From the NCBI GenBank assembly GCA_017537025.1, contig JAFWCB010000005.1:186001-250000 (forward strand): a stretch of 64,000 nucleotides of DNA, in the 5' to 3' direction. A model generated the notes under the pieces. The model made no database searches, was not told the DNA's origin, and worked only from the letters and a program-made list of their open reading frames with translations. This stretch comes from Sediminibacterium sp. (GTDB taxonomy: Bacteria; Bacteroidota; Bacteroidia; Chitinophagales; Chitinophagaceae). Of the stretch, positions 1-64,000 are shown one piece after another. How positions within the stretch are numbered: the first letter of the stretch is position 1; every line of letters begins with the position of its first letter. Both the position numbers and the translations under genes were made by a program.

Positions 1-269
1 ATTTGAAATTGTTGCCGGTGGTATTTGGCTAATGCCTGTAGTGTATGTAAGCAATCATCTACCAAAATACATTTTTCGTTTACAACTGCTGTAGCCTCAT
101 CTACTACCGCATAAGCAGCACCTGCATTAAGGGCTTGCTGTGCGAATAAATTGCCATTAAAGTTGGGGCCTTTGAGTGCAAAAAAAATATCGCCTGGTTT
201 CAGTTTTCGAGTATCTGTTTGTACGGATTTTTTTTCTAGGAATTTTTTATAGAGATCTTCGATAATCAT
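1..269 (-). CDS. murF: UDP-N-acetylmuramoyl-tripeptide--D-alanyl-D-alanine ligase, N-terminal part (cut by window edge)
   Basis: Reading right to left from ATG at 269, about 89 residues are visible before the window ends. The peptide starts MIIEDLYKKFLEKKSVQTDT and continues with RKLKPGDIFFALKG and the region GAAYAVVDEA. This is the N-terminal substrate-binding domain of Mur ligases (SxxxDTRxxxPGxxFFAxxG pattern), closest in style to MurF, which adds D-Ala-D-Ala to the UDP-MurNAc tripeptide in the cytoplasm. The ATP-binding and C-terminal domains lie outside the window, so MurE or another Mur ligase cannot be fully excluded. A second MurF domain, fused to alanine racemase, is encoded at 24937-27327. 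Confidence 0.75.
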   Translation of the reverse strand, partial: MIIEDLYKKFLEKKSVQTDTRKLKPGDIFFALKGPNFNGNLFAQQALNAGAAYAVVDEATAVVNEKCILVDDCLHTLQALAKYHRQQFQ

Positions 270-369
270 GTTTCAAATATACTTTTTTTTGCAAATGCCT
301 TTTTTTAAACCTATCCTGCCTCTTTAGGGCTACACATGTTCTTTCAAAAACTCCGTTTTTGGATAATTT

Positions 370-952
370 ATGCCCTTTTTTCCTTGAACTTCCCTTCCAG
401 GGTTTTAGCCCCGCTCAAGCTGGGCGATTCATCTTGCCCTTTTTTTGCTTGATCAAAAAAAGGGCGAAAAAAAATCAAGGCAGGCCTGAACGCTCCGCGC
501 AGCCTGCCTTCCCTCCCGCCATTCTATGGTATTTTAGTTTACTACATGTATATTCTTCTTCAACAGTTGCTCCTTCGCTCCGCTTCGGAGGATATTTTGA
601 AAAGTTGGTTTTGCAACGGCATTAAATAAAAAGAGTAAAGCAGAAAGACTGAATGAGCGTGGAAAAAATCTAATCAGCCATAGCTCCTTAGCCTTTATAA
701 AAATACGGCCTCTGTAAAATAGCGTTAACAAATTTTAGCAGTGAGGCGTTAGCAACGAATGTTGTTTGAGTGAGCCGCAGGCGAATGAGTTTCATTCGTT
801 GTAGCCGAACAATAAAATTTGCGCTATTTTACAGCAGCCTTGATTTTTTTTCGCCCTTTTTTTGATCAAGCAAAAAAAGGGCAAGAAGAATCGCCCCGCC
901 TGAGGCGGGGCTAAAAACCCCGAAAGGGAAGTTCAAGGAAAAAAGGGCATAA
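370..952. repeat. Large imperfect inverted repeat with ~112-116 bp arms
   Basis: The arm at about 370-481 is repeated in inverted orientation at about 837-952. Both contain the string gcccttttttccttgaactt (one as its complement), then a GC-rich short palindrome, then a self-complementary block around gcttgatcaaaaaaagggcg. The arms differ by scattered substitutions: the GC-rich centre is cgctcaagctggg in one and cgcctgaggcgggg in the other. The 800-bp gap between murF and the gene at 1074 is otherwise without a convincing gene; short ORFs inside it have no recognisable domain and follow the repeats. The structure resembles a non-autonomous mobile element or a repeat assembled from smaller palindromes. 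Confidence 0.7.
712..834. repeat. Inner 123-bp hairpin element nested in the larger inverted repeat
   Basis: The element begins ctgtaaaatagcg (712-724) and ends with its exact reverse complement cgctattttacag (822-834). Further inward, aaatttta pairs with taaaattt, and gcaacgaatg (752-761) pairs with cattcgttgt (793-802). Folded, this gives one long interrupted stem around the centre tgagtgagccgcaggcgaat. It could be a structured RNA, a MITE-like element or a REP-type repeat; the sequence alone does not decide. Confidence 0.65.
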
Positions 953-1073
953 GCTACCCAAAGGCGGAGCCTTTGAGAAAAAAGCATTTGCATATAGAAT
1001 ATCCGTTAAAGAAATAAGAATTCAGGTATAAATACCTAATAAAATAAATAAAAGATATATCTAGCTTTACATT

Positions 1074-1334
1074 ATGACACAGATAACTAAAATTCAATTC
1101 ATACAAACTTTATTACCAAAGATTGGTACCAAAGAAACTGAAACAATGGTAAACTATATTGACCATAGCATTGAACTGAATAATGAAGAGATATGCAAAA
1201 AATTAGCCACAAAAGATGACTTGAATAAATTGGAGCTTCGAGTTGTTGAAATGAAAACAGATATGATAAAATGGGTTTTCAGTGTTTTCGTTGTACTAAT
1301 GGTTGCAATAATCGGTCTATATATAAAAAAATAA
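1074..1334 (+). CDS. Small coiled-coil protein with one C-terminal membrane anchor
   Basis: This is an 86-residue protein. Residues 1-60 are charged and helical, with heptad-like spacing in the stretch KKLATKDDLNKLELRVVEMK. Residues about 66-83 (WVFSVFVVLMVAIIGLYIKK) form a single hydrophobic segment ending in lysines, a tail anchor. It is clearly related to the protein at 33662-33952, sharing the layout VNYxxxxxxxNNEExxKxLAxKxDLxKLE and the end AIIGLY. The style matches small DUF1640/CCDC90-like coiled-coil proteins, but that link is from memory. The function is unknown. The stop codon directly abuts the stop of the convergent DUF983 gene. Confidence 0.7.
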   Translation: MTQITKIQFIQTLLPKIGTKETETMVNYIDHSIELNNEEICKKLATKDDLNKLELRVVEMKTDMIKWVFSVFVVLMVAIIGLYIKK

Positions 1335-1781
1335 TTACCAATTATTTGCCTGCTCCTTATTCACCCGCTCAGGCTGCTCTACTTCATGTTCGCGCCATTG
1401 CGGATCATAAGATACAAACCAACTCAACCATAGAACACGCGCATATCGCATAATAATAGGCTGCATTAAAATCAGCAGAATAATGTTTGCTCCTAACCAA
1501 TAGAAAATTCTATTATCATCAATCTTAAAAGACAATCCGATCAATACTTTCCATGCAATAAATGTAGCAACAGATATGGCTATCGTTAAAGCATAGCTAA
1601 CATAGCCGGTACCATAATAAAAGCCCACTTCAATTTCTGTAGGCTGTTTACATACCGGACATTCGACATGCATATCCATATTCTCTTTAGAAAAACTGTA
1701 CTTAAACGGATGTTTGTATATTTTTCCCTCTCTGCATCTTGGGCAGCGTGCTTGAAAGGTTGAAAGCAGATAATTTATCAT
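1335..1781 (-). CDS. DUF983 family zinc-ribbon membrane protein
   Basis: This 148-residue protein starts with a zinc-ribbon-like pair of CxxC motifs: CPRC at residues 13-16 and CPVC at about 41-44. Two hydrophobic segments follow, at about 58-85 and 90-115. The order CPRC, CPxC, then GFYYGxGYVSYA and two membrane helices is the DUF983 pattern found across Bacteroidota and Alphaproteobacteria. The molecular function of the family is not known. It is convergent with the gene at 1074, with no intergenic bases. Confidence 0.75.
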   Translation of the reverse strand: MINYLLSTFQARCPRCREGKIYKHPFKYSFSKENMDMHVECPVCKQPTEIEVGFYYGTGYVSYALTIAISVATFIAWKVLIGLSFKIDDNRIFYWLGANIILLILMQPIIMRYARVLWLSWFVSYDPQWREHEVEQPERVNKEQANNW

Positions 1782-1876
1782 TGGAATGATACAAAGGTAA
1801 AAAATCCTCCAAGCTTCTGTTGTATTATTTTCAGATGATGTTACCAGATCGTAACCTAATTGCTATAAAAAATGGA

Positions 1877-1969
1877 AGGCCGGGGTAGAAACCCCAGCCT
1901 GTTTTTAATCCGTACCCTATGAAAACAGAGATAACGGCAACCGGTGGGGTAGCACCGCTGCCGTATTAG
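1877..1969 (+). other. 24-nt hairpin, 18-nt gap, then a 16-codon short ORF
   Basis: A hairpin (1877-1900) with stem aggccgggg/ccccagcct and loop tagaaa is followed by 18 nt and then ATG at 1919. The 51-nt ORF encodes MKTEITATGGVAPLPY and ends in TAG. The ORF's second half can also fold (acggca/tgccgt around cggtg/caccg). The same geometry (24-nt hairpin with gtagaaacccc, 18-nt gap, 51-nt ORF) recurs at 15738-15830. The surrounding gap 1782-2073 contains nothing else recognisable. It may be a leader peptide or small RNA upstream of tatD. Confidence 0.4.
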
Positions 1970-2073
1970 TTAATTTTCGTTTTTGTTCATCATGATCATC
2001 ACCTGTCGTATGCTATAAACGGTTCTTGGATTCTTTTATTTTCTTGGCAAGAAAAAAAATTGATTTTTGTGGG

Positions 2074-2847
2074 ATGAAATTGATTGATACGCACTGCCAT
2101 ATTTACTTAGAAGATTTTGATACCGACAGGGCAGAAATGCTTCAAAGAGCCATAAATACGGGCGTCGAGCGTTTTTATTTACCCGGGATTGATAGTAGCG
2201 TTATTCCTAATATGATGGCTTTAGAAGCGGCTTATCCTGATCAATGTTTTGCGATGATGGGCTTGCACCCTTGTTATGTAAAAGACAATTATGAAACCGA
2301 ATTAGCTATTGTAAAAGAGTGGTTAACCAAGCGACATTTTCCTGCTATTGGAGAAATTGGACTGGATTATTATTGGGATACTGATCATAAAAAAGAGCAA
2401 ATTTTAGCCTTTGAACAACAGATGCAGTGGGGGTTGGATTATGAGCTGCCTATTGTAATTCATACCCGTAATGCCATGGAGGAAACGATTGAATGTGTGA
2501 GGCCATTTGCTAAAAAGGGTTTGAAGGGTATTTTCCATTGTTTTAGTGGCAGTTACGAATCGGCACAACAAATTATAGATATGGGATTTTTATTGGGTAT
2601 TGGCGGCGTATTAACCTATAAAAATGCAGGCTTAGGGGCGGTGCTGGAAAAAATTGACATCAAGTATATGGTTTTGGAAACAGATGCACCTTATCTTACC
2701 CCTGTTCCTTTCAGAGGGAAGCGTAATGAACCTTCTTATCTAAGCCATATCATTCATAAATTATCCGAAGTAAAAGGTTTACCGGAAAGTGAAATAGCAT
2801 CGATAACTACGGGGAATGCATTAAAAATATTTAAAAACAACCCGTAA
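2074..2847 (+). CDS. tatD: TatD family metal-dependent deoxyribonuclease
   Basis: The ORF is open from 2026, but the family's N-terminus (MKLIDTHCHIYLEDF) starts at the ATG at 2074, giving 257 residues, the usual TatD length. Visible motifs of this TIM-barrel amidohydrolase superfamily are HCH near the start (metal ligands), AIGEIGLDYYW with the metal-bridging Glu, IVIHTRNA, IFHCFSG and LETDAPYL. It is a cytoplasmic exonuclease of the YcfH/TatD group, associated with DNA repair and turnover. The tRNA-Ser promoter begins a few bases after its stop codon. Confidence 0.92.
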   Translation: MKLIDTHCHIYLEDFDTDRAEMLQRAINTGVERFYLPGIDSSVIPNMMALEAAYPDQCFAMMGLHPCYVKDNYETELAIVKEWLTKRHFPAIGEIGLDYYWDTDHKKEQILAFEQQMQWGLDYELPIVIHTRNAMEETIECVRPFAKKGLKGIFHCFSGSYESAQQIIDMGFLLGIGGVLTYKNAGLGAVLEKIDIKYMVLETDAPYLTPVPFRGKRNEPSYLSHIIHKLSEVKGLPESEIASITTGNALKIFKNNP

Positions 2848-2852
2848 AAGCC

Positions 2853-2860
2853 TACATTTG
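2853..2860 (+). promoter_or_regulatory. Candidate -7 element of the tRNA-Ser promoter
   Basis: The octamer tacatttg fits the Bacteroidota -7 consensus TAnnTTTG and would place the transcription start near 2867, just before the first tRNA-like copy at 2871. The expected -33 TTTG is weak (only ttt near 2830). If real, this promoter transcribes two partial tRNA-derived repeats before reaching the intact tRNA at 3075. Confidence 0.45.
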
Positions 2861-2870
2861 CCGCCCTAAT

Positions 2871-3074
2871 AGAGAGGTGTCCGAGTGCCGAGACGCTGCG
2901 GTCTCGGTGCCGACCGAAGCGTCGGCAGTTGAAGTAGCTTGTAGTTCTTATTTTATAATTTATAATAAATTCAGAGAGGTGCCCGAGTGCCGAGACGCTG
3001 CGGTCTCGGTGCCGACCGAAGCGTCGGCAGTTGAAGTAGCTTGTAGTTCTTATTTTATAATTTATAATAAATTC
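2871..3074 (+). repeat. Two tandem 102-bp units, each a tRNA-Ser 5' end plus a two-hairpin module
   Basis: Unit A (2871-2972) and unit B (2973-3074) differ by one base (gtgtccg against gtgcccg). Each starts with the first 17 nt of the tRNA-Ser gene that follows at 3075. Next comes a 40-nt module of two adjacent perfect hairpins: CCGAGACGCTGCGGTCTCGG and TGCCGACCGAAGCGTCGGCA. The unit then resumes with gttgaag, which matches the tRNA D-loop, and decays into a 39-nt AT-rich tail. Thus the module sits inside the D-loop of a partial tRNA copy, and the intact tRNA occupies the position of a third unit. Confidence 0.85.
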
Positions 3075-3161
3075 AGAGAGGTGCCCGAGTGGTTGAAGGG
3101 GGTCGCCTGGAAAGCGGCTATACGGGAAACTGTATCGAGGGTTCGAATCCCTTCCTCTCTG
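3075..3161 (+). tRNA. tRNA-Ser (anticodon GGA)
   Basis: An 87-nt tRNA is seen: acceptor stem agagagg/cctctct with discriminator G at 3161, D-stem ccc/ggg around gagtggttgaa, anticodon stem gtcgc/gcggc with loop ctggaaa (anticodon GGA), a long class II variable arm (atacgg gaaa ctgtat) and T-arm with ttcgaat. The long variable arm and anticodon identify serine. The CCA end is not encoded. Partial copies of this tRNA surround it on both sides. Confidence 0.93.
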
Positions 3162-3182
3162 CAATAAAATCAATTAATCACC

Positions 3183-3260
3183 AGAGAGGGCCGAGGCGAT
3201 AAATGTCTCGGTGCCGACCATAGCGTCGGCATTCGAATCCCTTCCTCTCTGCTAAAGTTT
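3183..3260 (+). repeat. tRNA-Ser 3'-end copy with a two-hairpin module in its T-loop (copy C)
   Basis: The sequence gaggg (T-stem 5' strand) is followed by a 41-nt module: ccgag...ctcgg, then TGCCGACCATAGCGTCGGCA. It continues exactly with ttcgaatcccttcctctctg, the tRNA T-loop to 3' end, and then ctaaagttt. The module therefore lies between the T-stem and T-loop of a partial tRNA. The preceding agagagg (3183-3189) could also restore an acceptor stem with cctctct. From 3186 to 3260 the sequence is identical to copy D at 3521-3595. Confidence 0.8.
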
Positions 3261-3273
3261 ATTACTTGTACAC

Positions 3274-3519
3274 ATGTTTTACGTGTATATCCTTTATTCT
3301 TCTTCAGCCAATAGATTTTACATTGGCCAAACACAAGACCTTCAGCAAAGATTACAAAGGCACAACAATGGATACGAATCGGCTACTAAACCTTTTATTC
3401 CTTGGGAATTAAAATGTGCTATCCAAAAAAATTCTAGATCTGAGGCTATTGTACTAGAAGCTAAACTCAAAAATCTTAACAAAAACAAGCTACTTGCTTT
3501 TATTCAAAAGTATAGTTGA
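3274..3519 (+). CDS. Small GIY-YIG endonuclease domain protein
   Basis: This 81-residue protein is little more than one GIY-YIG domain. It has YVYILYSSS (residues 3-11) and FYIGQT (15-20) as the two signature strands, then R and H in QQRLQRHNNG and a Glu in the helix EAIVLEAKLK. It belongs to the single-domain UPF0213/YhbQ-like group, predicted metal-dependent nucleases. It starts 13 bp after repeat C and ends 1 bp before repeat D, so the gene is exactly framed by two 75-bp identical repeats carrying tRNA-Ser 3' ends. That placement suggests it belongs to a small mobile unit, possibly acting on the tRNA or the hairpin module; this role is inferred. Confidence 0.85.
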   Translation: MFYVYILYSSSANRFYIGQTQDLQQRLQRHNNGYESATKPFIPWELKCAIQKNSRSEAIVLEAKLKNLNKNKLLAFIQKYS

Positions 3520-3520
3520 C

Positions 3521-3595
3521 GAGGGCCGAGGCGATAAATGTCTCGGTGCCGACCATAGCGTCGGCATTCGAATCCCTTCCTCTCTGCTAAAGTTT
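3521..3595 (+). repeat. tRNA-Ser 3'-end copy with a two-hairpin module in its T-loop (copy D)
   Basis: It is a perfect 75-bp direct repeat of 3186-3260: gaggg, the two-hairpin module, the tRNA T-loop and 3' acceptor strand, and ctaaagttt. The last 9 bases include the stop codon and final codons of the deacetylase gene on the opposite strand. The ancestral order was therefore probably tRNA-Ser directly followed by that gene, with copy C made by duplication. Confidence 0.85.
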
Positions 3596-4282
3596 TTCAA
3601 AAGAATACCCTTGCTCCGTAAAATATGCCAATACTTTTGGTAAGGCATATGACATGCGCTCCCATGCCTTGGTACTATCATGAAAGACCACAATAGAGCC
3701 GTTACCGGCATGTTTTATCACATGCTGTAAGCACTTCTCCTTAGATAGCGTAATATCGAAATCACCTGCCAGTACCGTCCACATAACTATCTTAGACGGT
3801 AGATTCAAGACCGGAGAAGAAAGACCATTGACCGTAGACCGTAGACCATTTTCGGACTCCCGGACTCCCGGACTCCCGAACTTACTTTGCAACCTCCTAA
3901 TTACTGCTCGCGTAATTCTCCCATAAGGAGGCCTGAATAAATCTGATGCAATAACCTCACTGGCCTCCTGTATATTAGCGAGATAAGCAGCATCCTTCAC
4001 TTTCCAGCCATTCAGGTGATTATTTGTGTGATTACCAATGCTATGACCTTCAGCTATAATTCGTTGATAAATATCGGGGTGTTTACGTACGTTTTTACCG
4101 ATGCAAAAAAAACTAGCTTTAGCATCATATTTTTTTAATTGATCAAGTACAAAGGGAGTGGCTTCATGGTGCGGACCATCATCAAAAGTCAAATAGATTT
4201 TTTTCTCCGATGTTACCGGCATCTCCCAAATAAGAGAGCGATATAACAAACGCAGCCACCAAGGTATTTTAACCACATACAT
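3587..4282 (-). CDS. Polysaccharide deacetylase (NodB/CE4 family)
   Basis: This 231-residue enzyme of the NodB fold removes acetyl groups from N-acetylated glycans. Motif 1 is YLTFDDGP with the catalytic and metal Asp pair (about residues 30-37), motif 2 is SIGNHTNNH with the metal His residues, and motif 3 is RPPYGR. A hydrophobic N-terminus (IPWWLRLLYRSLIWEMP) may anchor it to the membrane. Between RRLQSKFG and PSKIVMW there is an unusual insertion of roughly 25 residues encoded by short tandem repeats (three gactcccg and two accgtag units, 3822-3880). It keeps the frame and probably forms a loop. The 3' end overlaps repeat D by 9 bases. Confidence 0.87.
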   Translation of the reverse strand: MYVVKIPWWLRLLYRSLIWEMPVTSEKKIYLTFDDGPHHEATPFVLDQLKKYDAKASFFCIGKNVRKHPDIYQRIIAEGHSIGNHTNNHLNGWKVKDAAYLANIQEASEVIASDLFRPPYGRITRAVIRRLQSKFGSPGVRESENGLRSTVNGLSSPVLNLPSKIVMWTVLAGDFDITLSKEKCLQHVIKHAGNGSIVVFHDSTKAWERMSYALPKVLAYFTEQGYSFEKL

Positions 4283-4307
4283 ACCGCAAAGGTATGCTTG
4301 TTATCCG

Positions 4308-5246
4308 CTAAAATCCATACGCAATAAAGCCTATCAATATATTTTCATATTTGTATGCCCTACCATGCTGCGCCAATGTTTTTTTCTGTGAAGTTTCGTT
4401 CTCTAATAAAGAATCCATGAATGCTTCCATTTGTTTCAATCCCACAACCGGAGCGGAACCCCGGGTGATAGCGCTTCGAATATAAGCCGCCAGCGCACTC
4501 TCCCAGGCATTATTGGCTAAAGAAGGCGTAACAAATAATTCTGTACCTAAAATACGATCTCCTGAAATAGCCAGGAATCCTGCGAAAGAGCTATCAGAAG
4601 CAGCTAATTTTTGATTAAAAAAATTTTTATACGCAGTATCAGCTTTCAGAATTTCTTTATCAAGTTGCAAATAAGGCCAACTGCTATTATTTTTATTTTG
4701 AGATCGAAAATTTTGTTGAATCGCTCGCCATATATCTACTTGTCGCTGCGTAAGATCCATCACCTTGCGTAAATCCATATCGGCAGAACCACTGTAAGTA
4801 AAGGATTTTGGCTTCTTATCCCATCTTCCTTCTTCTACACAAAACACATTTACATATTGTTCTTGCTTGCCGGGGGGTATTAATGTTGTTTCCCCCACCA
4901 TTCTATCTTGTTTACCACCCGCAATTAATTCGCCGGCATTCACCAATATTGTTTTATCTGAACTGTTGATAATGCTAAGTATATGCACATCGGCATCCCC
5001 TTTCGCAAAAAACTCCTTTACTTTAACCTTGCCGGTTTTAATACCCTGCTGCAAACTCATAAACTGTTGAGGTAGCATTTGTTTATAAAAACCTTGCGCC
5101 CCCTCCCCCCGATATCTTACCGGAATAAGTTGTAGATTCTTGTAGGTCCAGGCCGAATCGTACTGTACCCAAACCTGCTGATAGGTAAGCTGTGCTGTGC
5201 TTTGCAGCCAAATACCTAGGAACAATATCAGAATTCGAATATGCAT
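4308..5246 (-). CDS. Secreted ARPP-1-like (DUF6569) domain protein
   Basis: The ORF opens at 5339, but the ATG at 5246 gives a normal signal peptide (MHIRILILFLGIWLQSTAQ) and avoids overlap with gltX, so 312 residues are proposed. The core contains GELIAGGKQDRMVGETTLIP followed by QEQYVNVFCVEEGRW, which resembles the ARPP-1 domain in proteins associated with ADP-ribosylglycohydrolase and rhodanese-phosphatase genes; this match is from memory. No catalytic role is known. The protein is probably periplasmic. It is divergent from gltX with a 39-bp gap. Confidence 0.6.
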   Translation of the reverse strand: MHIRILILFLGIWLQSTAQLTYQQVWVQYDSAWTYKNLQLIPVRYRGEGAQGFYKQMLPQQFMSLQQGIKTGKVKVKEFFAKGDADVHILSIINSSDKTILVNAGELIAGGKQDRMVGETTLIPPGKQEQYVNVFCVEEGRWDKKPKSFTYSGSADMDLRKVMDLTQRQVDIWRAIQQNFRSQNKNNSSWPYLQLDKEILKADTAYKNFFNQKLAASDSSFAGFLAISGDRILGTELFVTPSLANNAWESALAAYIRSAITRGSAPVVGLKQMEAFMDSLLENETSQKKTLAQHGRAYKYENILIGFIAYGF

Positions 5247-5285
5247 TTGATCTATAACGAAAAGCCTTGATTTATATTTGCACCT

Positions 5286-6815
5286 ATGAGTAAAAAAATA
5301 AGAGTACGTTTTGCCCCCTCTCCCACGGGTGGTCTTCATTTAGGAGGCGTGAGAACCGTTTTATTTAACTACCTCTTCGCTAAAAAAATGGGAGGCGATT
5401 TTATACTCAGAATTGAAGATACCGATCAAACCCGTTTTGTTGAAGGTGCCGAACAATATATTATGGATACTTTAACCTGGTGTGGTTTAACACCCGATGA
5501 AAGTCCATTTACAGGAGGCCCCTATGCTCCTTATCGACAAAGTGAGCGCAAAGCCATATATCGCCAATATGCCGAGCGACTTATCGAAAGTGGTTATGCT
5601 TACTATGCCTTTGATACCCCTGCCGAATTAGAACAAATGCGTAATGATTTTAAAACGGCTGAAAACCCCTCTCCTCAATACAACCATCGTATTCGGGAGA
5701 AAATGAAAAATTCACTCACCCTCTCTGCATCCGAAGTAGAATCCTTATTAACAACGGGCACGCCACATGTGATTCGCATTAAAATGCCCGAGCATGAAAC
5801 GATAACATTTACCGATATGATTCGGGGTGAAGTAAGTTTTCAAACAGCACAGGTAGATGATAAAGTATTGCTGAAAGCAGATGGTATGCCTACCTATCAT
5901 CTAGCCGTTGTAGTAGATGATTACTTAATGAAAATTAGCCATGCTTTCCGCGGAGAAGAATGGTTGCCTTCTGCACCGGTTCATATTTTATTATGGAAAT
6001 ACCTGGGCTGGGAAAATGACATGCCTGAATGGGCACATTTGCCGTTGATTTTGAAACCCGATGGACATGGCAAACTGAGCAAACGGGATGGTGATAGACT
6101 TGGATTTCCGGTATTTGCTATGGACTGGACCGACCCCAAAACAGGAGAAAAAACAATAGGCTTCAAAGAACGCGGATTTTTACCGGAAGCCTTTGTGAAT
6201 TTGTTAGCCTTATTAGGATGGAATGATGGCACCGATCAAGAAATATTTTCGATGGCTGAATTAATAGAGAAATTTTCTATAGAAAGGGTTCATAAAGCCG
6301 GTGCCAAATTCGATTATGAAAAAGCGAAGTGGTTTAATGCGGAATGGATTAAACAATCTTCAATCTTCAGTCTTCAATCTTCAATAGAAAAAGTATTATC
6401 CGATGCTGGTATTCAAGTGGATGATAAGGAGAAATTAGCGAAAGTTATTGCCCTTACCAAAGATCGATGCACGTTACTTACAGATTTTGTGCAGCAAGCG
6501 GGTTTCTTTTTCAAACGGTCTGAAACCATTGATCTAGCTGCTATACAGCCGAAATGGGATACTGCCAAAAAAGCATTCTTCACTGCTTTGATTACTGCTT
6601 ACGAAAATGTAAATCATTGGGAAGCGACGGAACTGGAAAAAATATGCAAAGAGCTGGCTACTACTCATCAGCTAAAACCCGGTGAATTAATGTTGCCTTT
6701 ACGCATCATGTTAGTAGGCGGCAAATTCGGCCCCGGCGTTTTTGATATTGCAGCCATCTTAGGAAAGGAAGAAACAGTGAACCGAATTCAGAAAGTGATA
6801 GCGTTGTTGCAGTAA
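5286..6815 (+). CDS. gltX: Glutamyl-tRNA synthetase
   Basis: This 509-residue class I aminoacyl-tRNA synthetase charges tRNA-Glu in the cytoplasm. The HIGH-type motif is FAPSPTGGLHLGG at residues 9-21, and the KMSKS-type motif is KLSKRDGD at about 260. RIEDTDQTR and the C-terminal anticodon-binding half are also present. In the C-terminal part, a low-complexity stretch (6355-6385, repeated caatcttcaatcttcagtct) encodes an insertion around QSSIFSLQSSIEK between WFNAEWI and EKVLSDAGI. A tatatttg at 5273-5280 resembles a -7 element but would give an almost leaderless transcript. Confidence 0.96.
   Translation: MSKKIRVRFAPSPTGGLHLGGVRTVLFNYLFAKKMGGDFILRIEDTDQTRFVEGAEQYIMDTLTWCGLTPDESPFTGGPYAPYRQSERKAIYRQYAERLIESGYAYYAFDTPAELEQMRNDFKTAENPSPQYNHRIREKMKNSLTLSASEVESLLTTGTPHVIRIKMPEHETITFTDMIRGEVSFQTAQVDDKVLLKADGMPTYHLAVVVDDYLMKISHAFRGEEWLPSAPVHILLWKYLGWENDMPEWAHLPLILKPDGHGKLSKRDGDRLGFPVFAMDWTDPKTGEKTIGFKERGFLPEAFVNLLALLGWNDGTDQEIFSMAELIEKFSIERVHKAGAKFDYEKAKWFNAEWIKQSSIFSLQSSIEKVLSDAGIQVDDKEKLAKVIALTKDRCTLLTDFVQQAGFFFKRSETIDLAAIQPKWDTAKKAFFTALITAYENVNHWEATELEKICKELATTHQLKPGELMLPLRIMLVGGKFGPGVFDIAAILGKEETVNRIQKVIALLQ
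6355..6385. repeat. Low-complexity caatctt repeat inside gltX
   Basis: The tract is built from four near-identical units of caatctt/cagtctt. It is in frame and adds about ten residues to the synthetase. The same letter pattern (ttaatcttcaatctg, gattgaagattgaag) occurs in intergenic spaces at 31175-31200 and 36940-36965. Confidence 0.6.
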
Positions 6816-6844
6816 GTATTCGTATCTTGCTGTAAAGCAACTTC

Positions 6845-8386
6845 ATGAAAAATATTAACCGGCTAATCTATATATTGGCACTGGTGCGTTTTGCGATTCC
6901 TTTTGTGTTAGTTCCTTCATTTTACGAATTACATCGAGACGAATATTTGTATTGGTCGGAGTCCTTTCATTTAGCCTGGGGTTATATGGAAGTTCCGCCT
7001 ATGCTAAGTATTCTTGCTTATATATCAAATACCATTGGCAGCAACGCTTTTTGGCTGAAACTTTGGCCCGGTCTGTTTGGCTCCGTCTGCTTTATACTTA
7101 CAGCGCGTATGGCTATTAGTTTAGGGGGGAAAAGATTGGCAGTATGGCTTTGCTTTATTGCATTTGCTATTACCGGTTATATTCGATTATTCTATTTATT
7201 TCATCCGAATTTTTTAGATGTTTTTTTCTGGACATTAAGCGCCTATGCTATCTTCTTTTTTATTCGCACTCAAAATAATAAATGGCTCTATCTATTAGGT
7301 ATTGCTGTTGGTTTAGGTATGATGAGTAAGTATTCAATAGCTTTTTATACTGCAGCATTATTAATAGCTAGTGTGTTCACGCCGCAAAGAAAAATTTTTA
7401 TAAACAAACATTTTTATGGTGCGCTTGCAGTGGCTTTACTTATTTTTCTACCTAACCTAATATGGCAATACAATCACTTGTTTCCTATTGTAGCACATAT
7501 GCAAGAACTACAAGAAGAACAGTTACAATTTATAAGTCCACTTACATTTATCATCGGCCAAATACTCATGCTACTTCCTTGTTTATTTCTATGGGTACGT
7601 GGTTGGTACTTCGCAGCTTTTAACAAAGAGGGGAAACCATATAGAATATTTGCATGGGCTTACCTGTTTTTAATTACCCTATTGATTATTGGTCGCGGAA
7701 AAGATTATTATGCATTAGGAACCTATCCGGTATTACTTGCTTTCGGGAGTTATCAATTTGAGCAATACGTACAAAAACATAAAGTATGGTGGAGATACTT
7801 TCCAATAGCTATATGTTTTGCCATAGGGTTACTCATTTATCCGATATTATTACCTATCGGAAAACCCGAAAAACTATCAGCTTATTATAAGGCAGCAAGG
7901 TTTGATAAAGCAGGTGTACTTACCTGGGAAGATCGGAAAGTGCATGAACTACCACAAGATTTTGGGGATATGATTGGTTGGAGAGATTTAGCCGAAAAAA
8001 CAGCAGCTGTTTATAAAAGTTTACCTGTAGCAGAACAAGCACATACATTGATTTATTGCAGAGGATATTTCAGTGCTGGCGCCTTAAATTATCATGCTAA
8101 AGCATTGGGTTTGCCACAGGTGCATAGCGACGACGCTTCATTTTTATGGTGGATGCCCAATAAATATAATATCCGAAATTTAATTTTAGTGGGTCGTCGC
8201 ATACCGGATTCTACTGATAAAGTGTTTACACTTTTTGAAAAAAGAACTATTAAAGATTCATCTACCTTAGATTTATTTAGGGAGAAAGGAATGAAGATCA
8301 TTCTTTATGAGAATGGAAAAGATTCATTAAACACGATTATTGAAAAAGGTATTGCTGCTAAGAAGGCTCAATTTACGCGCCAATAA
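6845..8386 (+). CDS. Membrane glycosyltransferase of the PMT/ArnT type (GT39/GT83-like)
   Basis: This 513-residue protein has about ten or more hydrophobic segments in its first 360 residues and a soluble C-terminal domain. The first loop carries the acidic pair in [19 protein letters not shown], followed by PPMLSI, the usual signature of dolichyl/undecaprenyl-phosphate-sugar-dependent GT-C enzymes. Such proteins transfer a sugar from a lipid carrier to protein, lipid A or other envelope glycans on the periplasmic face. The acceptor cannot be told from sequence. It lies 29 bp after gltX and 23 bp before the next gene, so it may be co-transcribed. Confidence 0.8.
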
Positions 8387-8409
8387 CTCATTTTTTGTAC
8401 TTTTACACC

Positions 8410-8826
8410 ATGCAAAAAACGGCTCGCCCCTTACGCGTATTGGTTGCTAAAGTTGGTTTAGATGGCCACGATCGTGGCGCTAAAGTGATTGCTACCGCAC
8501 TACGCGATGCGGGGATGGAAGTTATTTATACCGGATTGCGCCAAACACCTGAAATGGTTGTAAATGCTGCCTTACAGGAGGATGTTGATGCTATCGGTAT
8601 TAGTATTTTAAGTGGTGCGCATATGACCGTTTTCCCCAAAGTGATTGCTTTGATGAAAGAAAAGGGAATGCATGATGTTTTATTAACGGGAGGAGGTATT
8701 ATTCCTGATGATGATATGCAGGCATTACAAGATATGGGAGTGGGTAAGCTTTTCGCTCCAGGTACCCCAACTACACAAATCGCCAATTATATTCAAGAAT
8801 GGGTTACTGCAAATCGCAGTTTTTAA
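8410..8826 (+). CDS. Cobalamin-binding domain protein (methylmalonyl-CoA mutase C-terminal type)
   Basis: From the ATG at 8410 ([19 protein letters not shown]) the protein has 138 residues and is a single B12-binding Rossmann domain. It has the base-off/His-on signature DxHxxG in [10 protein letters not shown], then SxL in SILSGAH, then GGGIIPDDD. It matches the separate C-terminal domain of acyl-CoA mutases. It probably pairs with a mutase large subunit encoded elsewhere. Methylmalonyl-CoA epimerase in this window (33067) would serve the same pathway. An upstream in-frame ATG at 8395 adds five residues and looks less likely. Confidence 0.88.
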
Positions 8827-8851
8827 GGTCACTTAATGATAAAATAAAGCT

Positions 8852-9631
8852 ATGCCATACGCTACTCTACTAACAACACTGGAAGAAGGTATTTTGATCG
8901 CTACTATTAATCGTCCGGATAAGTTAAATGCTTTAAACCAGCAAGTAATGAAAGATCTCAATAGTTTAATGGACGAGGTTGCCGCGAATACCGATATTAA
9001 ATCTGTAATCCTTACAGGCGCTGGAGAAAAAGCCTTTGTAGCAGGTGCGGATATCAGTGAGTTTGCCGGTGCCACAGCAGATGCAGGAAAAGCGTTAGCT
9101 AAAAAAGGGCAAGATATATTCTTTCGAATAGAAAAAAGCAATAAACCCATTGTTGCCGCAGTAAATGGTTTTGCACTTGGTGGTGGTTGCGAATTAGCGA
9201 TGAGTTGCCATTTTAGGATTGCTTCTCTTAATGCTAAATTCGGGCAACCGGAAGTAAACTTAGGATTGATTCCGGGATATGGCGGCACACAAAGATTAGT
9301 ACAACTTATAGGTAAAGGCAGAGCTATGGAATTATTGATGAGTGCCGGAATGATAGATGCTACTACAGCCTTACAATATGGGTTAGTAAATTACGTGGTA
9401 CCGCAAGAAGAACTACTTGCCAAAACAAAAGCCATACTTACCACTATCAATAGTAAAGCCCCACTTGCAGTAGCAGGTTGTATTAAAGCAGCTAATGCAG
9501 TATTTGATGAAACACAGGATGGTTATACTGTAGAAGTGAATGAATTTGGGAATTGCTTTATTACAGAAGATATGAAAGAAGGAACAACGGCTTTTCTAGA
9601 AAAAAGAAAAGCTATTTTTTCAGGGAAATAA
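8852..9631 (+). CDS. Enoyl-CoA hydratase/isomerase (crotonase family)
   Basis: This 259-residue crotonase-fold protein has the oxyanion-hole segments AFVAGADISEF and NGFALGGGCELAMSCHF, with the first catalytic Glu in GCELA. The second Glu lies in GQPEVNLGLIPGYGGTQRL. Both glutamates of true enoyl-CoA hydratases are therefore present, which favours hydration of trans-2-enoyl-CoA in beta-oxidation or a branched-chain pathway. It lies 26 bp after the cobalamin-binding gene and 21 bp before fumC, so the three probably share a transcript. Confidence 0.9.
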   Translation: MPYATLLTTLEEGILIATINRPDKLNALNQQVMKDLNSLMDEVAANTDIKSVILTGAGEKAFVAGADISEFAGATADAGKALAKKGQDIFFRIEKSNKPIVAAVNGFALGGGCELAMSCHFRIASLNAKFGQPEVNLGLIPGYGGTQRLVQLIGKGRAMELLMSAGMIDATTALQYGLVNYVVPQEELLAKTKAILTTINSKAPLAVAGCIKAANAVFDETQDGYTVEVNEFGNCFITEDMKEGTTAFLEKRKAIFSGK

Positions 9632-9651
9632 GTAACGATTAAATACTATAT

Positions 9652-11052
9652 ATGGAATTCAGAATTGAAAAAGACACGATGGGTGAAGTGAGTGTACCGG
9701 CACATGTATATTGGGGTGCGCAAACGCAACGCAGTATTGAGAATTTCAAGATTGCACAGGATACGAATAAAATGCCTAAAGAAATTATTGAAGCTTTTGC
9801 TTATTTAAAAAAAGCAGCAGCCTTAACAAATTTAGATGCCGGTGTTTTAACTGCAGAAAAAGCAGAATTAATTGCTACAGTTTGTGATGAAATTATTGCC
9901 GGTAAACTAAACGATCAATTTCCATTAGTAGTTTGGCAAACAGGAAGTGGTACACAAAGTAATATGAATGTTAATGAAGTGATTGCCTATCGCGGACATG
10001 TACTAAAAGGGGGCTCATTAAATGATAAAGAGAAATTCTTACACCCTAATGATGATGTAAATAAATCACAATCATCTAATGATACTTTCCCAACTGCCAT
10101 GCATATTGCGGCTTATAAAATTCTATTAGAAGTAACCATACCGGGCATAGAAAAATTGAGAAATACACTTGCCGATAAAAGCAAGGCGTTCATGCATGTG
10201 GTGAAAATTGGCAGAACCCATTTTATGGATGCTACACCGTTAACAGTTGGACAAGAATTGAGCGGCTATGTTTCTCAATTAAATCATGGATTAAAAGCCA
10301 TTCATAATAGCCTAGCACACTTGAGTGAATTGGCACTGGGCGGTACAGCAGTAGGTACCGGTATCAATACGCCAAAAGGTTATGATGTTAATGTAGCAAA
10401 GCATATTGCCAACCTCACAAAATTACCTTTTGTAACTGCAGAGAATAAATTCGAAGCATTAGCAGCACATGATGCTATTGTAGAGGCACATGGCGCCTTA
10501 AAAACAGTTGCGGTGAGTTTAATGAAAATTGCAAATGATATTCGCATATTATCATCGGGCCCTCGGAGTGGTATTGGTGAATTATTTATTCCCGACAATG
10601 AACCCGGGTCTTCCATTATGCCGGGTAAAGTAAATCCAACACAGTGTGAAGCACTTACCATGATTGCAGCGCAGGTATTGGGTAATGATGTAGCCATTAA
10701 TATTGGTGGGGCTAATGGACATTTTGAATTGAATGTTTTTAAACCGGTGATGATTTATAATTTCTTACACAGTGCCCGATTAATTGGTGAAGGATGTGTG
10801 AGCTTTAATGATAAATGTGCAATAGGTATCGAACCTATTGAAGCTAATATCAAAAAACATGTTGATAATAGTTTGATGCTTGTAACTGCTTTGAATACAA
10901 AAATCGGTTACTACAAAGCAGCCGAAATTGCACAGAAAGCACATAAAGAAGGAACTACTTTAAAAGAAATGGCCGTAAAGCTTGGGTATCTTACTCCGGA
11001 AGAATTCGATCAGTGGGTAGTGCCGGGAAATATGGTGGGAGAAATTAAATAG
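9652..11052 (+). CDS. fumC: Class II fumarate hydratase
   Basis: This 466-residue enzyme of the aspartase/fumarase superfamily interconverts fumarate and malate in the TCA cycle. Visible motifs are [20 protein letters not shown] at the N-terminus, [31 protein letters not shown], and the family signature [15 protein letters not shown] at about residue 320. MGEVSVP and the full length favour FumC over argininosuccinate lyase or aspartase. A 57-bp hairpin starts 7 bp after the stop codon and may end transcription. Confidence 0.95.
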
Positions 11053-11058
11053 TTTTCT

Positions 11059-11115
11059 CTTAGCGTCTTTGCGCCTTAGCGATTATATTGAACGCAAAGT
11101 CGCGAAGACGCAAAG
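11059..11115. repeat. 57-bp hairpin repeat, 23-bp arms, 11-bp loop (copy 1)
   Basis: The left arm 11059-11081 is three 8-mer-like units of cttwgcgn. The right arm 11093-11115 is its imperfect complement. The loop is 11 bp of AT-rich sequence. An element with the same length, arm size and loop size lies at 38893-38949. Both sit within 7 bp of an upstream stop codon, so a transcription-end or mRNA-stabilising role is possible. Confidence 0.75.
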
Positions 11116-11130
11116 TATCAGTTCTAATGA

Positions 11131-12762
11131 CTATTGACCACTCACTCTTTTTCCTCCTATGAACGTAGCAGTAACTTTGGTATTTAGTATCTCTGTTGCT
11201 GCTATTTTCATGAGGTCTTTATCGAGTATGATGAAGTCGGCTTTTTTTCCTTTTTCTAAACTTCCTACTTCTTTTTCCATAAATCCGGCTTTAGCAGCCC
11301 AGATAGTCATACCCCGTAATGTTTGTTCGCGTGTAAGGGCATTTTCTATTTGAAAACCATCGGCAGGAAATCCTTTGGCATCTTTACGAACTACTGCTGC
11401 TAAAAAAGTTTTGAAAGGAGAAATATCTTCTACCGGAAAATCGGTACCCAAAGGGATCCATCCGTTTTGATCGAGTAATTGTTTAAAAGCATAAGCCCCT
11501 TTCATTCTTTCTTTACCTAAACGAGATTCAGCCCAATACATATCGCTGGTTCCGTGTGTGGGCTGAACAGAAGGAACAATTGATGCAGCACCAAATAAAT
11601 TAAAATCTTCCGGCGCTACAATTTGCGCATGTTCAATTCTCCACCGACGATCATTTTTTCCTTTTAAGTATTTATTATAAATAGTAAGTATGGTTCTATT
11701 GGCACTATCGCCAATTGCATGTGTACACATTTGAAAAGGAGAGTTAATAAGAACTTGTGCTAAAGAATCGTAATGAGAGGGATTACGCAATAAAAAGCCA
11801 CCCCACCCCGGTTGATCGGTATAATGTTTCAGCAAGCAAGCACCCCTGCTCCCTAAGGCACCGTCGGCATATACTTTCACTCCATTAACTAATAACTTAT
11901 CTGTTTTATAAACCCCTTTTTGAAGATAGTAACGAATATTATCGTTGTTATCACTTATGAGTACATGCAGACGCATGTGAAGTTTATCTTCTTTTTGCAG
12001 GGCATCGATCAACTCAATATCAGCTTTATTCAATCCACAATCAGTAATGGTAGTTAAGCCTTGTTCAAAGCAATTTTTTTGTGCAGCATTAAACCATTGT
12101 TCATATGCTGCTTTAGTGGGTGGTGGAATAATGTCGTAGATAGCATTATCGGCATTATCAATTAAAACGCCTGTAGCTTTTCCATTTTTAACAAGGATAT
12201 CGCCGCCTGTAATTGTTTGTCCAGCTTTTATACCTGCCAACTCCATAGCCTTATCATTGGCAATAGATGCGTGCCCATCTACCCGCGTAATCACTACCGG
12301 AATATTGGGGAAAGCAAGGTTTAGTAATTCGTTGGTGGGGAATTGTTTACCCGGCCAGTTATTTTGATCCCATCCTCTTCCTTGTATCCAAGATAAGTTG
12401 GGATGTGCAGCAGCAAAGGCTTTGATGCGATCCACCGTTTCTTCCCATGTTTTGGTACCAAATAAATTGGCTATAAAAAGAGAGCGGGCATAGCCCATAA
12501 AATGAGCATGGGCATCAATAAAACCCGGATAGATCGTAGCTCCCTTGGCATCGATTATTGAATCGGCTTTGTATAATTTATTGATTTCCTCATTCGTACC
12601 CGTAGCTATAATAATTCCATCTTTTATAGCCATGGCTTGTACCGTTGTAAATGAAGAGTCTGCCGTATAGATCACCCCATTTTGTACGATTGTATTTACT
12701 TTTTGAGCATTATTACAGGCTGAAAAAAAGACTAATAACAGAATATAGAAAATCGGTTTCAT
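11131..12762 (-). CDS. Lipoprotein amidohydrolase of the YtcJ type
   Basis: This 543-residue protein starts MKPIFYILLLVFFSACNNAQ, a lipoprotein signal with the lipobox Cys in FSAC. The mature part has GATIYPGFIDAHAHFMGY (HxH metal ligands of the amidohydrolase fold), DGHASIAN, VYADGALGSRGACLL, MCTHAIGDSANR and IPLGTDFPVEDISPF. This is the order of the amidohydrolase 3 / YtcJ family, metal-dependent hydrolases of unknown or amide-like substrates. It probably faces the periplasm. It lies 9 bp downstream of lspA on the same strand. Confidence 0.88.
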   Translation of the reverse strand: MKPIFYILLLVFFSACNNAQKVNTIVQNGVIYTADSSFTTVQAMAIKDGIIIATGTNEEINKLYKADSIIDAKGATIYPGFIDAHAHFMGYARSLFIANLFGTKTWEETVDRIKAFAAAHPNLSWIQGRGWDQNNWPGKQFPTNELLNLAFPNIPVVITRVDGHASIANDKAMELAGIKAGQTITGGDILVKNGKATGVLIDNADNAIYDIIPPPTKAAYEQWFNAAQKNCFEQGLTTITDCGLNKADIELIDALQKEDKLHMRLHVLISDNNDNIRYYLQKGVYKTDKLLVNGVKVYADGALGSRGACLLKHYTDQPGWGGFLLRNPSHYDSLAQVLINSPFQMCTHAIGDSANRTILTIYNKYLKGKNDRRWRIEHAQIVAPEDFNLFGAASIVPSVQPTHGTSDMYWAESRLGKERMKGAYAFKQLLDQNGWIPLGTDFPVEDISPFKTFLAAVVRKDAKGFPADGFQIENALTREQTLRGMTIWAAKAGFMEKEVGSLEKGKKADFIILDKDLMKIAATEILNTKVTATFIGGKRVSGQ

Positions 12763-12771
12763 GCGGCTTAT

Positions 12772-13449
12772 TTAAAATATCTGTGTTTTATCGTTTACCA
12801 AGGTATTGGTTTCGATGGTATGATGTTGAGGTTGCTCCTTTTTCTGCATCAGTTTATTTTGAAATAACAAGAGTACAATAACACCGGTAGAGATAGAGGC
12901 GTCGGCGAGATTAAAAACGGGTCGGAAGAATAAAAATTCATCACCTCCAACAAAAGGAAACCAAGATGGATAATGAGACTCAATGAGAGGGAAATAAAGC
13001 ATATCTACCACCCTGCCGTGAAACAGACCGGCATATCCGCCCGATGGTGGAAAAAGTTTCGCAATAGATTCAGGTACATAGGGAATACTATTATCAAAAA
13101 TGAGTCCGTAAAAAAGGCTATCAATTAAATTGCCTAAAGCACCGGCATAAATGAGTGCGGCACAAACAATAAAGCCGCGATGGTACTGTTTTTTTATAAA
13201 ATCTTTCAATAGAAAGCTACCCCAAATAACGGCTACTAATCTAAATAAGGTAAGTGCAATTTTACCAAAACCACCACCAAATTTCCAGCCCCAGGCCATG
13301 CCTTCATTTTCTACAAAATGAAGCCGGAACCAGTTACCAAGAATACGGTGTTCTTCTCCTTGATAATAATTGAGTTTAATATAAAATTTCAGTGCCTGAT
13401 CGGCGATTATAATGGCTGCTATTAAAAAGATGACTTGTTTCGCTTTCAC
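12772..13449 (-). CDS. lspA: Lipoprotein signal peptidase (signal peptidase II)
   Basis: This 225-residue membrane protease cleaves prolipoproteins before the lipid-modified Cys. Four hydrophobic segments are visible. The family motifs are ADQALKFYIK near the start, GALGNLIDSLFYG (first catalytic Asp) and FNLADASISTGV (second catalytic Asp). It is longer than the roughly 165-residue enterobacterial form because of a segment between GRVVDMLYFPL and FFRPVFNLAD, a feature I associate with Bacteroidota LspA. The many lipoproteins in this window are its likely substrates. Confidence 0.93.
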   Translation of the reverse strand: MKAKQVIFLIAAIIIADQALKFYIKLNYYQGEEHRILGNWFRLHFVENEGMAWGWKFGGGFGKIALTLFRLVAVIWGSFLLKDFIKKQYHRGFIVCAALIYAGALGNLIDSLFYGLIFDNSIPYVPESIAKLFPPSGGYAGLFHGRVVDMLYFPLIESHYPSWFPFVGGDEFLFFRPVFNLADASISTGVIVLLLFQNKLMQKKEQPQHHTIETNTLVNDKTQIF

Positions 13450-13482
13450 AATTTTTATTTCGCCAAATATACATGATACTGC

Positions 13483-15654
13483 TTAGTTTCTTCCATTCCT
13501 GCCACCTCTTCCGCCGCCACCCATGTTACCTCCAGCACCTCTATTACTCATGCCAGGCATGTTATTATTCATCCTTGGCATAGGATCCCTACCTCTAAAT
13601 ATATTATCCCTTTGTACACCCCGCTCGCGTTGTGTTTGGGCACGCTCTAATTGAGGGAGTTGATTCTGATGCATGGGTTGTACATTCCCCCAATTATTAT
13701 TGGCTCTTTGATTCCAATTATTTCTTTCCTGATCTCTTCTAAAAATATTTCCCTCTCTATCCGTTATAACATTATTAGATATAGACCGGTTATTGTTGTT
13801 CTGCATAATACGAGGATTAATAGTAGTACTAGTAGCCCCACGAACCCGATTATACACGTTAACATTATTGTTTACTGTATTATTATTACGAATAATATTA
13901 GTATTATAATTATTATTGATTACTACCGGACGATTACTCATGATATTCGGGTTACGAACAGCATAGCCACCCCAACCATAGTATCCTCCATTCCATCCCC
14001 ACACCCTAACCGGGGGAACATAACCAACAGGACCATACCAACCTCCCCAGCCCCAGGGCCTTCCCCAAGCACCACCCCATCCAAAACTCCAGCCGATATT
14101 AAAACTGGCATTCCAACCACTCCAAGGGTTATAACTAAATCCAAAACCCCAAGTAGCCGGACGGGGATAATAATTCACTCCATACCATGGATGATAATAC
14201 CAGCCGGTTCCATAAACCACCGTTGGACCAAAAACATAGTTACCTAAATAGCCGGGTGTGTACCCCATATAAACATAATCAGGTGTTGATTCGTATACAT
14301 AAACATAGCGTGTATTATAAGCATGATTGGTAGGCGGTATTTTATCTACATCCTGAGGTCTTTCATTAGCAACTGCATAAGGACCATTGGGGTTATCACT
14401 AACATACCACACCCCTTTATCACAGGCATAGTATTTTAAGTTAGACGCTTGCAAAACAGTGATATTACTGTTTTCTGCAACCCGCAAAGAGGTACCCTGA
14501 ATGGGAACAAATTTAGGTTTGCCATCGTATTCAATTTTTACGTTAGCAGTAGCTCTGCTTATTTTAGCAGTTTGTGGTATTTGCGCTTCAAGTACTGCTT
14601 CATTCGCTTCTTGTGTTCCTGCTACATGTGCCAGTACACCATCTTTTTCAGAACCTTTAGGAATTTTTGCGAAATCGGTGGGTAATTGATCTGCCGGAAT
14701 ATAACTCCAAGGACCATTCAAATCATTGGCACTATACCAACGACCTGCTAATAGGGTATATGTTTTTTGAGAATTGATATCTTTAAAAATTTCATCTAAA
14801 CTGTTATTGGCATAGAGTAAGTCGGTACCCCGAATAGGTGTATAATCGGCTTCACCTTCGGTTTGAATTAATTCTGCCGCTGTAGTTTTAACTATTATTG
14901 CAGTAGGATTAGCAGGCATTTGCTCTTTTTTATCCGCGGCAGCTTTCTGTTCTTGAGCTTTTACCTGCGCATCTATAGCAGATAATGAGCCGGGTAAATT
15001 TTGTACAACTTGATAATTACCCATCACTGTTAGTGCCTTATACCAAAAGCCACCGGCTCTTAAATAGTAGGCATTATCCGTAGGGTTTTTAAATATCAAA
15101 AAAGGGGTATTCATCACCCTATCGAATCCCATGTCTTTATCTCTAGCTATTTTAGGTTCACCATCAATAGTAACCAAGGTAGAAGGTGTAGTGGTATATA
15201 TTATTTCAGGAGGTGCTGTATTAAACCGGTCTTCTTTTTGTTGCTGTTCCTGTTTAATAGAGCTCAATAACTCATCTAAAGCAAATATAAGATCCATACC
15301 GGGTACTTGCGATTCAATAGCTTTTGTATAATCACTTGCATTGGTATTATCGCCAATTTTACTTTGTGTGATATGAATAGATTGCATTTCTACTGTTCTA
15401 TTCGCTTTATCGATATCTAAATGAGCAGTGAACCATATGGCGCCAAAAACCGGTTCACTTTTATTATTGGTTTTTACAGAAACAGCTGCTCTTGCCGTTA
15501 GCGTATTGCCTTGTAAATTTTCCGGCTGGGGCTGATAAATTGTGATTTGTGTTCCATTATTAGCATTAATTATTTGTGGCCAGTTACTGGTTTGTGCTTG
15601 AACAGCTACAGTTGTAATTATTAAGCAAAGGCAGAGTGTAAAAATATTTTTCAT
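13483..15654 (-). CDS. Secreted repeat protein with a Gly/Trp/Tyr- and Asn-rich C-terminal half
   Basis: This 723-residue protein has a clear signal peptide (MKNIFTLCLCLIITTVAVQA). Residues about 150-450 hold three imperfect copies of a unit that runs from a Val/Ile-rich strand over GEPxxxPIxGTxLLxAxN to a YxLxxGxWYxAxxxxGPW end. Residues about 460-570 are extremely rich in Gly, Trp and Tyr (GWYYHPWYGVNYYPRPATWG). The last 150 residues are Asn/Arg-rich and end in a Gly/Arg tail (GGGGRGGRNGRN). Similar proteins are sometimes labelled carbohydrate-binding family V/XII. No enzyme motif is seen; a cell-surface or matrix role is a guess. Confidence 0.75.
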   Translation of the reverse strand: MKNIFTLCLCLIITTVAVQAQTSNWPQIINANNGTQITIYQPQPENLQGNTLTARAAVSVKTNNKSEPVFGAIWFTAHLDIDKANRTVEMQSIHITQSKIGDNTNASDYTKAIESQVPGMDLIFALDELLSSIKQEQQQKEDRFNTAPPEIIYTTTPSTLVTIDGEPKIARDKDMGFDRVMNTPFLIFKNPTDNAYYLRAGGFWYKALTVMGNYQVVQNLPGSLSAIDAQVKAQEQKAAADKKEQMPANPTAIIVKTTAAELIQTEGEADYTPIRGTDLLYANNSLDEIFKDINSQKTYTLLAGRWYSANDLNGPWSYIPADQLPTDFAKIPKGSEKDGVLAHVAGTQEANEAVLEAQIPQTAKISRATANVKIEYDGKPKFVPIQGTSLRVAENSNITVLQASNLKYYACDKGVWYVSDNPNGPYAVANERPQDVDKIPPTNHAYNTRYVYVYESTPDYVYMGYTPGYLGNYVFGPTVVYGTGWYYHPWYGVNYYPRPATWGFGFSYNPWSGWNASFNIGWSFGWGGAWGRPWGWGGWYGPVGYVPPVRVWGWNGGYYGWGGYAVRNPNIMSNRPVVINNNYNTNIIRNNNTVNNNVNVYNRVRGATSTTINPRIMQNNNNRSISNNVITDREGNIFRRDQERNNWNQRANNNWGNVQPMHQNQLPQLERAQTQRERGVQRDNIFRGRDPMPRMNNNMPGMSNRGAGGNMGGGGRGGRNGRN

Positions 15655-15737
15655 GTTGGAGCATTTGTATGTATCTGACCAAAAAATATTGCCAAAGCTT
15701 AATCTTTATTAAATTTTATAGTTTTTTTAATAAAAAA

Positions 15738-15761
15738 CCCGTGAGGTAGAAACCCCACGGG
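15738..15761 (-). terminator. Rho-independent terminator of the gene at 15802
   Basis: Read on the minus strand, the stem cccgtgggg/cctcacggg with loop tttcta is followed by ttttttatt. It lies 41 bp after the stop codon of the minus-strand gene. On the plus strand the same hairpin is followed by 18 nt and a 51-nt ORF at 15780-15830 (MRKMKLLITLVFYLFE), matching the layout at 1877-1969. Confidence 0.7.
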
Positions 15762-15801
15762 AACTGCTATTTAACAATTATGAGAAAAATGAAGCTATTG
15801 A

Positions 15802-17640
15802 TTACCTTGGTATTCTATCTCTTTGAATAGTATTTCTAAATTCAATGGGGAGATAGTAACTGTTCCCACCAGTTATCGAAAAATTCGAATTATTATTTGC
15901 AAAAGTTACATTTGTTGCTAAAGAAGGTAAATAAGTACCTGGCAAGCCTTGGAGGTTTGTATATACAGGTCTTCCGCCAGTAGTAAACATAACTGCATTA
16001 TTAAAGATACCACCAGCCCCAGGCGTAACTTGCCAAGTTGGTATGTTTCCAGTTGCAATATTGGTGAGTGCCAATGTTATTCCTTGAATTTTACCTGTAT
16101 TTCCATTAATTGTAGCGCGTAATGATGGAGCCGAAACTATCCAACCCGGAACAAGTGATACTAACGTTACTGGAGATATTGTATCAGGTCTTCCGGAATT
16201 GTTTGGCGTGGTATAAAGTAGATTTCTCCTATATCCTACACTGTTATCGGTAGAATGTACTCCTGTAGCGTTATTCAATGTCAGATTAGAAGCACCTACA
16301 AAAGGGCTAGTGCTTCCCGTTCCTGAGCTTGCTGATCCTAATGGAGTAAAATTATTTCCTAAACTATCTGTTCTAACTGACCCAAGATTTCGATTACTGA
16401 AATTTATACCGCCACCACCAAAAGTTGGTAAAATAAAGTTATTGAGATTAGTACCTGTACTTGGAGTTACAGCGGCAATCACCGTTCTTCCTGTTATGGT
16501 ATCAGCCGGTAAAGTATAATATATACCAGTACCATTTCCTGCTGAAAGGTTTGTACCTGCACTAGAAATGGTAGCTCCAATAGTAGCGATTCTAGGAACC
16601 GTAGTAGAAGCATCTTCATCAGTAAAGGAATTTACATACAAGCGTTGTTGCACTTTTGTATTATTTGCATAAACCGGCGTGAAAGTGCCATCCGGAACAC
16701 TTACGGTGTAGTTACCGTTAGCATCACTTACTGCAGGGAATTGATATACTACTGAAATAGGCGGTAACCCAGTTGAAATAGTTGTTGTAAAAGTAACTAA
16801 ATGACCTACCACGGCCTCCATAGAATCCCCATTTGTTAAATCCAAATCACCCATCACAGAGCCACGAATGGTGTTTCTTGTATTGGCAGTATTAAACATA
16901 CCAACACTAGTTGTTACCCCCCTTACAGTGGTTGTAGAACCTGGTGTAGTTGTAGAAGGAACAGATCCAATATTAACCAAACTAGCTTCACGAATTAAAA
17001 TAGAGCTATAGCCGGTTGCAGATACGCTAAAGAAAGCTGCAGGATCTATAATCTGCCCATTAAATGTAGCAATACCATTTGCATTAGTAGTAGCTGTAAT
17101 AGCCGCAGAAGCATTATATGGAATAACAGAAACAGTTGCACCAGCAATCGGCGTACTAGTTGTAATATCCGTAATGGCAAGAGAATAATTTTTTCTTAAA
17201 CTATTTAGTGCAGAAGTGCTATTTGCAGCTAAAGCTACACTATCGTCCCAAAGTTTTTTTGCTTTTGCTATAGCATCATTTAGATTAGCTATTCCTTTTG
17301 ATAAGCTATCTGCTTGCAATGCTAATAATCTATCGTTTTGATATTTTTGTAACAATTGAGCAATAGCCGATGATTGTTTCACTCTTTCTAAAGCACTATC
17401 AGATCTGAATTGTAAATTAATCATAGCTAACTTAGCACTATCACTTACACGTTGAATTTGTAAATCGATATTTTTTAAAGTCAGCTCATAATTAAACTTC
17501 ACTTGTAATAAACTCTGCTGTGCTGTAAGTGCATCTTTTTCATTAAACGCATCTTTTTTACAAGCTGCCATAATCAGCATGCCCGATAAGGCAAGGATAA
17601 AGCCCCATGTTTTGGTAGATAAAAAATTAAACTGTTTCAT
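15802..17640 (-). CDS. Lipoprotein with coiled coil and a carboxypeptidase-regulatory-like domain
   Basis: This 612-residue protein has a lipoprotein signal with lipobox MAAC near residue 27. Residues about 35-145 form a long charged, Gln/Leu-rich coiled coil (SALERVKQSSAIAQLLQKYQ). Residues about 150-225 resemble a carboxypeptidase regulatory-like/Ig fold (SLAITDITTSTPIAGATVSV, then GIATFNG). The rest is Ser/Thr/Asn/Gly-rich beta sequence without a recognised family. It probably sits in the outer membrane facing outward. It is 21 bp downstream of the beta-barrel gene at 17662 and is probably co-transcribed with it. Confidence 0.75.
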   Translation of the reverse strand: MKQFNFLSTKTWGFILALSGMLIMAACKKDAFNEKDALTAQQSLLQVKFNYELTLKNIDLQIQRVSDSAKLAMINLQFRSDSALERVKQSSAIAQLLQKYQNDRLLALQADSLSKGIANLNDAIAKAKKLWDDSVALAANSTSALNSLRKNYSLAITDITTSTPIAGATVSVIPYNASAAITATTNANGIATFNGQIIDPAAFFSVSATGYSSILIREASLVNIGSVPSTTTPGSTTTVRGVTTSVGMFNTANTRNTIRGSVMGDLDLTNGDSMEAVVGHLVTFTTTISTGLPPISVVYQFPAVSDANGNYTVSVPDGTFTPVYANNTKVQQRLYVNSFTDEDASTTVPRIATIGATISSAGTNLSAGNGTGIYYTLPADTITGRTVIAAVTPSTGTNLNNFILPTFGGGGINFSNRNLGSVRTDSLGNNFTPLGSASSGTGSTSPFVGASNLTLNNATGVHSTDNSVGYRRNLLYTTPNNSGRPDTISPVTLVSLVPGWIVSAPSLRATINGNTGKIQGITLALTNIATGNIPTWQVTPGAGGIFNNAVMFTTGGRPVYTNLQGLPGTYLPSLATNVTFANNNSNFSITGGNSYYLPIEFRNTIQRDRIPR

Positions 17641-17661
17641 AATTTTTGTTTTGGTGTTGAA

Positions 17662-18414
17662 TTAATTTTTTTTGATTTTTTTGAGTATGTTTTTGGAAAT
17701 GCCCAACTTTAGTTGGAAACTATTGGTGCGAATGGCGCCGGTAACGCCTGCGTATTCGATATAAGAATACTCAGGTCGTACACTGGTAAGCCCTAGGAGA
17801 TAACTGCAGCTAAGCGTCCAGTTAACTTTTTTAGCAGGTAGCCATAAAGCAGCATGTGCATCGGCATGCCACCAATTGGCAGCAAACCGATTTGTAAATT
17901 GATTACCGGTAACGGTTCCGTAAACACCGGTAATAAATTCTCCTGTTTTTTCATAGTACTCGTGCTCACCGAATTGATTGGCCATACCGCCACCCAATCC
18001 TAGCTGCACTTTCCATGGCTGCTTAGAAGGCAATTGATAAAATGCGGCAATGCCGGCATCAATAGATAACAATGTGTAACGACTCTGTTTTACATTGCGA
18101 AATGTGAATAGGTTATCCTGACCATAACGGGTATCATCTTTAAAAGTAACCAGTTCGCCACCGAAACCTGCGTAGCCACCATAGCCTCTTAAGAACCATC
18201 CCTTACCCAATTGCAAATCGGCAAAAAGAGATGCGTTGTAGCTAAGTGTGGTGCCTGTATGTGGCTGCTCACTGGTAAAATTATTAATAGATAAACCGTT
18301 CAAGAAACCCAATCGCCATTTACTCTCAATTTTTTCTGATGACTGCGCTATAATACCCCCCGATATAAAGAGCAGTAACAGTAATAAGTAAAATATTTTA
18401 ATTGGATGTTTCAT
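17662..18414 (-). CDS. Outer-membrane beta-barrel protein
   Basis: This 250-residue protein starts with a signal peptide (IFYLLLLLLFISGGIIAQSS). The mature part alternates hydrophobic and polar residues in short strands with Gly and aromatic residues (WFLRGYGGYAGFGGELVTF; WKVQLGLGGGMANQFG), ending FQLKLGISKNILKKIKKN. It resembles the small PorT/outer-membrane beta-barrel families common in Bacteroidota, but no specific family is certain. It is the first gene of a pair with the lipoprotein at 15802. Confidence 0.7.
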   Translation of the reverse strand: MKHPIKIFYLLLLLLFISGGIIAQSSEKIESKWRLGFLNGLSINNFTSEQPHTGTTLSYNASLFADLQLGKGWFLRGYGGYAGFGGELVTFKDDTRYGQDNLFTFRNVKQSRYTLLSIDAGIAAFYQLPSKQPWKVQLGLGGGMANQFGEHEYYEKTGEFITGVYGTVTGNQFTNRFAANWWHADAHAALWLPAKKVNWTLSCSYLLGLTSVRPEYSYIEYAGVTGAIRTNSFQLKLGISKNILKKIKKN

Positions 18415-18502
18415 TTTGTTTTGGTTAAAGAGATGATCAAATAGTGATGATGAGATTGTTTAAGGTGGTATACCTAAACGAAAGATGGAATTCGATTGCA
18501 TG

Positions 18503-18721
18503 TTATGGATGGTTTTGATTAAGTATTTCGTTTCTATTATTTTTATAATAAACAATAGCTTCTACTCTATTCCGAACAACGAGTTTTTTGAAAATATTTT
18601 TATTGTGTTTCTTAACCGTGTCTTCCGAGATACTCAACCGATACCCGATTTCTTTATTGAGTAAGCCACGAGATAATAACTCCAATATTTCTTTTTCCCT
18701 TTCAGATAAAGGCATAGACAT
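18503..18721 (-). CDS. Stand-alone LuxR/NarL-type HTH regulator
   Basis: This 72-residue protein consists almost only of a LuxR-type winged HTH: LSEREKEILELLSRGLLNKE, then IGYRLSISEDTVKKHNKNIF and KKLVVRNRVEAIVYY. There is no receiver or sensor domain. It is a close paralogue of the protein at 19920-20135, and both genes have the same kind of hairpin and TACCC-N5-GGGTA region upstream. It is predicted to bind DNA as a dimer, possibly competing with the larger HTH regulators of this cluster. Confidence 0.85.
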   Translation of the reverse strand: MSMPLSEREKEILELLSRGLLNKEIGYRLSISEDTVKKHNKNIFKKLVVRNRVEAIVYYKNNRNEILNQNHP

Positions 18722-18845
18722 AGCTTCAGCGTTTTGGTTTTACCAACTAAATCTTGGGGGGAGCATTAAATATTCAACTGGGAGTGTAAAAAAGGGGGGA
18801 GTGTTTTTACAATGTAAACTTAGAATGCATTTCAATATGCGCAAA

Positions 18846-18860
18846 TACCTCTTTAGGGTA
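18846..18860. promoter_or_regulatory. TACCC-N5-GGGTA palindrome, site 1
   Basis: The sequence tacct-cttta-gggta lies 125 bp upstream of the minus-strand HTH gene at 18503. NarL-family proteins bind TACYNMT heptamers as inverted pairs, which this resembles with a spacing one base shorter. It is one of five such sites in 1.6 kb. Confidence 0.55.
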
Positions 18861-18896
18861 CTTCTTCAACTTTTCAATACTACCGTTATATTAATA

Positions 18897-18951
18897 AAGG
18901 GATCCGCCTTAGCAGATCCCTTCCCCCAGTTATACTGTTTCTTTAAACAGT
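18897..18951. ncRNA. Two-hairpin intergenic element, copy 1
   Basis: Hairpin 1 (18897-18922) has stem aagggatc/gatccctt. Hairpin 2 (18934-18951) is actgttt-cttt-aaacagt. The same pair with the same spacing recurs at 20345-20397, there with a stem of 13 perfect base pairs in hairpin 1. In both copies a TACCC palindrome lies about 50 bp before and exactly 99 bp after the start of hairpin 1. It could be a small RNA or leader, but its coding strand is not known. Apart from this element and the operator-like sites, the gap 18722-19124 shows nothing. Confidence 0.5.
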
Positions 18952-18995
18952 AATGCAAACCTCATTATAAATGAATAGGTACCCTAACGTATTAT

Positions 18996-19010
18996 TACCC
19001 AAATAGAGTA
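18996..19010. promoter_or_regulatory. TACCC-N5-GGGTA palindrome, site 2
   Basis: The sequence taccc-aaata-gagta lies 115 bp upstream of the PAS-HTH gene at 19125. It runs directly into a second palindrome, TACGT-N6-ACGTG (19009-19023). Confidence 0.5.
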
Positions 19011-19023
19011 CGTAAAATCACGT
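19009..19023. promoter_or_regulatory. TACGT-N6-ACGT palindrome, site 1
   Basis: The sequence tacgt-aaaatc-acgt lies 100 bp upstream of the gene at 19125. A perfect version, tacgt-aaaaac-acgta, lies at 21140-21155 upstream of the gene at 21211, and a half site (tacgtaaaat) at 20457. This suggests a second operator type in the cluster. Confidence 0.4.
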
Positions 19024-19124
19024 GAAAAAGGAATACATAAACCAAGATATTTGATATAGAATAAACAGATACTTTAGAAAGTAAATTGAAAATCCCTTAT
19101 TATTTTTAATACAAATTAAATTTC

Positions 19125-19892
19125 ATGGCGGAAAAAAGTCCACTCTCTGAATCAATTAAAATTTGGCAGAATTATGCCCTTGGCCAAAAAAACGATACAC
19201 TTGAATATGAATTAGATATTCATAAGAAGTTATTAAATTTCTTTCAAGTCGGTGATTATTTTTACTGGGTATTTAATTTATCTACATTAGGTTTTGATTT
19301 TATAAGCCCCGGTTTTAAAAGAATTCTTGGATATGATCAGGAAGAAGTAAGCCTACCCTTTTTTTTCAATACTTTTCACCCGGAAGATCAAAAATGGTAT
19401 ACTAATTTTGAAAATGAGGTAGGTAAGTTTTTACATAGCTTACCTCTAGAAAAAAGAATGAGTTATAAAGTTAGAATGGATTTTAGGGTTAGAAAAAAAG
19501 ATGGATCCTATATTAGAGTTTTATATCAAAATATAGCTATCCAATTATTTGAAAATGGTAATATTCACAGGTCCTTAGGCCTGATGACCGATATTTCGCA
19601 TATAAAACTGAATGGTAAGCCCATGCTCTCTTTTATTGGCTTAGATGGTGAACCATCATACATTGATGTTAAACCCGGCGAAATACTGATTCCGATTGAT
19701 GATCCCATTTCTAAAAGAGAAAAAGAGATTTTATTGTTGATTATAGATGGGAAACTGAATAAAGAAATTGCCCATATTTTACATATTAGTAAAGAAACAG
19801 TAGACAAACATAGAAAGAATATGATTAAGAAAAATAATTGTACTAATTCAAATGAATTGATAGCCTTAGCCATAAAAAACGGTTGGCTTTAG
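19125..19892 (+). CDS. PAS domain protein with C-terminal LuxR-type HTH (paralogue 1)
   Basis: This 255-residue cytoplasmic regulator has a PAS_3-like fold at about residues 45-165: FNLSTLGFDFISPGFKRILG, then FHPEDQKWY, FRVRKKDGSYIRVLYQ and LGLMTDISHIK. A LuxR HTH follows at about 190-255: SKREKEILLLIIDGKLNKEI, then SKETVDKHRKNMI. It is closely similar along its whole length to the protein at 24133-24933. The PAS domain may bind a ligand or a partner. Expression is probably linked to the palindromes just upstream. Confidence 0.88.
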   Translation: MAEKSPLSESIKIWQNYALGQKNDTLEYELDIHKKLLNFFQVGDYFYWVFNLSTLGFDFISPGFKRILGYDQEEVSLPFFFNTFHPEDQKWYTNFENEVGKFLHSLPLEKRMSYKVRMDFRVRKKDGSYIRVLYQNIAIQLFENGNIHRSLGLMTDISHIKLNGKPMLSFIGLDGEPSYIDVKPGEILIPIDDPISKREKEILLLIIDGKLNKEIAHILHISKETVDKHRKNMIKKNNCTNSNELIALAIKNGWL

Positions 19893-19895
19893 AAA

Positions 19896-19910
19896 TACTC
19901 TTTTAGGGTA
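19896..19910. promoter_or_regulatory. TACCC-N5-GGGTA palindrome, site 3
   Basis: The sequence tactc-tttta-gggta lies 4 bp after the stop codon of the gene at 19125 and just beyond the 3' end of the convergent HTH gene at 19920. Its position between convergent genes is not that of a normal operator, so it may be a remnant of the duplication that built the cluster. Confidence 0.4.
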
Positions 19911-19919
19911 ACACGCGTA

Positions 19920-20135
19920 TTAAACATTTGATTCAGAAAACTGCTTATTCAACCAATATAATACCACTTCAGATCTGTTCCTAAGTTTTAATTTTCTGAA
20001 TATATTTTTATTATGTGCTTTTACCGTTTCTAATGAAATAAACAGTGATTCGGCAATTTTATTATCCGGTAATCCATTAGAGAGTTTTTCCATTATTTGC
20101 AGTTCTCTGGTAGTTAGTTTTTGATCTTCAGTCAT
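19920..20135 (-). CDS. Stand-alone LuxR/NarL-type HTH regulator (paralogue)
   Basis: This 71-residue protein is a single LuxR HTH: LTTRELQIMEKLSNGLPDNK, then IAESLFISLETVKAHNKNIF and RKLKLRNRSEVVLYWLNKQF. It shares the KAHNKNIF(R/K)KL...NR pattern with the protein at 18503. No sensor domain is present. The upstream region (20136-20525) repeats the hairpin and palindrome layout found upstream of 18503. Confidence 0.85.
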   Translation of the reverse strand: MTEDQKLTTRELQIMEKLSNGLPDNKIAESLFISLETVKAHNKNIFRKLKLRNRSEVVLYWLNKQFSESNV

Positions 20136-20295
20136 ACAAACCTATTATCAATTATTATTATCCGGGGAAAACATAAATAGTTTTAAAGAGCGTAATGCTC
20201 CCCCGAACATTACGCCCATAAATTCGACTTCAATTGAAATCAATCTCGATACAAATTTATATGTCAAAGTAATTCTTAAAAATCGTCATTGTCTA

Positions 20296-20310
20296 TACCC
20301 CTTTCGGGTA
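20296..20310. promoter_or_regulatory. TACCC-N5-GGGTA palindrome, site 4
   Basis: The sequence taccc-ctttc-gggta is a perfect 5+5 palindrome, 160 bp upstream of the minus-strand HTH gene at 19920. It corresponds to site 1 in the duplicated region. Confidence 0.6.
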
Positions 20311-20344
20311 ATTTTTGAAGATTGAATTACTTAACATTTAATTA

Positions 20345-20397
20345 AAGGGATCCGCCCGGGCGGATCCCTTTACCCAGTTGTGCTGTTTCTTTAAACA
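20345..20397. ncRNA. Two-hairpin intergenic element, copy 2
   Basis: Hairpin 1 (20345-20370) is a perfect 26-bp palindrome, aagggatccgccc/gggcggatccctt. Hairpin 2 (20384-20397) is tgttt-cttt-aaaca. The first 8 stem pairs and the loop of hairpin 2 match copy 1, while the inner part of hairpin 1 differs. The structure is kept while the sequence drifts. Apart from this element and the sites, the gap 20136-20525 shows nothing. Confidence 0.5.
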
Positions 20398-20443
20398 ACA
20401 ATACAAATATCTAAAGAGGTAAATAGATGCTCGAACGTATTAT

Positions 20444-20458
20444 TACCCTAATTGGGTA
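20444..20458. promoter_or_regulatory. TACCC-N5-GGGTA palindrome, site 5
   Basis: The sequence taccc-taatt-gggta is a perfect 5+5 palindrome, 99 bp after the start of hairpin 1, as site 2 is in the other copy. No gene starts just downstream; the next gene ends at 20526 on the minus strand. Confidence 0.55.
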
Positions 20459-20525
20459 CGTAAAATTCCATAAAAGAAATGTAATCATTGAAAAGCTTTA
20501 TCTCTAAATAGTAAACGGTCAATGG

Positions 20526-21095
20526 CTAGGAATCTTGCTTTGGCATGGGCTTACTATTTTCATTAGCCTTAAGTGCCAAGTAAGAACCCGAGCTAATGCC
20601 AATTAGTGCAAGCTCTTGAGCAGAAAATGAAGGTAAAGTCTTTAAACAAAGAGAGAACGTATTTAAATAAATTATTCCGAATAGTACATTAAAAAGTAAA
20701 CCCTGTAACCTATGGATACTGATTCCATGCCCATCATCTAAAATATCAGTAATAAAATTAATACTGTTTCTATCTGCTTTAACTCGATCTTTCCCATTTT
20801 GAATATCACTCCCATCTATAATGCTAGCCATAATTCTGGTGCCCACGCCAATGCCCAAAAGCGAAAGTAAACTGGGATCAATTACTGGAAAATTAAACCC
20901 ATTAGCTGCATAACAAATGCTGATTGTAGGCAGAATCAAAAAAGTCCACCACATTAATTGAGTTCTAGAATAACTGTACGGCTTATTGGGATTTTTACTG
21001 GTACTAATATCCTTAAGAATATCAGTAAAAAAACAACAATATAAAATGGTTATCACCATTATTGCAGGAATGATATAGTAAAAGACGATTGGCAT
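20526..21095 (-). CDS. Four-helix membrane protein of unknown function
   Basis: This 189-residue protein has hydrophobic segments at about residues 5-25, 47-65, 75-92 and 130-155. The stretches PYSYSRTQLMWWTFLILPTI, LSLLGIGVGTRIMASIIDGS, and ISIHRLQGLLFNVLFGIIYL followed by ELALIGISSGSYLALKANE recall a widespread uncharacterised membrane family with the same YSxxRxQ..WW/FW, LLGIG.GT and GISSxxYxxxK motifs. The resemblance is from memory. No enzymatic residues are evident. It stands alone on the minus strand inside the signalling cluster and diverges from the gene at 21211. Confidence 0.65.
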   Translation of the reverse strand: MPIVFYYIIPAIMVITILYCCFFTDILKDISTSKNPNKPYSYSRTQLMWWTFLILPTISICYAANGFNFPVIDPSLLSLLGIGVGTRIMASIIDGSDIQNGKDRVKADRNSINFITDILDDGHGISIHRLQGLLFNVLFGIIYLNTFSLCLKTLPSFSAQELALIGISSGSYLALKANENSKPMPKQDS

Positions 21096-21139
21096 ACTAT
21101 AAATTTTTTATTAAATTACGTAATATCTATTAGATAAAA

Positions 21140-21155
21140 TACGTAAAAACACGTA
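21140..21155. promoter_or_regulatory. TACGT-N6-ACGTA palindrome, site 2
   Basis: The sequence tacgt-aaaaac-acgta is a perfect 5+5 inverted repeat in the 115-bp gap between the divergent genes at 20526 and 21211, 55 bp before the start of the latter. It matches the site at 19009-19023. Confidence 0.45.
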
Positions 21156-21210
21156 CTTTTTATCAAAGGAGATTTATTCACTTTATATCTCAAATTTTAA
21201 AAATTATTTT

Positions 21211-22044
21211 ATGCCCACAATCACCTGCCCACTGTACTACGCAAGAATGTATGTTGACCAAACAACTGCCGATGATAGAGAAAAATGGCACAACCAAGTA
21301 AAATTGGTAGAACTATTTGACAAATTAAAAAAACCTGTTCTCTTATATGCAGATTACACTTCCACTAATTTTCATGATTTACATACAGCGTTATTCACTA
21401 GAGACTCTGCTGATGGCGTAAGGATTTATTTTGCTGCTTTTCCCAACGATAGCACAAATCCCTTAGTACCAAGAAATTATGAGGGTGCTGTTACTGTACT
21501 TTATGCTCCTTGCTCACATGATACTTCTACAAATTCCTATACAGATTTAGGTAAATATTATTTAGTGCACCCTTATCAAGGAGTTACAGATATTGGATAT
21601 ACTGATGCGAAAAAATGGATCGATGATTTTAGAGGGCCTTCAAACATACTTAACAGTTTAACAGATATTGTAAAAAAATATGTTCCAAGTCCTCCTCCTT
21701 ATCCTTATCACTCAGATACGAAATGTATGATACATACAAGAAGAGACTTCAATGATTTTCTTACAGAAATCGATTGTCATGATGTTTTCCAGATAAGAGC
21801 AAAGTTTAGTTCTTATCACGATCATGAAACTTTACCAGAAGCTAGGACATATATGTGTAGAACGATAATGGTTTATGAATTAATAGACGTAGGTGGAAAT
21901 GTAATTAATATTAAAACACCCGGAAGAAAACCTCAGCCAATCACAAAGACCCATAATTCAGAAACCGTAGTAGAGGATTTTTCAGATGATTTTAATAATG
22001 GACAACTTTGTCCTCCCGATATTAATTGTGCAGGAGGTATTTAA
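21211..22044 (+). CDS. Unrecognised 277-residue protein, first gene of the sensor operon
   Basis: I do not recognise this family. The protein has no signal peptide or membrane segment. Its first half reads like an alpha/beta fold with strands such as KKPVLLYADYTS, GVRIYFAAFP and GAVTVLYAPCSHD. A proline-rich linker (YVPSPPPYPYHSD) leads to a second half with the cysteines of MIHTRRDFNDFLTEIDCHD and TYMCRTIMVYELIDVGG. The end CPPDINCAGGI is Cys-rich. It is 3 bp upstream of the membrane protein at 22048, which overlaps the histidine kinase gene, so it is probably co-transcribed with the two-component system and may be an output or input partner. Confidence 0.7.
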   Translation: MPTITCPLYYARMYVDQTTADDREKWHNQVKLVELFDKLKKPVLLYADYTSTNFHDLHTALFTRDSADGVRIYFAAFPNDSTNPLVPRNYEGAVTVLYAPCSHDTSTNSYTDLGKYYLVHPYQGVTDIGYTDAKKWIDDFRGPSNILNSLTDIVKKYVPSPPPYPYHSDTKCMIHTRRDFNDFLTEIDCHDVFQIRAKFSSYHDHETLPEARTYMCRTIMVYELIDVGGNVINIKTPGRKPQPITKTHNSETVVEDFSDDFNNGQLCPPDINCAGGI

Positions 22045-22047
22045 TTT

Positions 22048-22704
22048 ATGTTACTACTTATTAATTATTTAGAAACGCTTGCCCTTATTTGTTCAATAAT
22101 AAATTATAAAAAATTTGAAACAAAAGCTTTGAAGGGTTTTTTGTTTTTATTAATGCTTACAAATATAGTTGAATGGGGGAACTTTTATAGGTTATTTGCT
22201 ATTAAACATTCCACCAATTGGGTTGCGAATATTCGTAACCCAATTGAATTTATATTTATCGGTTGGTTTTATTCTACAATTATTAATAATACCAAAATAA
22301 AACTCTATATTAAATGGTTAAATTGGTTTATTATAGTCACTTCTGTTATCAATTTAATATTCTTTCAAGGTTTTTACTATCTAGACTCCTACACCATTAT
22401 ACTAGGCAGTTGCTTTTGCCTGTACTATATTATTGTATACTTAATACAATTGATGAAAACACCTAATATTCCTAATTTACTACTATATCCATATTTCTGG
22501 ATCAGCGTAGGATTTCTATTTTTTTATACAGGGCAAAGTATATTGTTAAGCTTTTTTCAATACTTTCTTTATATCAATGATTTTAGCTCATTTAGAACCA
22601 TCTGGTACTTTTTTATTATCTTAATAAATATAATTTTATACTCTTGTTTAAGTATAGCATTTTTTTGCAGGCTCAAGCCAACCAATACATTGTTACAGGA
22701 GTAG
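22048..22704 (+). CDS. Multi-pass membrane protein, likely sensor partner of the kinase
   Basis: This 218-residue protein has about seven hydrophobic helices and almost no soluble part, ending FFCRLKPTNTLLQE. Such 7TM proteins are often found next to or fused with histidine kinases in Bacteroidota. The gene overlaps the next reading frame by 61 bp, so translation may be coupled. A role as the signal-receiving module for the kinase is inferred from position only. Confidence 0.7.
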   Translation: MLLLINYLETLALICSIINYKKFETKALKGFLFLLMLTNIVEWGNFYRLFAIKHSTNWVANIRNPIEFIFIGWFYSTIINNTKIKLYIKWLNWFIIVTSVINLIFFQGFYYLDSYTIILGSCFCLYYIIVYLIQLMKTPNIPNLLLYPYFWISVGFLFFYTGQSILLSFFQYFLYINDFSSFRTIWYFFIILINIILYSCLSIAFFCRLKPTNTLLQE

Positions 22705-23465
22705 CTATTGGTTTGATCCTGTTTATATTACTATGCATAGCGGTAGTATATTTTGTTGTTAGTTATCAAAAAAGACAGCGACTAAATGAAGTTGAAAAAA
22801 AATCGATGCAAATTAGTTTTGAACAAGAAATATTAAAAACAGAAATGGAAGTAAAAGAACAAACGCTTCAAACCATTGCTGCTGATCTTCACGATAATAT
22901 AGGGCAGTTACTCAGTTTAACCCATGCAACACTCTCTTCCATCAATATACATGACCAGCCTAAGGCAGAGCAAAAAATCGCCACTGCACTTAACTTCGTG
23001 AATAACTCCGTAAAAGAGTTACGACAATTAGCCAAATTATTACAAGCTGAAAATTTATTACAATATGGTTTAATCAATGCAATTGAGCAAGAAGTTAACT
23101 GGCTGGAGAAAACCGGTCAATTTAATATTGAATTCAACAATCTTTTAACGAGAGAAATACCTGAACCCAATGATAAATCGCTATTTATTTTCAGATTAAT
23201 TCAAGAAACCATTAGCAATATCATTAAACATGCAGAGGCCACTAAAATAATCATTGAGTTAGGCCAATTAAATAGTTGCCTCTACTGCAAAATTGAAGAT
23301 AATGGTAAAGGCTTTGACACAACAGAAATATTTAATAATAAAGATAGAGGACTGGGATTGAGTAATATGAAAAAAAGGGTAGCATTAATCAACGGGAGAA
23401 TAGACATTAATTCAACGCTTTTAAAAGGCACCACCATTTATATAGAAGTACCCTATGAAAACTAG
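22644..23465 (+). CDS. Sensor histidine kinase (NarX/LiaS-like, HisKA_3)
   Basis: The 273-residue frame has one membrane helix (about residues 17-40), a coiled coil, and a HisKA_3 dimerisation domain with the phospho-accepting His83 in DLHDNIGQLL. The HATPase domain follows, with the N box in QETISNIIKHAEA, the G1 box in IEDNGKGFD and the G2 box in GLGLSNMKKRV. It phosphorylates NarL-type regulators, here surely the one encoded next. The start is uncertain: ATG at 22644 lies inside the upstream gene, and a TTG at 22665 would also work. Its end overlaps the regulator gene by 11 bp. Confidence 0.88.
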   Translation: MFKYSIFLQAQANQYIVTGVAIGLILFILLCIAVVYFVVSYQKRQRLNEVEKKSMQISFEQEILKTEMEVKEQTLQTIAADLHDNIGQLLSLTHATLSSINIHDQPKAEQKIATALNFVNNSVKELRQLAKLLQAENLLQYGLINAIEQEVNWLEKTGQFNIEFNNLLTREIPEPNDKSLFIFRLIQETISNIIKHAEATKIIIELGQLNSCLYCKIEDNGKGFDTTEIFNNKDRGLGLSNMKKRVALINGRIDINSTLLKGTTIYIEVPYEN

Positions 23466-24114
23466 TACCCCGAAAATAAATATTGCCATGATTGATGATC
23501 ATGCCATGTTTCGCTCGGGCATTGCCTCCTTATTAACCGAATACAATGATATCCATATTGCATTTCAGGCTAATAATGGTCTTGATATGCAAACTAAAAT
23601 AGTACAATCCATAGACACCCAAGTAATCTTAATGGATATCAATATGCCACATATGGATGGCTATGCAGCCACTGCCTGGCTAAAAACCAATTATCCACAT
23701 ATTCATGTGCTGGCATTAAGCATGTACGACGAAGAACAAGCTATCATTAAAATGCTCAAAGCCGGTGCCAATGGATATATATTGAAAGAAGCAGAGATCA
23801 GTGAATTACATAAAGCGATACTACAATTGGTTGATAAAGGTTTTTATACCAACGACTTGGTTTCAGGTAACATGCTTCGATCTTTTCATATGACTGAAAA
23901 AAATGGCACTGATGAAATCAAATTGAGTGAGAAAGAAATATTGTTTCTACAGCTATGTGCAAGTGAACTCACGTATAAAGAAATGGCCGATCAAATGGAT
24001 ATTGCCGTTAGAAGTGTAGATAATTACAGTAGAAATTTATTTGAAAAAACAGGCTGTAAAAGCAGGGTAGGTTTGGTACTGTGGGGACTGAAAAATAAAA
24101 TTATTTCAACCTGA
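23455..24114 (+). CDS. NarL/FixJ-type response regulator
   Basis: This 219-residue protein has a receiver domain with the acidic pair in MIDDHAMFR, the phosphorylated Asp61 in VILMDINMPHMDG, the switch Ser in LALSMYDEE and the Lys in GYILKEA. A LuxR HTH follows at about 150-215: LSEKEILFLQLCASELTYKE, then ARSVDNYSRNLFEK-like sequence in which AVRSVDNYSRNLF is seen. It overlaps the kinase gene by 11 bp, so they form a two-component pair. Its DNA-binding type fits the TACCC-N5-GGGTA palindromes, though which of the five HTH proteins uses them is not shown. Confidence 0.93.
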   Translation: MKTSTPKINIAMIDDHAMFRSGIASLLTEYNDIHIAFQANNGLDMQTKIVQSIDTQVILMDINMPHMDGYAATAWLKTNYPHIHVLALSMYDEEQAIIKMLKAGANGYILKEAEISELHKAILQLVDKGFYTNDLVSGNMLRSFHMTEKNGTDEIKLSEKEILFLQLCASELTYKEMADQMDIAVRSVDNYSRNLFEKTGCKSRVGLVLWGLKNKIIST

Positions 24115-24132
24115 TTATTACAATTCTATGTT

Positions 24133-24933
24133 ATGAAAGAAAATAGCTTAACCAAGTCTACTGAAAAGAATGAAAATTTATATTATAATACCGTAGTAAA
24201 TCTGTGGAAACAACTTAGTGATGAAATCAATCCTTCTACGCTTGAGTTTGAACTAGAGGTTTATAAAAAACTTATCAATTTTTTTCAAGTAGGTGAATTT
24301 TATTATGGAATTTTTAATTTAACAACACAGGATTTCGATTACGTACACCCGAATGTGGAGCAAGTATTAGGTTTCAAACCGAAAGAATTTAATGTTAAAA
24401 ATTATTTTGAATGTATTCACCCTGAAGATCGGCCTTGGATGGCTAATTTTGAAAATGAAGCAGGAAAATTTCTTTATAGTTTACCGCCCGAAAAACTATT
24501 TAGTTATAAGGTACAGTACGATATGAGATTTAAGACAAAAGATGGTAATTGGAAAAGAATATTGAATCAAGCAGTTACCATTCAACTGAATGATAATGGA
24601 GGTATATTCCGAACATTAGCTGTTCAAACAGATATCTCACACATTAAATCATTCGGAAAGCCTAGTTTATCTTTTATTGGCTTAAATGGAGAGCCTTCTT
24701 TTATTGATGTACAAATAGGAGAACCCCTTTTCCCCTTTAAAGAAAAGCTTACAAAAAGGGAAAAAGAAATTTTATTACATATTATTGACGGGAAACTCAA
24801 TAAACAAATAGCTACTATATTGAATATTAGCAAGGAAACAGTTGACAAGCACAGAAAAAATATGATTGAGAAAGCTAATTGTAGTAATTCCGGAGAATTG
24901 ATTGCAATGGCAATCAAAAATGGGTGGATATAA
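24133..24933 (+). CDS. PAS domain protein with C-terminal LuxR-type HTH (paralogue 2)
   Basis: This 266-residue protein has the same layout as the one at 19125: a PAS-like domain (FNLTTQDFDYVHPNVEQVLG, FHPEDRPWM-like CIHPEDRPWMANFENEAG, LAVQTDISHIK) and a LuxR HTH (TKREKEILLHIIDGKLNKQI, SKETVDKHRKNMIEKANCSN). The segment between them, KPSLSFIGLNGEPSFIDV, is also conserved in the paralogue. It lies 18 bp downstream of the response regulator and is probably the last gene of the sensor operon. It ends 3 bp from the convergent murF-alr gene. Confidence 0.88.
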   Translation: MKENSLTKSTEKNENLYYNTVVNLWKQLSDEINPSTLEFELEVYKKLINFFQVGEFYYGIFNLTTQDFDYVHPNVEQVLGFKPKEFNVKNYFECIHPEDRPWMANFENEAGKFLYSLPPEKLFSYKVQYDMRFKTKDGNWKRILNQAVTIQLNDNGGIFRTLAVQTDISHIKSFGKPSLSFIGLNGEPSFIDVQIGEPLFPFKEKLTKREKEILLHIIDGKLNKQIATILNISKETVDKHRKNMIEKANCSNSGELIAMAIKNGWI

Positions 24934-24936
24934 TTA

Positions 24937-27327
24937 TCATACTTCAAAATAAACCCTCTTTACCCTCGCACTAATACTCGTCATAATTTCATAAGGAATC
25001 GTGCCTGATTTGGCAGCTAACTCACGAACTAAAATATTAGGACCCATTACTTCCACCACATCGCCGGCCTTAACATCGGGTAAGTCAGTAACATCTAACA
25101 TCGTCATATCCATACAAATATTGCCAATAACAGGAGCAAAACCGGTTTCCAATTTCATCGTACCGATTCCATTACCTAATTTTCTACTATACCCATCGGC
25201 ATAACCAATACGCACTGTTGCAATTTTACTATCACGGGTAAGAACACCCGCTCTTCCATACCCAACTGTTTCACCAGCTTTCACTGTTCTTACCTGAGCT
25301 ACCGTTGTTTTTAAAGTTGCAACAGGCTCGGTATGTAATTGTTGCGCGCTTGCATCAGCACCATATAAACCGATACCCAAACGAACCATAGAACACTGCG
25401 CAGCGGGATGCCTGAGTATGGCAGCGGTATTAGCGATATGTGTAATAAAATCATATCCTAAGGTTGTTTTGATTTTTTGATAACCGGCTTCGAAAACGGC
25501 TAATTGATATTTTGTAAAATCGTCATGGGCTGCTGATTCACTGGCCGCAAGATGACTAAATACAGAGCGTACTACAAAAGGTGCCCCTATTAAAAAGTTC
25601 GCCATATCTTCAACTTCATCGCTGTCGAAACCCAATCTATTCATTCCCGTATTCAACTTCAGATGAATCGGATAGTACGCAATACCAGCCTGCTTGAGAT
25701 AGTAAGCAAAAGACTTGGCTATATCCATCGAAAATATTTCCGGCTCTAGCTGGTTATGAATGATAGTATGAAAAGAACTTTCATCGGCACTCATTACCAT
25801 AATAGGCAATTTAATGCCGGCTCTTCTTAATGCAACCCCTTCATCGGCATAAGCAACCGCTAAATAATCGACCCCCTGCTGCTCAAGCTTTCTGGCTATT
25901 TCGGCATCACCCGCACCATAACCAAAAGCTTTTACCATCACCATCATTTTAGTGCCGGGATTAAGTATTTGTTGATACTTTTTGAGATTACGCACCATTG
26001 CCGATAAATTAATTTCCATTACCGTTTGATGCACTTGTTGCTCGAGCCAGTGAGCAATTTGTTCTAAAGCATATACACGCGCCCCCTTAACTAAAATATA
26101 TTCATTATGAAACGCCTTATGATATACTTCAGATAAAAAATGAGGGGCATCGTTAAAATGTAGTATGGTAAGTTTATTGTTACTACCAGCTTCTGTAAGA
26201 TAGCTACCCCATTGTTTACCTATGGCGAATAATCTTGTGATACCATTACTTATTAATAAACCGATCACTGTTTGATATAAGTCTTGTTCATTTATTCCAG
26301 ACTGTAAAATATCAGATAGTATCACAGTGGTTTTCTGTTCGCCCGCCTGCGTTTTTAAAAAATTCAAGGCTAAGCGGAGAGACACTAAATCATTGCTATA
26401 ACTATCATTTATAACAAAAGACTGATTAACGGCTTTGCGCAACTGCATCCGCATTTCTACAGGTGTAAGTTGTAATACACGCTCTTGAATGGTATACCAG
26501 GTGTATTTTAACTCGAGCATTAAAGCTACACAGCTTACGATATTGGTGATGGATACCTCATCTTCAAAAGGTACTAATAGCTGATAAAAGATTTCTTTGT
26601 ACCCGAATAAGACCTGAGCTCCGATTTCATGTTTTTCTACCGACCCTATCACAATATCATCAGGTACATTAATGAGTAAGGATACTTTTTCAAAAAGCTT
26701 GAATTTTTCTTGCTTTTTCTCCTCCCTATTCGCAAATCCCTCATCATGTGCGGCGCCGATATTGGTAAAAATACCAATGGTAGGGTCAATGATTGGTACC
26801 AACTGTTGCATTTCATTCCGTGTAGAAATACCGGCTTCAAAAATGCCCAAAGTATGTTGTTTATCAATTTGCCAAACACTTAGTGGCACCCCAATCTGTG
26901 AGTTATAACTACCGGGGCTCCTCACAATATTATAATCTGGCTGTAACAATTGATAGAGCCATTCCTTTACCATGGTTTTACCATTACTTCCGGTGATTGC
27001 AATAATCGGAATCGTAAATTGCTTGCGATGATAAGCCGCTAATTGTTGCAGCGCCTTCACTGTATCGTGTACATATAAAAAAATAGCATCCGGAAAATCG
27101 GTACTATCAAAGCTTTGATCTAATACAAATGCACGTACGCCCCTAGCATATAAAGGAGCAATAAACTGTGACCCATTTCTTCTGAATCCGTTGATAGCAA
27201 AAAATAGTGTTTGTTCCGGGAAGATCACTTTTCGGCTATCGGTTTCTAAATAGGATATAGTGCGTTCCACACCTTCTAAAAGTGGTATACCAAATAGGGT
27301 TGATATGGATTGAAGCGAGTACGTCAT
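24937..27327 (-). CDS. Bifunctional MurF-type ligase / alanine racemase
   Basis: This 796-residue fusion joins a Mur ligase (residues 1 to about 425) to a PLP-dependent alanine racemase (about 432-796). The Mur part has SYLETDSRKVIFPEQTLFFA and the ATP loop ITGSNGKTMVKEW at about 110. The racemase part starts MEINLSAMVRNLKKY, carries the PLP Lys in MMVMVKAFGYGAG at about 465, and has LKLNTGMNRLGF, MVRLGIGLYGAD and IGNICMDMTMLDV. It would supply D-Ala for the peptidoglycan stem. The ligase half may be regulatory or redundant, since another MurF starts at 269. This fusion is known from many Bacteroidota. It is the last gene of a minus-strand run. Confidence 0.93.
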   Translation of the reverse strand: MTYSLQSISTLFGIPLLEGVERTISYLETDSRKVIFPEQTLFFAINGFRRNGSQFIAPLYARGVRAFVLDQSFDSTDFPDAIFLYVHDTVKALQQLAAYHRKQFTIPIIAITGSNGKTMVKEWLYQLLQPDYNIVRSPGSYNSQIGVPLSVWQIDKQHTLGIFEAGISTRNEMQQLVPIIDPTIGIFTNIGAAHDEGFANREEKKQEKFKLFEKVSLLINVPDDIVIGSVEKHEIGAQVLFGYKEIFYQLLVPFEDEVSITNIVSCVALMLELKYTWYTIQERVLQLTPVEMRMQLRKAVNQSFVINDSYSNDLVSLRLALNFLKTQAGEQKTTVILSDILQSGINEQDLYQTVIGLLISNGITRLFAIGKQWGSYLTEAGSNNKLTILHFNDAPHFLSEVYHKAFHNEYILVKGARVYALEQIAHWLEQQVHQTVMEINLSAMVRNLKKYQQILNPGTKMMVMVKAFGYGAGDAEIARKLEQQGVDYLAVAYADEGVALRRAGIKLPIMVMSADESSFHTIIHNQLEPEIFSMDIAKSFAYYLKQAGIAYYPIHLKLNTGMNRLGFDSDEVEDMANFLIGAPFVVRSVFSHLAASESAAHDDFTKYQLAVFEAGYQKIKTTLGYDFITHIANTAAILRHPAAQCSMVRLGIGLYGADASAQQLHTEPVATLKTTVAQVRTVKAGETVGYGRAGVLTRDSKIATVRIGYADGYSRKLGNGIGTMKLETGFAPVIGNICMDMTMLDVTDLPDVKAGDVVEVMGPNILVRELAAKSGTIPYEIMTSISARVKRVYFEV

Positions 27328-27329
27328 AG

Positions 27330-28340
27330 TTATATAGAACCATCTTCAACATCAGGCGGTATTCCATTCTTTTTAAACACCATGGAATACAAAATTGAGC
27401 CTGTAATACAGGATACAATCACGCCCAAAGAAATAATTACCTGTGTTGGTTTTTCGATCCATTGGCTAATATAGTGTTCACCCAGCATTTTGATACCGAT
27501 AAATACTAACACAATCGCAATGCCCTGTTGCAAATAATCGAATTTAGAAACTGCACCACGGAGTAAAAAGAACAGAGAGCGTAAGCCGAGAACGGCAAAA
27601 ATATTAGAGGTATATATAATCAGCGGGTCTTTTGAAATACCCATTACCGCCGGAATAGAGTCTAATGCAAAAACCAAATCAATACCGGCAATGATTACTA
27701 CCACTACAAAAAGGGTGGTATATACCGGTTTACCGTTTTCTCTGGTTATGTATTTACCATTGCCATCATGATCCACAAGGGGTAAGAATTTTTGTAAAAA
27801 CTTAAATATTTTAGATTCTTTTGGATTGAATTTTTCGTCACCATCTGCTGTAAACATCGTATAACCCGTATACACTAAAAAAGCTCCAAATAATAATAAG
27901 AGCCACTCGAACCTTGCAACCAAAGCAACTCCGAGTGTAATAAAAATAATTCTAAAAATGATGGCCATTAATATTCCTACCAATAATACCCTTGGATAAT
28001 ATTTTTCCTTCACACCAAAAGCGCTGAAGATGAGTATGAAAAGAAAAATATTATCGATACTTAAACTCCATTCCATCAGATAAGCACTTAGAAATTCAAG
28101 GGGTAACTGGGTTTTGCCAATCCGTATTCCCCCTATACTTTCTTCGGCTGCTAATGCCGGACCTTCTACCCACAAAAAAATAAAAAAAGCCAATGCCAAC
28201 ATTACCCAAAAAAAGGTTTGCCAAAGCGCTTGTTTGATAGTGATGGTTGCATTTTTTTTACTGAGCAAACCTAAATCGAATACCAGTGCTACCAGTAACA
28301 CAATACCAAAAACCAAATAAACAATTTGATGCGTATTCAT
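27330..28340 (-). CDS. TerC/Alx family integral membrane protein
   Basis: This 336-residue protein has eight or nine hydrophobic helices. FDLGLLSKKNATITIKQALW, YLMEWSLSIDNIFLFILIF, and VVVVIIAGIDLVFALDSIPA with FAVLGLRSLFFLL are the TerC family hallmarks, including the conserved Asp residues in the membrane (SIDN, LDSIPA). Family members have been linked to tellurite resistance, pH response and manganese export during protein metalation; the ion here is not determined. It lies 2 bp upstream of murF-alr and 3 bp downstream of the gldFG-type gene. Confidence 0.9.
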   Translation of the reverse strand: MNTHQIVYLVFGIVLLVALVFDLGLLSKKNATITIKQALWQTFFWVMLALAFFIFLWVEGPALAAEESIGGIRIGKTQLPLEFLSAYLMEWSLSIDNIFLFILIFSAFGVKEKYYPRVLLVGILMAIIFRIIFITLGVALVARFEWLLLLFGAFLVYTGYTMFTADGDEKFNPKESKIFKFLQKFLPLVDHDGNGKYITRENGKPVYTTLFVVVVIIAGIDLVFALDSIPAVMGISKDPLIIYTSNIFAVLGLRSLFFLLRGAVSKFDYLQQGIAIVLVFIGIKMLGEHYISQWIEKPTQVIISLGVIVSCITGSILYSMVFKKNGIPPDVEDGSI

Positions 28341-28343
28341 AAG

Positions 28344-30794
28344 CTAGTTAATACCGAATTGTTTTTTCCGGTATTGTTGAAATAACCACCCACAAGCCAT
28401 TACCAATAAAACAGGTAGTAATGTATTCAGTAATTGCCAGAAAGTTTTTTGCGCAGCTAATTTTTGTTTATCGAGTAAGCGAAGCACTACCGTTTTATTT
28501 CTACTCTCAAATAAATTAGTTGAGCTAGAAAGATAATCAATACTATTTAAAAAAAACTCTCGGTTTCCGAATCGATAATCTTCTAAGGGTATAGTACCCA
28601 TAGGAAGCGGGCCGGTAGTATTACTTATTTGATTCGTAACAATATCTGCATCTGCCACTACTATTTGCTTACCCGCTTTCTCAGCCTGAGCCATAAAAGC
28701 TTTGCCCGTTTTTTGTTGAATGGAATCGAGAGAGGATTTCGATAATCGATTACTAAACAAGGAATGGAATTTCCCTTCGAGCATTACCGCTACCGGTACA
28801 TAACTGCGATTGAATTGCAATAAATCCGTTTCGCTTTGTACGCTATTGAGTGAAACGATGGCCGGAGAAGCTATACTCCTGCTATTTGTATCGGAAGCCA
28901 GTAAAATCGTTTTCCGGATACCGGGTGCAGCTACTGTATCTATACTAGAGGGGAATATAGGCAAAACCCGATCTATATTTTGACTGATAGGATTAGGTGT
29001 TCGTGATGAAAGAAAAGGATAATAAGGCCAAGGCATCCGTTGCATCCGAATACTACCATCGGGGTTTTTACCTACCACTAAAGGAATCTTAGAGCAAGAT
29101 AAATCTTGTAACAAATCGCCGTTAATACGCACGCCGTATTTAAATAGGATTTCATCGAGATTCAATCCTCTATCGAATGCTGTGTATTGATTGATATTTG
29201 GCCTTTTTAGGCTGTCTAGTTCGGCATATAATTTATCGATACACCAAAAGATATTCCCTCCATGCATTATATATTGATCTAACCTTACCAGATCTTCTTC
29301 TGTAAATGCTATTGTAGGCTTTACGATAATCAATGTTTGGATGATGGAGGCATCCGGGTACCCTTTTTTCAAATCGAAAATACCCAGGCGATAATCGTTG
29401 CGTAGGCTTTGTCCCAAATCATTGACTGTTAAATCTACCGGTTCCCCATTTCCAACTACATAGGCTACAGTCGGAATATTTTTTCGGGTGAGTTTATCAA
29501 TAGCTACAGCAAATTTATTTTCGAGCAAAGCTTCTGCTGCATTTCTTGTAGCTTCTATATCTTCTTTCGGCTCATCGGTAATAATATTGAATTGCTTATA
29601 CACTTTTTTACTGCTGCGTAAATCTACGGCAACAGGTAATTGATTGGGGTGAAAATAAACTAATGCAGATGGTATAATAAGTTTTGTAACGGTTGTATTA
29701 CCGGCATCTTCGGCGGCAACTGATCTTTCGAATACAACTCCTAATCTTGCTAAACTATCATACAATTGTGCTTTCAGCGAGTCGTTACTGATATCGGCTC
29801 CTGGCTCTTTAAAACTTACTTCTATGGGTGCATAGTTTTTAAAAGCCGCTAACATATTTTCGGTAGCTATGGCTAATTTTTTATAATCGGCCGGCAGTTT
29901 ACCTGCCAATAAAACTTCCACACGAATGGTGCTATCTACATGATGTAATAATTGAATAGTAGACTTACTAAGGGTAAATCTTTTTTCTTGCGTAAGATCT
30001 ATTTGAAAACGAATATACGCACTACCGAATACGGCTATCATAAGTAGTAAACCGGCTAGCCAAAAACGATATTTTATTTGTTGCAGTTTATAGATAGTAA
30101 GATAGATACAAAAGATACTAATGGCTAAAAAATAAATCATATCTGAAGCACTAATAACCCCTCTGCTCATATTAGCCGTGTGGTATTGTATGCCGAGAAT
30201 TTGGATATAATAATCTACGCCATCAGCTAAAAAAGGTAATTTACTAATAGCAGTAAATCCACTATGCACTGTTAAACATAGGAAGGCTCCCATTACAAAA
30301 GCAGCCATATTATTTTTAGTGAGGGCACTGGCCAATAAAGAGATAGCAGCATATACAGCAGCTAATAAGAATAAGCTGCAATAGCTCCCGATTGTGGCGC
30401 CAATATCTATACCCCCGGTAATACTCAATGCCTGCATAGAAAATGCATAGATGATAGTGGGAAGCAGTGTTAAAATAGTAATCCCTAATACGCCTAAATA
30501 TTTACCTAGTATAATTGCTGTTTTGCTGATAGGCAAGGTGAATAAGGTTTCCAGCGTTCCCTGCTTTTGTTCATCGGCTATACTGCGCATGCTGATTGCA
30601 GGGATGAGAAAAACCAATAACCAGGGCATGAGGTTGAAAAACTGGTCAAGCTGTGCGTATCCGAATACTAACAAGCTAGTATCGGGGAAAACAAAAAGTA
30701 ATAAGCCGGAGAGTAGTAAAAAAATGACCGGTACCATAATACCGGTTATCGAGCTAAAAAATTGCTGCCATTCTTTTTTGCAGATTTGCCACAT
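28344..30794 (-). CDS. Fused GldF-GldG-type ABC transporter permease and substrate-binding protein
   Basis: This 816-residue protein joins two units. Residues 1-240 are an ABC-2 permease with six helices and the signature SIADEQKQGTLETLFTLPIS typical of GldF. After a helix at about 245-262 comes a large GldG-type region: FTLSKSTIQLLHHVDSTIRV at the start, PTVAYVVGNGEP in the middle, and NSIDYLSSSTNLFESRNKTV before a last membrane helix. GldF and GldG with the ATPase GldA are needed for gliding motility in Flavobacterium, where they are separate proteins. The ATPase is not in this window. Whether this species glides is not known. Confidence 0.85.
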   Translation of the reverse strand: MWQICKKEWQQFFSSITGIMVPVIFLLLSGLLLFVFPDTSLLVFGYAQLDQFFNLMPWLLVFLIPAISMRSIADEQKQGTLETLFTLPISKTAIILGKYLGVLGITILTLLPTIIYAFSMQALSITGGIDIGATIGSYCSLFLLAAVYAAISLLASALTKNNMAAFVMGAFLCLTVHSGFTAISKLPFLADGVDYYIQILGIQYHTANMSRGVISASDMIYFLAISIFCIYLTIYKLQQIKYRFWLAGLLLMIAVFGSAYIRFQIDLTQEKRFTLSKSTIQLLHHVDSTIRVEVLLAGKLPADYKKLAIATENMLAAFKNYAPIEVSFKEPGADISNDSLKAQLYDSLARLGVVFERSVAAEDAGNTTVTKLIIPSALVYFHPNQLPVAVDLRSSKKVYKQFNIITDEPKEDIEATRNAAEALLENKFAVAIDKLTRKNIPTVAYVVGNGEPVDLTVNDLGQSLRNDYRLGIFDLKKGYPDASIIQTLIIVKPTIAFTEEDLVRLDQYIMHGGNIFWCIDKLYAELDSLKRPNINQYTAFDRGLNLDEILFKYGVRINGDLLQDLSCSKIPLVVGKNPDGSIRMQRMPWPYYPFLSSRTPNPISQNIDRVLPIFPSSIDTVAAPGIRKTILLASDTNSRSIASPAIVSLNSVQSETDLLQFNRSYVPVAVMLEGKFHSLFSNRLSKSSLDSIQQKTGKAFMAQAEKAGKQIVVADADIVTNQISNTTGPLPMGTIPLEDYRFGNREFFLNSIDYLSSSTNLFESRNKTVVLRLLDKQKLAAQKTFWQLLNTLLPVLLVMACGWLFQQYRKKQFGIN

Positions 30795-30813
30795 AAGGTC
30801 AAAACTACATTAA

Positions 30814-31164
30814 TTATACGGCAAAACTTTCTCCACAACCACAGCTTCGGCTGGCGTTGGGATTATTAAAATAAAAACCTTTACCGTTTAGTCCGTCGGA
30901 GAAATCGAGTTCTGTATTAACCAAGTATAAAAAGCTTTTTAAATCGGTAACTACTTTTACACCATTATCTTCAAACACCTGATCCATGGGCTTTACTTCA
31001 TTATCAAAATCAAGTTTATAACTCAATCCTGAGCAGCCACCTCCCACTACGCCCACGCGCAAAAAATAAGAAGGATCATCCCCTACTCCTGCTTCTTGCA
31101 TGAGTTGTACGACTTTCTTTTTCGCTTTTTCGCTTACGTAAATGCTATTTTCTGTTGCTACCAT
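30814..31164 (-). CDS. Iron-sulfur cluster assembly A-type carrier
   Basis: This 116-residue HesB/IscA-family protein has the three ligand cysteines at 44 (GGGCSGLSYKL) and at 108 and 110 (SRSCGCGESFAV). A-type carriers hand Fe-S clusters to target proteins in the cytoplasm. It is the last gene of an iscS-iscU-iscA order on the minus strand, 44 bp after iscU, so the IscA name is likely, though SufA and ErpA look alike. Confidence 0.92.
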   Translation of the reverse strand: MVATENSIYVSEKAKKKVVQLMQEAGVGDDPSYFLRVGVVGGGCSGLSYKLDFDNEVKPMDQVFEDNGVKVVTDLKSFLYLVNTELDFSDGLNGKGFYFNNPNASRSCGCGESFAV

Positions 31165-31208
31165 ATAAGAAATCTGGAATCTTTAATCTTCAATCTGAAA
31201 AGTGATTA

Positions 31209-31625
31209 TTAATGAATACGCTCTTCAAATACTAGTTCCTCTAAGCCATTCTTTTTACGATAATCGTTGATAGCTGATTTGATGGCGTCTTCTGCCAGTA
31301 CAGAGCAGTGAATTTTTACCGGTGGAAGATTGAGTTCTTCCACTAAATCCATATTGTCGATAGCAACCGCCTGATCTACCGTTTTACCTTTTAGCCATTC
31401 GGTTGCTAATGATGAAGATGCAATAGCAGAGCCGCATCCAAAGGTTTTGAATTTAGCATCTGTGATAATACCGGTAGCTTCATCTACTTCAATTTGTAAG
31501 CGCATCACATCGCCACACTCCGGTGCACCTACTAATCCGGTACCTACGTTTTTCTTAGATTTATCGAGCGTTCCTACGTTCTTAGGATTGCTGTAATGAT
31601 CGATTACTTTTTCTGAATATGCCAT
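31209..31625 (-). CDS. iscU: Iron-sulfur cluster scaffold protein IscU
   Basis: This 138-residue scaffold has the three cysteines at 37 (APECGDV, followed by the conserved Asp39), 64 (FGCGSAIASSS) and 107 (VKIHCSVLAEDA, with His106). It lacks the LPPVK-C spacing of zinc-type SufU and so fits IscU; LPPVKIHC is exactly the chaperone (HscA) recognition site. The cluster is built here with sulfur from IscS, encoded upstream. A long low-complexity AT-rich gap (31626-31729) separates it from iscS. Confidence 0.94.
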   Translation of the reverse strand: MAYSEKVIDHYSNPKNVGTLDKSKKNVGTGLVGAPECGDVMRLQIEVDEATGIITDAKFKTFGCGSAIASSSLATEWLKGKTVDQAVAIDNMDLVEELNLPPVKIHCSVLAEDAIKSAINDYRKKNGLEELVFEERIH

Positions 31626-31729
31626 GATTTTATGAATTATAAGTTGAGAATTATGAATTGTGAATTAAGAGTTAAGAATTAGGAATTAAGGGTATGAATT
31701 CTTAATTCATAATTATAAATTCTTAATTA
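31626..31729. repeat. Low-complexity gaatta/ttaatt tract between iscU and iscS
   Basis: The 104-bp gap is built from short degenerate units such as gaattatgaattgtgaatta and ttcttaattcataattata. The two halves are also complementary to one another. The tract resembles other simple-sequence spacers in the window (36889-36964, 38950-39007) and carries no recognisable gene. Confidence 0.55.
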
Positions 31730-32947
31730 CTAATGATGCGCCCATTCAATTTTATCCATATCCACACCTTCTTTGAACATTTCCCAAAGCGGACTCATTT
31801 CTCTCAATTTCAACACTGTTTCGCTTACCGCTTTTATGGTATAATCTATTTGCTCTTCGGTAGTAAATCTTCCCAATCCAAAACGTAGCGAAGAGTGTGC
31901 CAAATCATCTCCAAGTCCCAATGCTTTTAACACATAGCTAGGCTCTAAAGAGGCTGATGTACAGGCCGAGCCGGAAGATAGGGCGATATTTTTATTAAAG
32001 CCCATCATCAATCCTTCTCCCTCTACATATTTGAAAGAAATATTCGTTACATGGGGTAGTCGATGTTCTCTACTACCGTTTACATACGCTTCTTCTAATT
32101 GCAGTAAAGCGTTCTCCAGCTTATCTCTTAGCTTACTGATACGTTCAGCATCTGCAGCCATTTCGAGCCTGCAAAGTTCACAAGCTTTACCAAAGCCTAC
32201 AATACCGGGCACATTAAGTGTACCGCTACGCATACCACGTTCGTGACCGCCACCGTCCATTTGTGCAGTAACTTTCACCCGTGGATTTTTGCGACGAACA
32301 TAAAGTGCACCAATACCTTTGGGGCCATACATTTTATGTCCTGTAAATGCCATTATGTCAATTCCATCTTTATTTACATCTACAGGAATTTTACCAACTG
32401 CTTGTGTGGCATCGCTAAAGAAAAGAATACCATTTTTGCGAGCTATAGAACTAATTTCTTTGATCGGCTGTATTACACCAATTTCATTATTAGCGTACAT
32501 GATGGCTATCAAAATGGTAGTTGGTTTAATAGCAGCTTCCAATTCCTTCAAATCAATTAAACCATCGGCTTTTACTTCTAAATATGTTACCTCTCCACCT
32601 GATCTTTCTATATGCTTACAAGTATCTAATACTGCTTTATGTTCTGTGGTGCAGGTAATGATATGATTTCCTTTGCTGGCATACATTTCGTATACCCCTT
32701 TGATACCCAGATTATCACCTTCAGTAGCTCCTGAGGTGAAGATAATTTCTTTAGGATCGGCACCGATTAGTTGAGCCACTTGTTCACGCGCATAATCAAC
32801 CGCTTCTTCTGCTTCCCAGCCAAAAGGGTGGTTGCGACTAGCAGCGTTACCGAAATGCTCGGTAAAGTATGGGATCATAGCTTCCAACACCCGTGGATCC
32901 ATAGGGGTGGTGGCATTATTGTCTAAATAAATCGGCAATTTCAACAT
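31730..32947 (-). CDS. iscS: Cysteine desulfurase IscS
   Basis: The frame is open to 32986, but the conserved N-terminus [20 protein letters not shown] starts at 32947, giving 405 residues. This PLP enzyme takes sulfur from cysteine for Fe-S clusters and thiolated tRNA. The PLP Lys lies in [12 protein letters not shown] and the catalytic Cys in [14 protein letters not shown] on the mobile loop. The length and SSGSACTS loop are of the IscS/NifS class I type. The tacttttg at 32973-32980 (minus strand) fits a -7 promoter element. Confidence 0.95.
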
Positions 32948-33066
32948 ATCATTCTTCTTTAATCGATTAACGCAAAAGTAGCACAATAGGTTCTATATTT
33001 AACTTGTGTTTTAAACAGAAGGGTTGTTTTTCCATAATTCGAAATCACATATAAAATTATTTTTTA

Positions 33067-33486
33067 ATGTTAAAGGTAGAGCATATAGGAATTGCGGTAA
33101 AAGATTTGGGTGTTTCCATCCCTTTATTCGAAAAACTATTGAATTCGGTTTGTTATAAAACCGAGGAAGTGCTATCGGAGAGGGTGAATACAGCTTTTTT
33201 AAAAACCGGTGATACTAAAATTGAGCTATTGGCCAGCACCGAGCCGGGTGGCGTTATTGCTAAATTTATTGATAAGAAGGGGGAAGGAATACATCATATT
33301 GCTTTTGAAGTGGTGGATATATATGCGGAGATGGAACGTTTAAGGGGGGAAGGTTTTGTGTTATTGCAGGAAGAGCCTAAGCAGGGGGCAGATAATAAAT
33401 TGGTATGCTTTTTACACCCGAAAGGTACGAATGGGGTGTTGGTGGAGTTGTGTCAGGAAGTGGGTTCCACTTTTGGAAAGTCCTAA
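33067..33486 (+). CDS. mce: Methylmalonyl-CoA epimerase
   Basis: This 139-residue protein of the vicinal oxygen chelate fold starts MLKVEHIGIAVKDLG and has the metal ligands in VEHIGIA (His), EGIHHIAFEV (His) and NGVLVELCQ (Glu). The length and these motifs match methylmalonyl-CoA epimerase, which converts the 2S and 2R isomers for the B12-dependent mutase. A cobalamin-binding mutase domain is encoded at 8410. The final codons and stop codon lie in a perfect 13-bp hairpin. Confidence 0.9.
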   Translation: MLKVEHIGIAVKDLGVSIPLFEKLLNSVCYKTEEVLSERVNTAFLKTGDTKIELLASTEPGGVIAKFIDKKGEGIHHIAFEVVDIYAEMERLRGEGFVLLQEEPKQGADNKLVCFLHPKGTNGVLVELCQEVGSTFGKS

Positions 33487-33499
33487 GACTTTCCAAAAG
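33470..33499. repeat. Perfect 13-bp hairpin over the mce stop codon
   Basis: cttttggaaagtc (33470-33482) and gactttccaaaag (33487-33499) pair perfectly around the loop ctaa, which contains the TAA stop. It has no T-run after it, so a simple terminator is doubtful. The rest of the gap up to 33661 shows only an AT-rich sequence with short palindromes. Confidence 0.7.
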
Positions 33500-33661
33500 T
33501 TCAATCATAATGCTTAAACCCAATTTTATTTCTTGGGGTTGGCTTAGCATTCTTGGCTATTAACGCTTTCAGCACTATGAAGATATAATAAATGTGTTTA
33601 CTGTTTAATATACTTGATATCACAAAATGTGATATCAGGTTATGAAACACATTATAATGTA

Positions 33662-33952
33662 TTACTTGAAATAGAGCCCAATTATCGCCATCATGGTAAC
33701 GATAAAAATACTGACTACCCAACGAAGAATATCTGATTTTGTTTCGCTAATGCGGGTATCAATAATACTCATACGATTTTCCATCTTAGCTTCTAATTTC
33801 AATAAATCTTCTTTTGAAGCCAATCGCTTATAAAGTTCCTCATTATTTTCTTTAAAGCGAACTTCAACATAATTAACTATAGCTTCTGCTTGTGGTTCGC
33901 CTATAGTAGGTTTAAGTAATTGAAATAATTGAATTTCAGATAACCGAATCAT
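33662..33952 (-). CDS. Small coiled-coil protein with one C-terminal membrane anchor (paralogue)
   Basis: This 96-residue protein has a helical, charged first part with ELYKRLASKEDLLKLEAKME and a single hydrophobic tail ILRWVVSIFIVTMMAIIGLY. It is a diverged copy of the protein at 1074-1334, with about ten extra residues (SIIDTRISETK) before the anchor. The DUF1640-like resemblance is tentative. The function is unknown; such proteins may oligomerise at the inner membrane. Confidence 0.7.
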   Translation of the reverse strand: MIRLSEIQLFQLLKPTIGEPQAEAIVNYVEVRFKENNEELYKRLASKEDLLKLEAKMENRMSIIDTRISETKSDILRWVVSIFIVTMMAIIGLYFK

Positions 33953-34027
33953 ATTACAAAGCTAGCAGATACTGCAATTAAAATGTAGCGTATTTATACC
34001 TGAAATTTTACAGAAATAACGGGAATA

Positions 34028-34735
34028 TTATAAGCCCAGTTTCTCCACAGCAATTTGTGCAGCAACCTGACTAGCATCTTTTTTATTGGAACCTCTTCCT
34101 TGCGTAAAAACTTCACCATCCAAAACAGCATTCATAGTGAATACACGACGGTTACCCTCTAGCTTTTCTTCTGCCAATTCAAAAGTGATAGTTTTGCCGT
34201 TTTTATTGGCCCAGCCAATTAATTTATTTTTTAAATTAATATCTATCAACTCTAAATCTTCCACAAACAAATACGGTATTACAATTTGCTTCAATACCCA
34301 ATTTTGAGTTTTCGTATACCCCTTATCCAGATACACAGCACCTACTAAAGCTTCGAGTGTATTTCCGAAAATCTGACTTCCTTTTAATGCATTATCAAAC
34401 TTATTATAAAAAGTAAGTTTACGTAATCCCATCTTCAAAGCAATATCATTCAACTGCTGGCGATTCACCATCTTACTCCGCATCTCCGTTAAAAAACCTT
34501 CTCCCTTATAAGGATACCGCTTAAATAAATAATCAGCGATCACTGCACTTAATACTGCATCTCCTAAATATTCCAGCCGTTCATTATTTTCATCAGGAGT
34601 TTCTTTAACCGATCGGTGACTAAGGGCATTACGATACAATTGAATATTACCGGGTATAATACCTAGCATATCCTGCAACTGCTTTTCGAAAGCAGTCAGC
34701 TCTTTTTTTTGAAACAATCTTTTTAAGAATTGCAC
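34028..34735 (-). CDS. rnc: Ribonuclease III
   Basis: This 235-residue enzyme cleaves double-stranded RNA in rRNA processing. The catalytic domain carries the signature NERLEYLGDAVLSAVIADYL with the metal-binding Glu and Asp, and GNTLEALVGAVYLDKG. A double-stranded RNA-binding domain at about 165-235 ends GRGSNKKDASQVAAQIAVEK. It lies 2 bp downstream of fabF, in the acpP-fabF-rnc order usual for this phylum. Confidence 0.95.
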   Translation of the reverse strand: MQFLKRLFQKKELTAFEKQLQDMLGIIPGNIQLYRNALSHRSVKETPDENNERLEYLGDAVLSAVIADYLFKRYPYKGEGFLTEMRSKMVNRQQLNDIALKMGLRKLTFYNKFDNALKGSQIFGNTLEALVGAVYLDKGYTKTQNWVLKQIVIPYLFVEDLELIDINLKNKLIGWANKNGKTITFELAEEKLEGNRRVFTMNAVLDGEVFTQGRGSNKKDASQVAAQIAVEKLGL

Positions 34736-34737
34736 TA

Positions 34738-35997
34738 TTATTGACCTTCGTATTTCTTAACGATCACGCATGCATTATGTCCGCCAAAACCAAACGTATT
34801 ACTCAACGCAGCACGTACGGTTCTATGTTGGGCCTTATTGAATGTAAAATTCAATTTCGGATCCAACTCAGGGTCATCTGTGAAGTGATTAATCGTGGGG
34901 GGAACGATATCATGTATCACACTTTGAATACAAGCTATGGCTTCAATTACACCTGCAGCACCCAGGCAATGCCCGGTCATAGATTTGGTGGCACTGATAT
35001 TCAAAGCATAGGCATGCGTACCAAATACTTCTGTAATGGCTTTTGCTTCGGCACCATCACCTAAGGGTGTGGAAGTACCATGGGTATTCACATAATCTAT
35101 TTCATCGGGTTGCATGCCTGCATCTTGCAAAGCAGCAATCATCACATTACGCGCACCTAATCCTTCTGGATGTGGCGCTGTTAAATGATAGGCATCAGCA
35201 GTAGCGCCACCACCTGCTAATTCACAATATATTCTAGCACCACGTTTAATCGCATGCTCATATTCTTCTAAAACAACAACCCCTGCTGCTTCACCCATTA
35301 CAAAACCATCGCGATCTTTATCATAAGGTCTGCTCGCAGTAGCAGGGTCATCGTTTCTTTCGCTCATAGCTTTCATAGCATTGAAGCCACCAATCCCTGC
35401 TTCGCTGATAACGGCTTCAGAACCACCACTTAATACTACATCTGCTTTACCTAAACGAATAGTATCTGCGGCAGCTATCATGCCGTTAGTACTGGATGCA
35501 CAGGCACTTACTACAGCATAATTGGGTCCGCGAAAACCATGACGCATAGATATTTGTCCGGCAGCAATATCCAATATCATTTTAGGAATGAAGAAAGGAT
35601 TGAAACGAGGTGTACCATCGCCTTTAGCAAAATTGATCACTTCTTCTTGGAAAGTAGTTAATCCACCAATACCACTGGCAAAAATTACACCTACCCGATC
35701 GATATTCAGCTTCTCTTTATCGAGCCCGGCATCGGCAACAGCCATATCACTGGCTACGATTGCTAGCTGGGCAAAACGATCGAGCTTACGCGCTTCTTTT
35801 TTTTCCATGAACTGCGTGGGATCAAACCCTTTCACTTCACAGGCAAAGCGCGTTTTAAATTTACTGGCATCAAACAATGTAATAGGGGCAGCACCTGAAA
35901 CACCAGCCACGAGATTATTCCAATAATCTTGTAAATTATTTCCCAATGGAGTAAGTGTTCCGATACCTGTTACAACTACACGTTTTAATTGAGGCAT
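34738..35997 (-). CDS. fabF: 3-oxoacyl-[acyl-carrier-protein] synthase II
   Basis: This 419-residue thiolase-fold condensing enzyme elongates fatty acids with malonyl-ACP. The catalytic triad is visible: Cys in AVVSACASSTNGM, His in YVNTHGTSTPLGD, and His in SMTGHCLGAAGVIEA. The full length and the two-His type rule out FabH. It lies 84 bp downstream of acpP and is followed at once by rnc. Confidence 0.96.
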   Translation of the reverse strand: MPQLKRVVVTGIGTLTPLGNNLQDYWNNLVAGVSGAAPITLFDASKFKTRFACEVKGFDPTQFMEKKEARKLDRFAQLAIVASDMAVADAGLDKEKLNIDRVGVIFASGIGGLTTFQEEVINFAKGDGTPRFNPFFIPKMILDIAAGQISMRHGFRGPNYAVVSACASSTNGMIAAADTIRLGKADVVLSGGSEAVISEAGIGGFNAMKAMSERNDDPATASRPYDKDRDGFVMGEAAGVVVLEEYEHAIKRGARIYCELAGGGATADAYHLTAPHPEGLGARNVMIAALQDAGMQPDEIDYVNTHGTSTPLGDGAEAKAITEVFGTHAYALNISATKSMTGHCLGAAGVIEAIACIQSVIHDIVPPTINHFTDDPELDPKLNFTFNKAQHRTVRAALSNTFGFGGHNACVIVKKYEGQ

Positions 35998-36081
35998 ATC
36001 AACCGTTTTAAGAGATAATCCGCCTTTCGAGGCGTTGGCGCCGCAAGAAGGCGGATTATATATTATTTCCTACGAATGCTA

Positions 36082-36318
36082 TTACTTAGCGTGCTCTTCC
36101 AAATAAGCTACAGCCTGACCAACAGTAGTGATGGTTTCAGCCTGCTCATCTGGGATAGAGATATTGAATTCTTTTTCGAATTCCATGATTAATTCAACGG
36201 TATCCAAAGAATCGGCACCGAGGTCGTTGGTAAAAGAAGCTTCGTTGGTAACTTCTGCTTCATCCACTCCTAATTTATCAACGATAATTTTCTTTACTCT
36301 TGTAGCGATGTCTGACAT
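36082..36318 (-). CDS. acpP: Acyl carrier protein
   Basis: This acidic 78-residue four-helix protein has the phosphopantetheine Ser in [12 protein letters not shown]. It carries growing acyl chains for FabF, encoded next. It has the standard length of AcpP and is likely the first gene of the acpP-fabF-rnc unit. Confidence 0.97.
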
Positions 36319-36342
36319 TGTAAAAGTTTTTTGTTACAGGCG

Positions 36343-36371
36343 CAAAAATATACATTTTACCATATAAGCAA
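36343..36371 (-). promoter_or_regulatory. Candidate promoter of acpP-fabF-rnc
   Basis: On the minus strand, ttg at 36371-36369 is followed after 18 bp by tattttttg-like sequence with tatttttg at 36350-36343. This fits the Bacteroidota pattern TTTG-N17/20-TAnnTTTG. The start site would be near 36336, 18 bp before the acpP ATG. Confidence 0.5.
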
Positions 36372-36459
36372 TGTTTTCCTTGTTATTTGTTTCCACAAGT
36401 ATTCGGGTTAAATTGATGATTTTCTCAAAATCGTAGCTATATTTAAGGGTAACAAGGCT

Positions 36460-36888
36460 ATGGCACTTAAAACAATCGTACACGGAAGCAAGGAATACGA
36501 ACAAATGGTAGCATTGCGTTACCAGATTTTACGTAAACCCTTGGGACTGGAATTTTCTCCCGAAGAGCTGGAAAAAGAGAAAAATAACCTTCTTTTTGGC
36601 TTTTTTGAAGAAGATTCATTAGAAGGATGCTGTATGTTGGTAGAAACAGCCAAAGGTACCGTTAGACTCAGGCAAATGGCTGTAGTATCCGGGTTACAGG
36701 GTAAGGGCATTGGCCGAGCACTGGTAATATTTGCCGAAAACGTTGCCCGCGACCGCCGATTTAAGAAAATAATCATGCATGCCCGTAAAGCATCGATCCC
36801 CTTTTTCGAAAAACTAGGTTACCATACCAGTGGCGAAGAATTTATAGAACTCACGATTCCGCATGTGGTGATGGAGAAGGAGCTTTGA
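36460..36888 (+). CDS. GNAT family N-acetyltransferase
   Basis: This 142-residue single-domain protein has the acetyl-CoA-binding motif A in RLRQMAVVSGLQGKGIGRAL (Q/RxxGxG/A) and a motif B in ARKASIPFFEKLGYHTSGEE. The fold is that of the GCN5-related acetyltransferases. The acceptor molecule cannot be told. It stands alone between acpP and the YcxB-like gene, followed by a short low-complexity spacer. Confidence 0.88.
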   Translation: MALKTIVHGSKEYEQMVALRYQILRKPLGLEFSPEELEKEKNNLLFGFFEEDSLEGCCMLVETAKGTVRLRQMAVVSGLQGKGIGRALVIFAENVARDRRFKKIIMHARKASIPFFEKLGYHTSGEEFIELTIPHVVMEKEL

Positions 36889-36964
36889 ATCTGGAGTCTG
36901 GAATCTGGAATCTGGATTCAGACAGATTGAATTCGCCTAGGCGAACAGATTGAAGATTGAAGAT
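36889..36964. repeat. Low-complexity ggaatct/gattgaa spacer
   Basis: The 76-bp gap consists of repeated gaatctg, gagtctg and gattgaag units around a short palindrome ttcgcctaggcgaa. It has no recognisable gene and resembles the spacers near 31170 and the tract inside gltX. Confidence 0.55.
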
Positions 36965-37429
36965 TTACTTTCCTCTCAAAAAACCTCTCAACTGATGCTG
37001 TAATTCAGGTTCCATCCCTTCTTTAGGCAATAAGAAAAAAGACTTGGAATCGAAATACAAATGAAAGAAATGCGGGCTCTCAAAATAATTGGAGAACTGC
37101 CTCCAGCCCCAATGCACTTCCCCTCGCTCATTCTCTAAAACCATTCCACTATCGTTCACATGTACTTTAAAACTATCTTTAAATGTAGCCGACCGCTTAT
37201 AAATACTATTCGGTAAGAAATACCAAAAAGCTGCCATTAATCCCAACCATATTAAAGAGCCTAATAAAAATGGCTCCGGACGTATTTTTCTGGTATAAAA
37301 CAATACCGCCGCAACAATGGCGAATACATTTACTAATATCAATAGCAGGCGTATCTCTTTTCGCTGTACGAAATGATATCTAAGCGCTTGGATTACTTTT
37401 TTCTTCTCATACTCAAAAGCATATTGCAT
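36965..37429 (-). CDS. YcxB-like membrane protein
   Basis: The frame opens at 37492, but the start at 37429 (MQYAFEYEKKKVIQALRYHF) gives the usual 154-residue length. Two membrane helices are seen at about residues 30-50 and 55-75, followed by a soluble beta domain with FKVHVNDSGMVLENERGEVH and WGWRQFSNYFESPHFFHLYF. The order two helices then G(I/M)xxxxxxGxxxxxWxxF resembles the YcxB-like family, whose function is unknown. Confidence 0.7.
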   Translation of the reverse strand: MQYAFEYEKKKVIQALRYHFVQRKEIRLLLILVNVFAIVAAVLFYTRKIRPEPFLLGSLIWLGLMAAFWYFLPNSIYKRSATFKDSFKVHVNDSGMVLENERGEVHWGWRQFSNYFESPHFFHLYFDSKSFFLLPKEGMEPELQHQLRGFLRGK

Positions 37430-37548
37430 AAGACAAAAATAGTGTTTCAACGCTTTCCGGCTCCGCAAACGTTTTAGAATAATAAAGAGCATACAATTCT
37501 TTCCACAATCAAAATCATTCTCTATTTTTAAAGACTAACGAAACAGCT

Positions 37549-38889
37549 ATGCATATACCTAAGCCTAGGCTCTCCTTCATGCAAATCATAAACATGAATG
37601 TAGGCTTCTTCGGAATTCAATACAGCTTTGGCTTACAACAAAGTGCTGTAAATCCTATTTACGATTTTTTGGGCGCTAAACCCGATGAAATTCCTTTACT
37701 CAACTTAGCCGGACCAATGACGGGGTTATTAATACAGCCCATTATTGGGGTATTGAGTGATCGTACTTGGCACCCCCGTTTTGGTAGAAGAAAACCCTAT
37801 TTTTTCATGGGCGCGCTATTTTGCAGCCTATGCCTTTTCGCCTATCCATTTAGTAGTAGTTTGTGGATGGCTGCCGGTTTATTATGGGTGCTTGATGCTG
37901 CCAATAATACGGCTATGGAACCCTATCGCGCATTTATTGCCGATAAATTACCACCCTCTCAACATGCTACCGGTTTTCTTACTCAAAGTTTTTTCACCGG
38001 CTTAGGTATTACGCTTGCTAATATCTCTCTATTTATTTTTCAAAAAGTTACTTTCTTAAAACAAATGCATGGAGCCATTCCCTATTGGGTTTTTGGCTCT
38101 TTCTTTTTAGGATCTATTTGCTCTATTAGCTCTGTATTATGGTCGATTACTAAAACACCTGAAATACCCCCTACAGATGAAGAATTAGCTGCTTTGCGTG
38201 CCTCAAAAAAAGGAATACTTCAACCCTTTATGGAGATTTTTCATGCCATAAGCGATATGCCCAAAGTAATGTGGCAATTGGCATTGGTATATTTATTTCA
38301 ATGGTATGCCCTCTTTTGTTATTGGCAGAACGCATCTAAAAGCATCGCTCTATCCGTATGGAAAACATCTCCTTCGGTCAATAAAAACTTATATGAGGAA
38401 GCCGTTGGTTGGGCCGGGCTTGTTAACGGATGGTATAATGTAGTCACTTTTTTATCGGCTTTCGGATTAGTAGCGATGACAAAAAAATTCTCTCCAAAAA
38501 AAGTACATGTTAGTTGTTTACTCTTGGCAGGCTTAGCACTACTTGCTTTTCCGCATATTGAAAATAAATACCTGCTCTTTGCTCCCATGACGGGCTTTGG
38601 TATTGCCTGGGCCAGTATGATGGGTGTGCCTTATTTGATGGTAGTAAACGATATCCCAAAAGAAAGATATGGTGTATATATGGGTATCATTAATATGATG
38701 ATTGTTATTCCCATGATTTTACAAACCACCACTTTTGGTTATGTACTTGAACACTTTTTGAATAATGATTCGGGTAAAGCCATTGCTTTTGCTGGCGTAC
38801 TGTTGTTATTGGCTTGCGGGGCAACATTGTTTATAAAAGATAACAAAATTTCCGAGGATGAATTGATATTACAAACAGGCGGCCACTAA
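37549..38889 (+). CDS. SLC45-like sugar/H+ symporter of the MFS
   Basis: This 446-residue protein has about twelve hydrophobic helices. The loop between helices 2 and 3 reads [20 protein letters not shown], the D-R-x-x-x-R-x-G-R-R-K/R-P signature of the glycoside symporters related to plant sucrose and animal SLC45 carriers; [17 protein letters not shown] is also typical. It is followed by fructokinase and amylosucrase genes, so sucrose (or maltose) is the likely cargo across the inner membrane. It is probably the first gene of that operon. Confidence 0.85.
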
Positions 38890-38892
38890 CTC

Positions 38893-38949
38893 CTTTGCGA
38901 CTTAGCGCCTTTGCGTTAAATCTAATCGCTAAGGCGCGAAGACGCAAAG
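38893..38949. repeat. 57-bp hairpin repeat, 23-bp arms, 11-bp loop (copy 2)
   Basis: The left arm 38893-38915 (ctttgcgacttagcgccttt and gcg) and right arm 38927-38949 pair imperfectly around an 11-bp AT-rich loop. The size and units match the element at 11059-11115. It starts 4 bp after the transporter's stop codon, followed by attaactaatgactaatgac-type simple repeats up to 39007. Confidence 0.75.
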
Positions 38950-39010
38950 ACAAAATGTTGGCATCGGACCATTAACTAATGACTAATGACCATTAACTAA
39001 TGACTAAAAA

Positions 39011-39961
39011 ATGAAAATACTCTGTATAGGCGAAGCATTAATAGATATGATTTGTACCGATAAGGGCAAATCTCTTTCAGCCGGTAATAATTTTTTAAAA
39101 AAGCCCGGAGGTGCACCTACCAATGTTGCTGCAGCCATCGCTGCACTTGGTGGTGAGGTAGAACTAGCAGCTAAAGTTGGGAATGATCCTTTTGGCAAAC
39201 AACTTATTGAGGTAATGGAATCTTTTGGAGTTGGTACCAAAGTTATGCTTACCGATGATACCCATTTCACCACCTTCGCCTATGTATCTCTAATGGAAAA
39301 TGGAGAAAGAGATTTCGTATTTAACAGAGGTGCAGATGGACAATTAAGCATTGAAGATATTAATGCTATCGACCTAACAGGTATTAGCATTATTCATTTC
39401 GGTTCGGCCACCGGTTTTTTACCCGGCCCCTTACAAGCAGCTTATTTACATTTGTTACAAAAAGCTATTGATAAAAATATTTTTATCAGCTTCGATCCTA
39501 ATTATCGGCATCTTTTATTTCAACATAATATCCAAACATTCATAGATCAATCTTGGCATTTTTTACAACATGCTAATTTTTTTAAAGTAAGTGATGAAGA
39601 AGCTATGTTACTTACTCAAACAAATAGTCTAGATGCTGCAACAGATCAATTATTGCAACGTACAAATGGCGTATTTACAATTACCCTCGGAAAAGATGGT
39701 ACGCTCTTGGGCCTAAATGGGAAGAAGTATATCATCGAAAGTATTCCCATTAAACCTGTAGATACCACAGGAGCCGGCGACGCTTTTGTAGGCGCGGTGC
39801 TATATCAACTCCGTAATCATACTAAACAAGCCATCCTGAATATCGATTATGCAGGTTGGGAAACGGTAATTCGAAATGGCAATAAAGCAGGTGCACGCAC
39901 TTGTGAGTACCTTGGCGCCATGGAAGCTTTTAAACATTTAACAAATCAAATATTTCAATAA
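39011..39961 (+). CDS. PfkB-family fructokinase
   Basis: This 316-residue sugar kinase has the N-terminal signature GGAPTNVAAAIAALGG and the C-terminal signature with catalytic Asp in DTTGAGDAFVGAV. MKILCIGEALIDMI is the usual fructokinase start. Placed between a sucrose-type transporter and amylosucrase, it most likely phosphorylates the fructose that amylosucrase releases. Ribokinase-type substrates cannot be excluded on sequence alone. Confidence 0.88.
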   Translation: MKILCIGEALIDMICTDKGKSLSAGNNFLKKPGGAPTNVAAAIAALGGEVELAAKVGNDPFGKQLIEVMESFGVGTKVMLTDDTHFTTFAYVSLMENGERDFVFNRGADGQLSIEDINAIDLTGISIIHFGSATGFLPGPLQAAYLHLLQKAIDKNIFISFDPNYRHLLFQHNIQTFIDQSWHFLQHANFFKVSDEEAMLLTQTNSLDAATDQLLQRTNGVFTITLGKDGTLLGLNGKKYIIESIPIKPVDTTGAGDAFVGAVLYQLRNHTKQAILNIDYAGWETVIRNGNKAGARTCEYLGAMEAFKHLTNQIFQ

Positions 39962-39969
39962 ACAGCATC

Positions 39970-41919
39970 GTGTATCAGTATACCTTACATCAAAGAATTA
40001 CAAAGGCTTGTGAAACAGAAAAAATAGATGTTTCCGGTAGCGACAGGCATTTTTTTGTTCGCCTTATCGCGAATGCCATTACTTTATATGATTTATATAC
40101 CAGTATTTATGGTAATCAGGAAGCTTCCGAAAAAGGATTTGATGAGTTATTAAAAAATATCATCACTACACATAAAGAGAGATCAGCCATATTGATTGCA
40201 AAAGATATAGCGAAAGAAGAAGAAGGCAGTTGGTTTTGTAGTAATCAGATAGCCGGAATGAGTTTGTATGTAGATCGTTTTGCCGGTAATTTAGCGAACC
40301 TACCTAGTACATTTCCTTACCTAAAAAATTTAGGAATCAATTTCTTACACTTAATGCCTGTGTTTGAAAGCCCGGCAGGTGAAAGTGATGGCGGCTATGC
40401 CGTTTCGAATTTTAGGAAAGTAGATAAACGATTTGGCACGAATAAAGATTTAGAAAATGTTATTACAATAATGCAAGCTGAAAAAATGTATTTAATGCTT
40501 GATATTGTACTCAACCACACTTCGCATAAACATGAGTGGGCCATGCTTGCTAAATCGGGTGATAAAAAATACCAGGATTATTTTTATTGTTACGACGATC
40601 GGTCTATACCCGACCAGTTTGAACAAACCATGCCTGAAATTTTTCCGGAGGCAGCACCCGGAAGTTTTACGTATGTGCCTGAATGTAAAAAATGGGTAAT
40701 GACGGTATTTCATAATTATCAATGGGATTTGAATTATACCAATCCCACTGTATTTAATGAGATGCTGAGTAATATTTTTTACTACGCCAATTTAGGTATT
40801 GATATTTTACGCATAGATGCTCCTGCTTTTATTTGGAAACAATTGGGCACTACTTGTCAGAATCTCCCACAAGCTCACACATTATTACGTTTGATCAAAC
40901 AGGCAGTGCATATTGCTGCACCCGGTATGGCTTTATTGGGTGAGGCTATTGTGGCACCGAGTGAGATCATGAAATATTTTGGTACGGATAATTTTACGGC
41001 TAAAGAATGTGATGTAGCCTATAATGCCACACAAATGGCGTTACAGTGGGATGCCTTAGCAACCGGCGATACAAGGGTGATGTTGGCTGCACAGGGAGAG
41101 TTATTACAAAAACCTTTAGGTACTACCTGGATCACTTATACCCGTTGCCACGACGATATTGGGTTGGGATACGACGACGCAATGATTGCCGCAGCAGGGT
41201 ATAATGCCTATGAACATCGAAAATTTTTAAAAGAATTCTATTCGGGGGCACATGCTTATTCCTATGCCAGAGGTGCCCTATTTTCTGTGAACCCTAAAAC
41301 ACAAGATGCCAGAATAAGCGGTTCTTTAGCTTCGCTATGCGGTTTAGAGAAAGGGATCGTAGAAAATGATCAAGATGCTATACAACTGGCTATTCTAAGA
41401 ATATTACTGATGCAAGCACAGAGTATTCTTATTGGGGGCATACCTATGCTTTTTTATGGCGATGAAGCAGGTTATACGAATGATTACAGCTATTTAGAAG
41501 ATGAAGGAAAGAGTTATGATAATCGATGGATGCATAGGCCAATAATAGATTGGGAGAAGAATAAAAAAACACAAGATGAAAATACGATAGAGGGACAAAT
41601 TTTTACCGCAACCAAAAAACTACTGGCTATTCGCAAGAAGCTTACTGTATTGGCAGATAAAAAAAATATTACTTGGCTTACGCCTCATAATATTCATATT
41701 GCCGGCTTTTTACGTGCTTATGATAAAGAAAGGATTTATTGCTTATTTAATTTTAGTAATAAAGCTGCTTATTTAACCTGGTATGCTTTTAAAGAACACG
41801 GATTCAAACCCACAAATCTTTTTGACCACTATACAGGCAAAAAATATAAAATAGGACCCGATCACGAATATCTAGTGCTCAAGCCATATCAGTTTATGAT
41901 TTTAGAAATGCAACCCTAA
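39970..41919 (+). CDS. Amylosucrase (GH13)
   Basis: This 649-residue enzyme probably starts at a GTG. The catalytic (beta/alpha)8 region shows LMPVFESPAGESDGGYAVSN, DIVLNHTSHKHEWA, the nucleophile Asp in GIDILRIDAPAFIWKQLGT, the acid/base Glu in LLGEAIVAP, and the third acid in YTRCHDDIGLGYDD. The stretches WDLNYTNPTVFNEM and NLPQAHTLLRLIK match amylosucrase, which makes alpha-1,4-glucan from sucrose and frees fructose. No signal peptide is seen, so it works in the cytoplasm. The last 18 bp overlap the convergent receptor gene. Confidence 0.9.
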   Translation: MYQYTLHQRITKACETEKIDVSGSDRHFFVRLIANAITLYDLYTSIYGNQEASEKGFDELLKNIITTHKERSAILIAKDIAKEEEGSWFCSNQIAGMSLYVDRFAGNLANLPSTFPYLKNLGINFLHLMPVFESPAGESDGGYAVSNFRKVDKRFGTNKDLENVITIMQAEKMYLMLDIVLNHTSHKHEWAMLAKSGDKKYQDYFYCYDDRSIPDQFEQTMPEIFPEAAPGSFTYVPECKKWVMTVFHNYQWDLNYTNPTVFNEMLSNIFYYANLGIDILRIDAPAFIWKQLGTTCQNLPQAHTLLRLIKQAVHIAAPGMALLGEAIVAPSEIMKYFGTDNFTAKECDVAYNATQMALQWDALATGDTRVMLAAQGELLQKPLGTTWITYTRCHDDIGLGYDDAMIAAAGYNAYEHRKFLKEFYSGAHAYSYARGALFSVNPKTQDARISGSLASLCGLEKGIVENDQDAIQLAILRILLMQAQSILIGGIPMLFYGDEAGYTNDYSYLEDEGKSYDNRWMHRPIIDWEKNKKTQDENTIEGQIFTATKKLLAIRKKLTVLADKKNITWLTPHNIHIAGFLRAYDKERIYCLFNFSNKAAYLTWYAFKEHGFKPTNLFDHYTGKKYKIGPDHEYLVLKPYQFMILEMQP

Positions 41920-44094
41920 ACTCAAGGTAAAGTTTCTACCGTCTGAAGGCCAGATGCCGGGTCCCGGATATAAGAGTGGCCGTTTGGTAAAATACTGTAG
42001 GTTCCCCATATTGTTCAAATTGAATTTTATGTCGGCCCTTTTACCCAAGCTGTATCCCGCCGACATATCCCAAAGTGCATATGCGGGAACCAACCCCACC
42101 GCGCCAGTTCCGGGCGCTGGATCTTTTGTATTTAATGCATCAGCATAATTTTCTGACACATAACTATAATTTACTGAAATGAAATAACGCGCAGTCTTGT
42201 AACTGATGCCATTTCTACTGGTGAAATCCGGAGCCGACTCTACTTTATTTCCTTGAATGTTTACATTGGTACTTCCTTTTTTGGCCGATCCTTCCGTATA
42301 GATGGCTTTCATCCATGAATTGGAGCTGAATACCTGAATTCTTGTTTTCTTACTAAGCCAAAACTCTTTCTGAATAAGCATTTCTAACCCGGTTGCTAAT
42401 GAGTTACCGGTATTGGTTCGATAAGTATATACATCGTTTGTTACAGCATCTGTTTGATAAAGGGTACCAAATCGATTTTTGATTCGTAAAGCAAAAGCAT
42501 TGATATCCCAGTTCCATCCACCTATATTTCCCCGGATACCTGTTTCCGCATTATAACCACTTTCGTCTTTAATAGCGGGATCCACTCTTTCATAAACAGA
42601 TGCAGGAATCAGGTCCTTGAAAATCATTGGGCGATAGGAACTAGATACCCCGCCATACCATTGTATTTGATTGCTGATTTTATACTCCCAGCCTACTCCC
42701 CATAAAAGAAACTGATGGCTGATATTTACAGGGATCTGGTTTTGCGGATAATAAACAATATTGCCACTCAGTTTAGTAAGCCCAGATTCCAATCTTACGC
42801 CGCCAGTAATCGTTAATCTTTTATTCCATTCTAATTTATGTTCCGAAAACAAAGCCAGATTTTCTGTATGAAAATAAAGGTCTCTTCCCCAAATAGGATT
42901 TACCAATGTGAGGTTATAATCACTGCCATTCGTGCCTTGCCCCAGTTGTTTTCGGTTCAACTCATTATGCATATACTGTATACCCATACTTAACTGTTGA
43001 AACTTATTCAACCACTGGAATTTTTTTGAAACTCGCCACTCTACTGTATAACTATTGAAAAAATCTATGTCTACTTGCCGATTATTATAGGCTCCTGTAG
43101 AAGTGTTGATGCTGTCTTTGATGTTCGCTGTCTTATCAAATTGTACACTATTCCGGCTACCGAGCACAGCAGATACAGATAAGGAAAAAGCAGTACTCTT
43201 ATCGGGGTTCCAAAAGATTTGTACGGAAGGAATATTGATTATAGGACTGTAATAGTTACGGGTACGAGTAGCCTGTCGTGGATTTATTGCGTACTGGCTA
43301 TCATTCAGCGGGCCGGGAGAGCGAAACTGATAACCGTTTCTAGACCATTCCATCCGGATTCTCCATTTTTCAGAAGGTGTATATTGAAGCATCAAGCTTT
43401 GTGCATCTCCTGAACTTGATTCTGCATCTCTATATCCTGCCCTTTCGCGCATATGTACATAACCGGTATAGGTCCATTTTTTCCACTTGCCGGATATGCT
43501 GTAAAAGGCACTGCGCATCTGGTAAGAACCTAGGCTATGTATAAGGTCGGCATTTATTTTTTTACTACTATCCGGTTGCTTACTTATAAAATTGATCATA
43601 CCTCCAAACTGAGCACCATATTGTAATGAGCCGGTACCTCGCACAATTTCTATACGCTCTATACTTTCTAATGGCATACTAAAATGACTTGCCGGATAAG
43701 CATACATATCCGAATTGGTAATGATGCCGTCTTTACGCATATTGAATTCCCAAGAACGATGCGGATCAAGACCCCTTGCGCCAATATTGATCTGATTTCC
43801 TGCTCCATCCATATCGTAAACAAAAACACCCGGCACGGTTGCAAAAATCTGTCTGGCATTTTTACCAGCTATATCGGCACTACTACCTGAGAGTTTAATT
43901 TGTTCTGTTTTTTTACCACTGAACATATAGTTCCCGGAAGGTTCATTCACCCAAGATCTTGTTTGCTGCGACGATATTACCCGTACACTGTCTAGCCAAC
44001 GAACTAGTATAGTATCTGATTTATTCAATTGCTGTGCCTGAGCAATAGATATTGTACTGCCTATTCCGATAAGAAACACATGTAATGTTCTCAT
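41902..44094 (-). CDS. TonB-dependent outer-membrane receptor (FecA-like)
   Basis: The ATG at 44094 gives a signal peptide (MRTLHVFLIGIGSTISIAQA); an ATG 9 bp upstream is possible. The plug domain has QIFATVPGVFVYDMDGAGNQ, INIGARGLDPHRSWEFNMRK and SIERIEIVRGTGSLQYGAQF. The 22-stranded barrel ends with NFTLSLGLHF, a proper terminal aromatic. FecA-type receptors import iron complexes, but the ligand is unknown. No N-terminal carboxypeptidase-like domain of the SusC type is present. It heads nothing: on the minus strand it is the last gene after two PAP2 proteins and a barrel protein. Confidence 0.88.
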   Translation of the reverse strand: MRTLHVFLIGIGSTISIAQAQQLNKSDTILVRWLDSVRVISSQQTRSWVNEPSGNYMFSGKKTEQIKLSGSSADIAGKNARQIFATVPGVFVYDMDGAGNQINIGARGLDPHRSWEFNMRKDGIITNSDMYAYPASHFSMPLESIERIEIVRGTGSLQYGAQFGGMINFISKQPDSSKKINADLIHSLGSYQMRSAFYSISGKWKKWTYTGYVHMRERAGYRDAESSSGDAQSLMLQYTPSEKWRIRMEWSRNGYQFRSPGPLNDSQYAINPRQATRTRNYYSPIINIPSVQIFWNPDKSTAFSLSVSAVLGSRNSVQFDKTANIKDSINTSTGAYNNRQVDIDFFNSYTVEWRVSKKFQWLNKFQQLSMGIQYMHNELNRKQLGQGTNGSDYNLTLVNPIWGRDLYFHTENLALFSEHKLEWNKRLTITGGVRLESGLTKLSGNIVYYPQNQIPVNISHQFLLWGVGWEYKISNQIQWYGGVSSSYRPMIFKDLIPASVYERVDPAIKDESGYNAETGIRGNIGGWNWDINAFALRIKNRFGTLYQTDAVTNDVYTYRTNTGNSLATGLEMLIQKEFWLSKKTRIQVFSSNSWMKAIYTEGSAKKGSTNVNIQGNKVESAPDFTSRNGISYKTARYFISVNYSYVSENYADALNTKDPAPGTGAVGLVPAYALWDMSAGYSLGKRADIKFNLNNMGNLQYFTKRPLLYPGPGIWPSDGRNFTLSLGLHF

Positions 44095-44107
44095 AAAAGT
44101 CAATTAA

Positions 44108-45655
44108 TTAATTCGCACCATCTGTTTTTCCCCGCGCCACTGCAAAATCACCTACTTTTTTGCCCTGTGTAAGCCCAACCTCGCAATCGCTTCGGTAATG
44201 AAGAGCGCCATATATCCGGGATATAGAAGCCTCCTTTGCCATTTCATTGTAATCGTTGGCTTTTGCCGGATTGATATAGCTTAATACCGTTGCCGCTGCA
44301 CCACTAAAAGTAGAGTGTCCGGAGATATAGGCCGGAAAATTGGGAACACCGGTATTTGTTTTAATAGACGGATCCATCTGTGATGGTCTGGGGTTAAAAT
44401 AGTAGTTCTTAGTATCCCAACAAGAAATCCCAGCATCCATAATAGCCATGTTGAGTAACGCCATATTTCTGGCCCAACGTACTTCACTAAAATTAAGCCC
44501 TACAAAATCATCTGCAGCAACCGCATTCCAATGCCCGGGAGGAGTATAGGTTCCTACACCATCAGCCCAAAATGCTACAATCCTTTTTTGCTCACGGGTA
44601 ATATTATCTGCAAAACTTTTAACTTCAGCTAATTCCTTCTTGAATTGATCTGAATTGACAGAAGGCGGTGCGGGCGGACGAATAGCGATAGTGGTTAAGG
44701 AATCGAAGAGGAATGGACGAACACGACCAAAAAAAGGCAACATGGGTGGGCGTCTTGGATTTTCCAAACTAATCCATGGTGTTTCTCCTGTTGCTGCAGT
44801 TGTAGATTCTAAAGCTGCCCACTGAGCGGGTGTTCCAACAGCCTTACCCATATTATCATTAGCTGCCCGTGCAATTACTTTTGTAGCCACTGCCCTTCCT
44901 AAATTTTCGCCAGCATCCATATCGCTTCTGGTATTCATCCCCGCTATAATGCGATATAACTTATGCTCATCTGCCTTTTGTTGAATATAAGCAGCATCAG
45001 CAGGAAATAACAACTTCAACATTTCAACTGTAACGGCATACACCGTTGCATCTTCACTCGGGTAAGCTGCTAAGTCGCTGGTTGGTACTAAAGGTTTAAT
45101 AGCGGCATCTACCTTATATGGCGCCACTCTATTATATTGACGTTTATAAAAATACGCTGCTACTAAGGCATCATATTGCGCAACAGCTACATAAGCATAG
45201 GCACGGGCTGCATATGGTGGGTTAGCGAAAGGGAATTGCGGATAACTGAAAGGATTAGCAGCACTTGGTATTGGATAAGTACCATCATCGTTTTGATAAG
45301 GTGGCAAATTGTGCTTCGCCACTAAAGCTCTCATAATTTCATTCCAACGCAGCACGGCACCCGCACTCCAATAATTGATGATCTCTTGTTGTGACGGTGT
45401 TATATTTTGTTGATAGCCTTTGATCTCATTAAGTTCACGCAGGTATGCCGCATTAGTGGTAGGTAAGGGTGCTGCTAATGGAAACTCATTAGGTGCTGCA
45501 AGTAGTACCGGTTTCCAATCGCCTGCATTCAAATCTATATTAGTAGGATTTAGGGAAGGGTATCCTTTACTACGATCATCTAAGCTTTGCTTACAACTAC
45601 TCAATAAGAGTATCGAAATAGTACAAGCAGTTATATAATTATTTATAATTTTCAT
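44108..45655 (-). CDS. Vanadium haloperoxidase-like PAP2 lipoprotein, all motifs intact
   Basis: This 515-residue protein has a lipoprotein signal (lipobox SSC near residue 21). The C-terminal third carries the vanadate/phosphate site: KNYYFNPRP (K-x6-RP), PAYISGHSTFSGA (SGH) and SRIYGALHYRSDCEVG (SRx5Hx3D). The family includes vanadium-dependent haloperoxidases and bacterial acid phosphatases; which activity applies is unclear. It is one of three paralogues in the window (also 46617 and 54037) and the only one with all three motifs complete. It lies 13 bp upstream of the receptor start. Confidence 0.85.
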   Translation of the reverse strand: MKIINNYITACTISILLLSSCKQSLDDRSKGYPSLNPTNIDLNAGDWKPVLLAAPNEFPLAAPLPTTNAAYLRELNEIKGYQQNITPSQQEIINYWSAGAVLRWNEIMRALVAKHNLPPYQNDDGTYPIPSAANPFSYPQFPFANPPYAARAYAYVAVAQYDALVAAYFYKRQYNRVAPYKVDAAIKPLVPTSDLAAYPSEDATVYAVTVEMLKLLFPADAAYIQQKADEHKLYRIIAGMNTRSDMDAGENLGRAVATKVIARAANDNMGKAVGTPAQWAALESTTAATGETPWISLENPRRPPMLPFFGRVRPFLFDSLTTIAIRPPAPPSVNSDQFKKELAEVKSFADNITREQKRIVAFWADGVGTYTPPGHWNAVAADDFVGLNFSEVRWARNMALLNMAIMDAGISCWDTKNYYFNPRPSQMDPSIKTNTGVPNFPAYISGHSTFSGAAATVLSYINPAKANDYNEMAKEASISRIYGALHYRSDCEVGLTQGKKVGDFAVARGKTDGAN

Positions 45656-45660
45656 GATTA

Positions 45661-46605
45661 TTATTTTTTATCGGTTGTTTCACTTTTCTTCTTCTTATTA
45701 AAGTCGATAATATAAAATACTCCGGCACTTATACTTGTTGTTTGCCCTATATTTCTACCGGCAACTGTAAACATAGTATTAGCAATAAGGGAGAGTTGTT
45801 CTATTTTAGGTACGGTATATTTTATGTTCGCACCAATCTTTGTTGCATTCATCTGATTGCTTGGGAAAGGCATATTATTACGCGTAATATCAAAACCGCC
45901 ATTGGTTTGCCAGATATCGGCAACGCCCTCTGCAATTAATCTTGAACTTCTATAACCCGCGCGAATATTGTAGTTAACCGTATTAGGCATCCACACTTTA
46001 TTGGTATAATGCATTTCGGTTGTATAGTAAGCGGTTCTATCAATAGTGATATTACTTCTCAAGGCATAAGCTGCCGAAGCAGTAACAAATAAGTTTTTTA
46101 CCTGATAATCAACCATTACTCTACCGGTAGCATTAGTACTTCGAAGGCCTATTGAAAGCGGCAAAAAATCGGCAACATAATTTGATGCAGGTGTGGAAAA
46201 ACCTCCCAAAGCATATAATGAAAAAGTGCCCTTTCCTACTTTTTTCTCAATGGGCATCCATTTCGCCATTAAAGAAAAATCTTGAATCCCTTTTTGTCCG
46301 GCTAATGTTCCTGCAGAAGCTTTGGTAGTGATATAGGGTAGTGAAAATAAAATATTTAGATTATCCTTAACCCCATAATTACCCATGATACCAATCATTT
46401 GGCTACTTACGGTTCCTAAGTTTTGGTTATTTCTGTGAAGGGTACCTTCCCAATAATAATCCCATTTACTGCTTGTATACATTAAACCCCCGCAGAAATT
46501 ATTTTTAGTCATCATAATGGCATCCACATCTGTTTGGGCAGAAGAGGGTAGCATGCGTAAGCATATAGAAAGACATAAGAATGCCTTTAAGCAATAATGT
46601 TTCAT
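45661..46605 (-). CDS. Outer-membrane beta-barrel protein
   Basis: This 314-residue protein has a signal peptide (CLKAFLCLSICLRMLPSSAQ). The mature part is made of amphipathic strands such as DNLNILFSLPYITTKASAG, GTFSLYALGGFSTPAS and QTTSISAGVFYIIDF. It resembles transporter-like barrels of the MetA/phenol-degradation type. Lying 5 bp upstream of one PAP2 gene and 11 bp downstream of another, it probably works with them at the outer membrane. Confidence 0.7.
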   Translation of the reverse strand: MKHYCLKAFLCLSICLRMLPSSAQTDVDAIMMTKNNFCGGLMYTSSKWDYYWEGTLHRNNQNLGTVSSQMIGIMGNYGVKDNLNILFSLPYITTKASAGTLAGQKGIQDFSLMAKWMPIEKKVGKGTFSLYALGGFSTPASNYVADFLPLSIGLRSTNATGRVMVDYQVKNLFVTASAAYALRSNITIDRTAYYTTEMHYTNKVWMPNTVNYNIRAGYRSSRLIAEGVADIWQTNGGFDITRNNMPFPSNQMNATKIGANIKYTVPKIEQLSLIANTMFTVAGRNIGQTTSISAGVFYIIDFNKKKKSETTDKK

Positions 46606-46616
46606 TAGTTAGTTTA

Positions 46617-47942
46617 TTATTTCTTCATTTTCAAACGGTCTACTATCAGTGTTCCCACTTTTCGACCAATCTCTGTGCTAACAATACAGGAGTTGTGAAA
46701 ATGTAAGCCGCCATAAAACCTGGCCCAGTTATTTTCTTCAGCAGCATGCCTAAAAGAGCGGAAAGATCTATTAGCAATACCAAATTCTTTTTCGGTAGAA
46801 TCGGTATAACTAAAATTATCTCCAAAAACACTTGTAAGTGCTTCTGCGGCAGCGGAAGAAATAGTTGAATGTCCGCATGTATATTCAGGGAAGGCCGGTG
46901 TTTGTAAATAAGGCCTCCAATTGATATCTATATACTTGTTGATCACTGTTTCCGGGCGGGCTGTATTGTACTTATACTTTACATACCAGCATTGTATGAA
47001 TCCATCGAATAAAGCAATGGCTGTTTTAGCTACTGCATATACGGTGGTATTGTAATCGGCTTTTGCTTTTTGGGCAGCAATACCCACCACACTCATCCAA
47101 TGACCCGGTGGTGAGAATTTTTTACTACCATACATTACATGGCCGGTTACATTCATTTTGAAAGGATTATCGTCCCAAAACTCCGCCATATGGCGTTGAT
47201 CCGGTGTAAGGCTATCAACTGCATTTTTAATGGCAGCTACCTCTTGATAATACTTACTTTTTTGATCTGTAATATTAAAAGCTGGTGGTGGTGCAGGTTG
47301 ATAAATACCGGCACTATCAATAACCATCGGTCTTATTTCTTTCCAATGTGGTTCTGCAGCAGAGGCATATAAAGGTGGTGTAGGAACCCATCGGCCGGGT
47401 ACATCCATTACTGTATACCTTTCTGCAGTACGTGTTTGTAAATAATTATCTTTTTTACTCCAGCGAATAATTTGCATACTGATACTATCTGCAAAAGCAA
47501 TAGTATTTTTTTCAGTAGCGCTGGGAAGTCCTTTATCTCTCGCAACTTGCAGTATACTGTCTTTATACAGTTTCATACTCCCTTCCGGAAAAGTAACAGC
47601 TTCGCCCACTTTTATATAGGCTAAGAGAGCCGCTAATTCAATATCTGTTTCGGTTGTAACAGGTAAACTACTAATTTTTTGTAACCCATGGAGCTGTCCG
47701 GCTAAGGAATGATATTGTTCCGGAAAGCCTGCTGCCACAACCTCATAAGCTGCAATAGCTGCATACGCGTAGTTCCGTGATGCTACCATCGGCGGAAAAT
47801 TATTCCCCATTACAACTGTATTCAATTCATGAACCGTTGCACTAAATAAAGAAGGGTTATGCAGATAATTTTTATACTCGTTACTGTTTTTGCAAGCGTG
47901 GATGCTCACAATCAAAACAGTCCCAAACAGGAACTTTTTCAT
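46617..47942 (-). CDS. Vanadium haloperoxidase-like PAP2 lipoprotein with altered motif 3
   Basis: This 441-residue paralogue of 44108 has a lipobox IHAC near residue 17. The site motifs are KYKYNTARP (K-x6-RP), EYTCGHSTISSA (CGH instead of SGH) and ARFYGGLHFHNSC. In motif 3, SR is changed to AR and the last Asp to Ser, while the vanadate-binding His is kept. This may alter or weaken catalysis. It is first in the run 46617, 45661, 44108, 41902 on the minus strand. Confidence 0.82.
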   Translation of the reverse strand: MKKFLFGTVLIVSIHACKNSNEYKNYLHNPSLFSATVHELNTVVMGNNFPPMVASRNYAYAAIAAYEVVAAGFPEQYHSLAGQLHGLQKISSLPVTTETDIELAALLAYIKVGEAVTFPEGSMKLYKDSILQVARDKGLPSATEKNTIAFADSISMQIIRWSKKDNYLQTRTAERYTVMDVPGRWVPTPPLYASAAEPHWKEIRPMVIDSAGIYQPAPPPAFNITDQKSKYYQEVAAIKNAVDSLTPDQRHMAEFWDDNPFKMNVTGHVMYGSKKFSPPGHWMSVVGIAAQKAKADYNTTVYAVAKTAIALFDGFIQCWYVKYKYNTARPETVINKYIDINWRPYLQTPAFPEYTCGHSTISSAAAEALTSVFGDNFSYTDSTEKEFGIANRSFRSFRHAAEENNWARFYGGLHFHNSCIVSTEIGRKVGTLIVDRLKMKK

Positions 47943-47990
47943 GTATATTAAGAAAATAAGAGATGATGATTAATGCTTAATGTACCAGCA

Positions 47991-48554
47991 TTAAACCTGT
48001 GGCGGGCGCTCTAATAATTTGCGATGGTCGTCACCCAAATATAGATTATTACTCACATACCAAATATGCTCCTGTACATCACACCTAAACTGCCAAGAAA
48101 AAGCATGATCGTTGGTGAAATCGGATAATGAGAGCTTTGTTATGGATGGGTGAGAACTATTAGTTTTTTTAGCGCTATTATTATTAGCTGTAAAATCATT
48201 CGCTAAGCGAAAGAATTCATCACGGGCATTACGAATATTGGTTTTCGCAATGTTTGGTGTATAGTATAACTCTAAATAATCTTGATAAAACCGGCGCTTC
48301 ACATAGTTATAAGTAATACCATTTACTTCTATGCTACCGCTAACTGTTTCAAATTCTTTGCTGCTGGTACCATAGGGCAAACTCATCGGTATTTTAACAT
48401 AGAGTAGATTAGATTCCTCATATTGATTATCGTATAATGCCTCCTGCATAGCTATCTCAGCTTTTTGCTCTAAGTAGCTAGTAAGCACCCGATACCCCCC
48501 CCATGTAAAGAGAAGAACGGCAAGCATTAATATGGTAATCACCCTTTTCAACAC
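47991..48554 (-). CDS. Periplasmic membrane-anchored protein of unknown function
   Basis: This 187-residue protein starts with one hydrophobic segment (MLKRVITILMLAVLLFTWGG) and then a periplasmic part with KIPMSLPYGTSSKEFETVSG and EVNGITYNYVKRRFYQD. It recalls a Bacteroidota family of short anchored proteins found near TonB receptors, but no named domain is certain. It lies 17 bp downstream of the GH65 gene and may be co-transcribed with it. Confidence 0.65.
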   Translation of the reverse strand: MLKRVITILMLAVLLFTWGGYRVLTSYLEQKAEIAMQEALYDNQYEESNLLYVKIPMSLPYGTSSKEFETVSGSIEVNGITYNYVKRRFYQDYLELYYTPNIAKTNIRNARDEFFRLANDFTANNNSAKKTNSSHPSITKLSLSDFTNDHAFSWQFRCDVQEHIWYVSNNLYLGDDHRKLLERPPQV

Positions 48555-48571
48555 TACTAAAATAGGATTTT

Positions 48572-50599
48572 TTATTTAACTACAAATGTTTTGTTCTCCA
48601 AGCCTATGCCTGTTAGGGTTAACTTTTTCCAATGCTTGGGCAGAGCAGATTTTATCTGGGTAATACCAGAAGGAGTAATTTCTAAACCCCCAAAACCCAT
48701 TAGTAGACTTTGTAAAATACCCCCCGCCCCCGTAGCAAAATAAGGATTTGTTCCCCCCTTCGTTTCAGCAATAACACGCAAGGGTGGATTTAAGTTTGGA
48801 ACATACGCATCCTGAAAGAAATGAAAAGCTTTATCCCCATCCCCTATTCTCGAATACAATAAAGCAAAGATGGCCTGCGTCATAGCCGGTGTACCCTCTG
48901 TTGGCACGCGGGTTTCATAATATTCAAGGTCTTTTTTAATTTGCTTAGGATCGCTCACTTCTTTGAGTGGATACGCCAACAAATTAACATCCCCTTGCTT
49001 AATCCCTTCTCCATTATAAGTAGCATGCTCTCTTGTTACCCCATTATCTAACTTAAGAATGGGAATATTCTGTGCCACTACTTTCCAATCGGCATTAGGC
49101 TTAATGCCCAATAATGCGGCCGCATCAGTTGCATAATTCAATACCGCTTTAGCGGCGGCATTTGTCCATGCATTATTATCTACATTCTCGGCCCATTCAT
49201 CGGCAGCCACCACATTTTTTATATCAAATTTTCCGGGTCCGTTTCTTTCAACCCTGCTAGCCCAAAAATCTGCTGTTTCTTTCAATATAGGCCATCCTTT
49301 TTCGCGCAGCCAATCTTTATCTTGTGTTACACAATAATAATTCCATGCAGCCATACCAACACATGCAGTAATATGATGTTCGAAAGGGCCACTCAATGCC
49401 CATACCGGTGTTTCTTCAACCCCGGTTCCGGCACTTTCCCAGGGAAACATAGCTCCTTTATACCCATGATTAAAGGCATTTTTTTGAGCTGCACCTAATC
49501 GCTGAAACCTATATTCTACCATACTCTTAGCCATTTCCGGATGCAATACTAATAATGCCGGATACATCCATAATTCAGTATCCCAAAATACATGTCCATT
49601 ATATCCTAAGCCACTCAACCCCATAGGAGAAGGACTCATATCACTCCCTTCACGAGTAAAAGAATACAAGTGATATAACATACTTCTGATATCCTGCTGC
49701 GATTGTGGATCTCCTTCAATCTGAATATCACTTTTCCATAATTGCGCCCATGCCTTTTGATGAAATGCCAACAACCGATCACGCCCTTCCAATTTGGCAA
49801 AAATGGTCATACGCTCTGCCTCATTCAAAGGATCATCGTGGTGTGCACTTGTAATAGAAGTTCCGGCAATAGAAAAGCGATAAGACTCCCCGGCTTTTAG
49901 TTTTTTGCTAAACTTCATTAAGTGCATGTTATTATCCCACATTTCATGAATTACTCGGGGCTCTGTACCATGCAGCTCCGTAAATAAAAAAGTATTGGAA
50001 GCACACATCAATAATTTGCCGGTAGGGCTCTTCGCTGAAGACGTAAGCAGGCTAATAGTTACATGAGGTCTATCTATTTCATTGTAATAATTCTGAACAT
50101 CTTTTAAAGCATCCGGAGCCTCCATTACACTGGCTGCATTGATAGCTATATCTTTCTTTGGTGTAAGGGTTACATCCATTAAAACGGTAAAAGGTAAATG
50201 GCGCAGGGAGTAATAGGTATAACTGATAGTGGCTTTATCACCATAATCAAAAGAACAAGTGAAAGATGCTTTCTGCATATCCAGCTCCTGCTTCATATTT
50301 TGCACATCAGCCCCTGAAATAGATTTTCCATCTATACCCAGCTGCATATTCAGCAGGTTAAAACTCCGCAGGAAATTACTCACCCTACCCCGTCCATACA
50401 AATCATAAGCGCCCGCCAATACCACATCTTTAACTTTAAAAGGCTCCGGGGATGATACAATACCGATCATACCGTTTGCAACTGTAATACCATAATAATT
50501 AGCGGAATTGATATTGTTGGTGGTTATTTTCCAAGGGTCTTGCGCCAATAGAGCTACCCCTAAAAAAAGCGCAGAACAAAAGGCTAACAATCGTTTCAT
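48572..50599 (-). CDS. Secreted GH65 family glycoside hydrolase or phosphorylase
   Basis: This 675-residue protein has a signal peptide (CSALFLGVALLA). The GH65 barrel is marked by SGLGYNGHVFWDTELWMYPA, FPWESAGTGVEETPVW, and the general-acid region DEWAENVDNNAWTNAAAK; TEGTPAMTQAIFALLYSRIG follows. The family includes trehalose, maltose and kojibiose phosphorylases and acid trehalase or kojibiose hydrolases. Export to the periplasm and the DEW (not DEY) active-site variant favour a hydrolase. Divergent from the FG-GAP gene at 50670 with a short shared gap. Confidence 0.85.
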   Translation of the reverse strand: MKRLLAFCSALFLGVALLAQDPWKITTNNINSANYYGITVANGMIGIVSSPEPFKVKDVVLAGAYDLYGRGRVSNFLRSFNLLNMQLGIDGKSISGADVQNMKQELDMQKASFTCSFDYGDKATISYTYYSLRHLPFTVLMDVTLTPKKDIAINAASVMEAPDALKDVQNYYNEIDRPHVTISLLTSSAKSPTGKLLMCASNTFLFTELHGTEPRVIHEMWDNNMHLMKFSKKLKAGESYRFSIAGTSITSAHHDDPLNEAERMTIFAKLEGRDRLLAFHQKAWAQLWKSDIQIEGDPQSQQDIRSMLYHLYSFTREGSDMSPSPMGLSGLGYNGHVFWDTELWMYPALLVLHPEMAKSMVEYRFQRLGAAQKNAFNHGYKGAMFPWESAGTGVEETPVWALSGPFEHHITACVGMAAWNYYCVTQDKDWLREKGWPILKETADFWASRVERNGPGKFDIKNVVAADEWAENVDNNAWTNAAAKAVLNYATDAAALLGIKPNADWKVVAQNIPILKLDNGVTREHATYNGEGIKQGDVNLLAYPLKEVSDPKQIKKDLEYYETRVPTEGTPAMTQAIFALLYSRIGDGDKAFHFFQDAYVPNLNPPLRVIAETKGGTNPYFATGAGGILQSLLMGFGGLEITPSGITQIKSALPKHWKKLTLTGIGLENKTFVVK

Positions 50600-50669
50600 A
50601 AATGCTTATTTTGCAAGTTATACAGAGACTCAAATCTATCCATAAAAACTGGAAGAGAAATACTTGCCC

Positions 50670-53600
50670 ATGAAAAAATACTTTTTTCTGATTAGTCTTA
50701 TCGTGATTGTTGTTTCCTGCACCAACAAACAGCCTTTATTCAAAGAATTATCTGCCTCTCGAACCGGAATTGATTTTAATAACCAAATTGTAGAAACATC
50801 TGATCTGAATATTTTAAATTACGAGTATTTATACAATGGAGGAGGCGTTGGTATTGGTGATTTTAATAATGATAGTTTACCCGATATTTATTTAACCGGC
50901 AATCTTGTTTCTAACAAACTTTATCTCAATAAAGGAAATCTGAAATTTGAAGATGTAACAACTATCGCCGATGTTGGCGGGAAAGGTAAGTGGTGCAAAG
51001 GGGTATCTGTAGTTGATATCAATAATGATGGATGGCAAGATATTTATGTATGTGCTGCTATTTTACCGGATAGCAATGCCAGAAGAAATTTGCTCTATAT
51101 AAACCAAGGATTGAATGATCAAAAAATTCCGGTATTCAAAGAAATGGCTGCTGAATACGGGTTAGATGATCCCTCTAATACACATATGGCCGCTTTCTTT
51201 GATTATGATAATGATGGCGATCTGGATGTGTATTTATTGATCAATGATCTGGATGGTACTTACCCCAATGAGTTTCGACCAATCCGTAAAGATGGCTCTT
51301 GGCCGAATACCGATAAATTACTTCAAAATAATTACGACAGTACAAAAAAACATGCTGTATTTACAGATGTTTCTTCGAAAGCAGGTATTCTTATTGAAGG
51401 GCATGGACTTGGTGTGAATATTGTTGATATCAATAATGATGGATGGAAAGATATTTATGTTAGCAATGATTATCTATCAAACAATATTCTTTACATCAAT
51501 AATAAGAATGGAACATTTACCGATAAGGCTTACGAATGGTTAAAACATACCAGTAAAAATGCAATGGGTAATGATATTGCCGACATTAACAATGATGGGC
51601 TAGCTGATATCATTGAAACGGATATGTCGCCCGCAGATCAATATCGTTTGAAAATGATGAATAGCGATATCAGTTATCAAACTTTTCAAAACTCCGCTCG
51701 CTATGGATATATCGCCCAATATCCAAGAAATACCTTACAGTTAAATAGAGGCCTCATAACCAGGGAAAACGATAGTATACCTTCACCTGTATTTAGTGAA
51801 ATAGCATATTTAGCAGGAGTTGCACATACCGATTGGAGTTGGGCACCCCTACTAACAGATGTAGATAATGATGGCTATAGAGATCTATTAATAAGTAATG
51901 GATTACCAAAAGATATGTCGGACTTAGATTTTATGGCATATCGCCAACACGCTGTGGCAAGCGCTTCCTTAGAAGAAATTTTAAATCAATTGCCTAAAGT
52001 ACAAATACCAAACTATGTTTTTAAAAATAATGGCGACTTAAGCTTTACTAATAAATCTACCGAATGGGGTTTCACAACGCCTACATTTTCTGCCGGTATG
52101 GCCTACGCCGATTTTGATAGAGATGGAGATATGGATCTTGTGATCAATAACACAAATATGCCTGTAAGTTTTTTAGAAAACACTTCTGAAAAACAAAAAG
52201 ATAAAAATAATTTTATCCAATTACGCTTGGAAGGAAGCTCACAAAATAAAGATGCTTTAGGTACTATCGTAAAACTATATACGGGATCAACACAACAGGT
52301 TTGGGAACATACCCCCTATAGAGGATATATGAGTACTGTAGACCAAACGATTCACTTCGGTATCGGCAATGCGAGTATTATTGATTCGATTAATATTATT
52401 TGGCCCGATCATACAATACAACAACTAAAAAATATTCCTGCCAATCAATTTTTAAATATTAGCTATCAAAAAAACAATCCTTCTACCCTTCGACAAGCTC
52501 AGGGCGACGCCTTACCCCTTACACCCTACCCCCTATACCCTCTATTCACAGATATTACAAAGCAAACAGGTGTAAACGCTGTATATCGAGAACTTGATTT
52601 TATTGATTTCAATATACAACGGCTCATACCTCATAAGCTTACACAAACAGGGCCTGCTTTAGCAACAGCCGATTTGAATGGAGATGGATACGCCGACTTT
52701 TTGATGGGAGGCGGTTCACCCGAATCAGCTATAATTTTCTTTCAATTAGGTAATGGAACTTTTATCAGCAAAAAAATTACTGATTCAAAAAGCGCACAAT
52801 TACAAGATGATGCCGATATCTGCTTATTAGATATAGACGGAGATAAAGATATAGATATATATATTGCTTCGGGCGGTGCCGAAAATGAGCCTCAATCTGC
52901 CGCCTATCAAGATCATATATACTTGAATGATGGCAAGGGCAATTTCAAGGAAGCCGTAGATGTGTTACCTGTAAATAAAGATTCTAAAAGTTGTGTTCGT
53001 AGCAATGATATAGATGGCGATGGAGATTTGGATTTATTTATAGGAGCAAGAGTAATACCGGGAAAATATCCATTACCGCTAACTAGTCGTATTTACAGAA
53101 ATGATACTAAAAACGGAATTATTCATTTTACTGATATTACCAAAGAAGTAGCTCCGGATTTGGAGAATATAGGTATGGTTACCGATGCTGTTTTTGCAGA
53201 TATCAATAATGACAAACAAAATGATTTAATTCTTACGCTGGAATGGGGCGCTATTACCATTTTAGAAAAGAAAGGAAACAAATTTGTAAAAATAAATACC
53301 TCTTTAGCGTCTGAAAAAGGATGGTGGACGAGCATCAAAGCTGTTGATATAGATAAGGATGGAGATCTGGATTTGATTGCCGGCAATTACGGAAGAAATG
53401 GTTTTCTAAATCCCAGTGAAAAAACACCTTTACATATTTATGCTAAAGACTTCGACGCGAATGGCAGTATGGATGCTATTACCACTTCTTTTTATCCGCC
53501 TGGCATTGGTGAAGTACCTAAAGAGTTTCCTGTAGCAGGCCGAGACGAGTTTATTCGGGAAATGACAGCTATGAAAGAGCGTTTTCCTAATTATGCAAGC

Positions 53601-54044
53601 TATGCGAAAGCCAGTTTTCCCGAAATTTTCAGTGCTGAAAAAATGAAAGATGCTTTGATATTAAGTGCCAATAATTTTAATAGTTGCTGGATAGAAAATA
53701 AAGGCAACAATGAATTTGTATTTCACCCATTACCCACTTTAACGCAGCTAGCCCCCGTATATGGCATACTTTGCGATGATTATAATAAGGACGGTAAATT
53801 AGATATATTACTAAACGGAAATGAATATGGGATGGCTCCTTATTTAGGTAGATATGATGCAGCATGTGGATTGGTTTTATTGGGAGATGGAAAAGGTAAT
53901 TTCAATCCCCTTTCCTTACCTCATTCCGGATTCTATATTCCGGGAAATGGCCGCTCTCTTCTTCAAATCAATCAACCAAATAAAAAATGGATTATTGCCG
54001 GTCAAAATGCCGGTACATTAAAAATATTTAGTACCCATGAATAA
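50670..54044 (+). CDS. FG-GAP/VCBS repeat lipoprotein with ASPIC/UnbV domain (paralogue 1)
   Basis: From the ATG at 50670 the protein has 1124 residues, with a lipobox VVSC. The first half has many FG-GAP Ca-binding loops (DFNNDSLPDIYLTGN, DINNDGWQDIYV, DYDNDGDLDVYLL). An ASPIC/UnbV domain follows at about 505-605 (NKDALGTIVKLYTG, HFGIGNASIIDSINIIWP). A second FG-GAP half follows. The linker holds an in-frame insertion of about 20 residues, STLRQAQGDALPLTPYPLYP, encoded by a dispersed-repeat-like sequence. Such propellers are surface proteins often linked to SusCD. The next gene overlaps by 8 bp. Confidence 0.87.
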   Translation: MKKYFFLISLIVIVVSCTNKQPLFKELSASRTGIDFNNQIVETSDLNILNYEYLYNGGGVGIGDFNNDSLPDIYLTGNLVSNKLYLNKGNLKFEDVTTIADVGGKGKWCKGVSVVDINNDGWQDIYVCAAILPDSNARRNLLYINQGLNDQKIPVFKEMAAEYGLDDPSNTHMAAFFDYDNDGDLDVYLLINDLDGTYPNEFRPIRKDGSWPNTDKLLQNNYDSTKKHAVFTDVSSKAGILIEGHGLGVNIVDINNDGWKDIYVSNDYLSNNILYINNKNGTFTDKAYEWLKHTSKNAMGNDIADINNDGLADIIETDMSPADQYRLKMMNSDISYQTFQNSARYGYIAQYPRNTLQLNRGLITRENDSIPSPVFSEIAYLAGVAHTDWSWAPLLTDVDNDGYRDLLISNGLPKDMSDLDFMAYRQHAVASASLEEILNQLPKVQIPNYVFKNNGDLSFTNKSTEWGFTTPTFSAGMAYADFDRDGDMDLVINNTNMPVSFLENTSEKQKDKNNFIQLRLEGSSQNKDALGTIVKLYTGSTQQVWEHTPYRGYMSTVDQTIHFGIGNASIIDSINIIWPDHTIQQLKNIPANQFLNISYQKNNPSTLRQAQGDALPLTPYPLYPLFTDITKQTGVNAVYRELDFIDFNIQRLIPHKLTQTGPALATADLNGDGYADFLMGGGSPESAIIFFQLGNGTFISKKITDSKSAQLQDDADICLLDIDGDKDIDIYIASGGAENEPQSAAYQDHIYLNDGKGNFKEAVDVLPVNKDSKSCVRSNDIDGDGDLDLFIGARVIPGKYPLPLTSRIYRNDTKNGIIHFTDITKEVAPDLENIGMVTDAVFADINNDKQNDLILTLEWGAITILEKKGNKFVKINTSLASEKGWWTSIKAVDIDKDGDLDLIAGNYGRNGFLNPSEKTPLHIYAKDFDANGSMDAITTSFYPPGIGEVPKEFPVAGRDEFIREMTAMKERFPNYASYAKASFPEIFSAEKMKDALILSANNFNSCWIENKGNNEFVFHPLPTLTQLAPVYGILCDDYNKDGKLDILLNGNEYGMAPYLGRYDAACGLVLLGDGKGNFNPLSLPHSGFYIPGNGRSLLQINQPNKKWIIAGQNAGTLKIFSTHE
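52485..52545. repeat. Dispersed-repeat-like insertion inside an FG-GAP gene
   Basis: The palindrome-like acccttcgacaagctcaggg (52485-52504) is followed by ccttaccccttacaccctac-type simple repeats to about 52545. Both paralogues at 56295 and 59610 lack this stretch at the same linker. The sequence resembles a short repeat widespread in Bacteroidota genomes, recalled from memory. Confidence 0.6.
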
Positions 54045-55329
54045 ATATCTTTCGCTCTCGCTAATTATCTTTTTGTTGGCTTGTAAAAATGATAAAAAAG
54101 AAACCCCGATCAACCATACTCTTTTACAACACCAGTGTGTTCAAAAACTGACTGATGTAATCGTATATGATATTTTTACACCACCGGTGGCCAGCCGAAT
54201 TTATGCCTATAGTAATTTAGCATTTTATGAAGCTTATATTGGCGATGCTGATAGCCTTAGTATTACCAGTCATTTAAAAGGATTCAACAAAATACAACGC
54301 CCCACCCAATCTATTAATAATGAATTAGCTGCAACCATCGCTTTTATGAAAGTAGCAGAAGCACTGGTTTTTTCAAAAGACAGTATAAAACGATATAGCA
54401 AAGATATTTTAGCCAGAATACCTGAAGAAGATCCAAAAAAATCACAATCATCAACTTCTTGGGGTGAAGCAGTAGCCGCTATGATATTAAAAAGAGCCGC
54501 TGAAGATAATTATAAAAAAACGAGGGGTATGCCCAGGTATAGTGTATTTAAAGAAGCTACTACCTGGCAACAAACACCGCCTGATTATGCAGATGCTATT
54601 GAACCGAATTGGCGATTAATCAAACCACTTTTGCTAGATAGTGCTTCGCAGTTTGCACCTCCACCCCCGCCACCTCTATCTCTTACACCTTCCTCCTTAT
54701 ACCTAAAAGAGTTAATGGAGGTGTATAATACAAGCAAACAGCTTACCCCCCTACAAGATACGATTGCCATTTATTGGGACGATAACCCCTTTGTTACCAA
54801 ACATACCGGACATTTAACCTATGCCAATAAAAAAACAACGCCTGTGGGGCATTGGATGGGAATCATTGCTATCACCAGTAGCCTTGCAAAAGCCTCTCCG
54901 CTACTTATCGCTAAAGCCTATGCATTGACCTCCGCTGCTATTTTTGACGGTTTCATCAGTTGTTGGGATGAAAAGTTTAGGAGCAAAACAAAACGTCCTA
55001 TTACCGTTATTAGAGAAAATATTGCATCTGAGTGGAATTCATTATTACAAACCCCACCCTTTCCTGAATATACAAGTGGACATAGTGTAATATCCGCGGC
55101 AGCAGCAACTGTACTTTCCCGGCAACTAGGAAATAATATTGCTTTTACGGATACTACCGAGCGGCAATATCTCGGTATCGAGCGAAAATTCTCCTCTTTT
55201 AAAGCAGCATCAGATGAAGCCGGTATAAGCAGGCTTTATGGCGGCATCCATTATCGGTCGGCTATTGAACAAGGAAAAATTCAAGGTAATAAAGTAGGCG
55301 AATTATATATTCAACATTTTATACATTAA
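54037..55329 (+). CDS. Vanadium haloperoxidase-like PAP2 lipoprotein with altered motif 3
   Basis: This 430-residue paralogue of 44108 and 46617 has a lipobox LLAC near residue 16. The site motifs are KFRSKTKRP (K-x6-RP), EYTSGHSVISAA and SRLYGGIHYRSAIEQG; the Asp ending motif 3 is replaced by Ala. A proline run (PPPPPPLSL) lies mid-protein. It overlaps the FG-GAP gene by 8 bp, so the two are co-translated and probably work together. Confidence 0.83.
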   Translation: MNKYLSLSLIIFLLACKNDKKETPINHTLLQHQCVQKLTDVIVYDIFTPPVASRIYAYSNLAFYEAYIGDADSLSITSHLKGFNKIQRPTQSINNELAATIAFMKVAEALVFSKDSIKRYSKDILARIPEEDPKKSQSSTSWGEAVAAMILKRAAEDNYKKTRGMPRYSVFKEATTWQQTPPDYADAIEPNWRLIKPLLLDSASQFAPPPPPPLSLTPSSLYLKELMEVYNTSKQLTPLQDTIAIYWDDNPFVTKHTGHLTYANKKTTPVGHWMGIIAITSSLAKASPLLIAKAYALTSAAIFDGFISCWDEKFRSKTKRPITVIRENIASEWNSLLQTPPFPEYTSGHSVISAAAATVLSRQLGNNIAFTDTTERQYLGIERKFSSFKAASDEAGISRLYGGIHYRSAIEQGKIQGNKVGELYIQHFIH

Positions 55330-55366
55330 TTTTTTCATTTTAATTTTGCACGCGCAAAAAAGAATT

Positions 55367-56293
55367 ATGAAAAAAGTTGCTTTTATCGTTATTGGGTTAC
55401 TACTTATTACAGGAGCTATAGGTTTCTTTATCCCAAAAGTTTATGAAAGTAATAGCAGTAAAAATATTGACATAGCCCCTGAAGCTGCTTTCAGAATCTT
55501 TGGTAATTATAAAAAAACAGCTTGGTGGCCGGGCCCAAAAAAAGGCGATTCCATTTTCGTATTTAATGATCATGAATTTTATATGAAAAATTACTTGATC
55601 AATACTATCAACTTGCATACGAAATACAATACAATTAATATTGACTATACTTTTAGCATATTACAAGCAAATAGCGTTCAAACCCAGCTAACTAATGTTG
55701 TTGCGTATCAATTATCCGTAAATCCCTTATTAAGGCTATGGCAGTACTTTCAACTAAATAGTACAAAAAAGATATTGGATACTGTATTCGACTCTTGTAC
55801 AAACTATTTTGCAAATCCGGAAAAAGTATACGAGCTTAAAATAGAACACCAGAAAGTAAAAGATTCAGCTTTGGTATCTGTTGCTGATGCCTTCGATCAT
55901 TATCCTTCAACTACAGATATTTATAAACAAGTGAACGAAATAAAAAATTATATCAAGCAAAAAAATGGTAAAGAAGTAAATTATCCTTTTCTCAATATCC
56001 GTCAGCTTGATAGCTTACACTGGGAATCTATGGTTGCGATTGCAACAGAAAAAGAACTAACTGGAACTTCAAGATTTAAGGTTAAAAAAATGGTTTTAGG
56101 CAATATACTTTTTGCTGTTGCGAAAGGTGGCTTATGGTCTATTCAAAAAAGTGAGAAGCAGTTATTTTATTATGTAACCGATTACCATAAAAGTTCTCCG
56201 GCTATTCCATTCCAATCATTAATAACCGATCGCTCGGCGGAACCGGATACCAATAAATGGCAAACCGGGCTTTATTATCCTGTGTTTAAATAG
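55367..56293 (+). CDS. Membrane-anchored SRPBCC-like / GyrI-like effector-binding protein
   Basis: From MKKVAFIVIG at 55367 the protein has 308 residues. One membrane helix (about 3-23) precedes an SRPBCC-like part (NIDIAPEAAFRIFGNYKKTA, WWPG) and a C-terminal half that looks like a GyrI-like small-molecule-binding domain (SALVSVADAFDHYPSTTDIY, KEVNYPFLNIRQLDS). The layout is known in Bacteroidota as a polyketide-cyclase-like fusion. The ligand is unknown. A taattttg at 55341-55348 could be its promoter -7 element; otherwise it belongs to the preceding operon. Confidence 0.65.
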   Translation: MKKVAFIVIGLLLITGAIGFFIPKVYESNSSKNIDIAPEAAFRIFGNYKKTAWWPGPKKGDSIFVFNDHEFYMKNYLINTINLHTKYNTINIDYTFSILQANSVQTQLTNVVAYQLSVNPLLRLWQYFQLNSTKKILDTVFDSCTNYFANPEKVYELKIEHQKVKDSALVSVADAFDHYPSTTDIYKQVNEIKNYIKQKNGKEVNYPFLNIRQLDSLHWESMVAIATEKELTGTSRFKVKKMVLGNILFAVAKGGLWSIQKSEKQLFYYVTDYHKSSPAIPFQSLITDRSAEPDTNKWQTGLYYPVFK

Positions 56294-56294
56294 A

Positions 56295-59200
56295 TTACTC
56301 TTGCTGTTTTAATAAAACCAAACTGCTATTATTTCTTACCGCCAGCAAACAAGGCTTACCGGCCACTACAATCTTTTGTAAGCGCCTCACTTCTCCTTTG
56401 GGAAAACCATTTACCGGAATTGAGTTTTGGTTATACCCATTTTTATTGGAAGATAATAATATACCCATATTACTATCTTGCCGTCCAAGTTCCACATTAT
56501 ACCCATAAAAATTACCTCCCAGTAATACTTTGTTATCAGCCGATCCCGGAATCATAACTCCCGAGCGAATAGTGCTCCACTGAGCACTGATAGGTAATTC
56601 CATAGCCTCAAATCCCTTTTTGCCATTATTTATTAATACACAACTAGCTGTTGTTGTAATGCTATACTTTTTAGCCGAAGTCCATTTTTGTTGAGGAAAA
56701 ATATCTAGCAGCTTTGCTTTAGCAAATTCTGCTGCATATAAAAATTTCTTTTTTAATACAGGCATTCTCCTCTCTAATTGCATTTTACTGGAAAAAGGGA
56801 TTTCTTCATCGTGTACAAAATAAGTTAGTATTTGTTCCTTCATACCATTGTCATCAAAATCATTGACATACATATTGATGGGTTCTTGTTCGGTAGCTTT
56901 CAATCTGCTGTTCAATCCGTAATTACCGGCTATGATATCTACATCTCCATCCCCGTCTGCATCTACCGGTAATAAAAATTGCCACATTCCTGTTTTTGTA
57001 CATAGATTTTCTTTGACAAAACTATTTTTCTGTAGCAGATAAGCATCAATAGTTCCCCATTCCGAACAAATTACAATATCCTTTTTTTGATCATTATTAA
57101 GATCTATTAAGAAAGCATCTGTAACCATCCCCGCCACTGCCAACTCTTTACTCCATTGAGAGGTAACATCTTTAAAACTTCCATCCCCTTTATTAAGCAA
57201 CAAAAAGCTATGAGGTACCTCCCCATAATTCCAAGGAACAGCTCTCCCTGTAATGAGTAGATCAGCCCAACCGTCGTTATTAAAATCGCTGCTGAGTACT
57301 TTACTTTGTGTAGTAAATATGGGAGGGAAAGCATTTGTACTTTTTGTCAACTTTCCTTTTCCATCATTGAGGTATAATAAGGGTTGTAAGTGTTCATCTT
57401 GTCCGTAATATTCATTCCCACCGGTAGCAATCACTAAATCAGGCGCTTTATCATTGTTTACATCTACCCAAATAGCATCTACCGCCTCCCACATAGAATC
57501 TAATTCCAAAGCAGGTTCAGACAATTGTTTGAATTTACCATTCGGTTGTTGAGTAAATATCTTGCCTTTATACGTTTTAGATGCACCGATATAAAAATCT
57601 TCTAAGCCATCGTTATTGATGTCGGCTACAGCTATAGCAGGCCCTTCCGTGGAAACCATTCTTGGCATTAATAATTCTCTATCAAACTCATTAAAACTAT
57701 TTTCCTGATGTGTATAATTAATACCCGACTCAGTAGTAATGTCTCGAAAATTGAACACTGGCGATTTACTATCTAAATTGGTATAATTAAATGCAGGTAA
57801 CCCATTTGTGTAATTAAAACTGTTTACACCATTAATTTTCAAGTCGATTTTTTGATAGCTATTATCCGGCCAAATTAATATTGCAGAATCCACTTTATTA
57901 TTCCCAAGTCCTATTGTTATGGGAATTTCACTACTAGATAAAAAACCATGAACCGGATATTTTTCATAATAAAATCTACTCGTTCCGGCATATACCAATA
58001 GTTTAGTACCGAGGGCATTTTTGTTATTGGCAGGGCCTGTTACTTGTATAGTAGCGAATTGATTTTTGTTGATATTTCTATTCGCATTATTTACATAAAG
58101 TAAAACCTTATCATTTATATTATTGGTAATAATATCCAGATCGCCATCATTATCCAAATCTGCATAAAGTGCCCCATTCGAAAAAGTAATGGGATTATTT
58201 TGAATACTGTCTGAATAATTTGTGAAATGAAGGTTGCCATCATTTACAAAAAATTGGTTCGGTAATTTTATCTCCGGAAATTTATTGGTAAGAGAAAGAT
58301 CCTTATCGGCTATCGTATTAGTTCGTAATTTTTGCTGGATCTCATCTCCCGAAACAAAATTGATATAATCAATATCATTCATTCTTTTGGGTATGCCGTT
58401 TGATACAAATAAATCTTTGTATCCATCATTATTAAAATCTATCCATAGAGGCGACCAGCTCCAGTCTGTAGCAAAAACACCCGCATATTGACCAATTTCA
58501 GCAAAAGATCCGTTGCGAAGATTATACTGTAAATTATTTCTGGCGTATTGATAAGTATAGCCGTAAGCAATTTTTTGATAGAACAAATTATAGTCATCTT
58601 CCGATAAGGATCGTTTTAACATATAAGGTTGATATGGCAACATATCTACCGATATAATTTCAGGAAAAGCATCATTATTTATATCTGCAACATCAACACC
58701 CATGCTAAACTCACTAGTATGAGTAAGTTGAGTTGCTCCTTGTTCTAGGAAACTGCCATTCTTCTGATTAATATATAAGTAGTCGTTTTCATGAAAATCG
58801 TTTCCCACATATATATCCGGCCACCCATCCATATTAATATCTGCAACGGAAACACCAAGTCCGTAACCAATTTTAGAACCATTAATACCTGCAGAAGCGG
58901 TAACATTAGTGAATCTATTTCCGTCGTTCCTGTATAGTCTTTGTCCGGCTAATGAATCATACGTCCCGATAAATTTGCTGCGAGGTGCATAATTACCATC
59001 ATGATTTACGGAATGATTCAGTAAGAACATATCTAAATCCCCATCTCCATCATAATCTAAGAAAGCAGCTTGTGTGCTAAACCCGGAGAAATCCAATCCA
59101 TAGCTGGCGGATTTTTCTTCAAAATGAGGGATACCGGATGAATCGATATTTGTACAAATAAATAATTTATTCTTACCCTTCAATACTTTATAGTTCCCTA

Positions 59201-59594
59201 CTGCGCAGAGATAAATATCTAATAAACCATCGTTATTAATATCGATGATGGATACTCCTGTATACCATGCGCCGTCGTAGTTGATACCAGTTTTCTGGGT
59301 AACATCTTCAAAATGCATATCTCCTCTATTCAGATATAGTGCAGGGGCGCTTTGATTAGCCGCAAAAAAAAGATCAATTTTTCCGTCTTTATTAAAATCA
59401 CCGGCGCCGGTACCGGCGCCGTTATAGTAATACATATAAGAAAATAGATTGAACTCTGGTTTAGGTACCAATTGATTTTGAAAATTTAATCCCGTTGAAT
59501 CGGCTGGGAGTACGGTAAATAAAGAATTCCCACGCTTATCTGAAGAGCATGCTGCAAATAATACAAAAATTAAAAGTATAAATACGTTCCGCAT
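56295..59594 (-). CDS. FG-GAP/VCBS repeat lipoprotein with ASPIC/UnbV domain (paralogue 2)
   Basis: This 1099-residue protein has a lipobox AAC near residue 16. Ca-binding loops include DFNKDGKIDLFFAAN, DINNDGLLDIYLC and DYDGDGDLDMFLLN. The ASPIC/UnbV domain at about 510-600 has NNKNALGTKLLVYAG and IGLGNNKVDSAILIWPDNSY, then a second propeller half follows. It lies 15 bp downstream of paralogue 3 at 59610 and so belongs to the SusD operon. Its 3' end meets the convergent gene at 56293 with a 1-bp gap. Confidence 0.87.
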   Translation of the reverse strand: MRNVFILLIFVLFAACSSDKRGNSLFTVLPADSTGLNFQNQLVPKPEFNLFSYMYYYNGAGTGAGDFNKDGKIDLFFAANQSAPALYLNRGDMHFEDVTQKTGINYDGAWYTGVSIIDINNDGLLDIYLCAVGNYKVLKGKNKLFICTNIDSSGIPHFEEKSASYGLDFSGFSTQAAFLDYDGDGDLDMFLLNHSVNHDGNYAPRSKFIGTYDSLAGQRLYRNDGNRFTNVTASAGINGSKIGYGLGVSVADINMDGWPDIYVGNDFHENDYLYINQKNGSFLEQGATQLTHTSEFSMGVDVADINNDAFPEIISVDMLPYQPYMLKRSLSEDDYNLFYQKIAYGYTYQYARNNLQYNLRNGSFAEIGQYAGVFATDWSWSPLWIDFNNDGYKDLFVSNGIPKRMNDIDYINFVSGDEIQQKLRTNTIADKDLSLTNKFPEIKLPNQFFVNDGNLHFTNYSDSIQNNPITFSNGALYADLDNDGDLDIITNNINDKVLLYVNNANRNINKNQFATIQVTGPANNKNALGTKLLVYAGTSRFYYEKYPVHGFLSSSEIPITIGLGNNKVDSAILIWPDNSYQKIDLKINGVNSFNYTNGLPAFNYTNLDSKSPVFNFRDITTESGINYTHQENSFNEFDRELLMPRMVSTEGPAIAVADINNDGLEDFYIGASKTYKGKIFTQQPNGKFKQLSEPALELDSMWEAVDAIWVDVNNDKAPDLVIATGGNEYYGQDEHLQPLLYLNDGKGKLTKSTNAFPPIFTTQSKVLSSDFNNDGWADLLITGRAVPWNYGEVPHSFLLLNKGDGSFKDVTSQWSKELAVAGMVTDAFLIDLNNDQKKDIVICSEWGTIDAYLLQKNSFVKENLCTKTGMWQFLLPVDADGDGDVDIIAGNYGLNSRLKATEQEPINMYVNDFDDNGMKEQILTYFVHDEEIPFSSKMQLERRMPVLKKKFLYAAEFAKAKLLDIFPQQKWTSAKKYSITTTASCVLINNGKKGFEAMELPISAQWSTIRSGVMIPGSADNKVLLGGNFYGYNVELGRQDSNMGILLSSNKNGYNQNSIPVNGFPKGEVRRLQKIVVAGKPCLLAVRNNSSLVLLKQQE

Positions 59595-59609
59595 GACTTT
59601 CTACTTAAG

Positions 59610-62600
59610 TTATCGTCTACCAGATTGAAGTGCTACTAAAAGAGGTGTATTATTATTTTGTAATATTAATAGAAGCGGTTCTTTGCGATACATTACTTCT
59701 ACGATATCTCTTATCTGCTCCTTACAAAACAAACCGGTTTGTGATTGTGGCATTACAGAGAAATTATTTTTCCCTTCGTTTATTAAGATAGTTCCATAGT
59801 TTCCATCGAGTCGGCAAAACTGAGGTAATAAATCAAATTCATTCCCGGCTAATAATAGATCAGGTTTCCCATCTGCATTAAAATCTTTCACGATAATGGA
59901 ATATACGCTACTCAATTGTGCTTGTACAGGTAAAGGTTTGAGCGTAAAATTTCCTTTCCCATCGTTTATCGCAATCATAGAAGAGGCTGTATTGACCTGC
60001 TGAACTTGAGCACTTTCTAAATCTTTTCCGAACAAATCTTGAATAGATTTAGCAGCATAATCTACATGTTTTAAGTTAGATTTTTTTAAAGATGGTAATT
60101 GATCTGTAATATCTTTTTTCATGAATACAGGCATATCTCTTCCGCCTATACCTTGTGTAAATACTTTATCAATAGTGCCATTTTGATCAAAATCTTTAAT
60201 CCATATTTTAATCGGGTTTTCAGCAGTGGGGTGTAAATAAAAATTTTCTCCCTTATTTCCGAGTACCATATCCAGATCACCATCTCCATCTAAATCGGCC
60301 AGTTTTATTTGTTGCCACCAACCATAGTTTTTTTCAAGACCCATATTAAGGGGTACAAACTTCTTATTCACGTAAGAAAAAGCCTGTACACCCATATAAT
60401 CTCCGGTAATAATCAACTCTTTTTGTGCATCTCCGTTAATATCCGCGTATACCGCAGATGTAACCATACCCAAGTTATTTAGAAAGGGAGCCACTTGTGC
60501 TGTTACATCTTCAAAGGCTCCATTTCTGTTATTATGAAAAATAAAAGAGCGGGGAATTACTCCATATTGCTGAGGTTCGCTTCTACTTCCTATAAATATA
60601 TCAGGGTATCCATCGCCATCGTAATCCATTGGAATAGCAGTACCACAATTGGTATGGCTAATTCCAAAAGTGCCCGGCTGTAAGGTAAAATTACCCTTAC
60701 CATCATTTTTATAAAATTGATTTTGATAAGCATCGGCAGATGCAGGAGCCATATTACCACCTCCTCCAATGAATAAATCCAAATCCCCGTCTTTATCGGC
60801 ATCAAAAAAGAAAGCTGTTGTTACATCATTAAAAGAGAATTTCTCGAAATCCGGAATTGGCTTTTTAGTAAACCCATTTGCTTTTTGAAGATATAACTGA
60901 GAGGGTTGCTGAAAAGCTCCTCCAATAAAAATATCTTCTAGTCCATCTCCGTCAACATCCCCTACCGCAGCTTTAGGCCCTTGTTTAGAAAGCATAAAAG
61001 GAATATTTCTTTCTGTATAAAAATCTACATAATCATCTTCTTTATGTTTATCAAAATTTTGATTGATGGTCGTAAATAAAGTAGGTACAATATCTTTTTG
61101 AGTTACCGGCTTTTTTATATCAGCCATATTGTACATAATATTATTGAGTTTATTAAGTTGGGGGTTGAATCGGGTGATTGTTCCATTAGGCCACAATACT
61201 TCTGCAGAATCTATTGTATTATTACCTAAACCAATGGTTTGCTTATACTCCATAGAGGACTGGAATCCACGCGCCGGCATAATAGTTCTGGTAATCTTAT
61301 CTTGTTTAGAAAAAATGGTGATCGTTGCTCCAATGGCAAAATTATTAGGTGCCAAATACTGTAATGCTACAGCTATATAATTGTTGGGAGAATCCATTTT
61401 TTCTCTGGCATTATTCCGATAAATAACTGCTTTTTGGTTTACATTACTGATCACTAAATCTAGATCTCCATCATTATCAATATCTGTATAAACGGCTCCA
61501 TTAGAAAAAGTTTTTTTATCCAATCCCCAGTTGTCGCCAATATCTTCAAACTGTAAGTTTCCTTTATTTCTAAATAATTTATTAGCAATAGGAACCGAGG
61601 GCATTTTATTGATAATAGTACTCACTTCTTCTTTTTTACCACTAATAACCATTTGTTGCATTACTTCATTAGCGAAGAAATCGATAAAATCCTGATCTGT
61701 TACATCTCTGTAAATGCCATTACATACCAGTATATCCGATTTCGAATCATTATCTGCATCAAAAATTAAAGCACCCCAACTCCAGTCACTCGCCGCTACC
61801 CGACTATAAAAACCTGTTTCTACAAAACGACCGTCGCCATTATTAACTTGTAATGCATTTTGGGTAAACTGATTATAAAAACCTTGTTTCTCTTTTAGCT
61901 TCACAACATCGTATCCTTCAAAAGAGGTATTTGTTTTTAATCTGAAATCATTCCCGGGCAACATATCAGTTGTAAAAATATCGGGGCGACCATCATTATT
62001 TATATCAGCCATATCAGCTCCCATAGAAGACATGCTCACATGTTGCATTCGATTCTCAATATCATCTATAAATGTTCCGTTTTTTTGATTGATATATAAA
62101 TAATCTCTTTCAAAAAAATCGTTTGATACGTATATATCGGGATATCCATCTCCATTTACATCTCCAACGGTTACGCCGAGACCAAAACCTATTAAACTTC
62201 CATGAATTCCTGATTCGTAAGTAACTTCTTTAAATTTACCATTATCGTTTCTATACAAATGATCACCCCCACCTTTTAAAAAATCTGCAACCGCAGCTTT
62301 AGCAGCAGGCTGGTTACGAACATTAGCATAGTTAAGCGTATTAACAGGAATAGGGCTATTATTAACGATAAAACAATCCAGGTCCCCATCAAGATCATAA
62401 TCAAAAAAAGAAGCATGGGTAGTATAGCCATCATTATCTAAACCATATTCGGCTGCTTTTTCGGTGAATGTAAGATTATGATTATTGATGAATAATTGGT
62501 TCTTCCGTAAAGCTGCGTTGCCCATGTTACCGGCATTACACACATAAATATCTAACCAACCATCTGCATTTATATCAACTAACACAACACCGGTACTCCA

Positions 62601-62924
62601 TTGTTTTTTATTTGGATCGAAGCCGGCTTTTTCTGAAATATCTTCGAATTGAAAATTACCCTTATTGAGATATAATTTATTCGCAGTTTGGTTACCGGTA
62701 AAAAATAAGTCGGTTAACCCATCATTATTCAGATCTCCGGAAGCAACACCACCACCGTTATAAAAATTTCGGTATCTAAAAACATTAAAAGTATCAGATT
62801 CTGTGATATTGTTAACGAAGCTGATATTCGTATTCTCTACCTCTGTAAAAAGCGAATTTCGGGCTTTGTTTTGGCAAGATAAAATCAGCAATAGAAGGGC
62901 AGTGGAGATAATCGTTAAACGCAT
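59610..62924 (-). CDS. FG-GAP/VCBS repeat lipoprotein with ASPIC/UnbV domain (paralogue 3)
   Basis: This 1104-residue protein has a lipobox LSC near residue 17. The FG-GAP loops include DLNNDGLTDLFFTGN, DINADGWLDIYVCN and DYDLDGDLDCFIVNN, with the ASPIC/UnbV part IGATITIFSKQDKITRTIMP and IGLGNNTIDSAEVLWPNGT at about 520-600, then a second half. It starts 86 bp after the SusD stop, with a terminator-like hairpin between, so it may be transcribed by read-through or from its own promoter. Confidence 0.87.
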   Translation of the reverse strand: MRLTIISTALLLLILSCQNKARNSLFTEVENTNISFVNNITESDTFNVFRYRNFYNGGGVASGDLNNDGLTDLFFTGNQTANKLYLNKGNFQFEDISEKAGFDPNKKQWSTGVVLVDINADGWLDIYVCNAGNMGNAALRKNQLFINNHNLTFTEKAAEYGLDNDGYTTHASFFDYDLDGDLDCFIVNNSPIPVNTLNYANVRNQPAAKAAVADFLKGGGDHLYRNDNGKFKEVTYESGIHGSLIGFGLGVTVGDVNGDGYPDIYVSNDFFERDYLYINQKNGTFIDDIENRMQHVSMSSMGADMADINNDGRPDIFTTDMLPGNDFRLKTNTSFEGYDVVKLKEKQGFYNQFTQNALQVNNGDGRFVETGFYSRVAASDWSWGALIFDADNDSKSDILVCNGIYRDVTDQDFIDFFANEVMQQMVISGKKEEVSTIINKMPSVPIANKLFRNKGNLQFEDIGDNWGLDKKTFSNGAVYTDIDNDGDLDLVISNVNQKAVIYRNNAREKMDSPNNYIAVALQYLAPNNFAIGATITIFSKQDKITRTIMPARGFQSSMEYKQTIGLGNNTIDSAEVLWPNGTITRFNPQLNKLNNIMYNMADIKKPVTQKDIVPTLFTTINQNFDKHKEDDYVDFYTERNIPFMLSKQGPKAAVGDVDGDGLEDIFIGGAFQQPSQLYLQKANGFTKKPIPDFEKFSFNDVTTAFFFDADKDGDLDLFIGGGGNMAPASADAYQNQFYKNDGKGNFTLQPGTFGISHTNCGTAIPMDYDGDGYPDIFIGSRSEPQQYGVIPRSFIFHNNRNGAFEDVTAQVAPFLNNLGMVTSAVYADINGDAQKELIITGDYMGVQAFSYVNKKFVPLNMGLEKNYGWWQQIKLADLDGDGDLDMVLGNKGENFYLHPTAENPIKIWIKDFDQNGTIDKVFTQGIGGRDMPVFMKKDITDQLPSLKKSNLKHVDYAAKSIQDLFGKDLESAQVQQVNTASSMIAINDGKGNFTLKPLPVQAQLSSVYSIIVKDFNADGKPDLLLAGNEFDLLPQFCRLDGNYGTILINEGKNNFSVMPQSQTGLFCKEQIRDIVEVMYRKEPLLLILQNNNTPLLVALQSGRR

Positions 62925-62956
62925 ATGCTAAAATAAGCCAATCGATTAAGAACATA

Positions 62957-62990
62957 AAAAAAGCCCCAACTAAAACGTTGGGGCTTTTAA
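62957..62990 (-). terminator. Rho-independent terminator after the susD-like gene
   Basis: On the minus strand, the stem aaaagccccaac/gttggggctttt with loop gtttta is followed by a run of T residues (ttttttt). It sits 21 bp after the SusD stop codon and before the FG-GAP gene at 59610. It may end or attenuate transcription between them. Confidence 0.75.
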
Positions 62991-63010
62991 AATATTAACC
63001 AAATATTGGA

Positions 63011-64000
63011 TTAGTATCCAAAGTTTTGTTTAAGATTAGGATTTGAAGCTAAGGCTTCTGTAGGGATAGAGAATACTACACGAGATTTATCAGATGGGTT
63101 TGGTCTTTCTTCAACAGGAGCGTTGAATGCACCAAAACGTACCAAGTCGTTTCTTCTCCAGCCTTCCATGTATAATTCACGGCTACGCTCAGCTAGTAGA
63201 GAAGATAATGTTACAGAGGTAACAGCACCAACTCTTCTTTGAGCACGTAAACTATTTACTATCGCTAATGGTGTTTCAGCATCAGTACCACCTCTTAAAA
63301 TGGCTTCTGCTTTCATTAAACGAAGATCAGAAAAACGGAATAATGGGAATTCGTTATTACTACCCCAACCACCGTCATTAATAGTAGAAGGATCTAATGG
63401 GAATTTGTTGAAACGAATACCAGATGCTTCTCCATTGAAGAAGATACTTGCATTTCTAGTAAATACCAATGGGTTACCAGAACGATCTTTCAAATTACCC
63501 ACAGTACCACCGATGGTTCCATTTAATGGACCACGAGCTTGGCCAACTAATAGACCCGCAGTAGCTCCTACACGGTCTGTAAAGCCGGCTAAGGTATCAC
63601 TTCTTCTAACATCAGTTGGATCGAAAGCATCATACAAAGTAGATAGTGCCACGAAGCCATTCCAGCTAGATGGAGTTTGATTATAGTGCCAGCTTTGAGA
63701 AGTCTGCCAACGCAATCCGGTACCATTACCAGTACGACCATTAGGGTCTCCATTGTTATGACGTACAAATATATTTTCTGTAGATTTTGTACCATTATCC
63801 CACTTAAAGTTATCCCAGTAGTAAGAACTAACTTGTATTAGTGGATTAGCAGCAACCAAATTTGCATATTGTATAACCTTGTTCATATCTGCTGCTTGGA
63901 ATGTATAAGGACCAGCGGGATTATTTGGATCTTGCTTATACACTGCTTTATTTAAATAGCATTTGGCTAACAAGAACCAAGCAGCTTCTTTTGTTGCGGC
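63011..64000 (-). CDS. RagB/SusD family nutrient-uptake outer-membrane lipoprotein, C-terminal part (cut by window edge)
   Basis: About 329 residues are visible and the frame runs through the right edge, so the start is missing. The stretch AATKEAAWFLLAKCYLNKAV is the TPR-like helix of SusD proteins (AAWALLAKLYLN pattern). LFRFSDLRLMKAEAILRG and SRELYMEGWRRNDLVRFGAF are the conserved C-terminal RagB/SusD motifs, ending LNQNFGY-like LKQNFGY. It would bind glycan or other nutrients together with a SusC receptor expected just beyond the window. Confidence 0.92.
   Translation of the reverse strand, partial: AATKEAAWFLLAKCYLNKAVYKQDPNNPAGPYTFQAADMNKVIQYANLVAANPLIQVSSYYWDNFKWDNGTKSTENIFVRHNNGDPNGRTGNGTGLRWQTSQSWHYNQTPSSWNGFVALSTLYDAFDPTDVRRSDTLAGFTDRVGATAGLLVGQARGPLNGTIGGTVGNLKDRSGNPLVFTRNASIFFNGEASGIRFNKFPLDPSTINDGGWGSNNEFPLFRFSDLRLMKAEAILRGGTDAETPLAIVNSLRAQRRVGAVTSVTLSSLLAERSRELYMEGWRRNDLVRFGAFNAPVEERPNPSDKSRVVFSIPTEALASNPNLKQNFGY

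Follow-up and report, generated by a model that had tools for sequence, protein, structure and literature searches.

Some integrative elements attach at the 3' ends of tRNA genes, where they restore an intact tRNA and duplicate its 3' end as a direct repeat; mobile elements integrating there also leave partial 3' copies of the tRNA. Among the GIY-YIG enzymes, Slx1 works with Slx4. To our knowledge, neither Slx1 nor UPF0213 sits in arrays of tRNA pieces. The Slx1-Slx4 pair processes branched DNA, according to the title of 6seh. SegB is described in PMC13096335 as a free-standing GIY-YIG homing endonuclease of T-even phages, adjoining tRNA genes of many isotypes. It cuts inside tRNA genes and drives a tandem amplification of tRNA segments that depends on recombination; its motif RAWTSGAAC, found at 23 of 83 cut sites, is helpful and not required (PMC13096335). 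According to PMC3733652, REP/BIME repeats are short palindromic units that often occur as dimers; GTAG REPs have a linked transposase gene, and CGTC-tagged REPs are reported to have no dedicated transposase.

The DNA analyzed here, called the window, is a stretch of 64,000 nt from Sediminibacterium sp. (assembly GCA_017537025.1, contig JAFWCB010000005.1, positions 186,001–250,000). An array at 2871–3595 of the window contains, in order, two 102-nt units, an intact tRNA-Ser(GGA), a 75-nt unit, a GIY-YIG gene, and a second 75-nt unit (Table 1). The 102-nt units (2871–2972 and 2973–3074) were 99% identical to each other, and the 75-nt units (3186–3260 and 3521–3595) were identical. Each 102-nt unit consists of tRNA-Ser positions 1–17, a 40-nt module, the D-loop remainder GTTGAAG, and an A+T-rich spacer, with the tRNA broken after position 17 inside the D-loop. 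Each 75-nt unit consists of GAGGG as the 5' half of the T-stem, a 41-nt module, and then TTCGAATCCCTTCCTCTCTGC, which runs from T54 to the tRNA 3' end; this module lies exactly between T-stem and T-loop. The initial annotation had described partial tRNA-Ser(GGA) copies around an intact gene, and sequence comparison and ARAGORN confirmed them. Its 40-nt D-loop modules (2871, 2973), its 41-nt modules at the border of T-stem and T-loop (3186, 3521), and its small GIY-YIG gene inside the array were also found as described. The intact gene is the sole tRNA that ARAGORN called in the 64-kb window.

Table 1. Features of the tRNA-Ser(GGA) array, in window coordinates.
Feature	Position	Strand	Evidence or remark
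tRNA-Ser 5' piece (positions 1-17), copy A	2871..2887	+	one mismatch vs intact gene
Two-hairpin module A, inside D-loop	2888..2927	+	covariance model 55.8 bits; folding
D-loop remainder GTTGAAG and spacer to next tRNA 5' end	2928..2972	+	sequence comparison
tRNA-Ser 5' piece, copy B	2973..2989	+	
Two-hairpin module B, inside D-loop	2990..3029	+	covariance model 55.8 bits
D-loop remainder and spacer, copy B	3030..3074	+	
Intact tRNA-Ser(GGA)	3075..3162	+	T-arm sequence GTTCGAATC retained at 3141-3149
T-stem 5' half GAGGG, before module C	3186..3190	+	
Two-hairpin module C, between T-stem and T-loop	3191..3231	+	covariance model 42.7 bits; folding
tRNA-Ser 3' piece (positions 68-88), copy C	3232..3252	+	
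81-aa GIY-YIG nuclease gene	3274..3519	+	PF01541 E 4.5e-15; AlphaFold2 pLDDT 97.2
T-stem 5' half, before module D	3521..3525	+	
Two-hairpin module D, between T-stem and T-loop	3526..3566	+	covariance model 42.7 bits
tRNA-Ser 3' piece (positions 68-88), copy D	3567..3587	+	

The array is neighboured by TatD and polysaccharide deacetylase genes. The Pfam domains detected in open frames in or next to it were GIY-YIG, TatD, polysaccharide deacetylase, and ARPP-1 only; the array's other open frames carried no Pfam domain, and neither an integrase nor an integron integrase was present among them in this Pfam-domain search. A lysine riboswitch match at 2966–3082 scored 20.2 bits against a gathering score of 30 and spans a repeat and the tRNA; it was taken as a chance match. 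The pattern GGTGCCGAC-N(3-14)-GTCGGCA occurred four times in the window's own genome, each time inside the array.

Both module types folded as DNA into two hairpins of 7–8 bp each, with z-scores of -2.9 and -4.0 for the two types and 0/200 shuffles as good. The modules had been said to share a hairpin plan and to differ in their loops. That plan and the loop differences are real, but the difference is not confined to the loops, as one stem base also differs between D-loop and T-loop modules (GAC vs GGC, giving a G-T pair). The bases at both ends of the module are paired. When the unit at 3186–3252 was folded whole (z -2.6, with 1/200 shuffles as good), four T-stem pairs enclosed both hairpins and the T-loop, forming a branched structure.

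The hairpins were then compared across loci. The 24 break sites displayed comprised 15 with a clear two-hairpin form before T54, two with the module after TTCGAA (L099 and L110), and seven with other or degraded inserts (L113, L123, L128 twice, L129, L148, and L160). The clear break sites together with L039, L114, and the window made up the set for hairpin statistics, with 18 modules for pairing, 12 without the window for covariation, 17 units for the T-stem, and 16 for the identity of the tRNA piece; the 12-module alignment omits L103 and three others that are present among the 18. Across the 18 modules, two of which come from the window, 249/252 cells pair. In the 12 modules from other genomes, paired cells reached 99.4%, nine of the 14 hairpin pairs vary on both sides, and shuffled alignments attained the observed value in 0/500 cases on four of five measures and in 13/500 on the fifth. 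L102 and L104 carry GAG..CTC in both hairpins where nearly all other modules have GAC..GTC, so the two hairpins change together. Furthermore, in 17 units the five bases preceding the module can pair with the 3' half of the T-stem, at 83 of 85 positions. Selection thus acts on the hairpins.

Relatives of the window protein were detected in 56 of 98 genomes of the family. Loci were fetched for the best 60 of about 100 match clusters and for 80 named loci (the best 80 of 280 relatives). After three loci had been dropped as duplicates of named ones, the pooled set contained 138 de-duplicated loci with 184 GIY ORFs, in which mis-binning occurs (a single contig appears under two organisms, as L135 and L138). 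A tRNA gene on the same strand, the strand examined in this count, lay within 600 nt at 117/138 loci with a median gap of 45 nt; it was upstream of the GIY gene at 99 loci and downstream at 18. The remaining 21/138 loci had no same-strand tRNA within 600 nt. When either strand was allowed, 56/83 ORFs and 69/105 ORFs were within 300 nt of a tRNA, and all of these tRNAs were on the same strand. By our estimate, about one percent linkage would be expected by chance, since the 64-kb window holds one tRNA.

The linkage extends across the phylum. At E 1e-6, 226 of 345 Bacteroidota genomes had nuclease relatives, and among the 28 loci for which tRNA linkage was examined, one of which was a tRNA-less locus already in the first set, 23 had a tRNA within 600 nt, all on the same strand. 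The linked tRNAs represent seventeen amino-acid types. By title, the named loci belonged mostly to Bacteroidota and in some cases to Ignavibacteria, Chlorobiota, Neomarinimicrobiota, Calditrichia, Acidobacteria, and Verrucomicrobia; a candidate-phylum genome and a Rickettsiales bin were also included.

At 100 of the 117 tRNA-linked loci, the neighbouring tRNA recurs in partial copies of 14 nt or more. As controls, tRNAs of other isotypes averaged 12.2/117 and the opposite strand gave 0/117. When every piece was counted, tandem copies among them, 23 of the 3' pieces began at T54, 20 nt before the tRNA end, and 37 began 30–32 nt before it (the anticodon-arm end in ordinary tRNAs); 23 of the 5' pieces stopped at position 27 (the anticodon-arm start). 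Smaller groups of break points fell in the D-arm and elsewhere. The tRNA break points are not random.

In the window's nearest relatives, the 53|54 break was found in tRNAs for Ser, His, Lys, Gly, Leu, Arg, Glu, Val, and Asp, with the module directly downstream of the GIY gene. From T54 onward, 21 positions agree with the intact tRNA, each in 15–16 of 16 units. Beyond the tRNA end, 6/15 units were near-identical over the 50 nt compared (L097, L101, L103, L109, L115, and L121) and 9/15 lose similarity at that end or a few bases from it, with L098 stopping at the tRNA end itself. On the 5' side of the module, positions 53–50 match in 16/16 units and position 49 in 14/16; the match then fades, and a longer one is kept by four units. 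From these flanking matches and the T-stem pairing, the minimum retained is a T-arm containing the module and the 3' strand to the tRNA end.

The same layout bears on an alternative in which the 3' end of the nuclease mRNA, two hairpins followed by the tRNA 3' piece, would act as an RNA cofactor of the enzyme or would guide it through the tRNA piece. The omega RNAs of TnpB and IscB provide the analogy. In its favor, the module and the tRNA 3' piece come straight after the GIY gene in the same orientation, this piece agrees with the resident tRNA over the 21 positions given above, and the hairpins covary. However, we know of no GIY-YIG enzyme that is RNA-guided, the window's 5' units place the module upstream of the tRNA and carry no gene, and a guide directed at the tRNA would hit the intact neighbour too. 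An RNA device of this kind appears very improbable.

The window nuclease is a single GIY-YIG domain of 81 aa. Y5, Y16, G18, and H30 were present in 168/168 nucleases and R26 and E62 in 166/168, so the GIY-YIG active site is intact. Amino-acid changes between neighbouring tandem copies were relatively many in L062 (first pair), L156, and L125. Pooled across 18 non-identical neighbouring tandem pairs, pN/pS was 0.16 (five further pairs were identical, and pairs of unequal length or more than 35% different were skipped). The tandem nuclease genes are under purifying selection.

By sequence, the closest solved relative was UPF0213 1zg2 (E 8.3e-11); Slx1 was much weaker (E 0.015), and I-TevI was also weak. 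Fold comparison of the AlphaFold2 model ranked UPF0213 1zg2 first (E 5.1e-4), followed by Slx1 (about 5e-3) and then I-TevI. The NCBIfam model for group I intron endonucleases matched weakly (E 6.4e-5, 23.1 bits vs a cut-off of 56.05). The fold confirms a single GIY-YIG domain and decides nothing on function. An Slx1-like relationship would fit the branched module as a substrate, because Slx1-Slx4 acts on branched DNA. A tblastn search with the window protein at E 1e-3 gave no relatives in 50,697 phage records or in 72,556 plasmid records, and a phage or plasmid origin was rejected on this basis. Five weak partial relatives of the nuclease were found in viral contigs.

A survey of module sites, which the initial annotation had proposed, was performed with a covariance model trained without any window copy. 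This window-free model recovered all four window modules (Table 1) and gave matches in 21/298 genomes of the order, with the window's genome counted. Fifty module sites outside training, in 19 genomes, remained after exclusion of the window's four, three that were training modules or a tandem twin, and 11 opposite-strand duplicates; some of the 50 are tandem copies of one another. Of these, 36/50 directly adjoin tRNA sequence, compared with 3/100 random positions, and 14/50 fall below the tRNA threshold. For some sites, no context was recognised. An intact tRNA was present within 1 kb of 28/50 sites, and 34/50 had an intact tRNA, a GIY gene, or both within that distance. The T-loop sites lie either ahead of T54 or behind TTCGA(A/G), and other sites lie in the D-arm. 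In one genome (L243), three module sites follow pieces of 5S rRNA that end near position 105, adjoining an intact 5S gene.

The expected clustering at tRNA genes was thus observed, but the expected proximity to GIY-YIG genes was seen at 13/50 sites within 1 kb, where some stretches stop at contig ends. Many copies therefore have no neighbouring gene, and their natural reading is that they are non-autonomous. Tandem repeats are prone to misassembly, and partial copies could in principle come from ordinary decay of duplicated tRNA genes. However, the same plan recurs in many independent assemblies and isotypes, including the single-contig genomes G055 and G085 (arrays L062 and L063), the hairpins covary, and the nuclease active sites are conserved. 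The probability left to assembly error or decay is practically nil.

The gene-less copies also raise the alternative that a different enzyme spreads the module as a REP/BIME-like repeat and that the GIY-YIG gene is an independent, tRNA-linked gene sharing the site. This would agree with the 37/50 new sites that have no GIY gene within 1 kb of the fetched stretch and with the presence of modules in 5S rRNA pieces. It would also agree with the CGTC-tagged REPs, which reportedly do without a dedicated transposase (PMC3733652). Against it, the break type tracks the nuclease tree, the nearest relatives have the module directly downstream of the GIY gene, and single hairpins with related stems mark the anticodon branch described below, also together with GIY genes. 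We consider such independence of module and nuclease unlikely.

The phenomenon extends beyond the module. In another nuclease branch, a hairpin replaces the anticodon arm, and 65 inserts were collected at 42 loci (in a few rows, one copy is parsed in more than one way). A stem of at least 6 pairs was present in 56/65 inserts and missing from 9/65; 55/65 were more stable than the native arm and 10 were not. By our own count, CCCGA..TCGGG was present in 29/65 inserts, in tRNAs for Leu, Lys, Arg, Ala, Asn, Pro, and Met, and CCCG..CGGG in about 40/65. A stem common to several isotypes is not expected from mere decay.

A nuclease tree was built from 136 proteins and 69 columns and is weakly resolved; the break type was known for 80 rows. 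On this tree, the break type changed 14 times, compared with a shuffled mean of 32.9, and 0/200 shuffles were as low. Therefore, the break type follows the nuclease tree. In the T-loop clade, the 36 rows showed 21 isotype changes (shuffled 26.2), and in the other clade the 79 rows showed 22 (shuffled 51.6). Isotype switching should be freer for a nuclease tied to a universal sequence than for one tied to the anticodon arm, and the data agree, with the note that the anticodon branch was sampled more densely, which may account for part of this contrast.

At 27 tatD/tRNA-Ser loci of the same genus, neither the module nor the GIY gene was found within the fetched stretch (a few of these loci end soon after the tRNA, and L182 has a 12-nt match to its own tRNA). 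The window cassette was thus gained recently or lost from many relatives, and gain is the simpler reading. The nearest relative, with a TatD 90% identical, contains a 5' tRNA copy of another kind, bearing hairpins in the D-arm and the anticodon arm, and has no GIY gene. A phage-type integrase gene lies directly downstream of its tRNA (L178:2719–3642, Phage_int_SAM_5 E 1.3e-17).

Copy number also differed between species. In four Cyclobacterium species whose surroundings are partly alignable, a tRNA-Pro array contained 4, 1, 3, and 2 GIY matches, and the second species had one extra GIY match about 2.2 kb downstream of the array. Within the arrays L063 and L039, the nuclease genes of three of four neighbouring pairs differ at about 32% of synonymous sites, yet their 25-nt and 21-nt tRNA pieces show no difference among the units or from the intact gene. 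Identical pieces beside diverged genes indicate that the tRNA pieces are actively kept or converted. Units of L069, L088, and L082 had 2 to 4 mismatches. Species-specific presence and isotype switching together suggest that the cassette is mobile.

The upkeep of the tRNA pieces could also point to a benefit for the host, in which the nuclease and the hairpin-bearing tRNA pieces would protect tRNA genes or the tRNA supply, for example from phage tRNA-attacking factors or from elements that integrate at tRNA 3' ends. Several arrays do keep pieces identical to the resident tRNA, the nuclease is under purifying selection, the 50,697 phage records searched by tblastn held no relatives of it, and the nearest relative has the phage-type integrase gene just downstream of the same tRNA. 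However, the presence is patchy and species-specific, tandem copy number is variable, and isotypes are switched, a pattern that resembles an element more than a conserved defence. A role in host protection seems improbable to us.

We instead favor a selfish, tandemly amplifying tRNA-gene element as the probable explanation, in which a minimal Slx1/UPF0213-like nuclease would act at a hairpin-marked site. The unit of such an element would be a piece of the resident tRNA with a hairpin module at a fixed break point, to which the autonomous form would add a minimal GIY-YIG gene. The nuclease would be structure-selective, of the Slx1/UPF0213 type with no separate DNA-binding domain, and would act on the hairpin-marked tRNA site, where the T-stem, the two hairpins, and the T-loop could form a branched substrate. 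The resulting break would probably be repaired by recombination between tRNA pieces and intact tRNA genes, leading to tandem duplication of the unit and at times to seeding into another tRNA gene. The T-loop branch would change isotype easily because the T-loop sequence is nearly universal, and the anticodon-arm branch would be more isotype-bound. Since an intact tRNA is usually retained alongside (117/138 loci), the host need not suffer harm.

Several results were counted against the selfish element. These are the low number of new sites near a GIY gene, the three 5S rRNA sites, the 14/50 sites below the tRNA threshold, and the 21 loci that lack a same-strand tRNA within 600 nt. The weak resolution of the nuclease tree, the sampling density behind the isotype contrast, and the lack of relatives in the phage and plasmid records searched, with five weak partial ones in viral contigs, weigh in the same direction. 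In addition, the intact tRNA keeps the T-loop motif, so a nuclease merely cutting GTTCGAATC would self-destruct, which also counts on the negative side.

The initial annotation had suggested a mobile tRNA-targeting repeat with its own nuclease. The ties to tRNA genes and to the GIY-YIG family stand, and mobility is suggested by distribution. Its interpretation is thus partly supported and enlarged to a widespread family of tRNA-gene elements that combine broken tRNAs, marked by hairpins, with a minimal GIY-YIG nuclease. It is possible, and we propose it only tentatively, that this family forms a phylum-wide class of mobile elements, undescribed so far, which would occupy a tRNA niche with cis hairpin(s) and a sole Slx1-like GIY-YIG protein, and whose branched-DNA substrate would start both amplification and isotype jumping. 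In the boldest form of that proposal, the hairpin-tRNA 3' tail of the mRNA would also direct the enzyme. If correct, many tRNA genes of Bacteroidota would harbour a small selfish system, which would explain the strings of partial tRNAs beside tRNA genes and many of the small GIY-YIG genes of these genomes. The annotation knew of no description of such a system, and in searches of open-access literature, with subscription journals mostly outside it, no account of tRNA-linked GIY-YIG arrays in bacterial chromosomes was among the papers listed.

Compared with known systems, the array resembles integrative elements of tRNA 3' ends in having a 3'-end repeat beside an intact tRNA. It differs from them in that the window family also has 5' pieces, replacement of the anticodon arm, and a hairpin at the junction. 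Membership in this group was rejected: the 3' end is duplicated, but no integrase is present inside the window's unit. With Slx1 and UPF0213, the closest solved relatives by sequence and fold, the nuclease shares a minimal GIY-YIG domain.

REP/RAYT pairs had been offered as the nearest logic. The window module shares with REP/BIME sequences its short palindromic units, often paired, as these are described in PMC3733652. However, the module pattern is confined to one locus in this genome and not dispersed as REPs are, and the module sites of the family are largely tRNA loops. Two memberships were rejected. No IS200/IS605-type HUH/Y1 transposase was present among the array's open frames, which excludes REP/RAYT. 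As for CGTC-tagged REPs, their CGTC tag is terminal and unpaired (PMC3733652), whereas the window's GTC lies within a stem and the module ends are paired.

SegB is the nearer parallel. SegB likewise belongs to the GIY-YIG type, and its gene is associated with tRNAs of many isotypes (PMC13096335). We read RAWTSGAAC, reversed to GTTCSAWTY, as the T-arm from G53 to C61, and the window's T-loop break falls between the first two bases of this reversed motif. The G53|T54 continuity is lost in the broken copies, and the intact neighbour keeps GTTCGAATC (3141–3149). As a homing element would, the cassette sits at a conserved target gene (117/138 loci) and is missing from the fetched stretch of the 27 same-genus tRNA-Ser loci. 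In contrast, SegB is phage-borne, and the window nuclease is a bare 81-aa domain with no match in the phage collection. Units of the window family also typically combine a broken tRNA piece with a hairpin. A term search of PMC13096335 gave no mention of a hairpin, the T-loop, or a bacterial chromosome. Because of the absent phage match and the motif kept by the intact neighbour, membership in the SegB class is not claimed; the cassette would work like SegB, with cleavage in the window putative. If this reading is right, the family would be a chromosomal counterpart to SegB-driven tRNA amplification and would provide a natural substrate for minimal GIY-YIG enzymes.

At the tRNA-Ser site downstream of tatD, the nearest relative, which belongs to the same genus (L178, genome G128), carried a 5' tRNA copy unlike that of the window. 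Judged by eye, both the D-arm and the anticodon arm of this copy were hairpins of the TCCCG..CGGGA type. A 5' tRNA copy resembling it was also observed in locus L192. The GIY gene was absent from both fetched loci, L178 and L192. Features located at these and other sites, including modules beside 5S rRNA, are listed in the table.

Features in the window, its genome (G000) and fetched loci of related genomes (L178, L243)
Feature	Position	Strand	Remarks
Second GIY-YIG match	G000:C6:309848-309964		Weak; E 4.6e-6
Open frame crossing tRNA repeats	window 2754-3173	-	Pfam: no domain found
Open frame crossing tRNA repeats	window 2877-3167	+	Pfam: no domain found
Three modules	L243:270-316, 449-495, 628-686		Each immediately after a 5S rRNA piece
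Intact 5S gene	L243:32-144		Adjoins the three module-bearing 5S pieces
Phage-type integrase gene	L178:2719-3642		Downstream of tRNA-Ser; Phage_int_SAM_5, Arm-DNA-bind_5

The two open frames in the window could be mistakenly annotated as genes.

In locus L076, tRNA-like genes adjoining GIY genes (2439-2512 and 3421-3495) had the stop-reading anticodon TTA according to ARAGORN, and they may represent altered tRNA-Lys copies. In Chryseobacterium and Kaistella (L131 and L149), 3' pieces of tRNA-Ala covering positions 44-75 were arranged in strings, with a spacing of 143-148 nt between adjacent pieces; one of the two genomes had three such pieces, the other five.
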